This document shows, piece after piece, positions 1 through 38,918 of a DNA stretch of 38,918 nucleotides (within the stretch, counting starts at the first letter, position 1; each line of letters starts with the position of its first letter). Source of the stretch: Nocardiopsis halophila DSM 44494 (GTDB lineage Bacteria; Actinomycetota; Actinomycetes; Streptosporangiales; Streptosporangiaceae); assembly GCF_000341245.1 (NCBI RefSeq), contig NZ_ANAD01000059.1, positions 75,156-114,073 of the forward strand, written 5' to 3'. A model generated the notes under the pieces. It was not told where the DNA came from and ran no database searches. It saw nothing but the letters and a program-made list of their open reading frames with translations. The position numbers were made by a program, and so were the translations under genes.

Positions 1-1694
1 ACCCCGGCCGCACCGCCTTCCCCACGGCGTCGATCGCCAAGTCCTTCACCGCCGCGGCGGTCGTGGAGCTGGCCGAGCGCGGCGAGGTCGACCTGGACGC
101 GGACGTCAACACCTACCTGCCCGAGGACGAACGGCTCCCGGACGACCCTCGCGGGCCGGTCACCCTGCACCACCTGCTCACCCACACCGCCGGGTTCGCC
201 GAGCAGCTCGACGGCCTGCGCGCCCCCTCCGAGGAGGGGATCCTCCCGCTCGGCCGCTACGTCGCCGACCTGCGCCCCGATCGCATCCACCCGCCGGGCC
301 GCTACACCGGATACTCCAACTACGGCTACGTGGTGGCCGGCCGGGTCGTGGAGCAGGTGACCGGGGAGCCCTTCGGCCCCTACATCGAGCGGACCCTCTT
401 CGAACCGCTCGGCATGGAGCACACCGCGTTCGGCGGACCCGACACGGTCGGCGCACGCCTGGACCTTCCGGCCCTGTACGGCTCCGGTCAGGACGGCCGC
501 GAGCGCCTGGAGTACGAGTACATCAACGGCGCCCCGGCCGGGAGCGCCTTCTCCACCCCCGCCGACATGGCGGTCTTCATGCTGGAGCTGCTGCGCGAGC
601 GCCCCGCCGGCGGGGACGTGCTCACCGACGGCGCGGTGGAGGCGATGCTCGGCCGCCAGGCGGCCAACGATCCGCGCCTGACCGGGAGCGGCTACGGGGC
701 GTGGGAGCTGCGCACGGACGACCCGCGCGCGATCGGCCACGGCGGCGACGGCCCCGGCGTGCACACCCAGTACGCGCTCGTCCCCGAGCACGGCGCCGGG
801 ATCTTCGTGGCCGCCAACGGCGACGGGACCTCCGAGGGCATGTTCACCCTCCGGGACGACCTCGTCCGCGCGTACCTGGAGCGGTTCCACGGCGCCGGGC
901 CGCCGGAGGCCGGAGGCGGGGGGCAGGACGGCGGAGTGGAGCGCTATGCGGGCACCTACTCGATGACGCGCATCCCCCACCGCGAACCCGCCGAGGCGCT
1001 CTACGCCGCCCTGCAGACCCGGGTGAGCGCGGACGGGGAGCGCCTGCGCACGGTCGACCCGCTGTCCGGGGCGGCGGAGTGGCGCCCCGCCGGGGACGGC
1101 GTCTTCCACGCGGTCGGGGGCGACGCCGCAGAGAAGGGCTTCAGGCTGGTCTTCATCGAGGAGGACGGCCGGGTCACGGCCATGGGCATGGACCACATCC
1201 CGTCCAACGCCTTCGAACGGGTGCCCTGGTACCGCGACGCCCTGGTCCAGGGCGCCGCGGCGGCGGCCTCCCTCGCGCTGGCGCTGTCGACGCTCGTGTG
1301 GCCGGTCGGCGCCGCGGTGCGCCGCCTCCGGGGCCGCCGCTCGCAGGGGCACGGCGCCGGAGCGGCGTCGCCACTGGCCGTCGGCGCACGCTTCGTCGCG
1401 GGGCTGGCGTCGGCCCTGGCCGTCGCCCTGGTGGCGGGCTCCGGCGCCGCCCTGGTACTGCAGGGCATCGGCCCGGGGACGGCGCTCTTCCCGCCGTACC
1501 CGCCACTGCTGACGGCCCCGATGACGGCGGCGCTCCCGCTGACGGCCGCGGCGGCGGTCCTCGCCGTGCCCGCCTGGGTACGCGGCTGGTGGGGACCGGC
1601 CGCGCGGGTGCACTACACCCTGGTGGTCGCGGCACTGGGGGTGCTGTCGGCCCTCGCCCTGGCCTACGGCTTCACGGTCCTGCCGGGGGTCTGA
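1..1694 (+). CDS. Serine hydrolase, beta-lactamase class C / PBP4* family, with C-terminal membrane domain (5' end outside window)
   Basis: The reading frame is open from base 3, so the gene begins upstream of the window. The class C beta-lactamase signature is visible: S-I-A-K (SxxK, nt 30-41) supplies the nucleophilic serine and lysine, Y-S-N (YxN) lies at nt 312-320, and an H-G-G-D-G-P-G stretch near nt 738-758 takes the place of the KTG box. This family includes D-aminopeptidases, esterases and penicillin-binding-like proteins, so true beta-lactamase activity is not implied. After the catalytic domain come a linker (about nt 890-950), a small beta-rich region, and four hydrophobic helices (about nt 1240-1690) that should anchor the protein in the membrane. 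A strong hairpin terminator follows the stop. The catalytic class is clear; the substrate cannot be read from the sequence. Confidence 0.88.
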   Translation, partial: PGRTAFPTASIAKSFTAAAVVELAERGEVDLDADVNTYLPEDERLPDDPRGPVTLHHLLTHTAGFAEQLDGLRAPSEEGILPLGRYVADLRPDRIHPPGRYTGYSNYGYVVAGRVVEQVTGEPFGPYIERTLFEPLGMEHTAFGGPDTVGARLDLPALYGSGQDGRERLEYEYINGAPAGSAFSTPADMAVFMLELLRERPAGGDVLTDGAVEAMLGRQAANDPRLTGSGYGAWELRTDDPRAIGHGGDGPGVHTQYALVPEHGAGIFVAANGDGTSEGMFTLRDDLVRAYLERFHGAGPPEAGGGGQDGGVERYAGTYSMTRIPHREPAEALYAALQTRVSADGERLRTVDPLSGAAEWRPAGDGVFHAVGGDAAEKGFRLVFIEEDGRVTAMGMDHIPSNAFERVPWYRDALVQGAAAAASLALALSTLVWPVGAAVRRLRGRRSQGHGAGAASPLAVGARFVAGLASALAVALVAGSGAALVLQGIGPGTALFPPYPPLLTAPMTAALPLTAAAAVLAVPAWVRGWWGPAARVHYTLVVAALGVLSALALAYGFTVLPGV

Positions 1695-1717
1695 GGGCGC
1701 GCCCCGGGCCGCCGCTG

Positions 1718-1752
1718 CGGGCCCCGCCGTCCAGAACGGGCGGCGGGGCCCG
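1718..1752 (+). terminator. Intrinsic terminator of the serine hydrolase gene
   Basis: A 15-bp stem (one G-T pair) closes a 5-nt loop, with left arm 1718-1732 and right arm 1738-1752, starting 24 nt after the stop codon. It is followed by TTCGGGTT rather than a true T-run, as is common in very GC-rich genomes. Confidence 0.75.
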
Positions 1753-2131
1753 TTCGGGTTCACGGCATCAGGCGTGGTGTCCCGCTCCCTCTGCCCGGGG
1801 CCGCCCCGCGGGGCAGGAGTACGGCCGATCCCCCTCTTCGCCCCTTCTGGCGGCCGGGAGAGGGCATCGATCGTGCTGGTTTCGCCACGTCAGACCGCCG
1901 ATAGTGGTGATACCGCCACGGTCGACGGCCCGATGGCACCGCCCACCGGAATCGAGCGGACGGTCAGCGGTCGCCCCTCTACGTGGCCGCCGTCGGCGCC
2001 GGGGGCGACGACGCCCGGACGACGGTGACGCCCCTCGCCGGGAAGACCCCGTTCGACCTGGGAATTCACCCGTCAACGCGGCTAATGCCGGTCGTTAGCA
2101 GATCTAACTACCGCTCATCGGATGTTTCCCC
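1753..2131. other. Intergenic region without recognised gene
   Basis: About 380 bases between the serine hydrolase terminator and the rarD promoter. Short open frames exist on both strands, but none has a convincing start, length or protein-like composition. I see no RNA gene here. The last 60 bases are less GC-rich, consistent with a promoter region. Confidence 0.5.
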
Positions 2132-2137
2132 TACTCT
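2132..2137 (+). promoter_or_regulatory. -10 box of rarD, probably leaderless
   Basis: TACTCT lies 6 nt before the GTG start of rarD and there is no Shine-Dalgarno sequence. Transcription would therefore start at or next to the start codon. The same geometry recurs at five other genes in the window. Confidence 0.5.
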
Positions 2138-2143
2138 GCTGGG

Positions 2144-3088
2144 GTGTCCGAGACCGATCGCGGCGTGCTCCTCGGGGCCAGCGCCTACCTCATGTGGGGC
2201 CTGACCACCCTCTACTGGCCCCTGCTCGAACCCTCCGCTCCGCTGGAGATCCTCGCCCACCGGATGGTGTGGTCCCTGCTGGTCGTGGGGGTGCTCGTGT
2301 CCCTGCGGCGGAGCTGGCGGCCGGTGCTGGCGGCGCTGCGCACCCCGCGGCAGCTGCTCGTGCTCACCGCCGCGGCGGCGGTCATCTCCGTCAACTGGGG
2401 CCTGTTCATCGTCGCCGTGAACTCCGGCCAGACCTCCCAGGCCGCCCTCGGCTACTTCATCAACCCCCTGGTCAGCGTGGTGCTGGGGGTGCTCGTCTTC
2501 GCCGAGCGGCTGCGCCCCGCCCAGTGGACCGCCATCGCGCTGGGCGCCGTCGCGGTCGCGGTGCTCACCTACGCCTACGGCGGCGTCCCCTGGTACTCGC
2601 TCGGGATGGCGTTCTCCTTCGCCACCTACGGCCTGGTCAAGCGCTTCACCACGCTCGACGGCCTGCAGAGCCTCACCGTCGAGACGCTGCTGATGCTCCT
2701 GCCCGCAGTGGCCTACGTGGTCCACCTGGAGTCGTCGGGAGCCGGGACCTTCGCCTCCCTGTCCCCCGCGCACACCCTGCTGCTGGTGGGCAGCGGCATC
2801 GCCACCGCCGTGCCGCTCATGTGCTTCGGCGCGGCCAACCGCCGCATCCCGCTCAGCCTGATCGGGCTGCTGCAGTTCGTCGTCCCGGTGATGCAGTTCC
2901 TCTTCGCCTGGCTGGTCTTCGACGAGCCGCTGCCGCTCAGCCGCTGGATCGGCTTCGGGGTCGTCTGGGTCGCCCTCGTCGTCTTCGCCACGGACATGCT
3001 CCGCAACGCCCGGCGCCCCCCGCGGCCCGAGCCCGAGACGGAGCAGACCGCCCGCCCCGGCGCCCAGCCCGACGCTCAGCCCAACTGA
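2144..3088 (+). CDS. rarD: RarD-type EamA/DMT superfamily permease
   Basis: An integral membrane transporter of 314 aa with about ten hydrophobic helices arranged as two EamA halves (about residues 5-145 and 150-290). The N-terminal motif G-L-T-T-L-Y-W (about residues 19-25) followed by E-I-L-A-H-R is the RarD hallmark that separates it from other drug/metabolite transporters. The name comes from an E. coli chloramphenicol-sensitivity locus; the physiological substrate of the family is not settled. The last 25 residues are a charged, proline-rich cytoplasmic tail. The GTG start is preceded by a -10-like box rather than a ribosome binding site. The 3' end overlaps the convergent PRC-barrel gene by 13 nt. 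Confidence 0.88.
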   Translation: MSETDRGVLLGASAYLMWGLTTLYWPLLEPSAPLEILAHRMVWSLLVVGVLVSLRRSWRPVLAALRTPRQLLVLTAAAAVISVNWGLFIVAVNSGQTSQAALGYFINPLVSVVLGVLVFAERLRPAQWTAIALGAVAVAVLTYAYGGVPWYSLGMAFSFATYGLVKRFTTLDGLQSLTVETLLMLLPAVAYVVHLESSGAGTFASLSPAHTLLLVGSGIATAVPLMCFGAANRRIPLSLIGLLQFVVPVMQFLFAWLVFDEPLPLSRWIGFGVVWVALVVFATDMLRNARRPPRPEPETEQTARPGAQPDAQPN

Positions 3089-3486
3089 TCCACGTGCTCC
3101 TCGCCCACGTCCCCCGGGTCCGGCTTGCGGTGCCGGCCCCGGGGCCGGTCCTCCGCTCGTGGTACGGGCACCTCCGGTGCCAGCCCGTAGTGCGCGAAGA
3201 CGGCGTCCTCCTGCTCGACCGAGATGTGCCGGTCGACGGCGAAGCTCGGAGCGCTGCGCACGGTCTCGGCGTCGAAGGGCACCTGCAGCCCCTCGTCGAC
3301 CACGTGCGCCCCGCGCAGCGGGACGAAGCTCTCCCCGGTCCCGAACACCCCGGTGCGCACGGTCACCCAGGCCGGTTCGCGGGTCCGGTCGTCGAAGAAC
3401 ACCTGCCCGATCCGGCCCACCACGGTGCCGACGGAGTCCAGCAGCCGGTTCCCGACCAGCCGCCGCGCCCCCGAATAGTCCGCCAC
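3076..3486 (-). CDS. PRC-barrel domain protein
   Basis: A small soluble protein of about 136 aa. The first 75 residues (R-L-V-G-N-R-L-L-D, then V-G-R-I-G-Q-V-F-F-D-D, then W-V-T-V-R-T-G and E-S-F-V-P-L) match the PRC-barrel fold, a beta-barrel found in RimM, in photosynthetic reaction centre H subunits and in many stand-alone actinobacterial proteins of unknown role. The C-terminal 60 residues are charged. The start is uncertain. I chose the GTG at 3486, giving an M-A-D-Y N-terminus with a G-rich stretch 8 nt upstream; GTG at 3495 or 3552 are alternatives. It lies downstream of the polyprenyl synthase gene on the same strand and ends inside the 3' end of rarD. Confidence 0.75.
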   Translation of the reverse strand: MADYSGARRLVGNRLLDSVGTVVGRIGQVFFDDRTREPAWVTVRTGVFGTGESFVPLRGAHVVDEGLQVPFDAETVRSAPSFAVDRHISVEQEDAVFAHYGLAPEVPVPRAEDRPRGRHRKPDPGDVGEEHVDQLG

Positions 3487-3650
3487 GGCGTCCACCCCCC
3501 GGTGCCTCTGCCCGGCGTCCTGCCAGGTCAGATGCGGTGCTTCCCTCCGCACCGGGGGTTCATGCCGGGGATTGCCAGGGCCTTACGCACCCGGGGACGG
3601 GGCGTGACCCCGCGGGCTCTGCGACAGGCCGCTCAGGACGCTCGACCGGC

Positions 3651-4658
3651 TCAGCCCGTGCGCTCCACCACGTAGTCGCACAGCGCCTCGAACGCCTCCC
3701 GCGCCGGACCCTTGGGCAGCGGGGCCAGCTCGGTGCGCGCCCGGTCCGCCCAGCCGCGCATCTCCGCGCGCGCCTGCTCCATGGCCGTGTGCGCGCGCAG
3801 CAGCCCCAGCGCCTCGTGCGCCTCCTCCTCGTCCAAGGGGCGGCCCAGCAGCGAGCGCAGGCGCGCGTCGGCGGGGTCGGTGCCGCGCAGCGCGTAGAAC
3901 ATGGGCAGGGTGAGCACGCCCTCGCGCAGGTCGGTGCCGGGGATCTTGCCCGAGTCGCGGGGGTCCCCGGCCACGTCCAGGATGTCGTCGGAGAGCTGGA
4001 AGGCCATGCCCAGTGCCTCGCCCGCGCTGGTGAGCGCCTCGATCACGTCGCGGTCGGCCTTGCCGAAGATCGCGCCGAACCGCGCCGAGGAGGCGATGAG
4101 CGAGGCCGTCTTGTCCGCGATCACCTGCATGTAGTGGTCGAGCGGGTCGGTGCCCTCGGCCGGCCCGGCGGTCTCCAGGATCTGCCCCTGCACCAGGCGC
4201 CCGAAGGTCCGCGCCTGCAGCCGCACCGCGTCGGTGCCCAGGTCGGCCAGCATCTCCGAGGCCCGGGCGAAGACGAAGTCCCCGGTGAGGATCGCCACGG
4301 AGTTGCCCCAGCGCTGGTTGGCACTGGTGTGGCCGCGGCGCATCTCCGCCTCGTCCATCACGTCGTCGTGGTAGAGCGTGGCCACGTGGGTGAGCTCGAC
4401 CACGGCCGCGGCCGGGACCAGCTCGGGGTTGCCGGCCGCCCCGCCGAACCGCGCGGACAGCAGCACCAGCGTCGCCCGGAACCGCTTGCCCCCCGCCTCC
4501 AGCAGGTGGGCGGCGGCCTCCCGGAGCAGCGGGTCGCTGGCGGCCACCGTGTCCCGCAGCGTCTCCTCGACCCGCACCAGGTCGGCCTGGACCTCTTGGG
4601 CGAGCACCGGGTCGATACTCGGCAGAGCGAGGAAACCGCTCGGGACAGCACCGCTCAC
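3651..4658 (-). CDS. Long-chain polyprenyl diphosphate synthase (class I trans-prenyltransferase)
   Basis: Condenses isopentenyl diphosphate onto an allylic primer to make the prenyl tail, most likely for menaquinone given the neighbours. Both Asp-rich motifs are present: D-D-x-x-D at residues 98-102 (first aspartate-rich motif) and D-D-I-L-D at 224-228. G-G-K-R-F-R at about 56-61 is the conserved IPP-binding region. Small residues (Ala, Thr) stand five and four positions before the first Asp, which in this family favours a long product. I start it at GTG 4658 because a GGAG (4666-4669) sits 7 nt upstream; GTG 4673 has no such site. Length 335 aa is normal. It is separated from nuoN by a strong terminator, so it has its own promoter in 4659-4827. 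Confidence 0.9.
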   Translation of the reverse strand: MSGAVPSGFLALPSIDPVLAQEVQADLVRVEETLRDTVAASDPLLREAAAHLLEAGGKRFRATLVLLSARFGGAAGNPELVPAAAVVELTHVATLYHDDVMDEAEMRRGHTSANQRWGNSVAILTGDFVFARASEMLADLGTDAVRLQARTFGRLVQGQILETAGPAEGTDPLDHYMQVIADKTASLIASSARFGAIFGKADRDVIEALTSAGEALGMAFQLSDDILDVAGDPRDSGKIPGTDLREGVLTLPMFYALRGTDPADARLRSLLGRPLDEEEAHEALGLLRAHTAMEQARAEMRGWADRARTELAPLPKGPAREAFEALCDYVVERTG

Positions 4659-4827
4659 CAGAAAGCTCCACACGTCAACGGGGCGCGCACCACCCCGGAT
4701 CCGGCCTGGCGCCGGTCCGGCATATCGCGCGCTCTCGGGATGAACATCGACCGACTTGCCAAGTTATCGGACCCGGATTGAAGAGCCAAAGCCACCCACC
4801 GCCCGTGAACCGCCGGTGACCTCCTGC

Positions 4828-4872
4828 GGCGCGGACCCCCCGGTGCCGCCCGGGCACCGGCGGGTCCGCGCC
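4828..4872 (-). terminator. Terminator at the end of the nuo operon
   Basis: An 11-bp outer stem (4828-4838 with 4862-4872), one mismatch, then an 8-bp inner stem (4840-4847 with 4853-4860) and a 5-nt loop. It starts 12 nt after the nuoN stop codon. There is no long T-run. It insulates the polyprenyl synthase gene from the 16-kb nuo transcript. Confidence 0.8.
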
Positions 4873-4884
4873 GCCCGAGCGGTG

Positions 4885-6483
4885 TCACCGTGTGAAGACC
4901 CCGGCGGTGGCCACCGCCTCCTGCCCGGGCTCGGGAACCAGGTGGTCCAGGACCGGTGTGGGGTAGATCCCCAGCACCAGGGTGGCGGCCACGCCCACGC
5001 CGATCGCGGTACCGGTGAGCGCCCCGGCCCGGGCGGTGTGCACCGTCCCCTCGGCGGACGGTTCGGCGAAGTACATCAGCACGATGATGCGCACGTAGAA
5101 GAACGCGGTCACCGCGCTGCTGAGCACGCCGACCACCACCAGCGGCACCGCGCCGGCGGCCACCGCCGCCTCGAACACCGCGAACTTGCCGATGAACCCG
5201 CTGGTCAGCGGGATTCCGGCGAAGGCCAGCAGGAACAGCGCCAGGGCGCCGGCCAGCGCCGGGGAGGTGCGGCCCAGCCCGGCCCACCGGGACAGGTCCC
5301 CCGCCTCGGGGCCGCCCTCGTGCGTGCGCACCAGGGTGACCACGGCGAAGGCGCCGACGGTGGTGAAGCCGTAGGCCGCCAGGTAGAACATCGCCCCGGC
5401 CAGCCCCGCGGAGTCCGCGGCGACCACCGCGGTCAGCACGAACCCGGCGTGCACCACCGAGGAGTAGGCCAGCAGCCGCTTGATGTCGCGCTGGGTCACG
5501 GCCACCACCGCGGCCAGCACCATGGTGAGGATCGCCACCACCCAGATCATCGGCCGCCAGGCCTCGGCGGTGTCCCCGAAGGCGGTGAAGAACACCCGCA
5601 GCAGCGCCCCGAAGGCCGCGACCAGGGTGCCCGAGGCCATCAGCGCGGTGATCGGGGTGGGCGCCCCCTGGTAGACGTCGGGCTTCCAGTTGTGGAAGGG
5701 CACCGCGCCGACCTTGAACAGCAGCCCCGCCCCGACCAGGGCGATCCCGAGCAGCAGCAGCGGCTCCCCGCCGCCGCCCTCGAACGCGCCGCCCCCGCCG
5801 GCCCGGACCGCCTCGGCGACCCCGGCGTAGTTCACCGTCCCGGAGAACCCGTACACCAGCGCGATGCCGAACAGGAAGAACGCCGAGGAGAACGCGCCCA
5901 GCAGGAAGTACTTGACCGCCGCCTCCTGGGAGAACAGCCGGCGGCGCCGCGCCAGCCCGCACAGCAGGTACAGCGGGAGGCTCATCACCTCCAGGGCGAT
6001 GAACAGGGTGAGGAAGTCGTTGGCGGCCGGGAACAGCAGCATGCCCAGCACCGCGAACAGCACCAGGGGGTAGACCTCGGTGTGCTCGGAGCCGGCGAGC
6101 ACGTGCGCGCGCTCCTCCTCGCTGCCGGGGACTGCCGCCGCCTGCGCGGCGAACGCGTCCTCGCCCTCCCGCCGCTCGGCGATCAGCAGCAGCGCGATCG
6201 CGGCCATCACCAGGATCGTGCCCTGGAGGAACAGCGCGGGGCGGTCGACCGCCACCGCGCCCATGGCCAGCGTGGTGCCCTCCGCGGGCACCGAGCCGAC
6301 CTGCAGCACGGTCAGCACGAACGCCGCGACCAGCGCGGCCGCGGTCAGCCCCAGCTGCACCGGGCGCCGCCGCGCCTTGGGGGCGAAGGCCTCCACCAGG
6401 ACGGCGAGCACCCCCGCCCCGAAGACGGTCAGCATCGGGGCGAGCAGCCAGTAGTCGATGGCCGGTGGTGCGTCGGTGATCAC
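4885..6483 (-). CDS. nuoN: NADH-quinone oxidoreductase subunit N
   Basis: One of three antiporter-like proton-pumping subunits of the complex I membrane arm. 532 aa with about 14 hydrophobic helices; the conserved core includes F-K-V-G-A-V-P-F-H-N-W-K-P-D-V-Y and the helix with H-A-G-F, where the conserved lysine and histidine of the proton channel lie. The GTG start at 6483 overlaps the nuoM stop as GTGA, so the two are translationally coupled; a longer upstream reading is out-of-frame nuoM sequence and was rejected. It is the last gene of the operon. Between helices (about residues 105-130) is a charged loop that looks lineage-specific. Confidence 0.95.
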   Translation of the reverse strand: MITDAPPAIDYWLLAPMLTVFGAGVLAVLVEAFAPKARRRPVQLGLTAAALVAAFVLTVLQVGSVPAEGTTLAMGAVAVDRPALFLQGTILVMAAIALLLIAERREGEDAFAAQAAAVPGSEEERAHVLAGSEHTEVYPLVLFAVLGMLLFPAANDFLTLFIALEVMSLPLYLLCGLARRRRLFSQEAAVKYFLLGAFSSAFFLFGIALVYGFSGTVNYAGVAEAVRAGGGGAFEGGGGEPLLLLGIALVGAGLLFKVGAVPFHNWKPDVYQGAPTPITALMASGTLVAAFGALLRVFFTAFGDTAEAWRPMIWVVAILTMVLAAVVAVTQRDIKRLLAYSSVVHAGFVLTAVVAADSAGLAGAMFYLAAYGFTTVGAFAVVTLVRTHEGGPEAGDLSRWAGLGRTSPALAGALALFLLAFAGIPLTSGFIGKFAVFEAAVAAGAVPLVVVGVLSSAVTAFFYVRIIVLMYFAEPSAEGTVHTARAGALTGTAIGVGVAATLVLGIYPTPVLDHLVPEPGQEAVATAGVFTR

Positions 6484-8033
6484 TCGTGGGCTCCTTCCTC
6501 GCCGCCCGCGACGGGGCCCGCCCCGTCGACCGCGGGCGCGGGGTCGACGGCGTCCAGCTGGACCATGGTGCGCTCCACCGCGGGCTCGGCGGCGTCCAGC
6601 ATCGGCTGCGGGTAGACGCCCAGCAGCACGATGAGCGCGGCGAGCGGGGCGATCGCCGCCACCTCCCGCGCGTCGAGGTCGCGCAGGCCGGCCAGCCGCT
6701 CGGGGACCGGGCCGGTCATGGTGCGCTGGTACATCCACAGGATGTAGAGGGCCGCCAGCACCACCCCGACCGCGGCGATGACCGCCGGGACCGGGTTGAA
6801 GGCGTAGGTGCCGACGAACACCAGGAACTCGCTGACGAACGGCGCCAGCCCGGGCAGCGCCAGCCCGGCGAGCCCGGCCAGCAGGAAGGTCCCCGCCAGC
6901 ACCGGGGCCACCTTCTGCACCCCCTGGTAGTCGCCGATCGCCGCCGACCCCCGGCGGGCGAGCAGGAACCCGACGATCAGGAACAGCGCCCCGGTCGCGA
7001 AGCCGTGGTTGACCATGTACAGGGCCGCCCCGGACTGGGCCTGGGTGGTCATCGCGAAGATCCCCAGGGTGATGAACCCGAAGTGGGAGACCGAGGTGAA
7101 GGCGATCAGCCGCATCATGTCGCTCTGCCCGATCGCCAGCACAGCGCCGTAGACGATGCTGACCAGGCTCAGCGCCACCGCCGGCCACACGAACCAGGTG
7201 GCGGCCCCGGGGAACAGCTCCAGGCAGTACCGGAGCATGCCGTAGGTGCCGACCTTGTCCAGCACCCCGACCAGCAGCACCGCGGTGCCCGGCCGGGAGG
7301 AGGCCGCCGCGCTCGGCAGCCAGCTGTGCAGCGGCCACATCGGCGCCTTGATCGCGAAGGCGATGAAGAAGCCGAGGAAGAGCCAGCGCGCCGCGGCCGG
7401 GTCGACCTGGGCCAGCGCGCCGCCGGCCAGGTCGCTCCACAGGAAGGTGCCGCCGTAGACGTACACCCCGATGACCGCGACCAGCATCAGCAGTCCGCCG
7501 GCCAGGCTGTAGAGCAGGAACGTGACCGCGGCCCGGCGCCGCTCGGCGCCCCGCCCGTAGCGCCCGATCATGAAGTAGACCGGGATCAGCATGGCCTCGA
7601 AGAAGACGTAGAACAGGAAGACGTCGGTCGCCGCGAAGACGCCGATCATCATCGCTTCCAGGAGCAGGATCAGGCCGAAGTAGCCCTTGCCCCCGTCGTC
7701 GGCGTCGTCGCACTCGTGCCAGGCGGCCAGGATCACCAGCGGCACCAGCACCGCCGACATCAGGATCAGCATCAGCGCGATGCCGTCCACGCCCAGGGCG
7801 TAGTTGATCCCGAACCGGGGGATCCAGGGGTGCACCTCCTGGAACTGCAGCCGGTCGGCGGCGGCCGTGGAGAAGTTCGACGCCATCGCGGCCATCAGCG
7901 CCAGCGTGCCCAGGGACACGCCCAGCGCGATGCGCTTGGCCAGCCCGGGGGCCCCGCGCGGGACCAGCGCCACGGCCAGCGCGCCCAGCGCCGGCAGTGC
8001 CAGTCCCAGTGTCAGCCAGGGGATGTCGGTCAT
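6480..8033 (-). CDS. nuoM: NADH-quinone oxidoreductase subunit M
   Basis: Antiporter-like proton-pumping subunit of complex I, 517 aa, about 14 transmembrane helices. Recognisable core: G-V-D-G-I-A-L (about residues 80-86), F-Y-V-F-F-E-A-M-L-I-P (helix with the conserved Glu), K-A-P-M-W-P-L-H-S-W-L-P (conserved channel Lys and the discontinuous helix). The ATG at 8033 lies 4 nt after the nuoL stop. The 3' end overlaps nuoN by 4 nt. The last 40 residues are a hydrophilic, acidic tail rich in Ala and Pro. Confidence 0.96.
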   Translation of the reverse strand: MTDIPWLTLGLALPALGALAVALVPRGAPGLAKRIALGVSLGTLALMAAMASNFSTAAADRLQFQEVHPWIPRFGINYALGVDGIALMLILMSAVLVPLVILAAWHECDDADDGGKGYFGLILLLEAMMIGVFAATDVFLFYVFFEAMLIPVYFMIGRYGRGAERRRAAVTFLLYSLAGGLLMLVAVIGVYVYGGTFLWSDLAGGALAQVDPAAARWLFLGFFIAFAIKAPMWPLHSWLPSAAASSRPGTAVLLVGVLDKVGTYGMLRYCLELFPGAATWFVWPAVALSLVSIVYGAVLAIGQSDMMRLIAFTSVSHFGFITLGIFAMTTQAQSGAALYMVNHGFATGALFLIVGFLLARRGSAAIGDYQGVQKVAPVLAGTFLLAGLAGLALPGLAPFVSEFLVFVGTYAFNPVPAVIAAVGVVLAALYILWMYQRTMTGPVPERLAGLRDLDAREVAAIAPLAALIVLLGVYPQPMLDAAEPAVERTMVQLDAVDPAPAVDGAGPVAGGEEGAHE

Positions 8034-8037
8034 CGGC

Positions 8038-9945
8038 TCAAATCCTCACTGCCAGCGTGGCGACGACGACGGCGGCGCCGAACAGCATGGTCAGCGCATA
8101 GGTGCGGGCGAACCCGGTCTGGGCGCGCCGGAGCCCGCCGGAGGTGTCCCGGACCCCCGAGGCCACCCCCCGCACCGCACCGTCGACGACGTGGGTGTCG
8201 ATGGCGACCAGCGCCTCGGTGACGGCCTGCCCCGGACGCATGAGCAGGCCCTCGTTGATCTGGTTGCCGTAGAGCTCGTTGCGCGCGGCCACGGTGACGA
8301 GATTGCCCGCCGGGGCGGTGCGCGGCACCGGGGCGCGCCCGTACATGAACCACGCCACCGCGGCGCCGGCGGCCATCAGGCCCAGCGCGGCCAGCGCCGG
8401 CCCGCTGGTGAACAGCGCCGCGAAGTGGAACTCGTGGTGCTTCTCGGGGGCGCCCACGGCCGGCTCCAGGAAGTGGGCGAAGCGGTAGCCGTAGACGAGC
8501 ACGGCCCCCAGCCCCACCGACCCGACGGCCAGCACCACCATGGGCGCGGTCATCGAGACCGGGGACTCGTGCGGGTGCACGCCCTCGTCCCAGCGCTTCT
8601 CGCCGAAGAAGGTCATGATCATCACGCGCGTCATGTAGAACGCGGTGAGCCCGGCGCCGGCCAGCGCGCACCAGCCCAGGACCTGGCCCATGGCGCCGCC
8701 GGCCCCGAAGGCCGCCTCGATGATCCCCTCCTTGGTCCACCAGCCCGACATCAGCGGGAACCCGATGATGGCGAGGTAGCCCAGGCCGAAGGTGGCGAAG
8801 GTGACCGGCATGGCCCGGCGCAGGCCGCCGTAGCGGCGCATGTCCACCTCGTCGTTCATGCCGTGCATGACCGACCCGGCGCCCAGGAACAGTCCGGCCT
8901 TGAAGAAGCCGTGGGTGACCAGGTGCGCGATGGCGACCGCGTACCCGGCCGGGCCCAGCCCGGCCGCCAGCGTCATGTAGCCGATCTGGCTCATGGTCGA
9001 CCCGGCCAGGGCCTTCTTGATGTCGTCCTTGGCGCACCCGATGACCGCCCCGGCCAGCAGGGTGGCCGCGCCGACCACCGCCACGGTCGCCTGTGCGGCG
9101 GGCGCCGCCTCGAAGACCGGGCCCGCCCGCACGATCAGGTAGACCCCGGCGGTGACCATGGTCGCCGCGTGGATCAGCGCGGACACCGGGGTGGGGCCCT
9201 CCATGGCGTCCAGCAGCCAGGACTGCAGCGGCAGCTGGGCGGACTTGCCGCAGGCGCCGAGCAGCAGGAGCAGCCCGACGGCGGTCAGCACGCCCTGCCC
9301 GGCCCCGTCCAGGCGCGCGAACACCTCGGAGAAGGTCACGGTGCCGAAGGTGGAGAACATCACCATGACGGCGATCAGCAGGCCCATGTCGCCGACCCGG
9401 TTGACCAGGAAGGCCTTCTTGGCCGCCACCGCCGCCGACGGCTTGTGCTGCCAGAACCCGATGAGCAGGTAGGAGGCCAGGCCCACGCCCTCCCAGCCCA
9501 GGAAGAGCAGCACGAAGTTGTCGGCCAGCACCAGCACCAGCATCGCGGCCACGAACAGGTTCAGGTAGGCGAAGAACCGGCGCCGCCGCTCGTCGTGGGC
9601 CATGTAGCCCACGGAGTAGACGTGGATGAGCGTGCCCACCCCGGTGATGAGCAGCACGAAGCTGATCGAGAGCGGGTCCAGCAGCAGGTCGGCGCCGATG
9701 CTCAGGTCCCCGGAGGAGAACCAGGTGTAGACCGGCACCGCGATGCTGCGCTCGTGTTCGCCGCGGCCGAGCATCTCGACCAGGGCGAGCACCGCCCACA
9801 CGAAGCTTCCCGCGGGCAGCGCCACCGCGAGCCAGTGGCCCCACCCGTCGGTGCGCCGGCCGCCCAGCAGCAGGACGGCCGCGCCCAGCAGGGGCAGCGC
9901 GATGAGCATCCAGGCGCCGCCGAGCACGAGGGAGTTGTCAGACAC
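8038..9945 (-). CDS. nuoL: NADH-quinone oxidoreductase subunit L
   Basis: The most distal proton-pumping subunit of complex I, 635 aa. Conserved features include the N-terminal antiporter core with [26 protein letters not shown] (proximal helices), [22 protein letters not shown] (discontinuous helix) and the long C-terminal lateral helix. The GTG at 9945, 14 nt after the nuoK stop, gives the expected hydrophobic N-terminus; upstream in-frame sequence is the antisense-like shadow of nuoK and was dropped. It ends 4 nt before nuoM. Confidence 0.95.
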
Positions 9946-9959
9946 GGTCGCGCCGCCTT

Positions 9960-10259
9960 CTAGTACTTGAGCAGGTTCGCGTCGTCGACCGACGCCGACC
10001 TGCGGGTCCGGAAGATCTGCATGATGATCGCGAGCCCCACGACGACCTCGGCGGCGGCGACGACCATCACGAAGAACGCGATGACCTGCCCCTCGATGTC
10101 GCCGTGCATGCGCGCGAAGGCGACGAACGCCAGGTTGCAGGCGTTGAGCATGAGCTCCACGCACATGAAGACGATGATCGCGTTGCGCCGGACGAGCACC
10201 CCCACCGCTCCGATGGTGAACAGGAGCGCGGCCAGCGCGATGTAGTTCATCGGGTCCAC
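9960..10259 (-). CDS. nuoK: NADH-quinone oxidoreductase subunit K
   Basis: Small membrane-arm subunit of complex I, 99 aa with three transmembrane helices. The buried glutamates of the family are visible in [13 protein letters not shown] and [13 protein letters not shown]. Two starts compete: GTG 10259 has AGGAGG (10270-10275) 10 nt upstream, while ATG 10250 overlaps the nuoJ stop as ATGA. I chose the GTG because of the strong ribosome binding site; the difference is three residues. Confidence 0.95.
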
Positions 10260-11137
10260 GAGCGCTCAGCCTCCTGTCCGTCGGACGGTCCGTCGGCGCC
10301 CGGGCCGCCGCCCTCGGCGCCGGCCCCCTCCGCCTGCGCGGCGGGCTCCTCCCCGGCGGCGCGCCCCTCCTTGGAGGCGGCCGAGTCCGAGGCGCCGCCG
10401 GCCTCGGGCACGGTGCCCAGCCGGATGTCCTCGGGGACCCCGGACTGCAGTTCGGGGTCGCGGGCGGTGAGCACCGGGTTGAGCGAGAGCCGCGACACCG
10501 ACCCGTCGGGCAGCAGCGCCGGCATGTCGATGGCGTTGTGCCGGGCGTAGGTGCCCGGCCCCGGCAGCGGGGTGGGGTACCCGCTCAGGACCCGCTCGCG
10601 GGCCTGCCGCCGCTGGCTGCGCCGCTCGCCGGTGCGTGCGGAGTGCGCCAGCACCAGCGCCCCCAGCACCGCGGTGATCAGCAGGGCACCGGTGGCCTCG
10701 AAGGCGATCACGTAGCGGAAGATCACCTCCGAGGCGATCGCGGGCACGGTGCCCCCGGCGGCCGCGGCGGCGCCCAGGCCGACCGGCTCCACGCCGGCGA
10801 TCCGGGTCAGCCCCAGGCCCAGGGCGAACAGGAAGCACGCGGCGACCGCCCCGGCCAGCACCCGCTGCCCGCGGATGGTCTCCACCAGCGAGTCCGCCGA
10901 GCTGACGCCGACGAGCATCAGCACGAACAGGAACAGCATCAGCACGGCGCCGGTGTAGACGACGATCTGCACGACCATGAGGAACGGCGCCTGGTTCATC
11001 CCGTAGAACACGGCCAGGCCCAGCATGACCACGGCCATCATCAGCGCCGAGTAGACGGCTTTGCGGGAGAGCACCACCCCCGCGGCGGCGGCCAGCACGA
11101 GGGCGCCGATGGTCCAGAACGCGACGGCCTCGCTCAT
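10247..11137 (-). CDS. nuoJ: NADH-quinone oxidoreductase subunit J, with long C-terminal tail
   Basis: Membrane-arm subunit, 296 aa. The first 165 residues hold five helices, including the conserved pi-bulge helix region ([12 protein letters not shown] and [10 protein letters not shown]). The remaining 130 residues are hydrophilic: a conserved-looking segment with [16 protein letters not shown], then an Ala/Gly/Glu-rich low-complexity end. E. coli NuoJ ends soon after the last helix, so this tail is an actinobacterial-type extension. ATG 11137 overlaps the nuoI stop as ATGA, and the 3' end overlaps nuoK. Confidence 0.95.
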
Positions 11138-11736
11138 CGGACCGCCCCGCTCTGCCCGGCCGCCTCCGGCGCCGGCTCACCGGCGGCGCCGGTGCTCCGG
11201 GCGGCCTCGGGCGCCGGGGTCTGGCGCCGCGCGGCCTCGCCGTGGTTCCGGTAGTAGTCCTCCTCGGTGTCGCCGAGGCGCATCGGGTGCGGCGGGGCCT
11301 CCATGTCCTCGGTCAGCCCGGCCAGGAGCTGCTCCTTGGTGTAGATGAGGCTCTCGCGGTCGTCGTCGGCGAGCTCGTACTCGTTGGTCATGGTCAGCGC
11401 CCGGGTGGGGCAGGCCTCCACGCACAGGCCGCACAGGATGCACCGCAGGTAGTTGATCTGGTACACCCGGCCGTACCGCTCGCCGGGCGAGTACCGCTCG
11501 TCCTCTTCGTTGTCCCCCGCCTCGACGTAGATGGCGTCGGCGGGGCAGGCCCAGGCGCACAGCTCGCAGCCGATGCACTTCTCCAGGCCGTCGGGCCACC
11601 GGTTGAGCCGGTGGCGTCCGTGGAAGCGCGGCGCCGTGGGGCGCTTCACCTCCGGGTACTCGATGGTCGGCACCTTCGTGAACATGGTGTGGAAGGTGAC
11701 GCCGAACCCTTTGACGGGGTTGAGCCAGTCAAGCAC
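11134..11736 (-). CDS. nuoI: NADH-quinone oxidoreductase subunit I (two 4Fe-4S clusters)
   Basis: Ferredoxin-like subunit that carries clusters N6a and N6b between NuoG and NuoB. Cys 54, 57, 60, 64 and Cys 99, 102, 105, 109 form the two CxxCxxCxxxC(P) motifs. I place the start at GTG 11736 because AGGAGG (11743-11748) lies 6 nt upstream; GTG 11751 would put that site inside the gene. With this start it overlaps the end of nuoH by 8 nt. Length 200 aa; the last 60 residues are a charged tail beyond the core domain. Confidence 0.95.
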
Positions 11737-13105
11737 CGGTAACCTCCTCACGCTTGGCGGGCTTGCCGGCCGGGGCCGGTGCGGTCGGGGACGGCTCCGC
11801 GGGGACGCTGCTGCCGTAGTGCGCGGCGCGCAGCGGCGGCACCGGGAACCCGCCGCGGGCGGGGTCCTCGGCCATGGCGCGCAGCTCCTCGGCGCGCTCG
11901 GCCGCCTCGGCGGCCGCGCGGCGCTTGGCGGCGCGCACCCAGGCGGCCAGGGCGGCCGCGGTGACCAGTGCGAAGGCGGCGCCGACGGCGGCCGTGGCGG
12001 CCACCGGGGCGTCCTCGTTGACCATCAGCCGCACGGCGGCCACCGCGGTGATCCACACCAGCTGGATCGGGATGAGGACCTTCCACCCCAGCTTCATCAG
12101 CTGGTCGTAGCGGATCCGCGGCAGGGAGCCGCGCAGCCAGATGAACAGGAACATGACCGCCATGAACTTGAGCAGCCACCACAGCGCCGGCCAGTACCCG
12201 GCGTTGGCGCCCTCCCACACGGCGGTCAGCGGCGGCGGCGCGTACCAGCCGCCCAGGAAGAAGGTCACCGACACCGCGGCGACGGTCACCATGTTCACGT
12301 ACTCGGCCAGGAAGAACATGGTGAACTTCATCGACCCGTACTCGGTCATGAAGCCGCCGACGATCTCCCCCTCCCCCTCGGCCAGGTCGAAGGGCAGGCG
12401 GTTGGTCTCGCCGACCATGGTGACCAGGTAGATCAGGAACGACGGCAGCAGCACCACGGCGAACCACAGGTCCTGCTGGGCGTCGACGATGCCGGAGGTG
12501 GTGAGCGTGCCCGAGAGCATGAACACCGCCACGAAGCTCAGCCCCATGGCGATCTCGTAGCTGATCACCTGCGCCGAGGCGCGCAGGCCGCCGAGCAGCG
12601 CGTAGGGCGACTGGGAGGCCCAGCCGCCCAGCACGATGCCGTACACCCCGATCGCGGCGGTGCCCAGCACCACCAGGGCCGCCACCGGCAGGTCGGTCAG
12701 CTGCAGCGGCGTGGTCACGCCGAACATCGACACCTCGGGCCCGATCGGGATCACCGAGAAGCCGATGAAGGCCGGGACCGCCGCGATCATCGGCGCCGCG
12801 ATGTAGACCAGGCGGTCCACGTTGCGCGGGATCACGTCCTCCTTGAGCGACAGCTTCACGCCGTCGAACAGGGACTGCAGCAGCCCCCAGGGGCCCATCC
12901 GGTTGGGGCCGTGCCGCTGCTGCATGCGGCCCATGACCTTGCGGTCGGCCATGATCATCATCAGCACGGACAGCATCAGGAAGACGAACACGGCCAGGGC
13001 CTTGATCAGGGTGATCCACCAGGGATCGCCGCCGAAGGCCTCCAGCGCGGGATCGGCGGCCTGGGCCGCCTGCCAGGCGGCCGCCGTCGCAGCGTCGGGC
13101 TTCAC
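11729..13105 (-). CDS. nuoH: NADH-quinone oxidoreductase subunit H
   Basis: Forms the quinone-access chamber where the peripheral arm meets the membrane arm. 458 aa, about eight helices. The conserved loop [18 protein letters not shown] (about residues 50-67) and [14 protein letters not shown] lie at the quinone site. The GTG at 13105 overlaps the nuoG stop as GTGA. The N-terminal 30 residues before the first helix and the roughly 70-residue C-terminal tail (Ala/Arg/Glu-rich, then Pro-rich) make it longer than the E. coli protein. Confidence 0.95.
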
Positions 13106-15579
13106 TGTGGGCTCCCAGCACTCGTGGCGGTCCGGGCCGCAGGGACCGCCTCCAGGCGGACGGTGTCGCCCGCGGCGGCCCCCAGGTCGCGGCGGACGTC
13201 GCACTCGCGGGCGTTGGCGGGCAGCCAGACCACGCGGTCGGGCATCGCGGCGGCGACGACCGCGGGAACGGTGACGGCGCCCCGCGGCCCGCTCACCCGC
13301 AGCTCACCGCCGTCGGCCAGGCCGGCCTCGGCGGCCGTGGCGGCCGAGACGCGGGCCAGGGCCGGCCGGGCGGTCCCGGCCAGGTAGGGCTCGCCGTCCT
13401 CCATCCGCCCGTTGCCCAGCAGCTGGCGCCAGGTGGCCAGCACCGCCTCGCCCCGCCCGGGGGCGGCGGCCGGCTCCGGTGCGGTGGCCGGGTCCGGGAC
13501 CCGCTCGCCCCGCCAGGCGCCGAGCTCGGCCAGCTCGCGGCGGGCCGCGGCGGCGTCCGGCAGCCCCAGGTGGACGTCCATCTCGTCGGCGACCGCCGCC
13601 AGCACCCGCAGGTCCGACAGGGCCCCGGGCACCTTCAGCGCGTCGTCGAAGGGGCGGTGCCGCCCCTCCCAGTCCACGAAGGTCCCGGACTTCTCGGCGA
13701 CGGCGGCCACCGGCAGCACCACGTCGGCGCGATCGGTGACGTCGCCGGCCCGCAGCTCCAGGGAGACGATGAACGGCACCCGGGCCAGGGCCTCGCGGGC
13801 CGCCTCCGGGTCGGGCAGGTCGTCCAGCTCGACGCCGGCCACGACCAGGGCGTCCAGCTCCCCGGTGGCCGCGGCCTCCAGCACGGCGGCGGTGTCGCGG
13901 CCCTCGCGCTCGGGCAGCGCGGCCACGTCCCAGACCCGGGCGGTCTCGGCGCGGGCGCGGGCGTCGCCCACCGGGCGGCCGCCCGGCAGCAGGTTGGGCA
14001 GCGCACCGGCGTCGACCGCGCCGCGCTCGCCGGCGCGGCGCGGCACCCAGGCCAGGCGGGCCCCGGTGCGGTCGGCCAGCCGGGTCAGCGCGGACAGCGC
14101 GCCCGGGCTCTGCGCCAGCCGCTCCCCGGCCAGCAGCAGCGCCCCCTCGGCGCGCAGCGCCGCGTCGGCCTCGGGGGCCGCCTCGGCCAGGGCGTCCAGG
14201 GTCCGCGCCTCCTCCCCGGGCGCGGCCGGGACCAGGGTGCCCCCGGCCTTGTCCAGGCCGCGGCTGGCGAAGGGCGCCACGGAGAAGACCCGCCCGTTCC
14301 CGGCCCGGTGGGCCTTGCGCAGCCGCAGGAACACCACCGGCGACTCGTCCTCGGGCTCGAACCCGGCCAGCAGCACCGCAGGCGCCGACTCCAGGTCGGC
14401 GTAGGTGACCCCCAGGCCGGTCCCGGCCACCCGGGCGGCCAGGAACTCGGCCTCCTCCTCGGAGTGCGCGCGGGCCCGCATGTCCACGTCGTTGGTCTTG
14501 AGCGCGACGCGGGCGAACTTGGCGTAGGCGTAGGCGTCCTCCAGAGTGAGCCGCCCGCCGGCGAGCACCGCCGTGCGGCGCGCCCGGGACAGCCCCTCAG
14601 CCGCCATGGTCAGCGCCTCGGGCCAGGAGGCGAACTCCAGGGCCCGGCTCTCCTCGTCGCGCACCAGGGGGCGCGAGAGCCGGTCGGGCCGGGTGGCGTA
14701 GGTGAAGGCCCACCGGCCCTTGTCGCAGTTCCACTCCTCGTTGACCTGCGGGTCGTCCCCGGCCAGGCGGCGGGTGACCTTGCCCCGCCGGTGGTCGGTG
14801 CGCTGGGCGCAGCCGGCGGCGCAGTGCTCGCACACGCTCGGCGTGCTCACCAGGTCGAAGGGGCGCGAGCGGAACCGGTAGGCGGCGCCGGTCAGCGCGC
14901 CCACCGGGCAGATCTGCACGGTGTTGCCGGAGAAGTAGGACTGGAAGGGCTCCCCCTCGGCGATGCCGACCTGCTCGTCGGCGCCGCGCTCCAGCAGCTC
15001 GATGAAGGGGTCGCCGGCGATCTGCGCGGAGAACCGGGTGCAGCGGGCGCACTGGATGCAGCGCTCCCGGTCCAGCAGCACCTGGCTGGAGAGCGGCACC
15101 GGCTTGGGGAAGGTGCGCTTGGTCCCGGTGAAGCGGGTCTCCCCCTGCCCGGCGGACATCGCCTGGTTCTGCAGCGGGCACTCGCCGCCCTTGTCGCAGA
15201 CCGGGCAGTCCAGCGGGTGGTTGACCAGAAGGAACTCCATGATCCCGCGCTGGGCCTTCTCCGCGGTCGGCGAGGTGAGCTGGGTCTTGACGACCATGCC
15301 CTCCATCACCGTGATGGTGCAGGAGGCCTGCGGCTTGGGCATCGCCCGGCCGTTCCCGGCGTCGGGGATCTCCACCAGGCACTGGCGGCAGGCCCCGACC
15401 GGCTCGAGCAGCGGGTGGTCGCAGAACCGGGGGATCTGGATGCCCAGCAGCTCCGCCGCGCGGATCACCAGCGTCCCCTTGGGCACCTGGATCCGGAACC
15501 CGTCGATGGTGACGGTGACCAGGTCCTCCGGCGGAACCGCGGGGGTGCCCCCGGACGAGGCGTCGGTCGTGACGGTCAC
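13102..15579 (-). CDS. nuoG: NADH-quinone oxidoreductase subunit G
   Basis: Iron-sulfur subunit of the peripheral arm, 825 aa. Ligands visible in order: 2Fe-2S N1b (Cys 53, 64, 67, 87); N5 with its histidine (His 121, Cys 125, 128, 134); N4 (Cys 174, 177, 180, 224); and the off-pathway N7 set (Cys 250, 253, 257, 284), which many lineages lack. The rest is a molybdopterin-oxidoreductase-like domain without an obvious cofactor site. GTG 15579 is preceded by GGAGGG about 5 nt upstream. It shares a GTGA overlap with a 30-codon ORF that links it to nuoF, and another with nuoH. Confidence 0.95.
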
Positions 15580-15668
15580 GTGTTCCCTCCCCACACGGTC
15601 CGGTGTTCTGCAGCGCGGGGGAGCGACCCCCCGGACCCCCCGGAGGGGCCCCTGTCGGCGATCGCCAT
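15576..15668 (-). CDS. 30-codon ORF bridging nuoF and nuoG (putative)
   Basis: ATG at 15668 overlaps the nuoF stop (TGATG), and its own TGA overlaps the nuoG start (GTGA). GGAGG lies about 6 nt before the ATG, inside the 3' end of nuoF. The predicted peptide is Gly/Ser-rich in the middle and ends T-V-W-G-G-N-T, echoing the last residues of NuoF (T-V-W-G-G-A) because both are encoded by copies of a 15-bp direct repeat. It resembles no family I know. It may be translated only to pass ribosomes from nuoF to nuoG. Confidence 0.35.
15586..15600. repeat. 15-bp direct repeat, copy 2 (before nuoG)
   Basis: CCTCCCCACACGGTC on the + strand, identical to 15675-15689 and offset by 89 bp. On the coding strand this copy supplies the Shine-Dalgarno of nuoG and the last codons of the bridging ORF. 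Confidence 0.85.
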
Positions 15669-16966
15669 CACGCACCTCCCCACACGGTCGACTTGGCATG
15701 GTCGAACGGGCACCCGCCCTGTTCGAAGTGGTCGATGTACTCCTGCCGGAAGTACTTGATCGACGACATCACCGGGCTGGTGGCGCCGTCCCCGAGGGCG
15801 CAGAAGGAGCGGCCCAGCAGGTTGTCGCAGATGTCCAGCAGCTTCTCCAGGTCGGCCTCGGAGCCCTCGCCGGCCTCCAGCCGGTCCAGGACCTGGACCA
15901 TCCAGTAGTTGCCCTCGCGGCAGGGCGTGCACTTGCCGCAGGACTCGTGGGCGTAGAAGGCGATCCACCGGCCCACCGCCCGGACCACGCAGGTGGTCTC
16001 GTCGAAGATCTGCAGCGCCCGGGTGCCGAGCATGGACCCGGCCGCGCCCACCGACTCGAAGTCCAGCGGGGTGTCCAGGTGCTCGTCGGTGAAGATCGGG
16101 GTGGACGAGCCGCCGGGGGTCCAGAACTTCAGCTCGTGCCCGGCGCGGATCCCCCCGGCCATGTCCAGCAGCTCGCGCAGGGTCACCCCCAGCGGGGCCT
16201 CGTACTGGCCGGGCCGCGTGACGTGGCCGGACAGCGAGAAGAACCCGAACCCGGCGGACTTCTCGGTGCCCATGGAGGTGAACCACTCGGCGCCGTTGGC
16301 CACGATCGCGGGCACCGTGGCGATGGACTCCACGTTGTTGACCACGGTCGGCGAGGCGTAGAGCCCGGCCACCGCGGGGAAGGGCGGCTTGAGCCGCGGC
16401 TGGCCGCGGTAGCCCTCCAGCGAGTCCAGCAGCGCGGTCTCCTCGCCGCAGATGTAGGCCCCGGCCCCGGCGTGCACCACCACGTCCAGGTCGAAGCCGC
16501 TGCCGAGGATGTCGGTGCCCAGCAGTCCCGCGGCGTAGGCCTCCTCCACGGCGCGCCGCAGCCGCCGGATGACGTGCAGCACCTCGCCGCGCACGTAGAT
16601 GAAGGCCTGGTTGCTGCGGATGGCGTAGGAGGAGATGATCACCCCCTCCAGCAGGGTGTGCGGGCTGGCCATCATCAGCGGGATGTCCTTGCAGGTGCCC
16701 GGCTCGGACTCGTCGGCGTTGACCACCAGGTAGCGCGGGTTGGGGTTGTCCGCCGGCAGGAAGCCCCACTTCATGCCGGTGGGGAACCCGGCGCCGCCGC
16801 GGCCGCGCAGGCCCGAGGTCTTGACCTTCTCCACCAGGGCGTCGGGCTCCATCGACAGGGCGGTGCGCAGCGCCCGGTAGCCGCCGGCGGCCCGGTAGCC
16901 CTCCAGGGTGGGGGCGTCGGGGCGGTCCCAGTTGTCGGAGAGGACGGGGGTGAGCGTCGTCGTCAC
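15668..16966 (-). CDS. nuoF: NADH-quinone oxidoreductase subunit F (NADH/FMN site)
   Basis: Oxidises NADH with FMN and passes electrons to cluster N3. 432 aa. Gly-rich FMN/NADH-binding loops are seen at residues 53-64 ([12 protein letters not shown]) and about 167-180 ([14 protein letters not shown]). N3 ligands are Cys 343, 346, 349 (S-C-G-K-C-T-P-C-R) and Cys 389. GTG 16966 overlaps the nuoE stop as GTGA, with GAGGAGG about 8 nt upstream. The frame ends in T-V-W-G-G-A, encoded by one copy of a 15-bp repeat. Confidence 0.96.
15675..15689. repeat. 15-bp direct repeat, copy 1 (end of nuoF)
   Basis: CCTCCCCACACGGTC on the + strand. On the coding strand this copy encodes the C-terminal T-V-W-G-G of NuoF and also supplies the Shine-Dalgarno of the bridging ORF. 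Confidence 0.85.
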
Positions 16967-17658
16967 TGTCCGGCCTCCTCACCGGCGCCGGCGTCGCCCG
17001 GGGCGGGCGCGGTCCAGCCGCGCTCGCGGGCCAGCCGCAGCCCCTCCAGGGACGGCCCCGCCGCCTGCGGGCCCTCGTCGGCGCGCCCGTCGGAGAACCC
17101 GGCGAGCACCCGGGAGGCCTCCTTCCAGGTGCAGACCGACCCCGGGCCGCGGGTGGGGCGCACGTCCCGGCCCAGGCGCAGGCCGTCGACCAGCTCCTTG
17201 GCGCTGTCGGGGGTCTGGTTGTCGAAGAACTCCCAGTTGACCATGACGACCGGGGCGAAGTCGCAGGCCGCGTTGCACTCCACGTGCTCCAGCGTGACCT
17301 TGCCGTCCTCGGTGGTCTCGTCGTTGCCCACCCCCAGGTGCTCCTTGAGGGCGGAGAAGATCTCGTCGCCGCCCATCACCGCGCACAGGGTGTTGGTGCA
17401 CACGCCCACGTGGTAGTCGCCCACCGGGCGGCGCTTGTACATGGTGTAGAAGGTCGCCACCGCCGTGACCTCGGCCGCGGTCAGCCCCAGCTGATCGGCG
17501 CAGAAGCCGATCCCGGCGGTGCTGACGTGCCCCTCCTCGGCCTGCACCAGGTGGAGCAGGGGCAGCAGCGCCGAGCGCGCCTTGGGGTAGCGGGCGATGA
17601 TCTCCTTGGCGTCGACCTCCAGCCGCGCCCTGGTCTCCTCGTCGAAGGTCCTCGTCAT
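16963..17658 (-). CDS. nuoE: NADH-quinone oxidoreductase subunit E (2Fe-2S)
   Basis: Thioredoxin-fold 2Fe-2S subunit that carries N1a beside NuoF. Ligands are Cys 87, Cys 92 (C-T-N-T-L-C) and Cys 128, Cys 132 (C-N-A-A-C). 231 aa: the core ends near residue 175 and is followed by a Gly/Ala/Glu-rich tail of about 55 residues, longer than in E. coli. ATG 17658 is preceded by GGGGAGGG. Its start overlaps, as ATGA, the stop of an 11-codon ORF that itself overlaps the nuoD stop. Confidence 0.96.
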   Translation of the reverse strand: MTRTFDEETRARLEVDAKEIIARYPKARSALLPLLHLVQAEEGHVSTAGIGFCADQLGLTAAEVTAVATFYTMYKRRPVGDYHVGVCTNTLCAVMGGDEIFSALKEHLGVGNDETTEDGKVTLEHVECNAACDFAPVVMVNWEFFDNQTPDSAKELVDGLRLGRDVRPTRGPGSVCTWKEASRVLAGFSDGRADEGPQAAGPSLEGLRLARERGWTAPAPGDAGAGEEAGQ

Positions 17659-17690
17659 CGGGGCCCTCCCCTCTCCGCTGGCTCCGTCAC
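17655..17690 (-). CDS. 11-codon ORF bridging nuoD and nuoE (putative)
   Basis: GTG at 17690 overlaps the nuoD stop (GTGA) and the TGA at 17657-17655 overlaps the nuoE start (ATGA). The peptide would be 11 residues ([11 protein letters not shown]) and the nuoE Shine-Dalgarno lies inside it. It is too short to judge as a protein. It is listed because the same arrangement occurs at two other junctions of this operon. Confidence 0.2.
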
Positions 17691-18988
17691 CGGTCCACGC
17701 CTCCCATCACGGGGTCGATGCTGGCCACCGCGGCGATCACGTCGGCGACCGTCCCGCCCTCGCACATCGCCGCCACCGCCTGCAGGTGGGTGAACGAGGG
17801 GTCGCGGAAGTGCACCCGGTGGGGCCGGGTGCCGCCGTCGCTGACCGCGTGGCAGCCCAGCTCGCCCTTAGCGCTCTCCACGGCGGAGTAGGCCTGGCCC
17901 GAGGGCACGCGGAAGCCCTCGGTGACCAGCTTGAAGTGGTGGATGAGCGCCTCCATGGAGCCGCCCATGATGTGCGCGATGTGGTCCGGGGAGTTGCCCA
18001 GGCCGTCGGCGCCCAGGGCGAGCTTGGCGGGCCAGCCGATCTTGGGGTCGTCCACCATGACCGGGCCGGGCTCCAGCTTGTCCAGGCACTGCTCGATGAT
18101 CCGCAGGCTCTGCTCCAGCTCGGCCACGCGCACCCGGTAGCGGGCGTAGACGTCGCCGCCCTCGGAGACCGGGATGTCGAACTCGTAGTCCTCGTAGCCG
18201 CAGTAGGGCTGGGCCTTGCGCAGGTCCCAGGGCAGGCCCGAGGCGCGCACCAGCGGACCGGTCACGCCCAGCGCCATGCACCCGGCCAGGTCCAGGTGGG
18301 CCACGTCGCGGGTGCGGGCCAGGTAGAGCGGGTTGGCGTCGAGCAGCTTGCGCAGGGTCGCGATGCGCTCGGGCATCTCCTTGAGCAGCTCGCGGATCTT
18401 GCCCACGGCGCCGGAGGGCAGGTCTTGGGAGACCCCTCCGGGGCGGATGTAGGCGTGGTTCATCCGCAGCCCGGTGATGAGCTCGAAGATGTCGAGCACC
18501 ATCTCCCGCTCGCGGAAGCCGTTGGTCATCACCGTGGTGGCGCCCAGCTCCATGCCGAACGTCGCCATCGCCACGAAGTGCGAGGACATCCGGTTGAGCT
18601 CCATCATCAGCACCCGGATGACGTTGGCCCGCTCGGGGATCTCGTCGGTGATGCCCAGCAGTTTCTCCACGGCCAGGCAGTACGCCGTCTCGTTGAAGAT
18701 CGGCGTGAGGTAGTCCATGCGGGTCACGAACGTGGTCCCCTGGGTCCACGTCCGGAACTCCATGTTCTTCTCGATCCCGGTGTGCAGGTAGCCGATGCCG
18801 ACGCGCGCCTCGGTGACGGTCTCGCCGTCGAGGGTGAGGATGAGCCGGAGCACCCCGTGGGTGGAAGGGTGCTGCGGCCCCATGTTCACCACCAGCCGCT
18901 CGGCCGAGCTCGCCTGCGCCGCCGCGACGACCTCGTCCCAGTCGCCGCCGGTGGCGTCCACGTGCTCCTCGGTGGCCTGTGCGCTCAT
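17687..18988 (-). CDS. nuoD: NADH-quinone oxidoreductase subunit D (49-kDa type)
   Basis: Forms the quinone pocket with NuoB; related to the large subunit of NiFe hydrogenases without the metal site. 433 aa. G-P-Q-H-P-S-T-H-G (residues 37-45) and Y-L-H-T-G-I-E-K (68-75) are the quinone-site loops; the C-terminus D-P-V-M-G-G-V-D-R is the family's usual end. ATG 18988 has a strong G-rich ribosome binding site (GAGGAGGGAGG) about 7 nt upstream. It is a separate gene from nuoC, unlike the nuoCD fusion of E. coli. Confidence 0.97.
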
Positions 18989-19035
18989 GGCCGCGCCTCC
19001 CTCCTCGCCCGGTCGTGCTCGCGTGGGGTGCTCAT
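18985..19035 (-). CDS. 16-codon ORF bridging nuoC and nuoD (putative)
   Basis: ATG 19035 overlaps the nuoC stop (ATGA) and the TGA at 18987-18985 overlaps the nuoD start (ATGA). The predicted peptide ([16 protein letters not shown]) is very basic. No separate ribosome binding site is evident, so it would be translated by re-initiation after nuoC. Confidence 0.28.
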
Positions 19036-19777
19036 GCGTAGGACCTCCGCTCGTCCGGCGGGGGAACGGTCGCCCCGCGGTACTCCACCGGGATGCCGCC
19101 CAAGGGGTAGTCCTTGCGCTGCGGGTGGCCGTGCCAGTCGTCGGGCATCTCGATCCGGGTCAGGGCGGGGTGGCCGTCGAAGACGATCCCGAAGAAGTCC
19201 CAGGCCTCCCGCTCGTGCCAGTCGTTGGTCGGGTACACCCCGGTCGCCGAGGGGATGTGCGGGTCGGCGTCGGGGCAGCAGGTCTCCACCCGCACCTCGC
19301 GGTTGTGGGTGATCGACCGCAGGATGTAGGTCGCGTGCAGCTCGCGCCCGGTGTCGTCGGGGTAGTGCACCCCGGTCACCCCCAGGCACAGCTCGAAGCG
19401 CAGGTCCTCGGCGTCGCGGAACCGGCGCAGCACCTCGGGCAGGTGCTCCCGGCGCACGTGGAAGGTGATCTCGCCGCGGTCGACCACCACCCGCTCAACG
19501 GCCTGGCCGTAGCCGGCGGGGGCGTCGGCCAGCGCCTGCTCCAGGGCGTCGGCCACCGCGTCGAAGCCGGCGGTGCGCGGGTCGCCGGGGTCGGTGTAGG
19601 GCCGCTCGGCGCCGGGCGCCACGGTGCGGCGGACCCGCAGCCGGCCGTAGCCGGAGGTGTCACCGGTGTCGCCGGCGCCGAACATGCCGGTGCGCGTGAC
19701 CGGCGCCTCGAGCCGCTCGCGTCCGGTACGCTCGGGCAGGTCGTCGGCGGGCGTGTGGCCGGCCCCGTTGGACATGC

Positions 19778-19781
<4 letters not shown>
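19032..19781 (-). CDS. nuoC: NADH-quinone oxidoreductase subunit C (30-kDa type)
   Basis: Peripheral-arm subunit that packs against NuoD. 249 aa. The family signature is clear: [16 protein letters not shown], then P-D-D-W[11 protein letters not shown]. The first 70 residues (Gly/Asp-rich, with V-T-R-T-G-M-F-G) are an N-terminal extension typical of actinobacterial NuoC. ATG 19781 overlaps the nuoB stop as ATGA; a second in-frame ATG lies two codons on. Reading further upstream would be shadow of nuoB. Confidence 0.96.
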
Positions 19782-20338
<557 letters not shown>

Positions 20339-20395
20339 GAGGCGAACCCCCTTGTCCGTTTCCCGTGCGCGCCGTGCGGGGCGGCGCCTGCCGGA

Positions 20396-20755
20396 TCAGT
20401 CCCATTCCAGGCCTCCGCGGCGCCATTCGTAGGCGTAGGCGATCGAGACGTTCACCAGGAAGAGGACCATCGCGATGAGGCCGAACAGGCCGAGCGCGTC
20501 GAAATGGACCGCCCACGGGTAAAGGAAGATGATCTCGATGTCGAAGACGATGAAGAGCATCGCCGTGAGGTAGTACTTGATGGTGAACCGGCCGCCGCCC
20601 GCGGGCTGCGGGGTCGGCTCGATCCCGCACTCGTAGGCCTGGAGCTTGGCGCGGTTGTACCGCTTGGGGCCGGCGATGCTGCCGACGACCATCGATACGA
20701 CCACGAACGCGGCGCCGATCCCGCCGAGCACGAATACGGGTGTGTACAGCTCCAT
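20396..20755 (-). CDS. nuoA: NADH-quinone oxidoreductase subunit A
   Basis: First gene of the nuo operon; small membrane subunit near the quinone chamber. 119 aa, three helices (about residues 6-28, 62-84, 88-109). The conserved loop Y-E-C-G-I-E-P (41-47, Cys 43) and helix F-D-I-E-I-I-F-L-Y-P-W-A (71-82) are diagnostic. The ATG has only a weak purine stretch (AAGGGGA) about 10 nt upstream. The preceding 100 bases hold a hairpin and a Rex/CRP-like operator. Confidence 0.96.
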   Translation of the reverse strand: MELYTPVFVLGGIGAAFVVVSMVVGSIAGPKRYNRAKLQAYECGIEPTPQPAGGGRFTIKYYLTAMLFIVFDIEIIFLYPWAVHFDALGLFGLIAMVLFLVNVSIAYAYEWRRGGLEWD

Positions 20756-20770
20756 CGGTGGACGTCCCCT

Positions 20771-20848
20771 TCATGACGGGCGTGCGGATGCACGCCCGCT
20801 TGTGATCGCTTTCACGTGGGCGGCCGGCGTGGGCCCCTCGCTCGCCAT
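20771..20848 (-). CDS. 25-codon leader ORF between the reductase gene and nuoA (putative)
   Basis: ATG 20848 has GGAGGGG right upstream, overlapping the stop region of the reductase gene. The frame runs 25 codons across the Rex-like site and the hairpin and stops 15 nt before nuoA. The peptide (starting M-A-S-E-G-P-T-P-A-A-H) has no recognisable features. Chance ORFs are common at this GC content. Confidence 0.18.
   Translation of the reverse strand: MASEGPTPAAHVKAITSGRASARPS
20777..20798. other. 9-bp perfect hairpin upstream of nuoA
   Basis: Arms CGGGCGTGC (20777-20785) and GCACGCCCG (20790-20798) close a 4-nt loop. It could be a weak terminator after the reductase gene, a 5'-UTR stem in the nuo transcript, or an mRNA processing site. 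It has no T-run. Confidence 0.5.
20800..20817. promoter_or_regulatory. Rex-like (or CRP-like) operator upstream of nuoA
   Basis: TTGTGATCGCTTTCACGT has the exact length and spacing of the Rex operator TTGTGAA-N4-TTCACAA and matches 11 of its 14 fixed positions. It also reads as TGTGA-N6-TCACG, the CRP/FNR-type consensus less one base. It lies 45 nt upstream of the nuoA start. A stronger site of the same form lies upstream of the neighbouring reductase gene. Confidence 0.5.
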
Positions 20849-20856
20849 CGCCCCTC

Positions 20857-22161
20857 CTAGGACGTGGGCGCCATCCGCGACATGCCGTTGATGACGCGGT
20901 CCATGGCGTCCCCGTGGGACGGTTCGGTGAGGTTGGCCAGCATCTTCAGCGCGAACCGCATCAGGGTGCGCTGGGGCAGGCCGTAGCGGGTCGCGTACTT
21001 CATGAACTCGGGGTTGCCGATCATCTTCACGAAGTACCGGCCCAGCGTGTAGTAGCCGCCGTAGGCGTCGCGGAGCACGTCGGGGTAGCGCATCAGGGTG
21101 CGCTCGCGGGTCTGCACGGTCGGGCGGGACAGCGCCTGCACGGCCACGTCGGCGGCGATCGCCCCGGCCTCCAGCGCGTAGGCGATGCCCTCGCCGTTGA
21201 AGGGGTTGACCATGCCGCCCGCATCGCCGACCAGCATCAGCCCGCGCGAGTAGTGCGGCGTACGGTTGAAGCCCATGGGCAGGGCGGCACCGCGCACGCC
21301 CCCGCGACGGTTCTCCTCGGTGAAGCCCCACTCCTCGGGCATGCTCTGCGTCCAGCGCTTGAGCAGGCTCCGGTAGTCGACCTCCTGGAAGGCCGACGTG
21401 GAGTTGAGGATGCCCAGGCCGACGTTGCAGGTGCCGTCGCCGACGCCGAAGACCCAGCCGTAGCCGGGCAGCAGCGTGCGTCTGCCGCCGGTGTCGTCCC
21501 ACAGCTCCAGCCAGGACTCCAGGTAGTCGTCGTCGTGGCGGGGGCTGTCGAAGTAGGTGCGCACGGCCACGCCCATCGGGCGGTCGTCGCGCTTGCGGAT
21601 GCCCAGGGCCACCGACAGCCGGGAGGCGTTGCCGTCCGCGGCGACCACCAGCGGCGCCCGGTAGCGCACCTGCTCGCCGTCGGGGCCGGTGGCCACCACG
21701 CCCTGCACCCGGCCGGTGCGCTCGTCCACCAGGGGCTCGCGCACGTTGGTGCGCTCCAGCAGCTTGGCGCCGCAGGCCCGGGCGCGCTCGGCCAGGATGA
21801 GGTCGAAGTCGTAGCGGGTGCGCACGAGCCCGAAACCGGGGTAGGAGGCCAGCTCGGGCCAGGGCAGTTCCAGGCGCACGCCGCCGCCGATGATGCGCAG
21901 GCCGCGGTTGCGGATCCAGCCGTCGCCGTCGAAGGGAACGCCCAGCGCGGCGAGCTGCTTGACCGCCCGCGGGGTGAGCCCGTCGCCGCACACCTTCTCG
22001 CGGGGGAAGGAGGTCTTCTCCAGCAGCAGCACGTCCAGGCCGGCACTGGCCATGTGGCAGGCCGCGGCGGAGCCGGCGGGCCCGGCCCCGACGATGATCA
22101 CGTCGGCTTCGAGGTCTGCGGTGGCCCGCCCGGAGGGGGCGTCGGGTGCGGTGGCGCTCAC
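20857..22161 (-). CDS. Geranylgeranyl reductase family FAD protein (MenJ-like)
   Basis: A flavoprotein reductase that saturates isoprenoid double bonds. 434 aa. FAD dinucleotide motif V-G-A-G-P-A-G-S-A-A (24-33), the family's R-E-K-V-C-G-D-G-L-T-P (54-64), G-Y-G-W-V-F (233-238) and the second FAD motif G-D-A-G-G-M-V-N-P-F-N-G-E-G-I (312-326). In mycobacteria the homologue MenJ hydrogenates one isoprene unit of menaquinone and sits near menG and a polyprenyl synthase gene; the same partners flank it here, so a menaquinone role is the best inference. Alternatives are reduction of geranylgeranyl lipids. The GTG start has no strong ribosome binding site. A Rex operator lies 100 nt upstream. Confidence 0.85.
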   Translation of the reverse strand: MSATAPDAPSGRATADLEADVIIVGAGPAGSAAACHMASAGLDVLLLEKTSFPREKVCGDGLTPRAVKQLAALGVPFDGDGWIRNRGLRIIGGGVRLELPWPELASYPGFGLVRTRYDFDLILAERARACGAKLLERTNVREPLVDERTGRVQGVVATGPDGEQVRYRAPLVVAADGNASRLSVALGIRKRDDRPMGVAVRTYFDSPRHDDDYLESWLELWDDTGGRRTLLPGYGWVFGVGDGTCNVGLGILNSTSAFQEVDYRSLLKRWTQSMPEEWGFTEENRRGGVRGAALPMGFNRTPHYSRGLMLVGDAGGMVNPFNGEGIAYALEAGAIAADVAVQALSRPTVQTRERTLMRYPDVLRDAYGGYYTLGRYFVKMIGNPEFMKYATRYGLPQRTLMRFALKMLANLTEPSHGDAMDRVINGMSRMAPTS

Positions 22162-22259
22162 GAGTGGTCCCTGTGGCTGTGGGGGTGCGCGGTATGGGCG
22201 CTTTGTGCGCTTCTGGGGTGGGCCGTACGAGGGTGTCCGGAGTTACCCACGACACGTAC

Positions 22260-22281
22260 CCTTGTGAAGCCCTTCACAAGG
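22260..22281. promoter_or_regulatory. Rex operator upstream of the MenJ-like gene
   Basis: A perfect 10-bp inverted repeat with a 2-nt centre. Its core TTGTGAAGCCCTTCACAA (22262-22279) agrees at all fixed positions with the Rex consensus TTGTGAA-N4-TTCACAA. Rex is the NADH/NAD+-sensing repressor of respiratory genes in actinobacteria and Firmicutes. The site is 100 nt upstream of the reductase gene and directly downstream of a possible -10 box (TAGACT at 22293-22298, minus strand), a position that would block transcription. Confidence 0.8.
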
Positions 22282-22292
22282 CCTCGCCCCGA

Positions 22293-22298
22293 AGTCTA
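22293..22298 (-). promoter_or_regulatory. Possible -10 box of the MenJ-like gene
   Basis: TAGACT on the minus strand, ending 11 nt before the Rex operator. No clear -35 element is visible. If used, the transcript would start near 22286 and have a 5' leader of about 125 nt containing the Rex site. Confidence 0.35.
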
Positions 22299-22452
22299 GA
22301 CCTTTCGCGTTCCAGGGGCGACCCCCATCTGCCATTCATCTCGTCCGGGCATTTTCAGTCGCAAACCGGGCAGATCGGCTTTTACCAGGGTTACTAAGGT
22401 CAACCTACGTCCGTTTCATCCTCTGAAATCACCTTCATCCTCCAGAAACACG
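22299..22452. other. Low-GC intergenic segment, no gene seen
   Basis: Part of the 503-base gap between the MenJ-like gene and menG. Roughly half A+T, far below the GC content of the surrounding genes. It contains GGTTACTAAGGTCAACC (22389-22405), an imperfect dyad, and TTCATCCTC repeated twice, but no ORF or tRNA-like fold I can support. Confidence 0.5.
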
Positions 22453-22484
22453 AAAGGCACCAGAACATCAGTTCTGGTGCCTTT
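22453..22484. terminator. Bidirectional intrinsic terminator between menG and the MenJ-like gene
   Basis: Arms of 14 bp match perfectly (22453-22466 with 22471-22484) around a 4-nt loop. The stem begins AAA and ends TTT, so it can act on both strands. It lies downstream of menG and probably terminates that transcript before the Rex-controlled promoter. Confidence 0.85.
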
Positions 22485-22560
22485 GTTGCTGGAGTGACGA
22501 GTGGGAAAGGAGGGGCCGACGCGCCGAGACCCGGCCCCCGTCCGGCTCCACCGGCACGGA

Positions 22561-22632
22561 TCCCCGTTGATCTCGGGAAAAGCGACCCTACAAGGGCGGG
22601 TTTAGGGGCGTTTTTCCCGAGATCAACGGGGA
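22561..22632. repeat. Long palindrome, possible dispersed intergenic repeat or terminator of menG
   Basis: Two arms of 21 bp (22561-22581 and 22612-22632) are perfect inverted repeats around a 30-nt centre that can itself fold partly (CCCTA...TAGGGG). The arms carry GATCTCGGGAAAA and its complement. It lies 33 nt after the menG stop. The shape resembles palindromic intergenic repeats or a short inverted-repeat element; only one copy is in this window. Confidence 0.7.
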
Positions 22633-22664
22633 GGGGCCGGGGATGGTGTCACCGACCTCAGTGG

Positions 22665-23384
22665 TCAGTACAGCTCGGCCGGGCGGTAGCCGCGGTGCAG
22701 CGCCACCACACCCAGGGTCAGGTTGCGCCAGGCCACCCGGGTCCACCCGGCGCGCTGCATCCGCGCGGCCAGCCCCGGCTGGTCCGGCCAGTCCATGATC
22801 GACTCCGACAGGTAGCCGTAGGCCCCCGTGTTGTCCGAGAACAGCCCGGCGATCCGGGGCAGCGCGGCCATCAGGTACCCGGAGTAGACCCGGTCCACCG
22901 CGCGCACCGGGATATGGCTGAACTCGCAGATCACGACCCGTCCGCCGGGCTTGGTCACCCGGTACATCTCGCGCAGGGCGCGGTCGGTGTCCTGCACGTT
23001 GCGCAGCCCGAAGGAGATGGTGACCGCGTCGAAGGCGGCGTCCTCGAAGGGCAGCTCCAGGGCGTCCCCGGCCACGCAGGCCACGCCCCCCGACACCGCC
23101 CCGCCGCGCCGGCGGGCGCCCTCGCTCAGCATGCCCTGGGAGAAGTCGCAGGCGATCACCCGCGCGCCGTTCCCGGTCAGCGCCTCGGAGGAGGTGCCCG
23201 TGCCGGCGGCCAGGTCGAGCACCAGCTCGCCGCTGTAGGCCTCGACCGCCCGCACGGCGGCCCGCCGCCACTGGCGGGCCTGTCCGAGCGAGAGCACGTC
23301 GTTGAGCAGGTCGTAGCGGCCGGCGATGCTGTCGAACATCGCGGCGACGTCGGCGGGCGACTTGTCGAGTTCGGCGCGGGTCAT
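22665..23384 (-). CDS. menG: Demethylmenaquinone methyltransferase
   Basis: SAM-dependent C-methyltransferase for the final step of menaquinone synthesis (UbiE/COQ5 family). 239 aa, a normal length. [16 protein letters not shown] (17-32) is the family signature, L-D-L-A-A-G-T-G-T (56-64) the SAM-binding motif I, and [10 protein letters not shown] a second UbiE signature. The ATG has no ribosome binding site; TAGGCT ends 6 nt upstream, so the mRNA is probably leaderless. Two hairpins follow the stop. Confidence 0.95.
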
Positions 23385-23390
23385 GCGCCC

Positions 23391-23396
23391 AGCCTA
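23391..23396 (-). promoter_or_regulatory. -10 box of menG, probably leaderless
   Basis: TAGGCT on the minus strand, separated from the menG ATG by 6 nt. No Shine-Dalgarno is present in between. Confidence 0.55.
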
Positions 23397-23512
23397 AGCC
23401 CGCTCCGGCGGGTCGGTGACGCCCGGCGATTCCGGTCACGCCGACACCCCCATTACGGTTACTGTACGAAGCCGATACACGACCGAACGTACGGATGGGA
23501 AGAAGGGCGCCC

Positions 23513-24802
23513 GTGGCCTCCACTCACCGCCGCCGACCACTCGCCGTCGCTCTGAGCGCGCTCGCGCTGAGCCTGCCGATCGCCGCGCCCCCGGCGGCCG
23601 CCGCCCCGGCGGAGCACACCGGGCACCCGGGGGTGGTGGGCGAGCGGCCCGTGGCCTGGACCCCGCACGTGCTGGACGGGAGGGTCACGTCCATCGCCAA
23701 GGTGGGGGACACCGTCTACGTCGGCGGCTCCTTCCAGCGCGTGGCGTCGCCGGACCGCACCACCACCTACCGGCGCAGCAACCTGTTCGCCTTCGAGCAC
23801 GGCACCGGCCGCGTGCTCGACTTCTCCCCCGATCCGGACGCCACGGTCGCCTCGGTCGTCCCGGCGGGCGAGGCCGGCGACGGGGTGTACGTCGGCGGCG
23901 CGTTCACCCGGATGGGCGCGCGGCCGGTGCGCGGCGCGGCGCTGGTCGGCCCCGACGGTCGGGTGGACCGGGGGTTCGACGCGCGGATCACCGGCGGCAG
24001 CGTGTACCGCCTGGCCCGGCACGGAGACGACCTGTACGCCGGGGGGTCGTTCTCCTCCGCGGGCGGTGGGGGCGAGCGCGGGCTCGCCCGCCTGGACGCC
24101 CGCACGGGGGACGCGGACGGCGGCTTCTCCATCGCGATCGGCCGGGAGCGCCGGGGGACCCTGCGCGTGCAGGACCTGGCGCTCAGCCCGGACGGCGGGC
24201 GGCTGGTCATCGCCGGGACCTTCATGGAGGTCGAGGGCGAGCGGCGCCCGCAGATCGCGGTGGTGGACACCGGCGCCTCGCCCGCCCGGCTCAGCCCGTG
24301 GTCGACCGAGGCCTACGCCGCCGAGTGCGACTACTCGCGGATGCACACCTACATGCGCCAGATCGACTTCGCGCCCGACGGCTCCTACTTCGCGGTGGTG
24401 ACCGCGGGCGGCCCGCAGATCAAGCCGGGGCTGTGCAAGACCGTGGCGCGCTGGGAGAGCACCGACCGCCCCGGTGCGCGGCCGACCTGGACCAACCACA
24501 CCGGGGGCGACTCGCTGTACGCGGTGGAGGCCACCGGGGCCGCGGTCTACGCCGGGGGGCACCAGCGCTGGATGGACAACCGGCACGGGGAGCACGACGC
24601 GGGGCCCGGCGCGGTCGAGCGCGAGGGCATCGCGGCGGTCGACCCGGCCACGGGCCGGGCGTTGGCGTGGAACCCGGGCCGCAGCCGGGGCCACGGGGTC
24701 GAGGCCTTCCTGGCCACCGAGGACGGGCTGTACGTGGGCAGCGACACCACGCGCCTGGGCGAGCGGGACCGGGCCCGGCTGGGGATGTTCCCGCTCGGCT
24801 AG
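23513..24802 (+). CDS. Secreted beta-propeller protein with delta-60 (DUF5122-type) repeats
   Basis: Exported protein of 429 aa with a clear signal peptide: basic start (H-R-R-R), hydrophobic core (about residues 10-24), cleavage near the A-A-A-A-P at 28-32. The mature part repeats a blade motif: V-Y-V-G-G-S-F, V-Y-V-G-G-A-F, L-Y-A-G-G-S-F, L-V-I-A-G-T-F, V-Y-A-G-G-H and L-Y-V-G-S-D, each followed by an acidic or Arg/Gly turn. This matches delta-60 repeat propellers of surface proteins; no enzyme site is seen. I start at GTG 23513 because AGAAGG lies 6 nt upstream; ATG 23495 in the same frame is the alternative. A possible -10 (TACTGT, 23460-23465) lies in the region shared with menG. Confidence 0.78.
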   Translation: MASTHRRRPLAVALSALALSLPIAAPPAAAAPAEHTGHPGVVGERPVAWTPHVLDGRVTSIAKVGDTVYVGGSFQRVASPDRTTTYRRSNLFAFEHGTGRVLDFSPDPDATVASVVPAGEAGDGVYVGGAFTRMGARPVRGAALVGPDGRVDRGFDARITGGSVYRLARHGDDLYAGGSFSSAGGGGERGLARLDARTGDADGGFSIAIGRERRGTLRVQDLALSPDGGRLVIAGTFMEVEGERRPQIAVVDTGASPARLSPWSTEAYAAECDYSRMHTYMRQIDFAPDGSYFAVVTAGGPQIKPGLCKTVARWESTDRPGARPTWTNHTGGDSLYAVEATGAAVYAGGHQRWMDNRHGEHDAGPGAVEREGIAAVDPATGRALAWNPGRSRGHGVEAFLATEDGLYVGSDTTRLGERDRARLGMFPLG

Positions 24803-24814
24803 CCGGGCACCGGG

Positions 24815-25207
24815 CTACTGCGCGGCCGGGGCCTGCTCTTCGGGGCGGGCCCCGTCGCCGTTCCCGGCGCCCGTCGTGCCGGCGCCGTCCGCGTCCTCGG
24901 CCCCGGCGCGGCCGGATCCGGCCGTTTTCGGCGACGGCGCAGTCTGCGGAGCCGCTCCGGCGGCCTGGGCGGCGTCCTCGTGGGCGGCGCCCTCTTCCAG
25001 TCGGCGGCTCATCCGGTCGGTCCGGGCGGTGATCCGCTCCGAGACCGCATCGCGCTGGCGGGAGAGCACGATGTAGCTCACCAGGCCGCTGACCAGGGCG
25101 GCGAGGATCAGCGCGAGCGCTCCGCGGGCCCCCAGCAGGTAGAGGAGACCGAAGGCGACCCCGAACAGCAGGAGCCGTGCGGCGGTGTAGGCGAGGACGC
25201 TGCGCAT
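24815..25207 (-). CDS. DUF4229 family membrane protein
   Basis: A 130-aa protein with two tight N-terminal helices (about residues 6-27 and 29-48), then a charged amphipathic stretch (R-Q-R-D-A-V-S-E-R-I) and a disordered Ala/Gly/Glu tail. The arrangement M-R-S-V-L-A-Y-T-A-A-R-L-L-L-F is typical of DUF4229, a small actinobacterial family of unknown role. GAGG lies about 7 nt before the ATG. It converges with the propeller gene (12-nt gap) and diverges from the bldC-like gene. Confidence 0.75.
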   Translation of the reverse strand: MRSVLAYTAARLLLFGVAFGLLYLLGARGALALILAALVSGLVSYIVLSRQRDAVSERITARTDRMSRRLEEGAAHEDAAQAAGAAPQTAPSPKTAGSGRAGAEDADGAGTTGAGNGDGARPEEQAPAAQ

Positions 25208-25509
25208 GAAACTGCCTCACATGGGGTGGTCTGGTTCACTATCGTGGGGGTCGGCGGCATCGCCGACCGCCCCGTCCAGGATAAAGGGGCCGATCGGCGC
25301 TGCGCCCGCGGGGAGACCTGCCGCGGATGATGGGACGAATCAAGTCGACACCGCCTTTTGAAGGTCACGGTCCGATCACATATCGCGCACACTCCCCCTC
25401 CTCCCCCCGGTTTTTACGAAAACTAGGGAGGAAACGGACTATCTCGTGCACACTAGGGGATCAATCGCCCGCCTCCCCCAGACCACACGGCGGGCCCCGA
25501 AGGGGGATT
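25208..25509. promoter_or_regulatory. Divergent upstream region of the DUF4229 gene and the bldC-like gene
   Basis: About 300 bases without a gene. The half next to bldC is less GC-rich and contains ACTAGGG twice in the same orientation (25422-25428 and 25452-25458), exactly 30 bp apart, about three helical turns. No convincing -35/-10 pair could be assigned, but the spaced repeats suggest a regulator-binding region. Confidence 0.4.
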
Positions 25510-25710
25510 GTGAAGGTGGAAAGAGGAAGCGAACGGCTACTGACCCCCGGAGAGGTCGCCTCCCTCTTCCGGGTCGACCCCAAGACCGTCACCCGGTGGG
25601 CCGCATCCGGGCGCATCAGCAGCATCCGCACCCCCGGCGGCCACCGGAGGTTCCGCGAGTCCGAGGTCCGGGCACTGCTCCATGGCGAGACCACCGAGTC
25701 CGCCCCCTGA
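25510..25710 (+). CDS. bldC: BldC-type MerR-like DNA-binding protein
   Basis: A 66-aa protein that is almost entirely one winged helix-turn-helix of the MerR type: L-T-P-G-E-V-A-S-L-F-R-V-D (11-23), P-K-T-V-T-R-W-A-A-S-G (24-34), then the wing I-R-T-P-G-G-H-R-R-F-R. This is very close to Streptomyces BldC, which controls the onset of development by binding tandem direct repeats. GTG 25510 is preceded by AAGGGGG; in-frame sequence further upstream is not protein-like. A 6-bp hairpin (25714-25730) follows the stop. Confidence 0.88.
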   Translation: MKVERGSERLLTPGEVASLFRVDPKTVTRWAASGRISSIRTPGGHRRFRESEVRALLHGETTESAP

Positions 25711-25713
25711 GGC

Positions 25714-25730
25714 CCGGGCCGCACGCCCGG
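25714..25730 (+). terminator. Short hairpin after bldC
   Basis: A 6-bp GC stem with a 5-nt loop, starting 3 nt after the stop codon; no T-run. Possible weak terminator. Confidence 0.35.
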
Positions 25731-25816
25731 CGACGCCCGCTCCCCCGCAGGCGCGCGCCCCCATCAGGCGCGACGCCCGACACGGCGCTCCCCGCACACC
25801 CGCGGCGGATCGCGGA

Positions 25817-25822
25817 TAGGCT
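25817..25822 (+). promoter_or_regulatory. -10 box of the PLDc_N gene, probably leaderless
   Basis: TAGGCT ends 6 nt before the ATG, with no Shine-Dalgarno sequence between them. Confidence 0.55.
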
Positions 25823-25828
25823 GGATCC

Positions 25829-26182
25829 ATGGTGTGGCTCGCTGGCCTGTTCACGCTGCTCACGATCGTGCTCTGGGTGTACGCGTTCTTCGACGCGCTC
25901 ACCACCCCGGCATCGGAGGTCCGCAACCTGCCCAAACTCCTGTGGCTGATCGCGATCGTCGTGTTCACCCCCATCGGTCCGCTGCTCTGGCTCTTTCTCG
26001 GCCGCCCGCGGATCCCGGAGGCGGCCCCCGGCCCGGCCGCGCCCGAGCGCCCCGCGCCCTCGTTCGCGGACGCCGACCCGTCCGACGCCCACGCCGATCC
26101 GGGGCACCCCGGCCCGATCGGCCCCGACGACGACCCCGAGTTCCTGCGCCGCCTGAACAGGCGCATCAACCCGGACGACTGA
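25829..26182 (+). CDS. PLDc_N domain membrane protein
   Basis: A 117-aa protein with two hydrophobic helices (about residues 3-22 and 36-57) separated by an acidic loop, as in the phospholipase D nuclease N-terminal (PLDc_N) domain that also occurs alone in small actinobacterial membrane proteins. W-L-I-A-I-V-V-F-T-P-I-G-P-L-L-W is the typical second helix. No HKD catalytic motif is present, so it is not a phospholipase. The C-terminal half is a soluble Pro/Asp-rich tail. A strong terminator follows. Confidence 0.8.
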   Translation: MVWLAGLFTLLTIVLWVYAFFDALTTPASEVRNLPKLLWLIAIVVFTPIGPLLWLFLGRPRIPEAAPGPAAPERPAPSFADADPSDAHADPGHPGPIGPDDDPEFLRRLNRRINPDD

Positions 26183-26255
26183 GCACCACGGGCGGCCTCG
26201 CGGCCGCGGCGCCGTCCCTCAGGGCGCCGTGGGCGCGCACGGCGCCCCGCACGGT

Positions 26256-26299
26256 ACGGGTCCGCCCCCGCCTCGACACAGAGGCGGGGGCGGACCCGT
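26256..26299. terminator. Bidirectional terminator between the PLDc_N gene and ccsB
   Basis: A perfect 19-bp stem (26256-26274 with 26281-26299) and a 6-nt loop lie between two convergent genes, 74 nt after one stop and 39 nt after the other. Confidence 0.85.
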
Positions 26300-26337
26300 G
26301 TGCGGTGCGCGGCCCTCAGGCGGGGCACGCAGGCGTG

Positions 26338-27411
26338 TCAGGCGTAGCTGTGCAGGCCGCTGAACATGTAGTTCACGCCGAAGAAGTTGAACATCAGGCA
26401 GGCGAAGCCAATCACGCCGATCCAGGCCGAGCGGGTGCCCTTCCAGCCGGCGGTCGCGCGCGAGTGCAGGTAGGCGGCGTAGACCACCCAGGTGATGAAG
26501 GACCAGACCTCCTTGGGGTCCCACCCCCAGAAACGGCCCCAGGCCTCGTCCGCCCAGACCGCCCCGGCGATGATGGCGAAGGTCCACAGCGGGAAGGCGA
26601 TCACCACGAAGCGGTGCGAGACCCGGTCCAGCAGCTCGGGGCTGGGCAGCTTGGCGGCGATGCCGGCCACCCGCTCGCCCGCCGCGCGCTTGACCTCGGT
26701 CCGGTGGGCCACCAGGTAGGTGATGGCGGCGGCACCGGAGACCATGAACGCCCCGGTGGCCACGATCGCCGCGGAGACGTGGATCGCGATCCAGTACGAG
26801 TGCAGCGCCGGGACCAGCGGGCCGGCCTCGCTGTACAGCCAGCGGGCGGCGATGCCCAGCAGCAGCACCACCGGGAGCAGCACGAAGGTGCCCAGGTAGC
26901 GGGCCTGGTAGCGGAAGGCCGCGTACAGGAAGGCGGCCACGGCGCACAGGCAGATCGCCACCACGAACTCGAACATGTTGCCCCAGGGCCAGCGGTCGGC
27001 CGCCAGGCCCCGGGTGGCGATCTGGCCCAGGTTGAGCAGGAACCCGGCCACGGACACGACCAGCGCCACCGTGCCCAGCACGCTGCGCGAGGCCGAGGCC
27101 CGCGGCTCGGAGTCGCGGACCGACACCTCCAGGTCGTCGCCACCGGAGGCGCCCGACGGCGGGTCGGCGTCCAGGTCGACGGTGGAAGAGCCGCCCACCG
27201 CCGCCGGGGCCGGGGCCGCCGCTCCGGGGGCGCCCGCGGCCAGCGGCACCAGGCGGTTGTTCTTCAGGGCCGTCCGGCGGCCGTAGGCCGCCTCCAGCGC
27301 GAACAGGAACAGGGCCACGGCATAGGCCACGATCATCGCGATGATCAGGTGGTCGCTGAGCGACGCCAGGTCCTGGTCCACCGCCGCCTCCGCGGCGAGC
27401 TGGTACACCAC
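26338..27411 (-). CDS. ccsB: Cytochrome c maturation protein CcsB/CcsA (heme export and ligation)
   Basis: Membrane protein of System II cytochrome c biogenesis that brings heme across the membrane and, with ResB, attaches it to apocytochromes. 357 aa, about eight helices. The WWD-type periplasmic heme-handling segment is visible at 286-308, containing W-G-R-F-W-G-W-D-P-K-E-V-W-S-F. Histidines at 204, 211, 266 and 315 are candidates for the flanking heme ligands. The loop at 52-105 is a low-complexity insertion. GTG 27411 lies 3 nt after the resB stop. Confidence 0.92.
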   Translation of the reverse strand: MVYQLAAEAAVDQDLASLSDHLIIAMIVAYAVALFLFALEAAYGRRTALKNNRLVPLAAGAPGAAAPAPAAVGGSSTVDLDADPPSGASGGDDLEVSVRDSEPRASASRSVLGTVALVVSVAGFLLNLGQIATRGLAADRWPWGNMFEFVVAICLCAVAAFLYAAFRYQARYLGTFVLLPVVLLLGIAARWLYSEAGPLVPALHSYWIAIHVSAAIVATGAFMVSGAAAITYLVAHRTEVKRAAGERVAGIAAKLPSPELLDRVSHRFVVIAFPLWTFAIIAGAVWADEAWGRFWGWDPKEVWSFITWVVYAAYLHSRATAGWKGTRSAWIGVIGFACLMFNFFGVNYMFSGLHSYA

Positions 27412-27414
27412 CGG

Positions 27415-29046
27415 CTACTCCTTCGACGATGCGGGTCCGTCGGCCGCGGGCACATCCCGCAGCCGGTCTCTGAGCTCGGTCGCCAGGCGGTGGAACTCCT
27501 GGCCGTTGGCGGTCGACTCGGTCTTGCCCAGCCCCGCCACCTCGACAACGGTACGCCCGTTGGCTCCGGCCGATGCGCGCACCCACGCCCGGCGCGGGCG
27601 CACGAACAGGGTGCCCAGCAGCCCCAGCACCGCCAGCGAGGAGAACAGCAGGGCGGGCAGTCGTCCCGGGTTGTGGGTCATCTGCAGGGTCGCGAAGTCC
27701 TCGTACCCGGTGAAGGTGACCTCCCCCGCGCCGTCCGGCAGCTCCCAGCTGTCCCCGGGGCGCAGCACCTCCGACTCGCCCGCCTCCTCCATCCGGGAGG
27801 TGTCCAGCTGGTACACCGACTGCGCCTGGCGCATGTTCAGGTCCCCGGTGTAGGCGGTGAGGGTGACCGCCGGGTCCTTGGGGGCGGGGAAGGTGGAGGC
27901 CAGCCCGGTCTCGCCGTCCTCGCCGGTGCGCTCCCCCGCGGTCGGCAGGAAGACGCCCTCGAACCCCAGCCCCTCCGGCAGCGCGTCGGGGACCTTGACC
28001 ACGCCGTCCGCCGTCCGGCCCGGGTCGCCGTTGCGCGGCAGGAACGGCACCGGCTGGTCGAAGACGACCTCGCCCTCGCCGTCGCGGACCTCGAACTCGG
28101 GGGCGTAGCCGTGGCCGAGCAGGTACACCTGCACCCCGCCCACCGACAGCGGCTCGTTGACCTCCAGGGTGTGCGTGCGCTCCTCGGCGCCCGGGGCGTC
28201 CCTGTAGGTCAGCTCGCCGGAGAAGGACTCGGCCTGGCCGCTGAACCCGCCGTCCTCGACGAAGTCGGCCTGGAAGTCGTGCAGCGTGAACGAGAAGGGC
28301 GCCAGGTCGTCCTCGTCGGCCGCGACCCCGGGGTAGAAGGAGTCGTAGGAGGTCAGCGTGTTGGCGAAGCCGTCGCCCTCCACCACGAGCATGTTGCCGC
28401 GGTAGCCGAAGGCGTACCCCGCGGCCAGGGCGACGAGCAGGCCCAGCAGCGCGACGTGGAAGACGACGTTGCCGGCCTCGCGCAAGTACCCGGTCTCCCC
28501 CGAGAGCGAGTCGCCGTAGCGCTCCAGCCGGTAGCGCTTGAAGACGGTGCGGCCCTGCTCCAGCACCTGTTCGGGCGCGGCACCGGTGGTGAAGCGCGCC
28601 GAGTAGGGCATCCGGCCCAGGTGGCGCGGCGTCCGGGGCGGCCGGGCCCGCATCAGGCGCAGGTGGGCCCGGGCGCGCGGGATCACGCACCCGGTGAGGG
28701 ACACGAAGAGCAGCAGGTAGATCGCCGCGTACCAGGGCGAGGAGTACACGTCGAACAGGTAGAGGCGGTCGAGCCAGGGGGCCACCGCCGGGTTCTCGGT
28801 GGAGAACTGGGCGACCTCGTCCGGGTTGACCACGCGCTGGGGGAGCATGGAGCCCGGGATCGCGCCCAGGGCCAGCAGGAACAGCAGGATGAGCGCGGTG
28901 CGCATGGAGGTCAGGACCCGCCAGGTCCACCGGGCCCATCCGGCCGGGGAGAGCGCCCCCGGCGCGGGGCCGCCGCCCGGGGCGCCGGGCCCCCGGTCCT
29001 CTCCGGCGCCCGTTCCGGCACCGCCGTCGGTGGTCGTGGTGGCCAT
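27415..29046 (-). CDS. resB: Cytochrome c maturation protein ResB (Ccs1)
   Basis: Partner of CcsB in the System II heme ligase. 543 aa. Helices occur near residues 48-66, 115-133 and 205-225 and again near the C-terminus (about 455-475), enclosing a large extracytoplasmic domain. R-T-A-L-I-L-L-F-L-L-A-L-G-A-I-P-G-S and the G-C-V-I-P-R cytoplasmic turn are typical of ResB. The N-terminal 40 residues are Gly/Pro-rich and variable. ATG 29046 lies 3 nt after the ccdA stop. Confidence 0.92.
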   Translation of the reverse strand: MATTTTDGGAGTGAGEDRGPGAPGGGPAPGALSPAGWARWTWRVLTSMRTALILLFLLALGAIPGSMLPQRVVNPDEVAQFSTENPAVAPWLDRLYLFDVYSSPWYAAIYLLLFVSLTGCVIPRARAHLRLMRARPPRTPRHLGRMPYSARFTTGAAPEQVLEQGRTVFKRYRLERYGDSLSGETGYLREAGNVVFHVALLGLLVALAAGYAFGYRGNMLVVEGDGFANTLTSYDSFYPGVAADEDDLAPFSFTLHDFQADFVEDGGFSGQAESFSGELTYRDAPGAEERTHTLEVNEPLSVGGVQVYLLGHGYAPEFEVRDGEGEVVFDQPVPFLPRNGDPGRTADGVVKVPDALPEGLGFEGVFLPTAGERTGEDGETGLASTFPAPKDPAVTLTAYTGDLNMRQAQSVYQLDTSRMEEAGESEVLRPGDSWELPDGAGEVTFTGYEDFATLQMTHNPGRLPALLFSSLAVLGLLGTLFVRPRRAWVRASAGANGRTVVEVAGLGKTESTANGQEFHRLATELRDRLRDVPAADGPASSKE

Positions 29047-29049
29047 GGG

Positions 29050-29886
29050 TCAGATCACCGTCTCGAAGCCTTCGGTCCATCCCTGCATGACGGCCGTGAT
29101 GTCCGACCACACCCCGGTGACCAGGAGCAGTCCCACCAGGACGAGCATGCCCCCGCCGACCGCGGTGATCGCGCGGGTGTGCCTGCGCGCCCAGGCGAAC
29201 GCGCCCAGGGCGCGCCGGTAGGCCAGGGAGGAGAGCACGAACGGCAGGCCCAGGCCCACGCAGTAGGCCAGCGACAGCAGGGCGCCGCGCCCGGCGCTGC
29301 CCTCGGTGAAGGCCAGCGTCTGCACGGCGGCCAGGGTCGGGCCGATGCAGGGCGTCCACCCCAGGCCGAACAGCACGCCCAGCAGCGGGGCCCCGGCCAG
29401 CCCGGCGCCGGGCAGCCGGTGGAAGCGGAACTCGCGGTTCATGCCGGGCAGCACGCCCATGAAGGCCAGGCCCAGCGCGATGGTGAGTACGCCCAGCACC
29501 CGGGTGATGGTCTCGGCGTGGTCGATGAGCAGCCCGCCGACGCCGCCGATGAACACCCCCACCGCGACGAACACGAAGGTGAAGCCGGCGATGAACAGCA
29601 GGCTCCCGGCCAGCATGCTCCACTTGCGGGCCTGCAGCTCCTCGTCGGCCGAGCGCACCGCGGTCGCGGTGCCGGCCCCGCCGTCCGCCCCCGCGGCGCC
29701 CGCCCCGGCCTCGCGGGCGGCCCGGTTCCGGGCGGCCATGTCGGCGCCGGACAGGCCGGTGACGTAGGACAGGTAGCCCGGCACCAGCGGCAGCACGCAC
29801 GGGGAGAGGAAGGAGACCAGCCCGGCGGCGACCGCGAGCGGGACCGCCAGCAGCAGCGACCCCTGGATCACCGTCTCGGCGATCAT
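29050..29886 (-). CDS. ccdA: CcdA thiol:disulfide transport protein
   Basis: Moves reducing equivalents across the membrane to keep apocytochrome c cysteines reduced. 278 aa, six helices. The redox-active pair is visible: Cys 30 in [10 protein letters not shown] and Cys 180 in G-W-T-P-C-I-G-P. The loop around 45-88 is longer and more charged than in Bacillus CcdA. ATG 29886 overlaps the stop of the thioredoxin gene as ATGA, so its electron acceptor is encoded in the same coupled unit. In-frame sequence further upstream is shadow. Confidence 0.94.
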
Positions 29887-30494
29887 CCGTCCTCCTCGAC
29901 GACCGTCTGCACCAGCCCGGTGAGCTGGTCGTAGTCGGTCTCGCCGATGACCCGCGCGGCGATGCGCCCTTCGCGGTCGATCACCAGGGTGCTGGGGATG
30001 GCCTGGGGCGGCACGGTGTCGCGGAAGGCCTGGGGGACCTCGCCCGGCTGGTCGTACAGGCTGGGGTAGTCCACCTCCTGCTTGCGCTCGAAGGCCTCGG
30101 CGGCGGTGCGGTCGTCCTTGATGTTGACGCCGAGGAACTCCACGTCCCGGTCGGCGAAGTCGCCGTGCACCTCGTTGAGGACGGGGGTCTCCGAACGGCA
30201 GGGCCCGCACCAGCTGGCCCAGACGTTGAGCACCAGGACGCCGCCCTCGTAGTCGGAGAGGGCGACCTCCTCGCCGTCGAGCGTCTCGCCGCTGTGGTCG
30301 GGGGCCTCCACCCGCTCCTCGGGGGCGAACTCGGTGGCGGTCCCGTCCCCGGCGATGTAGCGGCTGTCGTCGGAGCCGCCGTCGGCCGTCTCGGCGGGGT
30401 CGGACGCGCACCCGGCGGCGGCCAGCGCGGCGGCCAGCGCCGCGGCGGGCAGCCGCCCGGCACGGCGCAGGGCGCCGGATCTGCGTGAGGGCAT
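29883..30494 (-). CDS. resA: ResA/TlpA-type thioredoxin lipoprotein
   Basis: Membrane-anchored thiol-disulfide protein that reduces the CxxCH of apocytochromes. 203 aa. A hydrophobic export signal ends in A-A-A-G-C (Cys 29), a slightly relaxed lipobox; the active site W-C-G-P-C is at 95-99, and the cis-proline region is I-P-S-T-L-V-I. I start at ATG 30494, with GAGG 7 nt upstream; GTG 30512 lacks such a site. It is the first gene of the four-gene maturation operon. Confidence 0.92.
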
Positions 30495-30821
30495 CAAGGA
30501 ACCTCGGAACACACGGGTGAGGCGGGCACGAACGTCGACAACGACGAAGTGTAGTAGAGCCTCCCGCCCCCTGCCCGCCGGGGCTCGCTATGGCCGTGAC
30601 ATGCACGGACAGGGGGGAGGTTCCGAGGAATGCGGCATGGTGCGGGCCGGACGGGCGGCCGGAGGGGCGGTCCGCCGCGCGGCGCTGTGAGCGCACTCAC
30701 GGCGCGGCCGCGCTCAGGCGCGCCCGCTCGGCGCGCTCGGGGCGCGGGCGCCCGGGGGCCCACGGGGAGCTCACCCGGAGGGCGATGGGCGGGGCTGCAC
30801 CGCCCCCTTCGGGTGGGCCTT
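30495..30821. other. Intergenic region upstream of resA
   Basis: About 330 bases with no supported gene. It contains the promoter side of resA and a dyad at 30686-30701. Other open frames here are compositionally unlike proteins. No RNA gene is seen. Confidence 0.4.
30686..30701. promoter_or_regulatory. CRP-like dyad upstream of the cytochrome c maturation operon
   Basis: TGTGAGCGCACTCACG fits TGTGA-N6-TCACA except the last base and contains the perfect dyad GTGAG-N4-CTCAC. It lies about 190 nt upstream of resA, rather far for a classical operator, so function is uncertain. Confidence 0.35.
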
Positions 30822-30867
30822 CATCCAGTGCCGGGGAGACACTGCATCCGGTGCCGGGGAGGCACCG
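30822..30867 (-). terminator. Two tandem 23-bp hairpin repeats after the HTH gene
   Basis: Units 30822-30844 and 30845-30867 are identical at 20 of 23 positions and each can fold around a GGGGA loop. Two of the three differences change both members of one base pair (A-T to G-C), keeping the stem. They end 7 nt before the stop codon side of the small HTH gene, so they may act as a double terminator. Confidence 0.5.
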
Positions 30868-30874
30868 CGACCGG

Positions 30875-31078
30875 TCAGCCGGCCTCGACGAAGGCCTCTC
30901 GGAGGTAGTCGTGCACGGCGCGCTCGGGGACCCGGTAGGACCGGCCCACCCGGATCGCGGGGAGTGCACCGGAGTGGACCATCCGGTAGACGGTCATCTT
31001 GGACACTCGCATGATCGTGGCCACCTCGGCCACGGTCAGGAACCTGACCTCTTCCAGGGGAGCCTTACTCCTGTTCAT
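30875..31078 (-). CDS. Small excisionase-family helix-turn-helix protein
   Basis: A 67-aa DNA-binding protein: F-L-T-V-A-E-V-A-T-I-M-R-V-S (13-26), K-M-T-V-Y-R-M-V-H-S-G (27-37), wing A-I-R-V-G-R-S-Y-R-V-P. This is the excisionase/MerR-like HTH common as a stand-alone regulator in actinobacteria, where it often sits near proC, as here. It is related in fold to BldC but distinct in sequence. No integrase or att site is near, so it is not a phage excisionase. ATG 31078 is chosen; the frame upstream of it is not protein-like, although the best purine stretch (GAGGG) is 10 nt away. Confidence 0.82.
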   Translation of the reverse strand: MNRSKAPLEEVRFLTVAEVATIMRVSKMTVYRMVHSGALPAIRVGRSYRVPERAVHDYLREAFVEAG

Positions 31079-31323
31079 GTTCGGAACGCCCTCACTTCCG
31101 GACGTGCGCGTCGGTGTCCCTGCCTCTCCCCGCCGCGGAGGCCCGTCAGGAGCGGCGCGCCCTGGGTGCGCCGCCGACCCCGCCACCGCGCCGGGGTGTC
31201 GTTGAAGTAACTGCTGACACGTCCGTTTTCAGGGTAGATCCGCGTTCACGGCATTGAAAGGCCGGGTTTGCTGTCCCTGCAGCTATACGGGGGCGACGGG
31301 TCCCGTGAGGTTTAGGGGATGGG

Positions 31324-31356
31324 TATAAAAGCGCCCGGCCCCCGTCAGCGGGGCCC
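31324..31356 (-). terminator. Intrinsic terminator of the phosphatase gene
   Basis: A 6-bp GC stem (31337-31342 with 31350-31355) right after the stop codon is followed on the minus strand by GGGCGCTTTTAT, one of the few hairpins here with a T-run. Confidence 0.65.
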
Positions 31357-32163
31357 TCACCGGTCCTCCAGGCCCGCCTTGTGCAGCACGTACGCCGACA
31401 GCGGCCGGTAGTCCTCGGTCGAGTATCCGTCGTCCAGCGGGACCGTGGCGTGCAGCTTTCCCTCGTCTTCGGCGAGGAAGAGTGCGGGATCGTTACAGTC
31501 GGCGAACCCCACCGCCGAGACGCCCGCCTCCCCGGCGGCGCCCGCGAAACCGTGGTCGGCGATGACCAGCTGCGGCCACGGCTCGCCGCGGCGGCGCAGG
31601 TCCTCCAGCGCGGCCTCCATCGCGAAGGGGTGGTGGCTGTGCCGGGGCTCGCCCTCGGTGTCGGTGACCATCCCGACTCCGTCCCGCCAGACCAGGACCC
31701 GCTCCCCGGGCAGGTGGCCGCTGTCGGTGGCGTAGGAGAAGCCCTCGCCGGCCGTGACGACCGGGCAGCCGCTGCGCTCCAGGGCGCGCTTGAAGCCCCG
31801 GTAGGTGGCGTGCAGGTTCACCGGGTGGCCGGTGGCGACCATGACGCGCTCGCGGTCGCGGGCGGCGCGCGCCATCCGCTCGGCCAGCGCCTCCAGCGCG
31901 TCGGCGGTCAGGTCGGGGTCGATGGTGTCCACCCCGGACTCGTGGGCGGGGTCGGCCACCACACCGCAGCGCTTGGCCATCAGCGCCAGGATGTCCGGGT
32001 AGGCCCACTCGCGGGCGAAGGTGAGGCCGAACATGTGGTACGGGTCGCGCTCGGCGAGCCTGCGGTAGTGCCGCAGGTTCCCCTGGCGCGGGGTGTCCAC
32101 GTGCCCGGCGATCCCGGTCCTGACCATGTGCGCGATGAGCTCGCTGCGCGAAGGCGGCGTCAC
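31357..32163 (-). CDS. Predicted phosphatase, actinobacterial family
   Basis: A soluble 268-aa protein resembling a family annotated as phosphatase in Streptomyces and relatives. The most conserved-looking part is C-terminal: V-I-A-D-H-G-F-A-G (200-208) and G-F-A-D-C-N-D-P-A-L-F-L-A-E (219-232), with V-A-T-G-H-P (109-114) in the centre. Asp and His in these loops could bind metal, but no biochemical role can be read from them. GTG 32163 has GGGGAG 5 nt upstream. It follows acuC after 68 nt and is probably in the same transcript. Confidence 0.65.
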   Translation of the reverse strand: MTPPSRSELIAHMVRTGIAGHVDTPRQGNLRHYRRLAERDPYHMFGLTFAREWAYPDILALMAKRCGVVADPAHESGVDTIDPDLTADALEALAERMARAARDRERVMVATGHPVNLHATYRGFKRALERSGCPVVTAGEGFSYATDSGHLPGERVLVWRDGVGMVTDTEGEPRHSHHPFAMEAALEDLRRRGEPWPQLVIADHGFAGAAGEAGVSAVGFADCNDPALFLAEDEGKLHATVPLDDGYSTEDYRPLSAYVLHKAGLEDR

Positions 32164-32231
32164 CCGTTCTCCCCTTCCGTGTGGGCCTGGCGGCCGCTCG
32201 GCCCGGTCCGTGGTCCCCTCTCGTGCGTGCG

Positions 32232-33410
32232 CTACAGGCTCGGGTCGATCCCCTGGCTGGGGAAGACCGCCCTGCGGGTGGCCTGGATCGCCTGGTCGAC
32301 CGGGTCGGCGGGGTCGAAGCCCGCCTCGAACGGGGTGAACCGGGGGGTGCGGCCGTCGGTCATGTACAGCGGCGGAACGTCGCCGGTGCGCCGGCGCACG
32401 AGCCCGCGCCACTCCTCGGGGGTGGCCGCCTCCGGGTCGACCCCGCCCCCGGCGGCCTCGGCCAGCAGGTGGGTCCAGGCCCGCGGCACGACCTGCACCA
32501 GCTCGTAGCCGCCTCCGCCCAGCACCACCCAGCGGCCGCCGGCGGTGGTCTTGGCCAGCTCGTGCAGCTCCCGGTAGACGCGGCGCTGGCCGTCCAGGCT
32601 GAGCATCAGGTTGGCCAGCGGGTCCAGCGCGTGCGCGTCCGCCCCGTGCTGGGTGACCAGCACCTCGGGCTGGAACTCGCGCAGCAGCGGCGGCACCACC
32701 GCGTCGAAGGCGCGCAGCCAGCGGGCGTCGTCGGTGCCGGCCGGCAGCGCGACGTTGACGGAGTACCCCTCGGCGCCCGGGCCGCCGCTCTCGGAGGGGC
32801 GGCCGGTGCCGGGGAAGAGCGTGAGCGGCGACTCGTGCAGGCTGATCGTCATCACCCGCGGGTCGTCGTAGAACATGGCCTGCACGCCGTCGCCGTGGTG
32901 CACGTCGACGTCGACGTAGGCGACCCGCTTGGCGCCCTGCTCCAGCAGCCAGGCGATGGCCAGCGAGGCGTCGTTGTAGACGCAGAAGCCCCAGGCGTTG
33001 CCGGGCATGGCGTGGTGCAGGCCGCCGGCGATGTTGGCGGCGTGCTCGGTCTCGCCCTGCCACACGGCGCGGGCCGCGGCCACCGAGGCGCCCGCCACGA
33101 GCGACGCCGCGTCGTGCATGTCCGGGAAGACCGGGTTGTCGGGGGTGCCCAGGGAGTGCGCCTCGTCCGGCTCCAGGGTCCGCCCGGCCCGCTTGACCGC
33201 CTCGATGTAGCCGGGGTCGTGGACGAGCTTCAACAGGTCGTCGGAGGCCGGCTCGACCGGGATGAAGGAGATGCCGGGGGCGTCGAACACGCCGAGCTCG
33301 CGGGCGAGCGCCATCGTCAGCTCCACCCGCACCGGGTTGAGCGGGTGCTCGGGGCCGAAGTTGTAGCCGGTCAGCCCGTCGTCCCAGGCGACGTGCAGCG
33401 AGCAGGCCAT
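32232..33410 (-). CDS. acuC: AcuC-type deacetylase (histone deacetylase superfamily)
   Basis: Zn-dependent lysine deacetylase. In Bacillus, AcuC deacetylates and thereby activates acetyl-CoA synthetase; the acs gene is not in this window. 392 aa. Zn and catalytic residues are visible: H-H at 132-133, D-V-D-V-H-H-G-D-G (167-175; Asp 169 and His 171 as ligands), Q-H-G-A-D-A-H-A-L-D-P-L (255-266; Asp 259), and G-G-G-G-Y near 306. ATG 33410 has GGAGGG just upstream. A 7-bp dyad lies 34-51 nt before the start. Confidence 0.9.
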   Translation of the reverse strand: MACSLHVAWDDGLTGYNFGPEHPLNPVRVELTMALARELGVFDAPGISFIPVEPASDDLLKLVHDPGYIEAVKRAGRTLEPDEAHSLGTPDNPVFPDMHDAASLVAGASVAAARAVWQGETEHAANIAGGLHHAMPGNAWGFCVYNDASLAIAWLLEQGAKRVAYVDVDVHHGDGVQAMFYDDPRVMTISLHESPLTLFPGTGRPSESGGPGAEGYSVNVALPAGTDDARWLRAFDAVVPPLLREFQPEVLVTQHGADAHALDPLANLMLSLDGQRRVYRELHELAKTTAGGRWVVLGGGGYELVQVVPRAWTHLLAEAAGGGVDPEAATPEEWRGLVRRRTGDVPPLYMTDGRTPRFTPFEAGFDPADPVDQAIQATRRAVFPSQGIDPSL

Positions 33411-33443
33411 GCGCCCTCCCCCTGGCGTTGGTGCGGTCCACGC

Positions 33444-33461
33444 GTGTGTCCGGTGACACAC
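33444..33461. promoter_or_regulatory. Dyad operator candidate upstream of acuC
   Basis: GTGTGTC-CGGT-GACACAC, a perfect 7-bp inverted repeat with 4-nt spacer, lies between proC and acuC, 34 nt from the acuC start. It is probably a repressor or activator site; the protein is unknown. Confidence 0.45.
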
Positions 33462-33518
33462 ATACTCAAGCACATCCGGACGCAGCGGTGCGATCCGGGC
33501 GCGCACCCGTCCCCGCGC

Positions 33519-34310
33519 TCACCCCTCCGACAGCGCGCGGCTGCGGTCCCGGGCCGCCTCGATGGCGTCGGTGAAGGCGGTGCGCACGCCGTGGCGGTCC
33601 AGCTCCCGCACGGCGGCCGCGGTGGTGCCGCCCGGGGAGGTGACGGCCTCGCGCAGCACCACCGGGTGCTCGCCGGACTCGCCGAGCATCGCCGAGGCGC
33701 CGGAGATGGTCTGGCGCACCAGGCGCTGGGCGGTGGCGCGGGGCATGCCCATGGCCACGCCGGCCTCGACCATGGTCTCGGCGATGAAGTAGAAGTAGGC
33801 CGGGCCGCTGCCGGAGATGGCGGTGACGGTGTCCATGTGCCGCTCGGCGACGACCTCCACCTCGCCGACCGCGCGCAGCAGCCGCTCGGCGCGCTCCAGG
33901 TGGCCCTCGTCGGCGGCGCGGCCGCCGGTGATCGCGGTCATGCCCTTGCCGACCAGCGCCGGGGTGTTCGGCATGGCCCGCACCACCGGGACGCCGTCGC
34001 CCAGGTGCTTCTCCAGCACCGCGGTGGTGATGCCGGCCGCCACGGAGACGACCGTGGTGCCCCCGCCGACGTAGGGGCTCAGCCCGTCGAGGAGGTCGAC
34101 CATGTCCTGCGGCTTGACCGCCAGGACCAGCGCGTCGGCGCCCGCGGCCTCGGCCGCCGGGACCGTGCGCACCCCGTAGCGCTCGCGCAGTTCGGCGGCG
34201 TGCTCCTCACGGGGCTCGGTGACCAGTACGTCGTCCGGGCCGTGCCCGGTGCTCAGCAGGCCGGCGAGCAGCGCCTCGCCCATCTTGCCCGCGCCAATGA
34301 TCGCGATCAT
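33519..34310 (-). CDS. proC: Pyrroline-5-carboxylate reductase
   Basis: Last step of proline synthesis: NAD(P)H reduction of pyrroline-5-carboxylate. 263 aa, typical. Rossmann motif I-G-A-G-K-M-G-E-A (5-13), R-A-M-P-N-T-P (111-117), the P5CR signature S-G-S-G-P-A-Y-F (166-173), and V-T-S-P-G-G-T-T (223-230). ATG 34310 has AAGGG 7 nt upstream and a possible -10 (TACAGT) 26-31 nt upstream. The gene is downstream of proline dehydrogenase, which runs the opposite direction of the pathway. Confidence 0.95.
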   Translation of the reverse strand: MIAIIGAGKMGEALLAGLLSTGHGPDDVLVTEPREEHAAELRERYGVRTVPAAEAAGADALVLAVKPQDMVDLLDGLSPYVGGGTTVVSVAAGITTAVLEKHLGDGVPVVRAMPNTPALVGKGMTAITGGRAADEGHLERAERLLRAVGEVEVVAERHMDTVTAISGSGPAYFYFIAETMVEAGVAMGMPRATAQRLVRQTISGASAMLGESGEHPVVLREAVTSPGGTTAAAVRELDRHGVRTAFTDAIEAARDRSRALSEG

Positions 34311-34335
34311 CCACTCACCCTTTCGGACGCATTCC

Positions 34336-34341
34336 ACTGTA
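34336..34341 (-). promoter_or_regulatory. -10 box of proC, next to a small dyad
   Basis: TACAGT on the minus strand. The inverted repeat GTCACG-N8-CGTGAC (34347-34366) lies just upstream at the -35 position. Confidence 0.4.
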
Positions 34342-34399
34342 GGCCGGTCACGGAACGCAGCGTGACGCGTCCCTCCCGAACGCGGGTGCGGGCCCGGCC

Positions 34400-35335
34400 T
34401 CAGGACCGGGTGAGCAGGGAGCGTGCGGCGAAGGCGGCGTAGGCGGGGCGCTCGGCGAGGCGGCGCAGGAGGTAGCCGTACCACTCGCGGCCGTAGGGGA
34501 CGTAGACCCGCACCCGCTCGCCGAGCCCGGCCAGGCGCTCCTGTTCGGCGGGGCGCGCGCCGTACACCATCTGGAACTCGTGGTCGCCGGGGGCGCGGCC
34601 GTGGCGCAGGGCGAGGGTGCGGGCGATGGCGATCAGGCGGGGGTCGTGGGTGGCGACCAGCGGGCGGGCCGGTCCGGCCATGAGCGTGTGCAGGCAGCGC
34701 ACGTAGGCGGCGTCGACGGCGCCGCGGGTCCGGTGGGCGGTGTCCGGGGACGGCGCGTAGGCGCCCTTGACCAGGCGCACGCGCGCGCCGGGGAGGGCGG
34801 CGTACCGGCGGACGTCGTCCTCGGTGCGCCGCAGGCGGCTCTGCAGGACGATGCCGAGGCCGGGGTGGCGCGCGCGGAGGCGGTCGGCGATGCGCAGCGT
34901 CGGCGCCACCGTCCACTCGGCCTCCATGTCGAGCGTGGCGGTGGTCCCGGCCTCCTCCGCGGCGGCGCAGATGCGCGCGATGTTCTCCTCGGCGAGGGCC
35001 TCCCCCTCGCCGCCGAGCCCCAGGCCGACCGCGGTGGGCTTGACCGACACCTCGGCGGCGCCGGTGAGGCCCTCCTCCCCGAGCCGCTCCAGCAGCACGC
35101 CGTAGGCGCGGGCGACCGCCCCGGCCCGGGCCGGGTGGTCGACGTCCTCGCCGAGGTGGTCGACGGTGGCGGACAGGCCCGCGGCGGCCAGGGCGCGCAC
35201 GGTGCGCACGGCGTCGTCGAGCGTCTCCCCGGCGATGAAGCGCCCGGCCAGGGCCCGGGTGACGCCGGAGCCCTCGGCGGCGGACCGGAGCCGCCCGCTT
35301 CCGGCGGCCGCGAGAACGGTACGTCTGAACACCAC
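34400..35335 (-). CDS. Proline dehydrogenase (monofunctional)
   Basis: FAD enzyme that oxidises proline to pyrroline-5-carboxylate. 311 aa, the length of one-domain PRODH proteins, so the P5C dehydrogenase is encoded elsewhere. Barrel motifs seen: E-V-S-V-K-P-T-A-V-G (95-104), V-R-L-V-K-G-A-Y (186-193), A-T-H-D (228-231), E-F-Q-M-V-Y-G (253-259) and the substrate-binding Y-L-L-R-R-L-A-E (288-295). GTG 35335 has GGGAGG 6 nt upstream; a second GTG directly follows. TAGGCT (35373-35378, minus) is a likely -10. Confidence 0.92.
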   Translation of the reverse strand: MVFRRTVLAAAGSGRLRSAAEGSGVTRALAGRFIAGETLDDAVRTVRALAAAGLSATVDHLGEDVDHPARAGAVARAYGVLLERLGEEGLTGAAEVSVKPTAVGLGLGGEGEALAEENIARICAAAEEAGTTATLDMEAEWTVAPTLRIADRLRARHPGLGIVLQSRLRRTEDDVRRYAALPGARVRLVKGAYAPSPDTAHRTRGAVDAAYVRCLHTLMAGPARPLVATHDPRLIAIARTLALRHGRAPGDHEFQMVYGARPAEQERLAGLGERVRVYVPYGREWYGYLLRRLAERPAYAAFAARSLLTRS

Positions 35336-35372
35336 GACGCGCCTCCCGGGTGGACGGCCCTCTCCCCTTTCG

Positions 35373-35378
35373 AGCCTA
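35373..35378 (-). promoter_or_regulatory. -10 box of the proline dehydrogenase gene
   Basis: TAGGCT on the minus strand, about 37 nt before the start codon, leaving room for a 5' leader that carries the GGGAGG ribosome binding site. Confidence 0.45.
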
Positions 35379-35403
35379 CGCGCCGCGGGGCGGCCGCGGC
35401 GGG

Positions 35404-36390
35404 TCAGCGCCCGTCCGCCCCCTCCTCCTCGGCCGTGCCGCCGGGGTCGACGACGAAGGTGCGCTCGGGCGCGGCCGGGGCGCGCTGGCGCAGCGCGATC
35501 CGCTCGCGCCGGTCCGGGCGGCCGGGCCCCTCGGAGCCCTCGGAGCGACTGGCCCCCGCGGAGCCGCCGCGCCCGGTCCCGCCGTCCGAGGCGCCCGCGA
35601 AGTGCAGCCGGCTGAACGCCAGCGCCTCGGCCAGCTCCAGCTTGCGCGCCTCGCGGTCGGCCGCCTTGCGGGTGTTGACCTCCAGCACGATCTGCCCGTC
35701 GTAGCCGGTCGTGGCCAGGTGCTCCAGCACCTCGGCGCAGGGCTGCGTGCCGCGCCCGGGGATCAGGTGCTCGTCCAGGTTCTGCCCGCCGACCCCGTCG
35801 GCCAGGTGCACGTGGGACAGCCGCCCGCCCAGCCGCTTGGCCATGTCCATGGCGTCCGAACGCGACATCGCGGTGTGCGACAGGTCCAGGGTGACGTCCG
35901 GGTAGTCCCGGTCCAGCGGGTTCCAGCTGGGGGCGTAGGGCACCACCTCCCGGTCCCCCATGTGGACCGGGTACATGTTCTCCACGGCGAAGACCACGTC
36001 GGTCTCCTCCTGCATGCGGGCGATGCCCTCCTCGAAGGCCCGGGCGTACTCGCGCTGCCAGCGGAAGGCGGGGTGCACCACGATCGCCGTGGCGCCCAGC
36101 GCCTCGGCCATGGACTTGGAGCGGACCAGCTTCTCCCAGGGGTCGCGCCCCCACACCCGCTGGGTGAAGATCAGGCACGGGGAGTGCACCGCGGTGACGG
36201 GTACGCCGTGGTAGTCGGAGAGCCGGCGCAGCATGTCGGTGTCCTGGCTGACCGGGTCGGAGGAGACCAGGACCTCGATGCCGTCGTAGCCGAGCTCGGC
36301 GGCGATCTCGAAGGCGGCGGGCGTCTTCTCCGGGAAGACCGAGGCGGTCGACAGGACCACCGGCGCGTCGGGGACCTCGATAGCGCTCAC
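35404..36390 (-). CDS. Sugar phosphate isomerase/epimerase, xylose-isomerase-like TIM barrel
   Basis: A 328-aa protein. Residues 1-265 form an AP-endonuclease-2 type TIM barrel with strand-end motifs for metal binding: [36 protein letters not shown] and L-I-P-G-R-G. The C-terminal 60 residues (Gly/Ser/Arg/Pro-rich) are disordered and variable. The substrate is unknown. The GTG lacks a ribosome binding site; TAGGGT ends 7 nt upstream, so it is probably leaderless and shares a 68-nt intergenic region with the divergent methyltransferase gene. Confidence 0.85.
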
Positions 36391-36397
36391 CCGATCA

Positions 36398-36403
36398 ACC
36401 CTA
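36398..36403 (-). promoter_or_regulatory. -10 box of the isomerase gene, probably leaderless
   Basis: TAGGGT on the minus strand, 7 nt before the GTG start. Confidence 0.5.
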
Positions 36404-36445
36404 TGCGGTGGGGGGCCGGATTCGCCCGGCCCCCCGCGGCGCGGC

Positions 36446-36451
36446 TAGCCT
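36446..36451 (+). promoter_or_regulatory. -10 box of the methyltransferase gene, probably leaderless
   Basis: TAGCCT ends 7 nt before the GTG at 36459; there is no Shine-Dalgarno sequence. This also decides the start. Confidence 0.5.
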
Positions 36452-36458
36452 GCCCGGG

Positions 36459-37157
36459 GTGAGAGCCGCACTTCAGGGGGCGATCCCCAGCCCCAACATC
36501 TGGAACAGCCCCCGGGTCTACGAGCTGGAGAACGCGGCGGTGGACCCGGACGGGCGCATCGCCGCCGCCATGGAGCGCATCCGCCCCCTGGCCGGCGCGC
36601 ACGTGCTCGACATCGGCTGCGGCACCGGGTACCACCTGCCGGGCTTCGCGGCCGCTGCGGACCGGGTGACCGGGGTCGAGCCGCACGGGGAGCTGGCCGC
36701 CGCGGCCCGCGCCCGCACCGCCGGTCTGGAGAACACCGCCGTGCGCACCGGGGTGGCGCAGCGCCTGCCGGTCCCCGACGCCTCGGTCGACGTGGCCCAC
36801 GCCCGCTGGGCCTACTTCTTCGGCCGCGGCTGCGAGCCCGGCCTGCGCGAGCTGTCCCGGGTGGTGCGCCGCGGCGGGGCCGCGTTCATCATCGACAACG
36901 ACGCCTCCCGCAGCACCTTCGGCTCCTGGTTCCGCCGCTTCCTGCCCCGCTACGACCCCGACGACGTCGAGCGCTTCTGGGCCGCCCAGGGGTTCGTCCG
37001 GGAACCGCTGGAGATCCGGTGGCGGTTCGAGCGGCGCGCCGACTTCGAGGCCGTGGTGGGCATCGAGTTCCCGCCCGCGCTGGCCGCCGAGATCACCGCC
37101 TCCCACCCCGGCCTGGAGGTGGACTACGCGGTCAACCTCTGGTGGCGGGAGTACTGA
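36459..37157 (+). CDS. Class I SAM-dependent methyltransferase
   Basis: A soluble 232-aa enzyme. Motif I is V-L-D-I-G-C-G-T-G-Y-H (49-59), then G-V-E-P-H (acidic end of strand 2), D-V-A-H-A-R-W-A-Y-F-F (motif IV area) and L-R-E-L-S-R-V-V-R-R-G-G (helix before strand 5). Small-molecule methyltransferase of the Methyltransf_11 type; the substrate is unknown. GTG 36459 is favoured over 36408 because a -10 box lies between them. Confidence 0.85.
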   Translation: MRAALQGAIPSPNIWNSPRVYELENAAVDPDGRIAAAMERIRPLAGAHVLDIGCGTGYHLPGFAAAADRVTGVEPHGELAAAARARTAGLENTAVRTGVAQRLPVPDASVDVAHARWAYFFGRGCEPGLRELSRVVRRGGAAFIIDNDASRSTFGSWFRRFLPRYDPDDVERFWAAQGFVREPLEIRWRFERRADFEAVVGIEFPPALAAEITASHPGLEVDYAVNLWWREY

Positions 37158-37169
37158 GGGCGCCGCACC

Positions 37170-37895
37170 TCACCGCTCGTCGAAGGCCACGCCCGAGCCG
37201 TCCGAGGAGACCTCCACCTGCGCCCGGTCGCCGGCCGCCGACGCGCACACGATGCCGCTGGAGGCGGAGGTGACCATCGCGTACTCCTCCATGTCGCAGC
37301 GGACCCGCTCCTGCCCCGTGCGGTAGCGGTAGCGCTCCTCGACCGCCTCCCGCGACACCGGGAGCCGGCCCGTCTCGTACTCGAAGGCGTCCGGGCCGGT
37401 GACGGTCACCTCGAACACCGCGCGGTGGCCCGCGTAGGTCGCGTCGCAGCTCCCGGTGGCGCCCTCCTCGGCGCGCAGCTCCCCGCACTCCACGGAGGAC
37501 TCCGGGTCGTACTCCATGCCGAACGCGTTGACGAACCGCTTGATCTCGTACTCCACCGACGCGGTGAAGTCGCCCGGGGGCGGTGCGGGCCCGAGGCTGC
37601 CCTCGTCGAAGGACGGCTTCTCGGCCGGGACCGGCCCGTCGCGGAACTCCCCGGCCGGCGAGGCCCCGCCCGGCGTCGCCCCCGGGGACGCGCCGTCCGT
37701 CGGGCCGCCGTCCGCCGGGGCGGACGGATCGGGCGTCGGGGAGGCGGTCGGCTCCGGGGCGGAGGCGGCCGGTCCGTCCCGGTCGGGCGGGAGCTCGCCG
37801 TCCTTGACGTAGGCGACCAGTCCGCACGCGGACGCGGCGGTCACGGCGCCCGCACAGGCGAGCGCCGTGACCGCCCTGCGGACCAGGGTGCTCAT
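37170..37895 (-). CDS. Exported DUF4333-like protein with two Cys-pair repeats
   Basis: A 241-aa exported protein with a hydrophobic signal (about residues 7-23) followed by A-C-G; Cys 24 could be lipidated although the lipobox is atypical. Residues 35-105 are a Pro/Ala/Gly/Asp-rich linker. The folded part holds two similar units: V-E-C-G-E-L then G-S-C-D-A (Cys 137/150), and V-R-C-D-M then I-V-C-A-S (Cys 200/217), each followed by a V-x-V strand, like DUF4333 domains of actinobacterial surface proteins. It converges with the methyltransferase gene (12-nt gap). Confidence 0.68.
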   Translation of the reverse strand: MSTLVRRAVTALACAGAVTAASACGLVAYVKDGELPPDRDGPAASAPEPTASPTPDPSAPADGGPTDGASPGATPGGASPAGEFRDGPVPAEKPSFDEGSLGPAPPPGDFTASVEYEIKRFVNAFGMEYDPESSVECGELRAEEGATGSCDATYAGHRAVFEVTVTGPDAFEYETGRLPVSREAVEERYRYRTGQERVRCDMEEYAMVTSASSGIVCASAAGDRAQVEVSSDGSGVAFDER

Positions 37896-38122
37896 CGGTG
37901 GTTCCACGGCCGTCCCTCCCAAGTGCCTCGTCCGCGCCTCCCGCCCCCGGGCGCGCGCGCCGGGCGCCCCTGCCCGCGCCCGGCCCTGCCTCGCCCGGTG
38001 TGACTCACCGGTCGGCCGCCTGGTTCCGGATCCGTGCCGCTTCCGTGCCGGGTCCCCGGCGGCCCCGTCCACGGCCGTCCACAGCGGGGTGAAACCGGGC
38101 CCGCCCTGTCGCCCCGAGGGGC

Positions 38123-38128
38123 TAGCGT
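38123..38128 (+). promoter_or_regulatory. -10 box of radA, probably leaderless
   Basis: TAGCGT ends 6 nt before the radA ATG; no Shine-Dalgarno sequence is present. Confidence 0.5.
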
Positions 38129-38134
38129 GCAGTC

Positions 38135-38918
38135 ATGGCGAAGAGCGCGAAGAGTACGTTCCGGTGCGGCGAGTGCGGCTGGACCACCCTGAAATGGGTG
38201 GGCCGGTGCGGTGAGTGCCAGGCCTGGGGCACCGTCGAGGAGGCCGGGTCCCCCTCGGCGACCGCCGTGGCCCCCACCCGGGTGGCGACCGCCGCGCGCC
38301 CGATCACCGAGATCGACGTGGAGTCCGCGCACGCCTCCCCCACGGGGCTGGACGAGATGGACCGGGTGCTCGGCGGCGGGGTGGTGCCCGGCGGCGTGAT
38401 GCTGCTGGCCGGGGAGCCCGGGGTCGGCAAGTCGACGCTGCTGCTGGAGGTCGCCGCGCTCTGCGCGGACACCGGACCGGTCCTCTACATCACCGGGGAG
38501 GAGTCCACCGGCCAGGTGCGGCTGCGCGCCGAGCGGCTGGGCGCGCTCTCCCCCAAGCTCTTCCTCGCCGCCGAGACCACCGTCGGCGCGGTCGCCTCGC
38601 ACGTGGACGCGGTCGCCCCCTCGCTGCTCATCGTGGACTCGGTGCAGACGATGAGCGCCCCCGAGGTGTCCGGCGTGCCCGGCGGCGTGACCCAGGTGCG
38701 GGAGGTGGCCGGGGCGCTGATCCGCATCGCCAAGGAGCGCGGCATCGCCACGGTGCTGGTCGGGCACGTCACCAAGGACGGCTCGATCGCCGGGCCGCGC
38801 CTGCTGGAGCACCTGGTCGACGTGGTGCTGCAGTTCGAGGGCGACCGCCACTCCCGGCTGCGGATGCTGCGCGCGGTCAAGAACCGGTACGGCCCCACCG
38901 ACGAGATCGGCTGGGTCG
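38135..38918 (+). CDS. radA: DNA repair protein RadA (3' end outside window)
   Basis: Branch-migration ATPase related to RecA that processes recombination intermediates. The first 261 codons are present. N-terminal zinc finger with Cys 11, 14, 25, 28 (C-G-E-C...C-G-E-C), Walker A G-E-P-G-V-G-K-S-T (93-101), Walker B-like L-L-I-V-D-S-V-Q-T-M, and the RadA-specific K-N-R-Y-G motif near the cut end (usually K-N-R-F-G; Tyr here is a common variant). The Lon-like C-terminal domain lies beyond the window. Confidence 0.95.
   Translation, partial: MAKSAKSTFRCGECGWTTLKWVGRCGECQAWGTVEEAGSPSATAVAPTRVATAARPITEIDVESAHASPTGLDEMDRVLGGGVVPGGVMLLAGEPGVGKSTLLLEVAALCADTGPVLYITGEESTGQVRLRAERLGALSPKLFLAAETTVGAVASHVDAVAPSLLIVDSVQTMSAPEVSGVPGGVTQVREVAGALIRIAKERGIATVLVGHVTKDGSIAGPRLLEHLVDVVLQFEGDRHSRLRMLRAVKNRYGPTDEIGWV

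Follow-up and report, generated by a model that had tools for sequence, protein, structure and literature searches.

Rex of Streptomyces avermitilis directly represses nuoA1-N1, atp, rex-hem, cyd, wblE and ndh2, and its operator at nuoA1-N1 has been defined by footprinting, EMSA and ChIP (PMC5355995). A second point of reference is Actinomyces oris, in which a ggr gene lies in the nuo locus beside menaquinone genes (PMC5478893). The locus described here belongs to a window of 38,918 nt (the whole stretch of DNA that was analysed) from Nocardiopsis halophila DSM 44494, and it appears to share with S. avermitilis nuoA1-N1 a repressor of the Rex family, the consensus TTGTGAA-N4-TTCACAA and the target operon (PMC5355995). 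The palindrome at 22260-22281 is very probably a Rex operator, placed at the promoter of a predicted unit that begins with a geranylgeranyl-reductase-family gene (GGR) and continues through nuoA-N. This reading, already proposed in the preliminary description, is supported by the presence of rex in the genome, by the conservation of the palindrome at 110/110 family loci and by its absence from three genomes that have lost rex.

The palindrome, its promoter and the Rex protein

The 22-bp inverted repeat at 22260-22281, CCTTGTGAAGCCCTTCACAAGG, pairs at 10+10 positions around a central CC that is not palindromic. Rereading of the window sequence upheld the full-consensus core that had been claimed for it: the 18 nt at 22262-22279, TTGTGAAGCCCTTCACAA, have 0 mismatches to the Rex consensus, with agreement at 14/14 fixed positions. 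The genome-wide motif search found exactly 1 perfect match in the 6.3-Mb genome, against about 0.0002 expected from base composition. Matches with up to 3 mismatches were expected by chance at 0.06 per window in dinucleotide shuffles; shuffled upstream regions never gave a match with fewer than 3 mismatches in 2200 trials, and a reversed-pattern control gave 0 matches in 71 genomes.

On the minus strand the order is menG/ubiE, a terminator-like hairpin, the promoter with the operator, GGR, nuoA, nuoB, nuoC, nuoD and nuoE. The features are the following.

22665-23384, minus strand: menG/ubiE demethylmenaquinone methyltransferase, the upstream gene, on the same strand as GGR
22453-22484, minus strand: intrinsic-terminator-like hairpin downstream of menG, 14-bp stem
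22293-22298, minus strand: predicted -10 box TAGACT of the GGR unit (TAGACT in 95/110 relatives)
22262-22279 (arms to 22260-22281), no strand assigned: probable Rex operator core, 14/14 fixed positions
20857-22161, minus strand: GGR, geranylgeranyl-reductase-family flavoenzyme (MenJ-like), likely menaquinone side-chain reductase (TIGR02032, 260 bits)
20800-20817, no strand assigned: second, weaker Rex-like site between GGR and nuoA, 3 mismatches
20396-20755, minus strand: nuoA, first complex I subunit gene (PF00507, 2e-35)
19778-20338, minus strand: nuoB
19032-19757, minus strand: nuoC, approximate extent (NuoC match over residues 167-406 of the open frame 19032-20255; start approximate)
17687-18988, minus strand: nuoD
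16963-17658, minus strand: nuoE

The operator begins 13 nt downstream of the -10 box (22298-22293, minus strand), and its end is 100 nt from the GTG start (22161) of GGR; both measured distances agree with the position that had been reported, upstream of the reductase and just past a possible -10 box. The hairpin at 22453-22484 would part the GGR unit from menG; with an average of 1.0 such site in shuffles of the region, its count is not significant. A long inverted repeat, CCGTTGATCTCGGGAAAA...TTTTTCCCGAGATCAACGG (window 22563-22634), lies just downstream of menG and near this hairpin. The gap between GGR and nuoA is 101 nt in the window and up to about 245 nt elsewhere in the family, and no terminator was found by prediction in it. 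The second Rex-like site, TTGTGATCGCTTTCACGT, which the preliminary description had not mentioned, is located in this gap; it is present at 17/27 Nocardiopsis-group loci, the window's included, and at 0 of the other 83 family loci.

GGR scores 260 bits against TIGR02032, above the cut-off of 159, and 266 bits against the NCBI MenJ equivalog NF045655, far under the cut-off of 700. GGR is a member of the wider geranylgeranyl reductase family. The GGR of the nearest named relative, Nocardiopsis chromatogenes, shows 93% identity. Considering the family and the gene neighbourhood, GGR is a likely menaquinone side-chain reductase.

A Rex operator calls for a Rex protein, and one rex gene is present in the genome; its product reaches 378 bits against the Rex equivalog NF003992 (cut-off 226) and contains both PF06971 and PF02629, the DNA-binding and NAD-binding domains. 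The RKD of the recognition helix aligns with Arg48/Lys49 of Thermotoga maritima Rex, so that the Arg-Lys pair which touches operator DNA in the T. maritima complex is conserved (PMC8836258). The rex promoter carries its own Rex-type site, TTGTGCGTACTTTCACAA, and 30/31 of the rex loci examined have a comparable site with 1-2 mismatches. The genome scan that had been recommended as a check gave 22262-22279 as the sole perfect site, and sites with 1-2 mismatches before rex-hemA, a Pyr_redox_2 flavoprotein gene (ndh-like), the ATP synthase genes and a WhiB-like (wblE-like) gene. In another family member, a second perfect site likewise precedes a gene for a Pyr_redox_2-type flavoprotein. No recognisable Rex-type site was found in the fetched flanks of the 3 cydA loci located in the window's genome (L304, L305 and L306), although in Streptomyces cyd counts among the classical targets of Rex. 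A Rex-like site with 2 mismatches was also noted at L010:5711-5728 (G000:C62:10710-10727), with no obvious gene start adjoining.

Conservation of the site and its absence from rex-loss genomes

Each of the 110 family GGR loci that were fetched keeps the palindrome at 14/14 positions, which disposes of the concern that close relatives might keep the gene and lose the site. TAGACT is the predicted -10 box at 95 of these loci, and a TAGACT-like box is found 12-16 nt upstream of the site in 108/110, a position near the promoter that would fit a block of transcription. The distance from the site to the start codon ranges from about 7 to 240 nt, and 0/122 flanking columns exceed 95% conservation. 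With an invariant site at a fixed spacing to the -10 box, a start codon at variable distance and no flanking column at 95%, the pattern, as read from these alignments, is that of a transcription-factor site tied to a promoter and not of general sequence similarity.

Some asymmetry was observed within the family: 109/110 loci have a sense-strand G at operator position 8, either C or G occurs at position 11, and the operator is followed by a block G-x-ACGAR. A symmetric Rex site requires neither the G at position 8, which varies across the class, nor this block. The asymmetry at position 8 counts against the Rex reading, given that a symmetric Rex dimer provides no account of it.

Outside the family, 49 representatives carry rex and have enough upstream sequence, and in 44 of them the site is present at 0-2 mismatches, in most cases preceded by a TAGACT-like box. 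The site is missing from the other 5, two of which (the Streptomyces-like G136, and G239) are also without an adjacent nuoA. At the class level, 8 genomes were at first counted as rex-less, and only the 3 real losses were scored as rex-minus: G125, G140 and G296 (loci L295, L297 and L298), from three families, in which neither search found rex. In these genomes a glutaredoxin-like gene runs straight into hemA, and the same gene precedes rex in genomes that carry it; since this synteny is intact without rex, the gene is truly missing there, and its absence is not an assembly gap. The other 5 apparently rex-less genomes all keep the site. They comprise G231, in which a fragment of rex lies at the end of a contig (scored as rex-carrying), and 4 assembly gaps that were left out of the rex test, with contigs that begin inside hemA (G185, G328) or an assembly without hemA (G183, G191). 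The site occurs in 0/3 rex-loss genomes against 44/49 rex-carrying representatives (Fisher p = 0.0025, a test that counts genomes as independent, which is true only roughly). A wider hunt for rex loss, in the G125 family and the G296 genus, found one genome each. The conservation data suggest that almost all of the actinomycete class has retained the operator in this position.

Proposed mechanism and alternative explanations

In the proposed mechanism, the operator would lie just downstream of the -10 box of a promoter that starts the GGR-nuoA-N unit, and Rex bound at about +6 to +24 would block initiation or promoter escape. When NADH accumulates, NADH-bound Rex would leave the DNA and the unit would be expressed, a prediction that comes from applying the known biochemistry of Rex to the geometry of the putative operator. 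Complex I and the presumed menaquinone-tail reductase would then be made together when NADH builds up.

An alternative concerns the extent of the unit. Rex could regulate GGR only, nuo having its own promoter in the GGR-nuoA gap; such an arrangement would be in line with the second Rex-like site found in the gap of the window and of 16 other Nocardiopsis-group loci, and with the size of the gap itself, 101 nt here and larger in other members. We consider it unlikely, taking into account that no terminator is predicted in the gap, that most family members are without the second site, and that where GGR is lost or detached it is nuo, and not GGR, that retains the Rex site. G060 lacks a recognisable GGR ortholog (best E 2e-8), and its menG-nuoA interval contains the same promoter and operator, GGTCTAGACT...TTTGTGAAGTCGTTCACAA, about 180 nt upstream of nuoA. 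In Streptomyces, GGR is detached, at 1.6-2.4 kb from nuoA where both were seen; no site was found within 700 nt upstream of the Streptomyces GGR, and a 2-mismatch site precedes nuoA by 84-148 nt in 27/27 loci with nuoA in reach, most of these sites being the exact sequence footprinted in S. avermitilis. Since the site stays with nuoA in both situations, the operator follows nuo, and GGR is, by these gene arrangements, a passenger of the putatively Rex-controlled unit where it lies between operator and nuo. The suggestion that the nuo operon might be under the same operator gains from the adjacency of GGR and nuoA without a predicted terminator between them, and further from the GGR-less G060 and from the repression of nuoA1-N1 by S. 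avermitilis Rex (PMC5355995).

The identity of the binding protein was also considered. The core holds TGTGAAGCCCTTCACA, a full match to the CRP-type motif TGTGA-N6-TCACA, and a regulator of the CRP/FNR family could bind it in place of Rex. However, the outer TT...AA, unneeded by CRP, is invariant in 110/110 loci and nearly so at the rex promoter sites, the genes preceded by similar sites are those known as Rex targets, and the site is missing from all 3 rex-loss genomes, which makes a CRP/FNR-type regulator very improbable. A leader RNA hairpin (UUGUGAA-GNNS-UUCACAA) acting post-transcriptionally would account for a site past the likely transcription start, and its 7-bp stem could pair; we give this almost no credence, as the 110 sequences contain no compensatory arm changes and it is the primary sequence that is invariant, the spacing to the start codon is far from constant, and loss of the site accompanies loss of rex. 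A different dedicated regulator, suggested by the very strict sequence, was set aside: the rex-hemA site of the family is strict as well, and the site is gone with rex. Binding by Rex remains our preferred reading of the palindrome.

Comparison with known Rex systems

The conservation described above suggests that control of complex I by Rex, demonstrated in a single Streptomyces species, is widely kept in actinomycetes, and that a geranylgeranyl-reductase-family gene is the first gene of this widely kept Rex-nuo unit. Menaquinone tail saturation serves species classification, and we know of no settled reason for the partial saturation of menaquinone tails in actinomycetes. It is possible, at a little under an even chance, that across Actinomycetes one NADH sensor governs the joint production of complex I and the enzyme of menaquinone-tail saturation; in that case the chemical form of the quinone pool would be a redox-regulated trait rather than a fixed chemotaxonomic marker.

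In the part of the Actinomyces oris account that covers the locus, the ggr-nuo arrangement resembles that of N. halophila and redox regulation is not described (PMC5478893). Our literature search for a link between Rex and geranylgeranyl reductase found none; Ravcheev 2012 and Brekasis 2003 were outside this search and may mention GGR as a Rex target. The preliminary description had called the circuit little described, which holds for the quinone reductase and not for nuo, whose control by Rex is known in S. avermitilis (PMC5355995).

The targets of S. avermitilis Rex with counterpart sites in N. halophila are rex-hemA, ndh-like, atp and wblE-like genes; cyd, also a target in S. avermitilis, differs in that the cydA loci of N. 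halophila are without a recognisable site in the fetched flanks (PMC5355995). The S. avermitilis operator, TTGTGACCTGCTTCACAT, is directly upstream of nuoA1, between -35 and -10 (PMC5355995), whereas in N. halophila a perfect palindrome follows the -10 box and precedes GGR, which is probably the first gene of the unit. This difference in operator placement counts against the Rex reading. That Rex controls nuo was established earlier, in Streptomyces (PMC5355995); what appears to be new is that the site stands ahead of GGR-nuo across the class and that it is lost together with rex.
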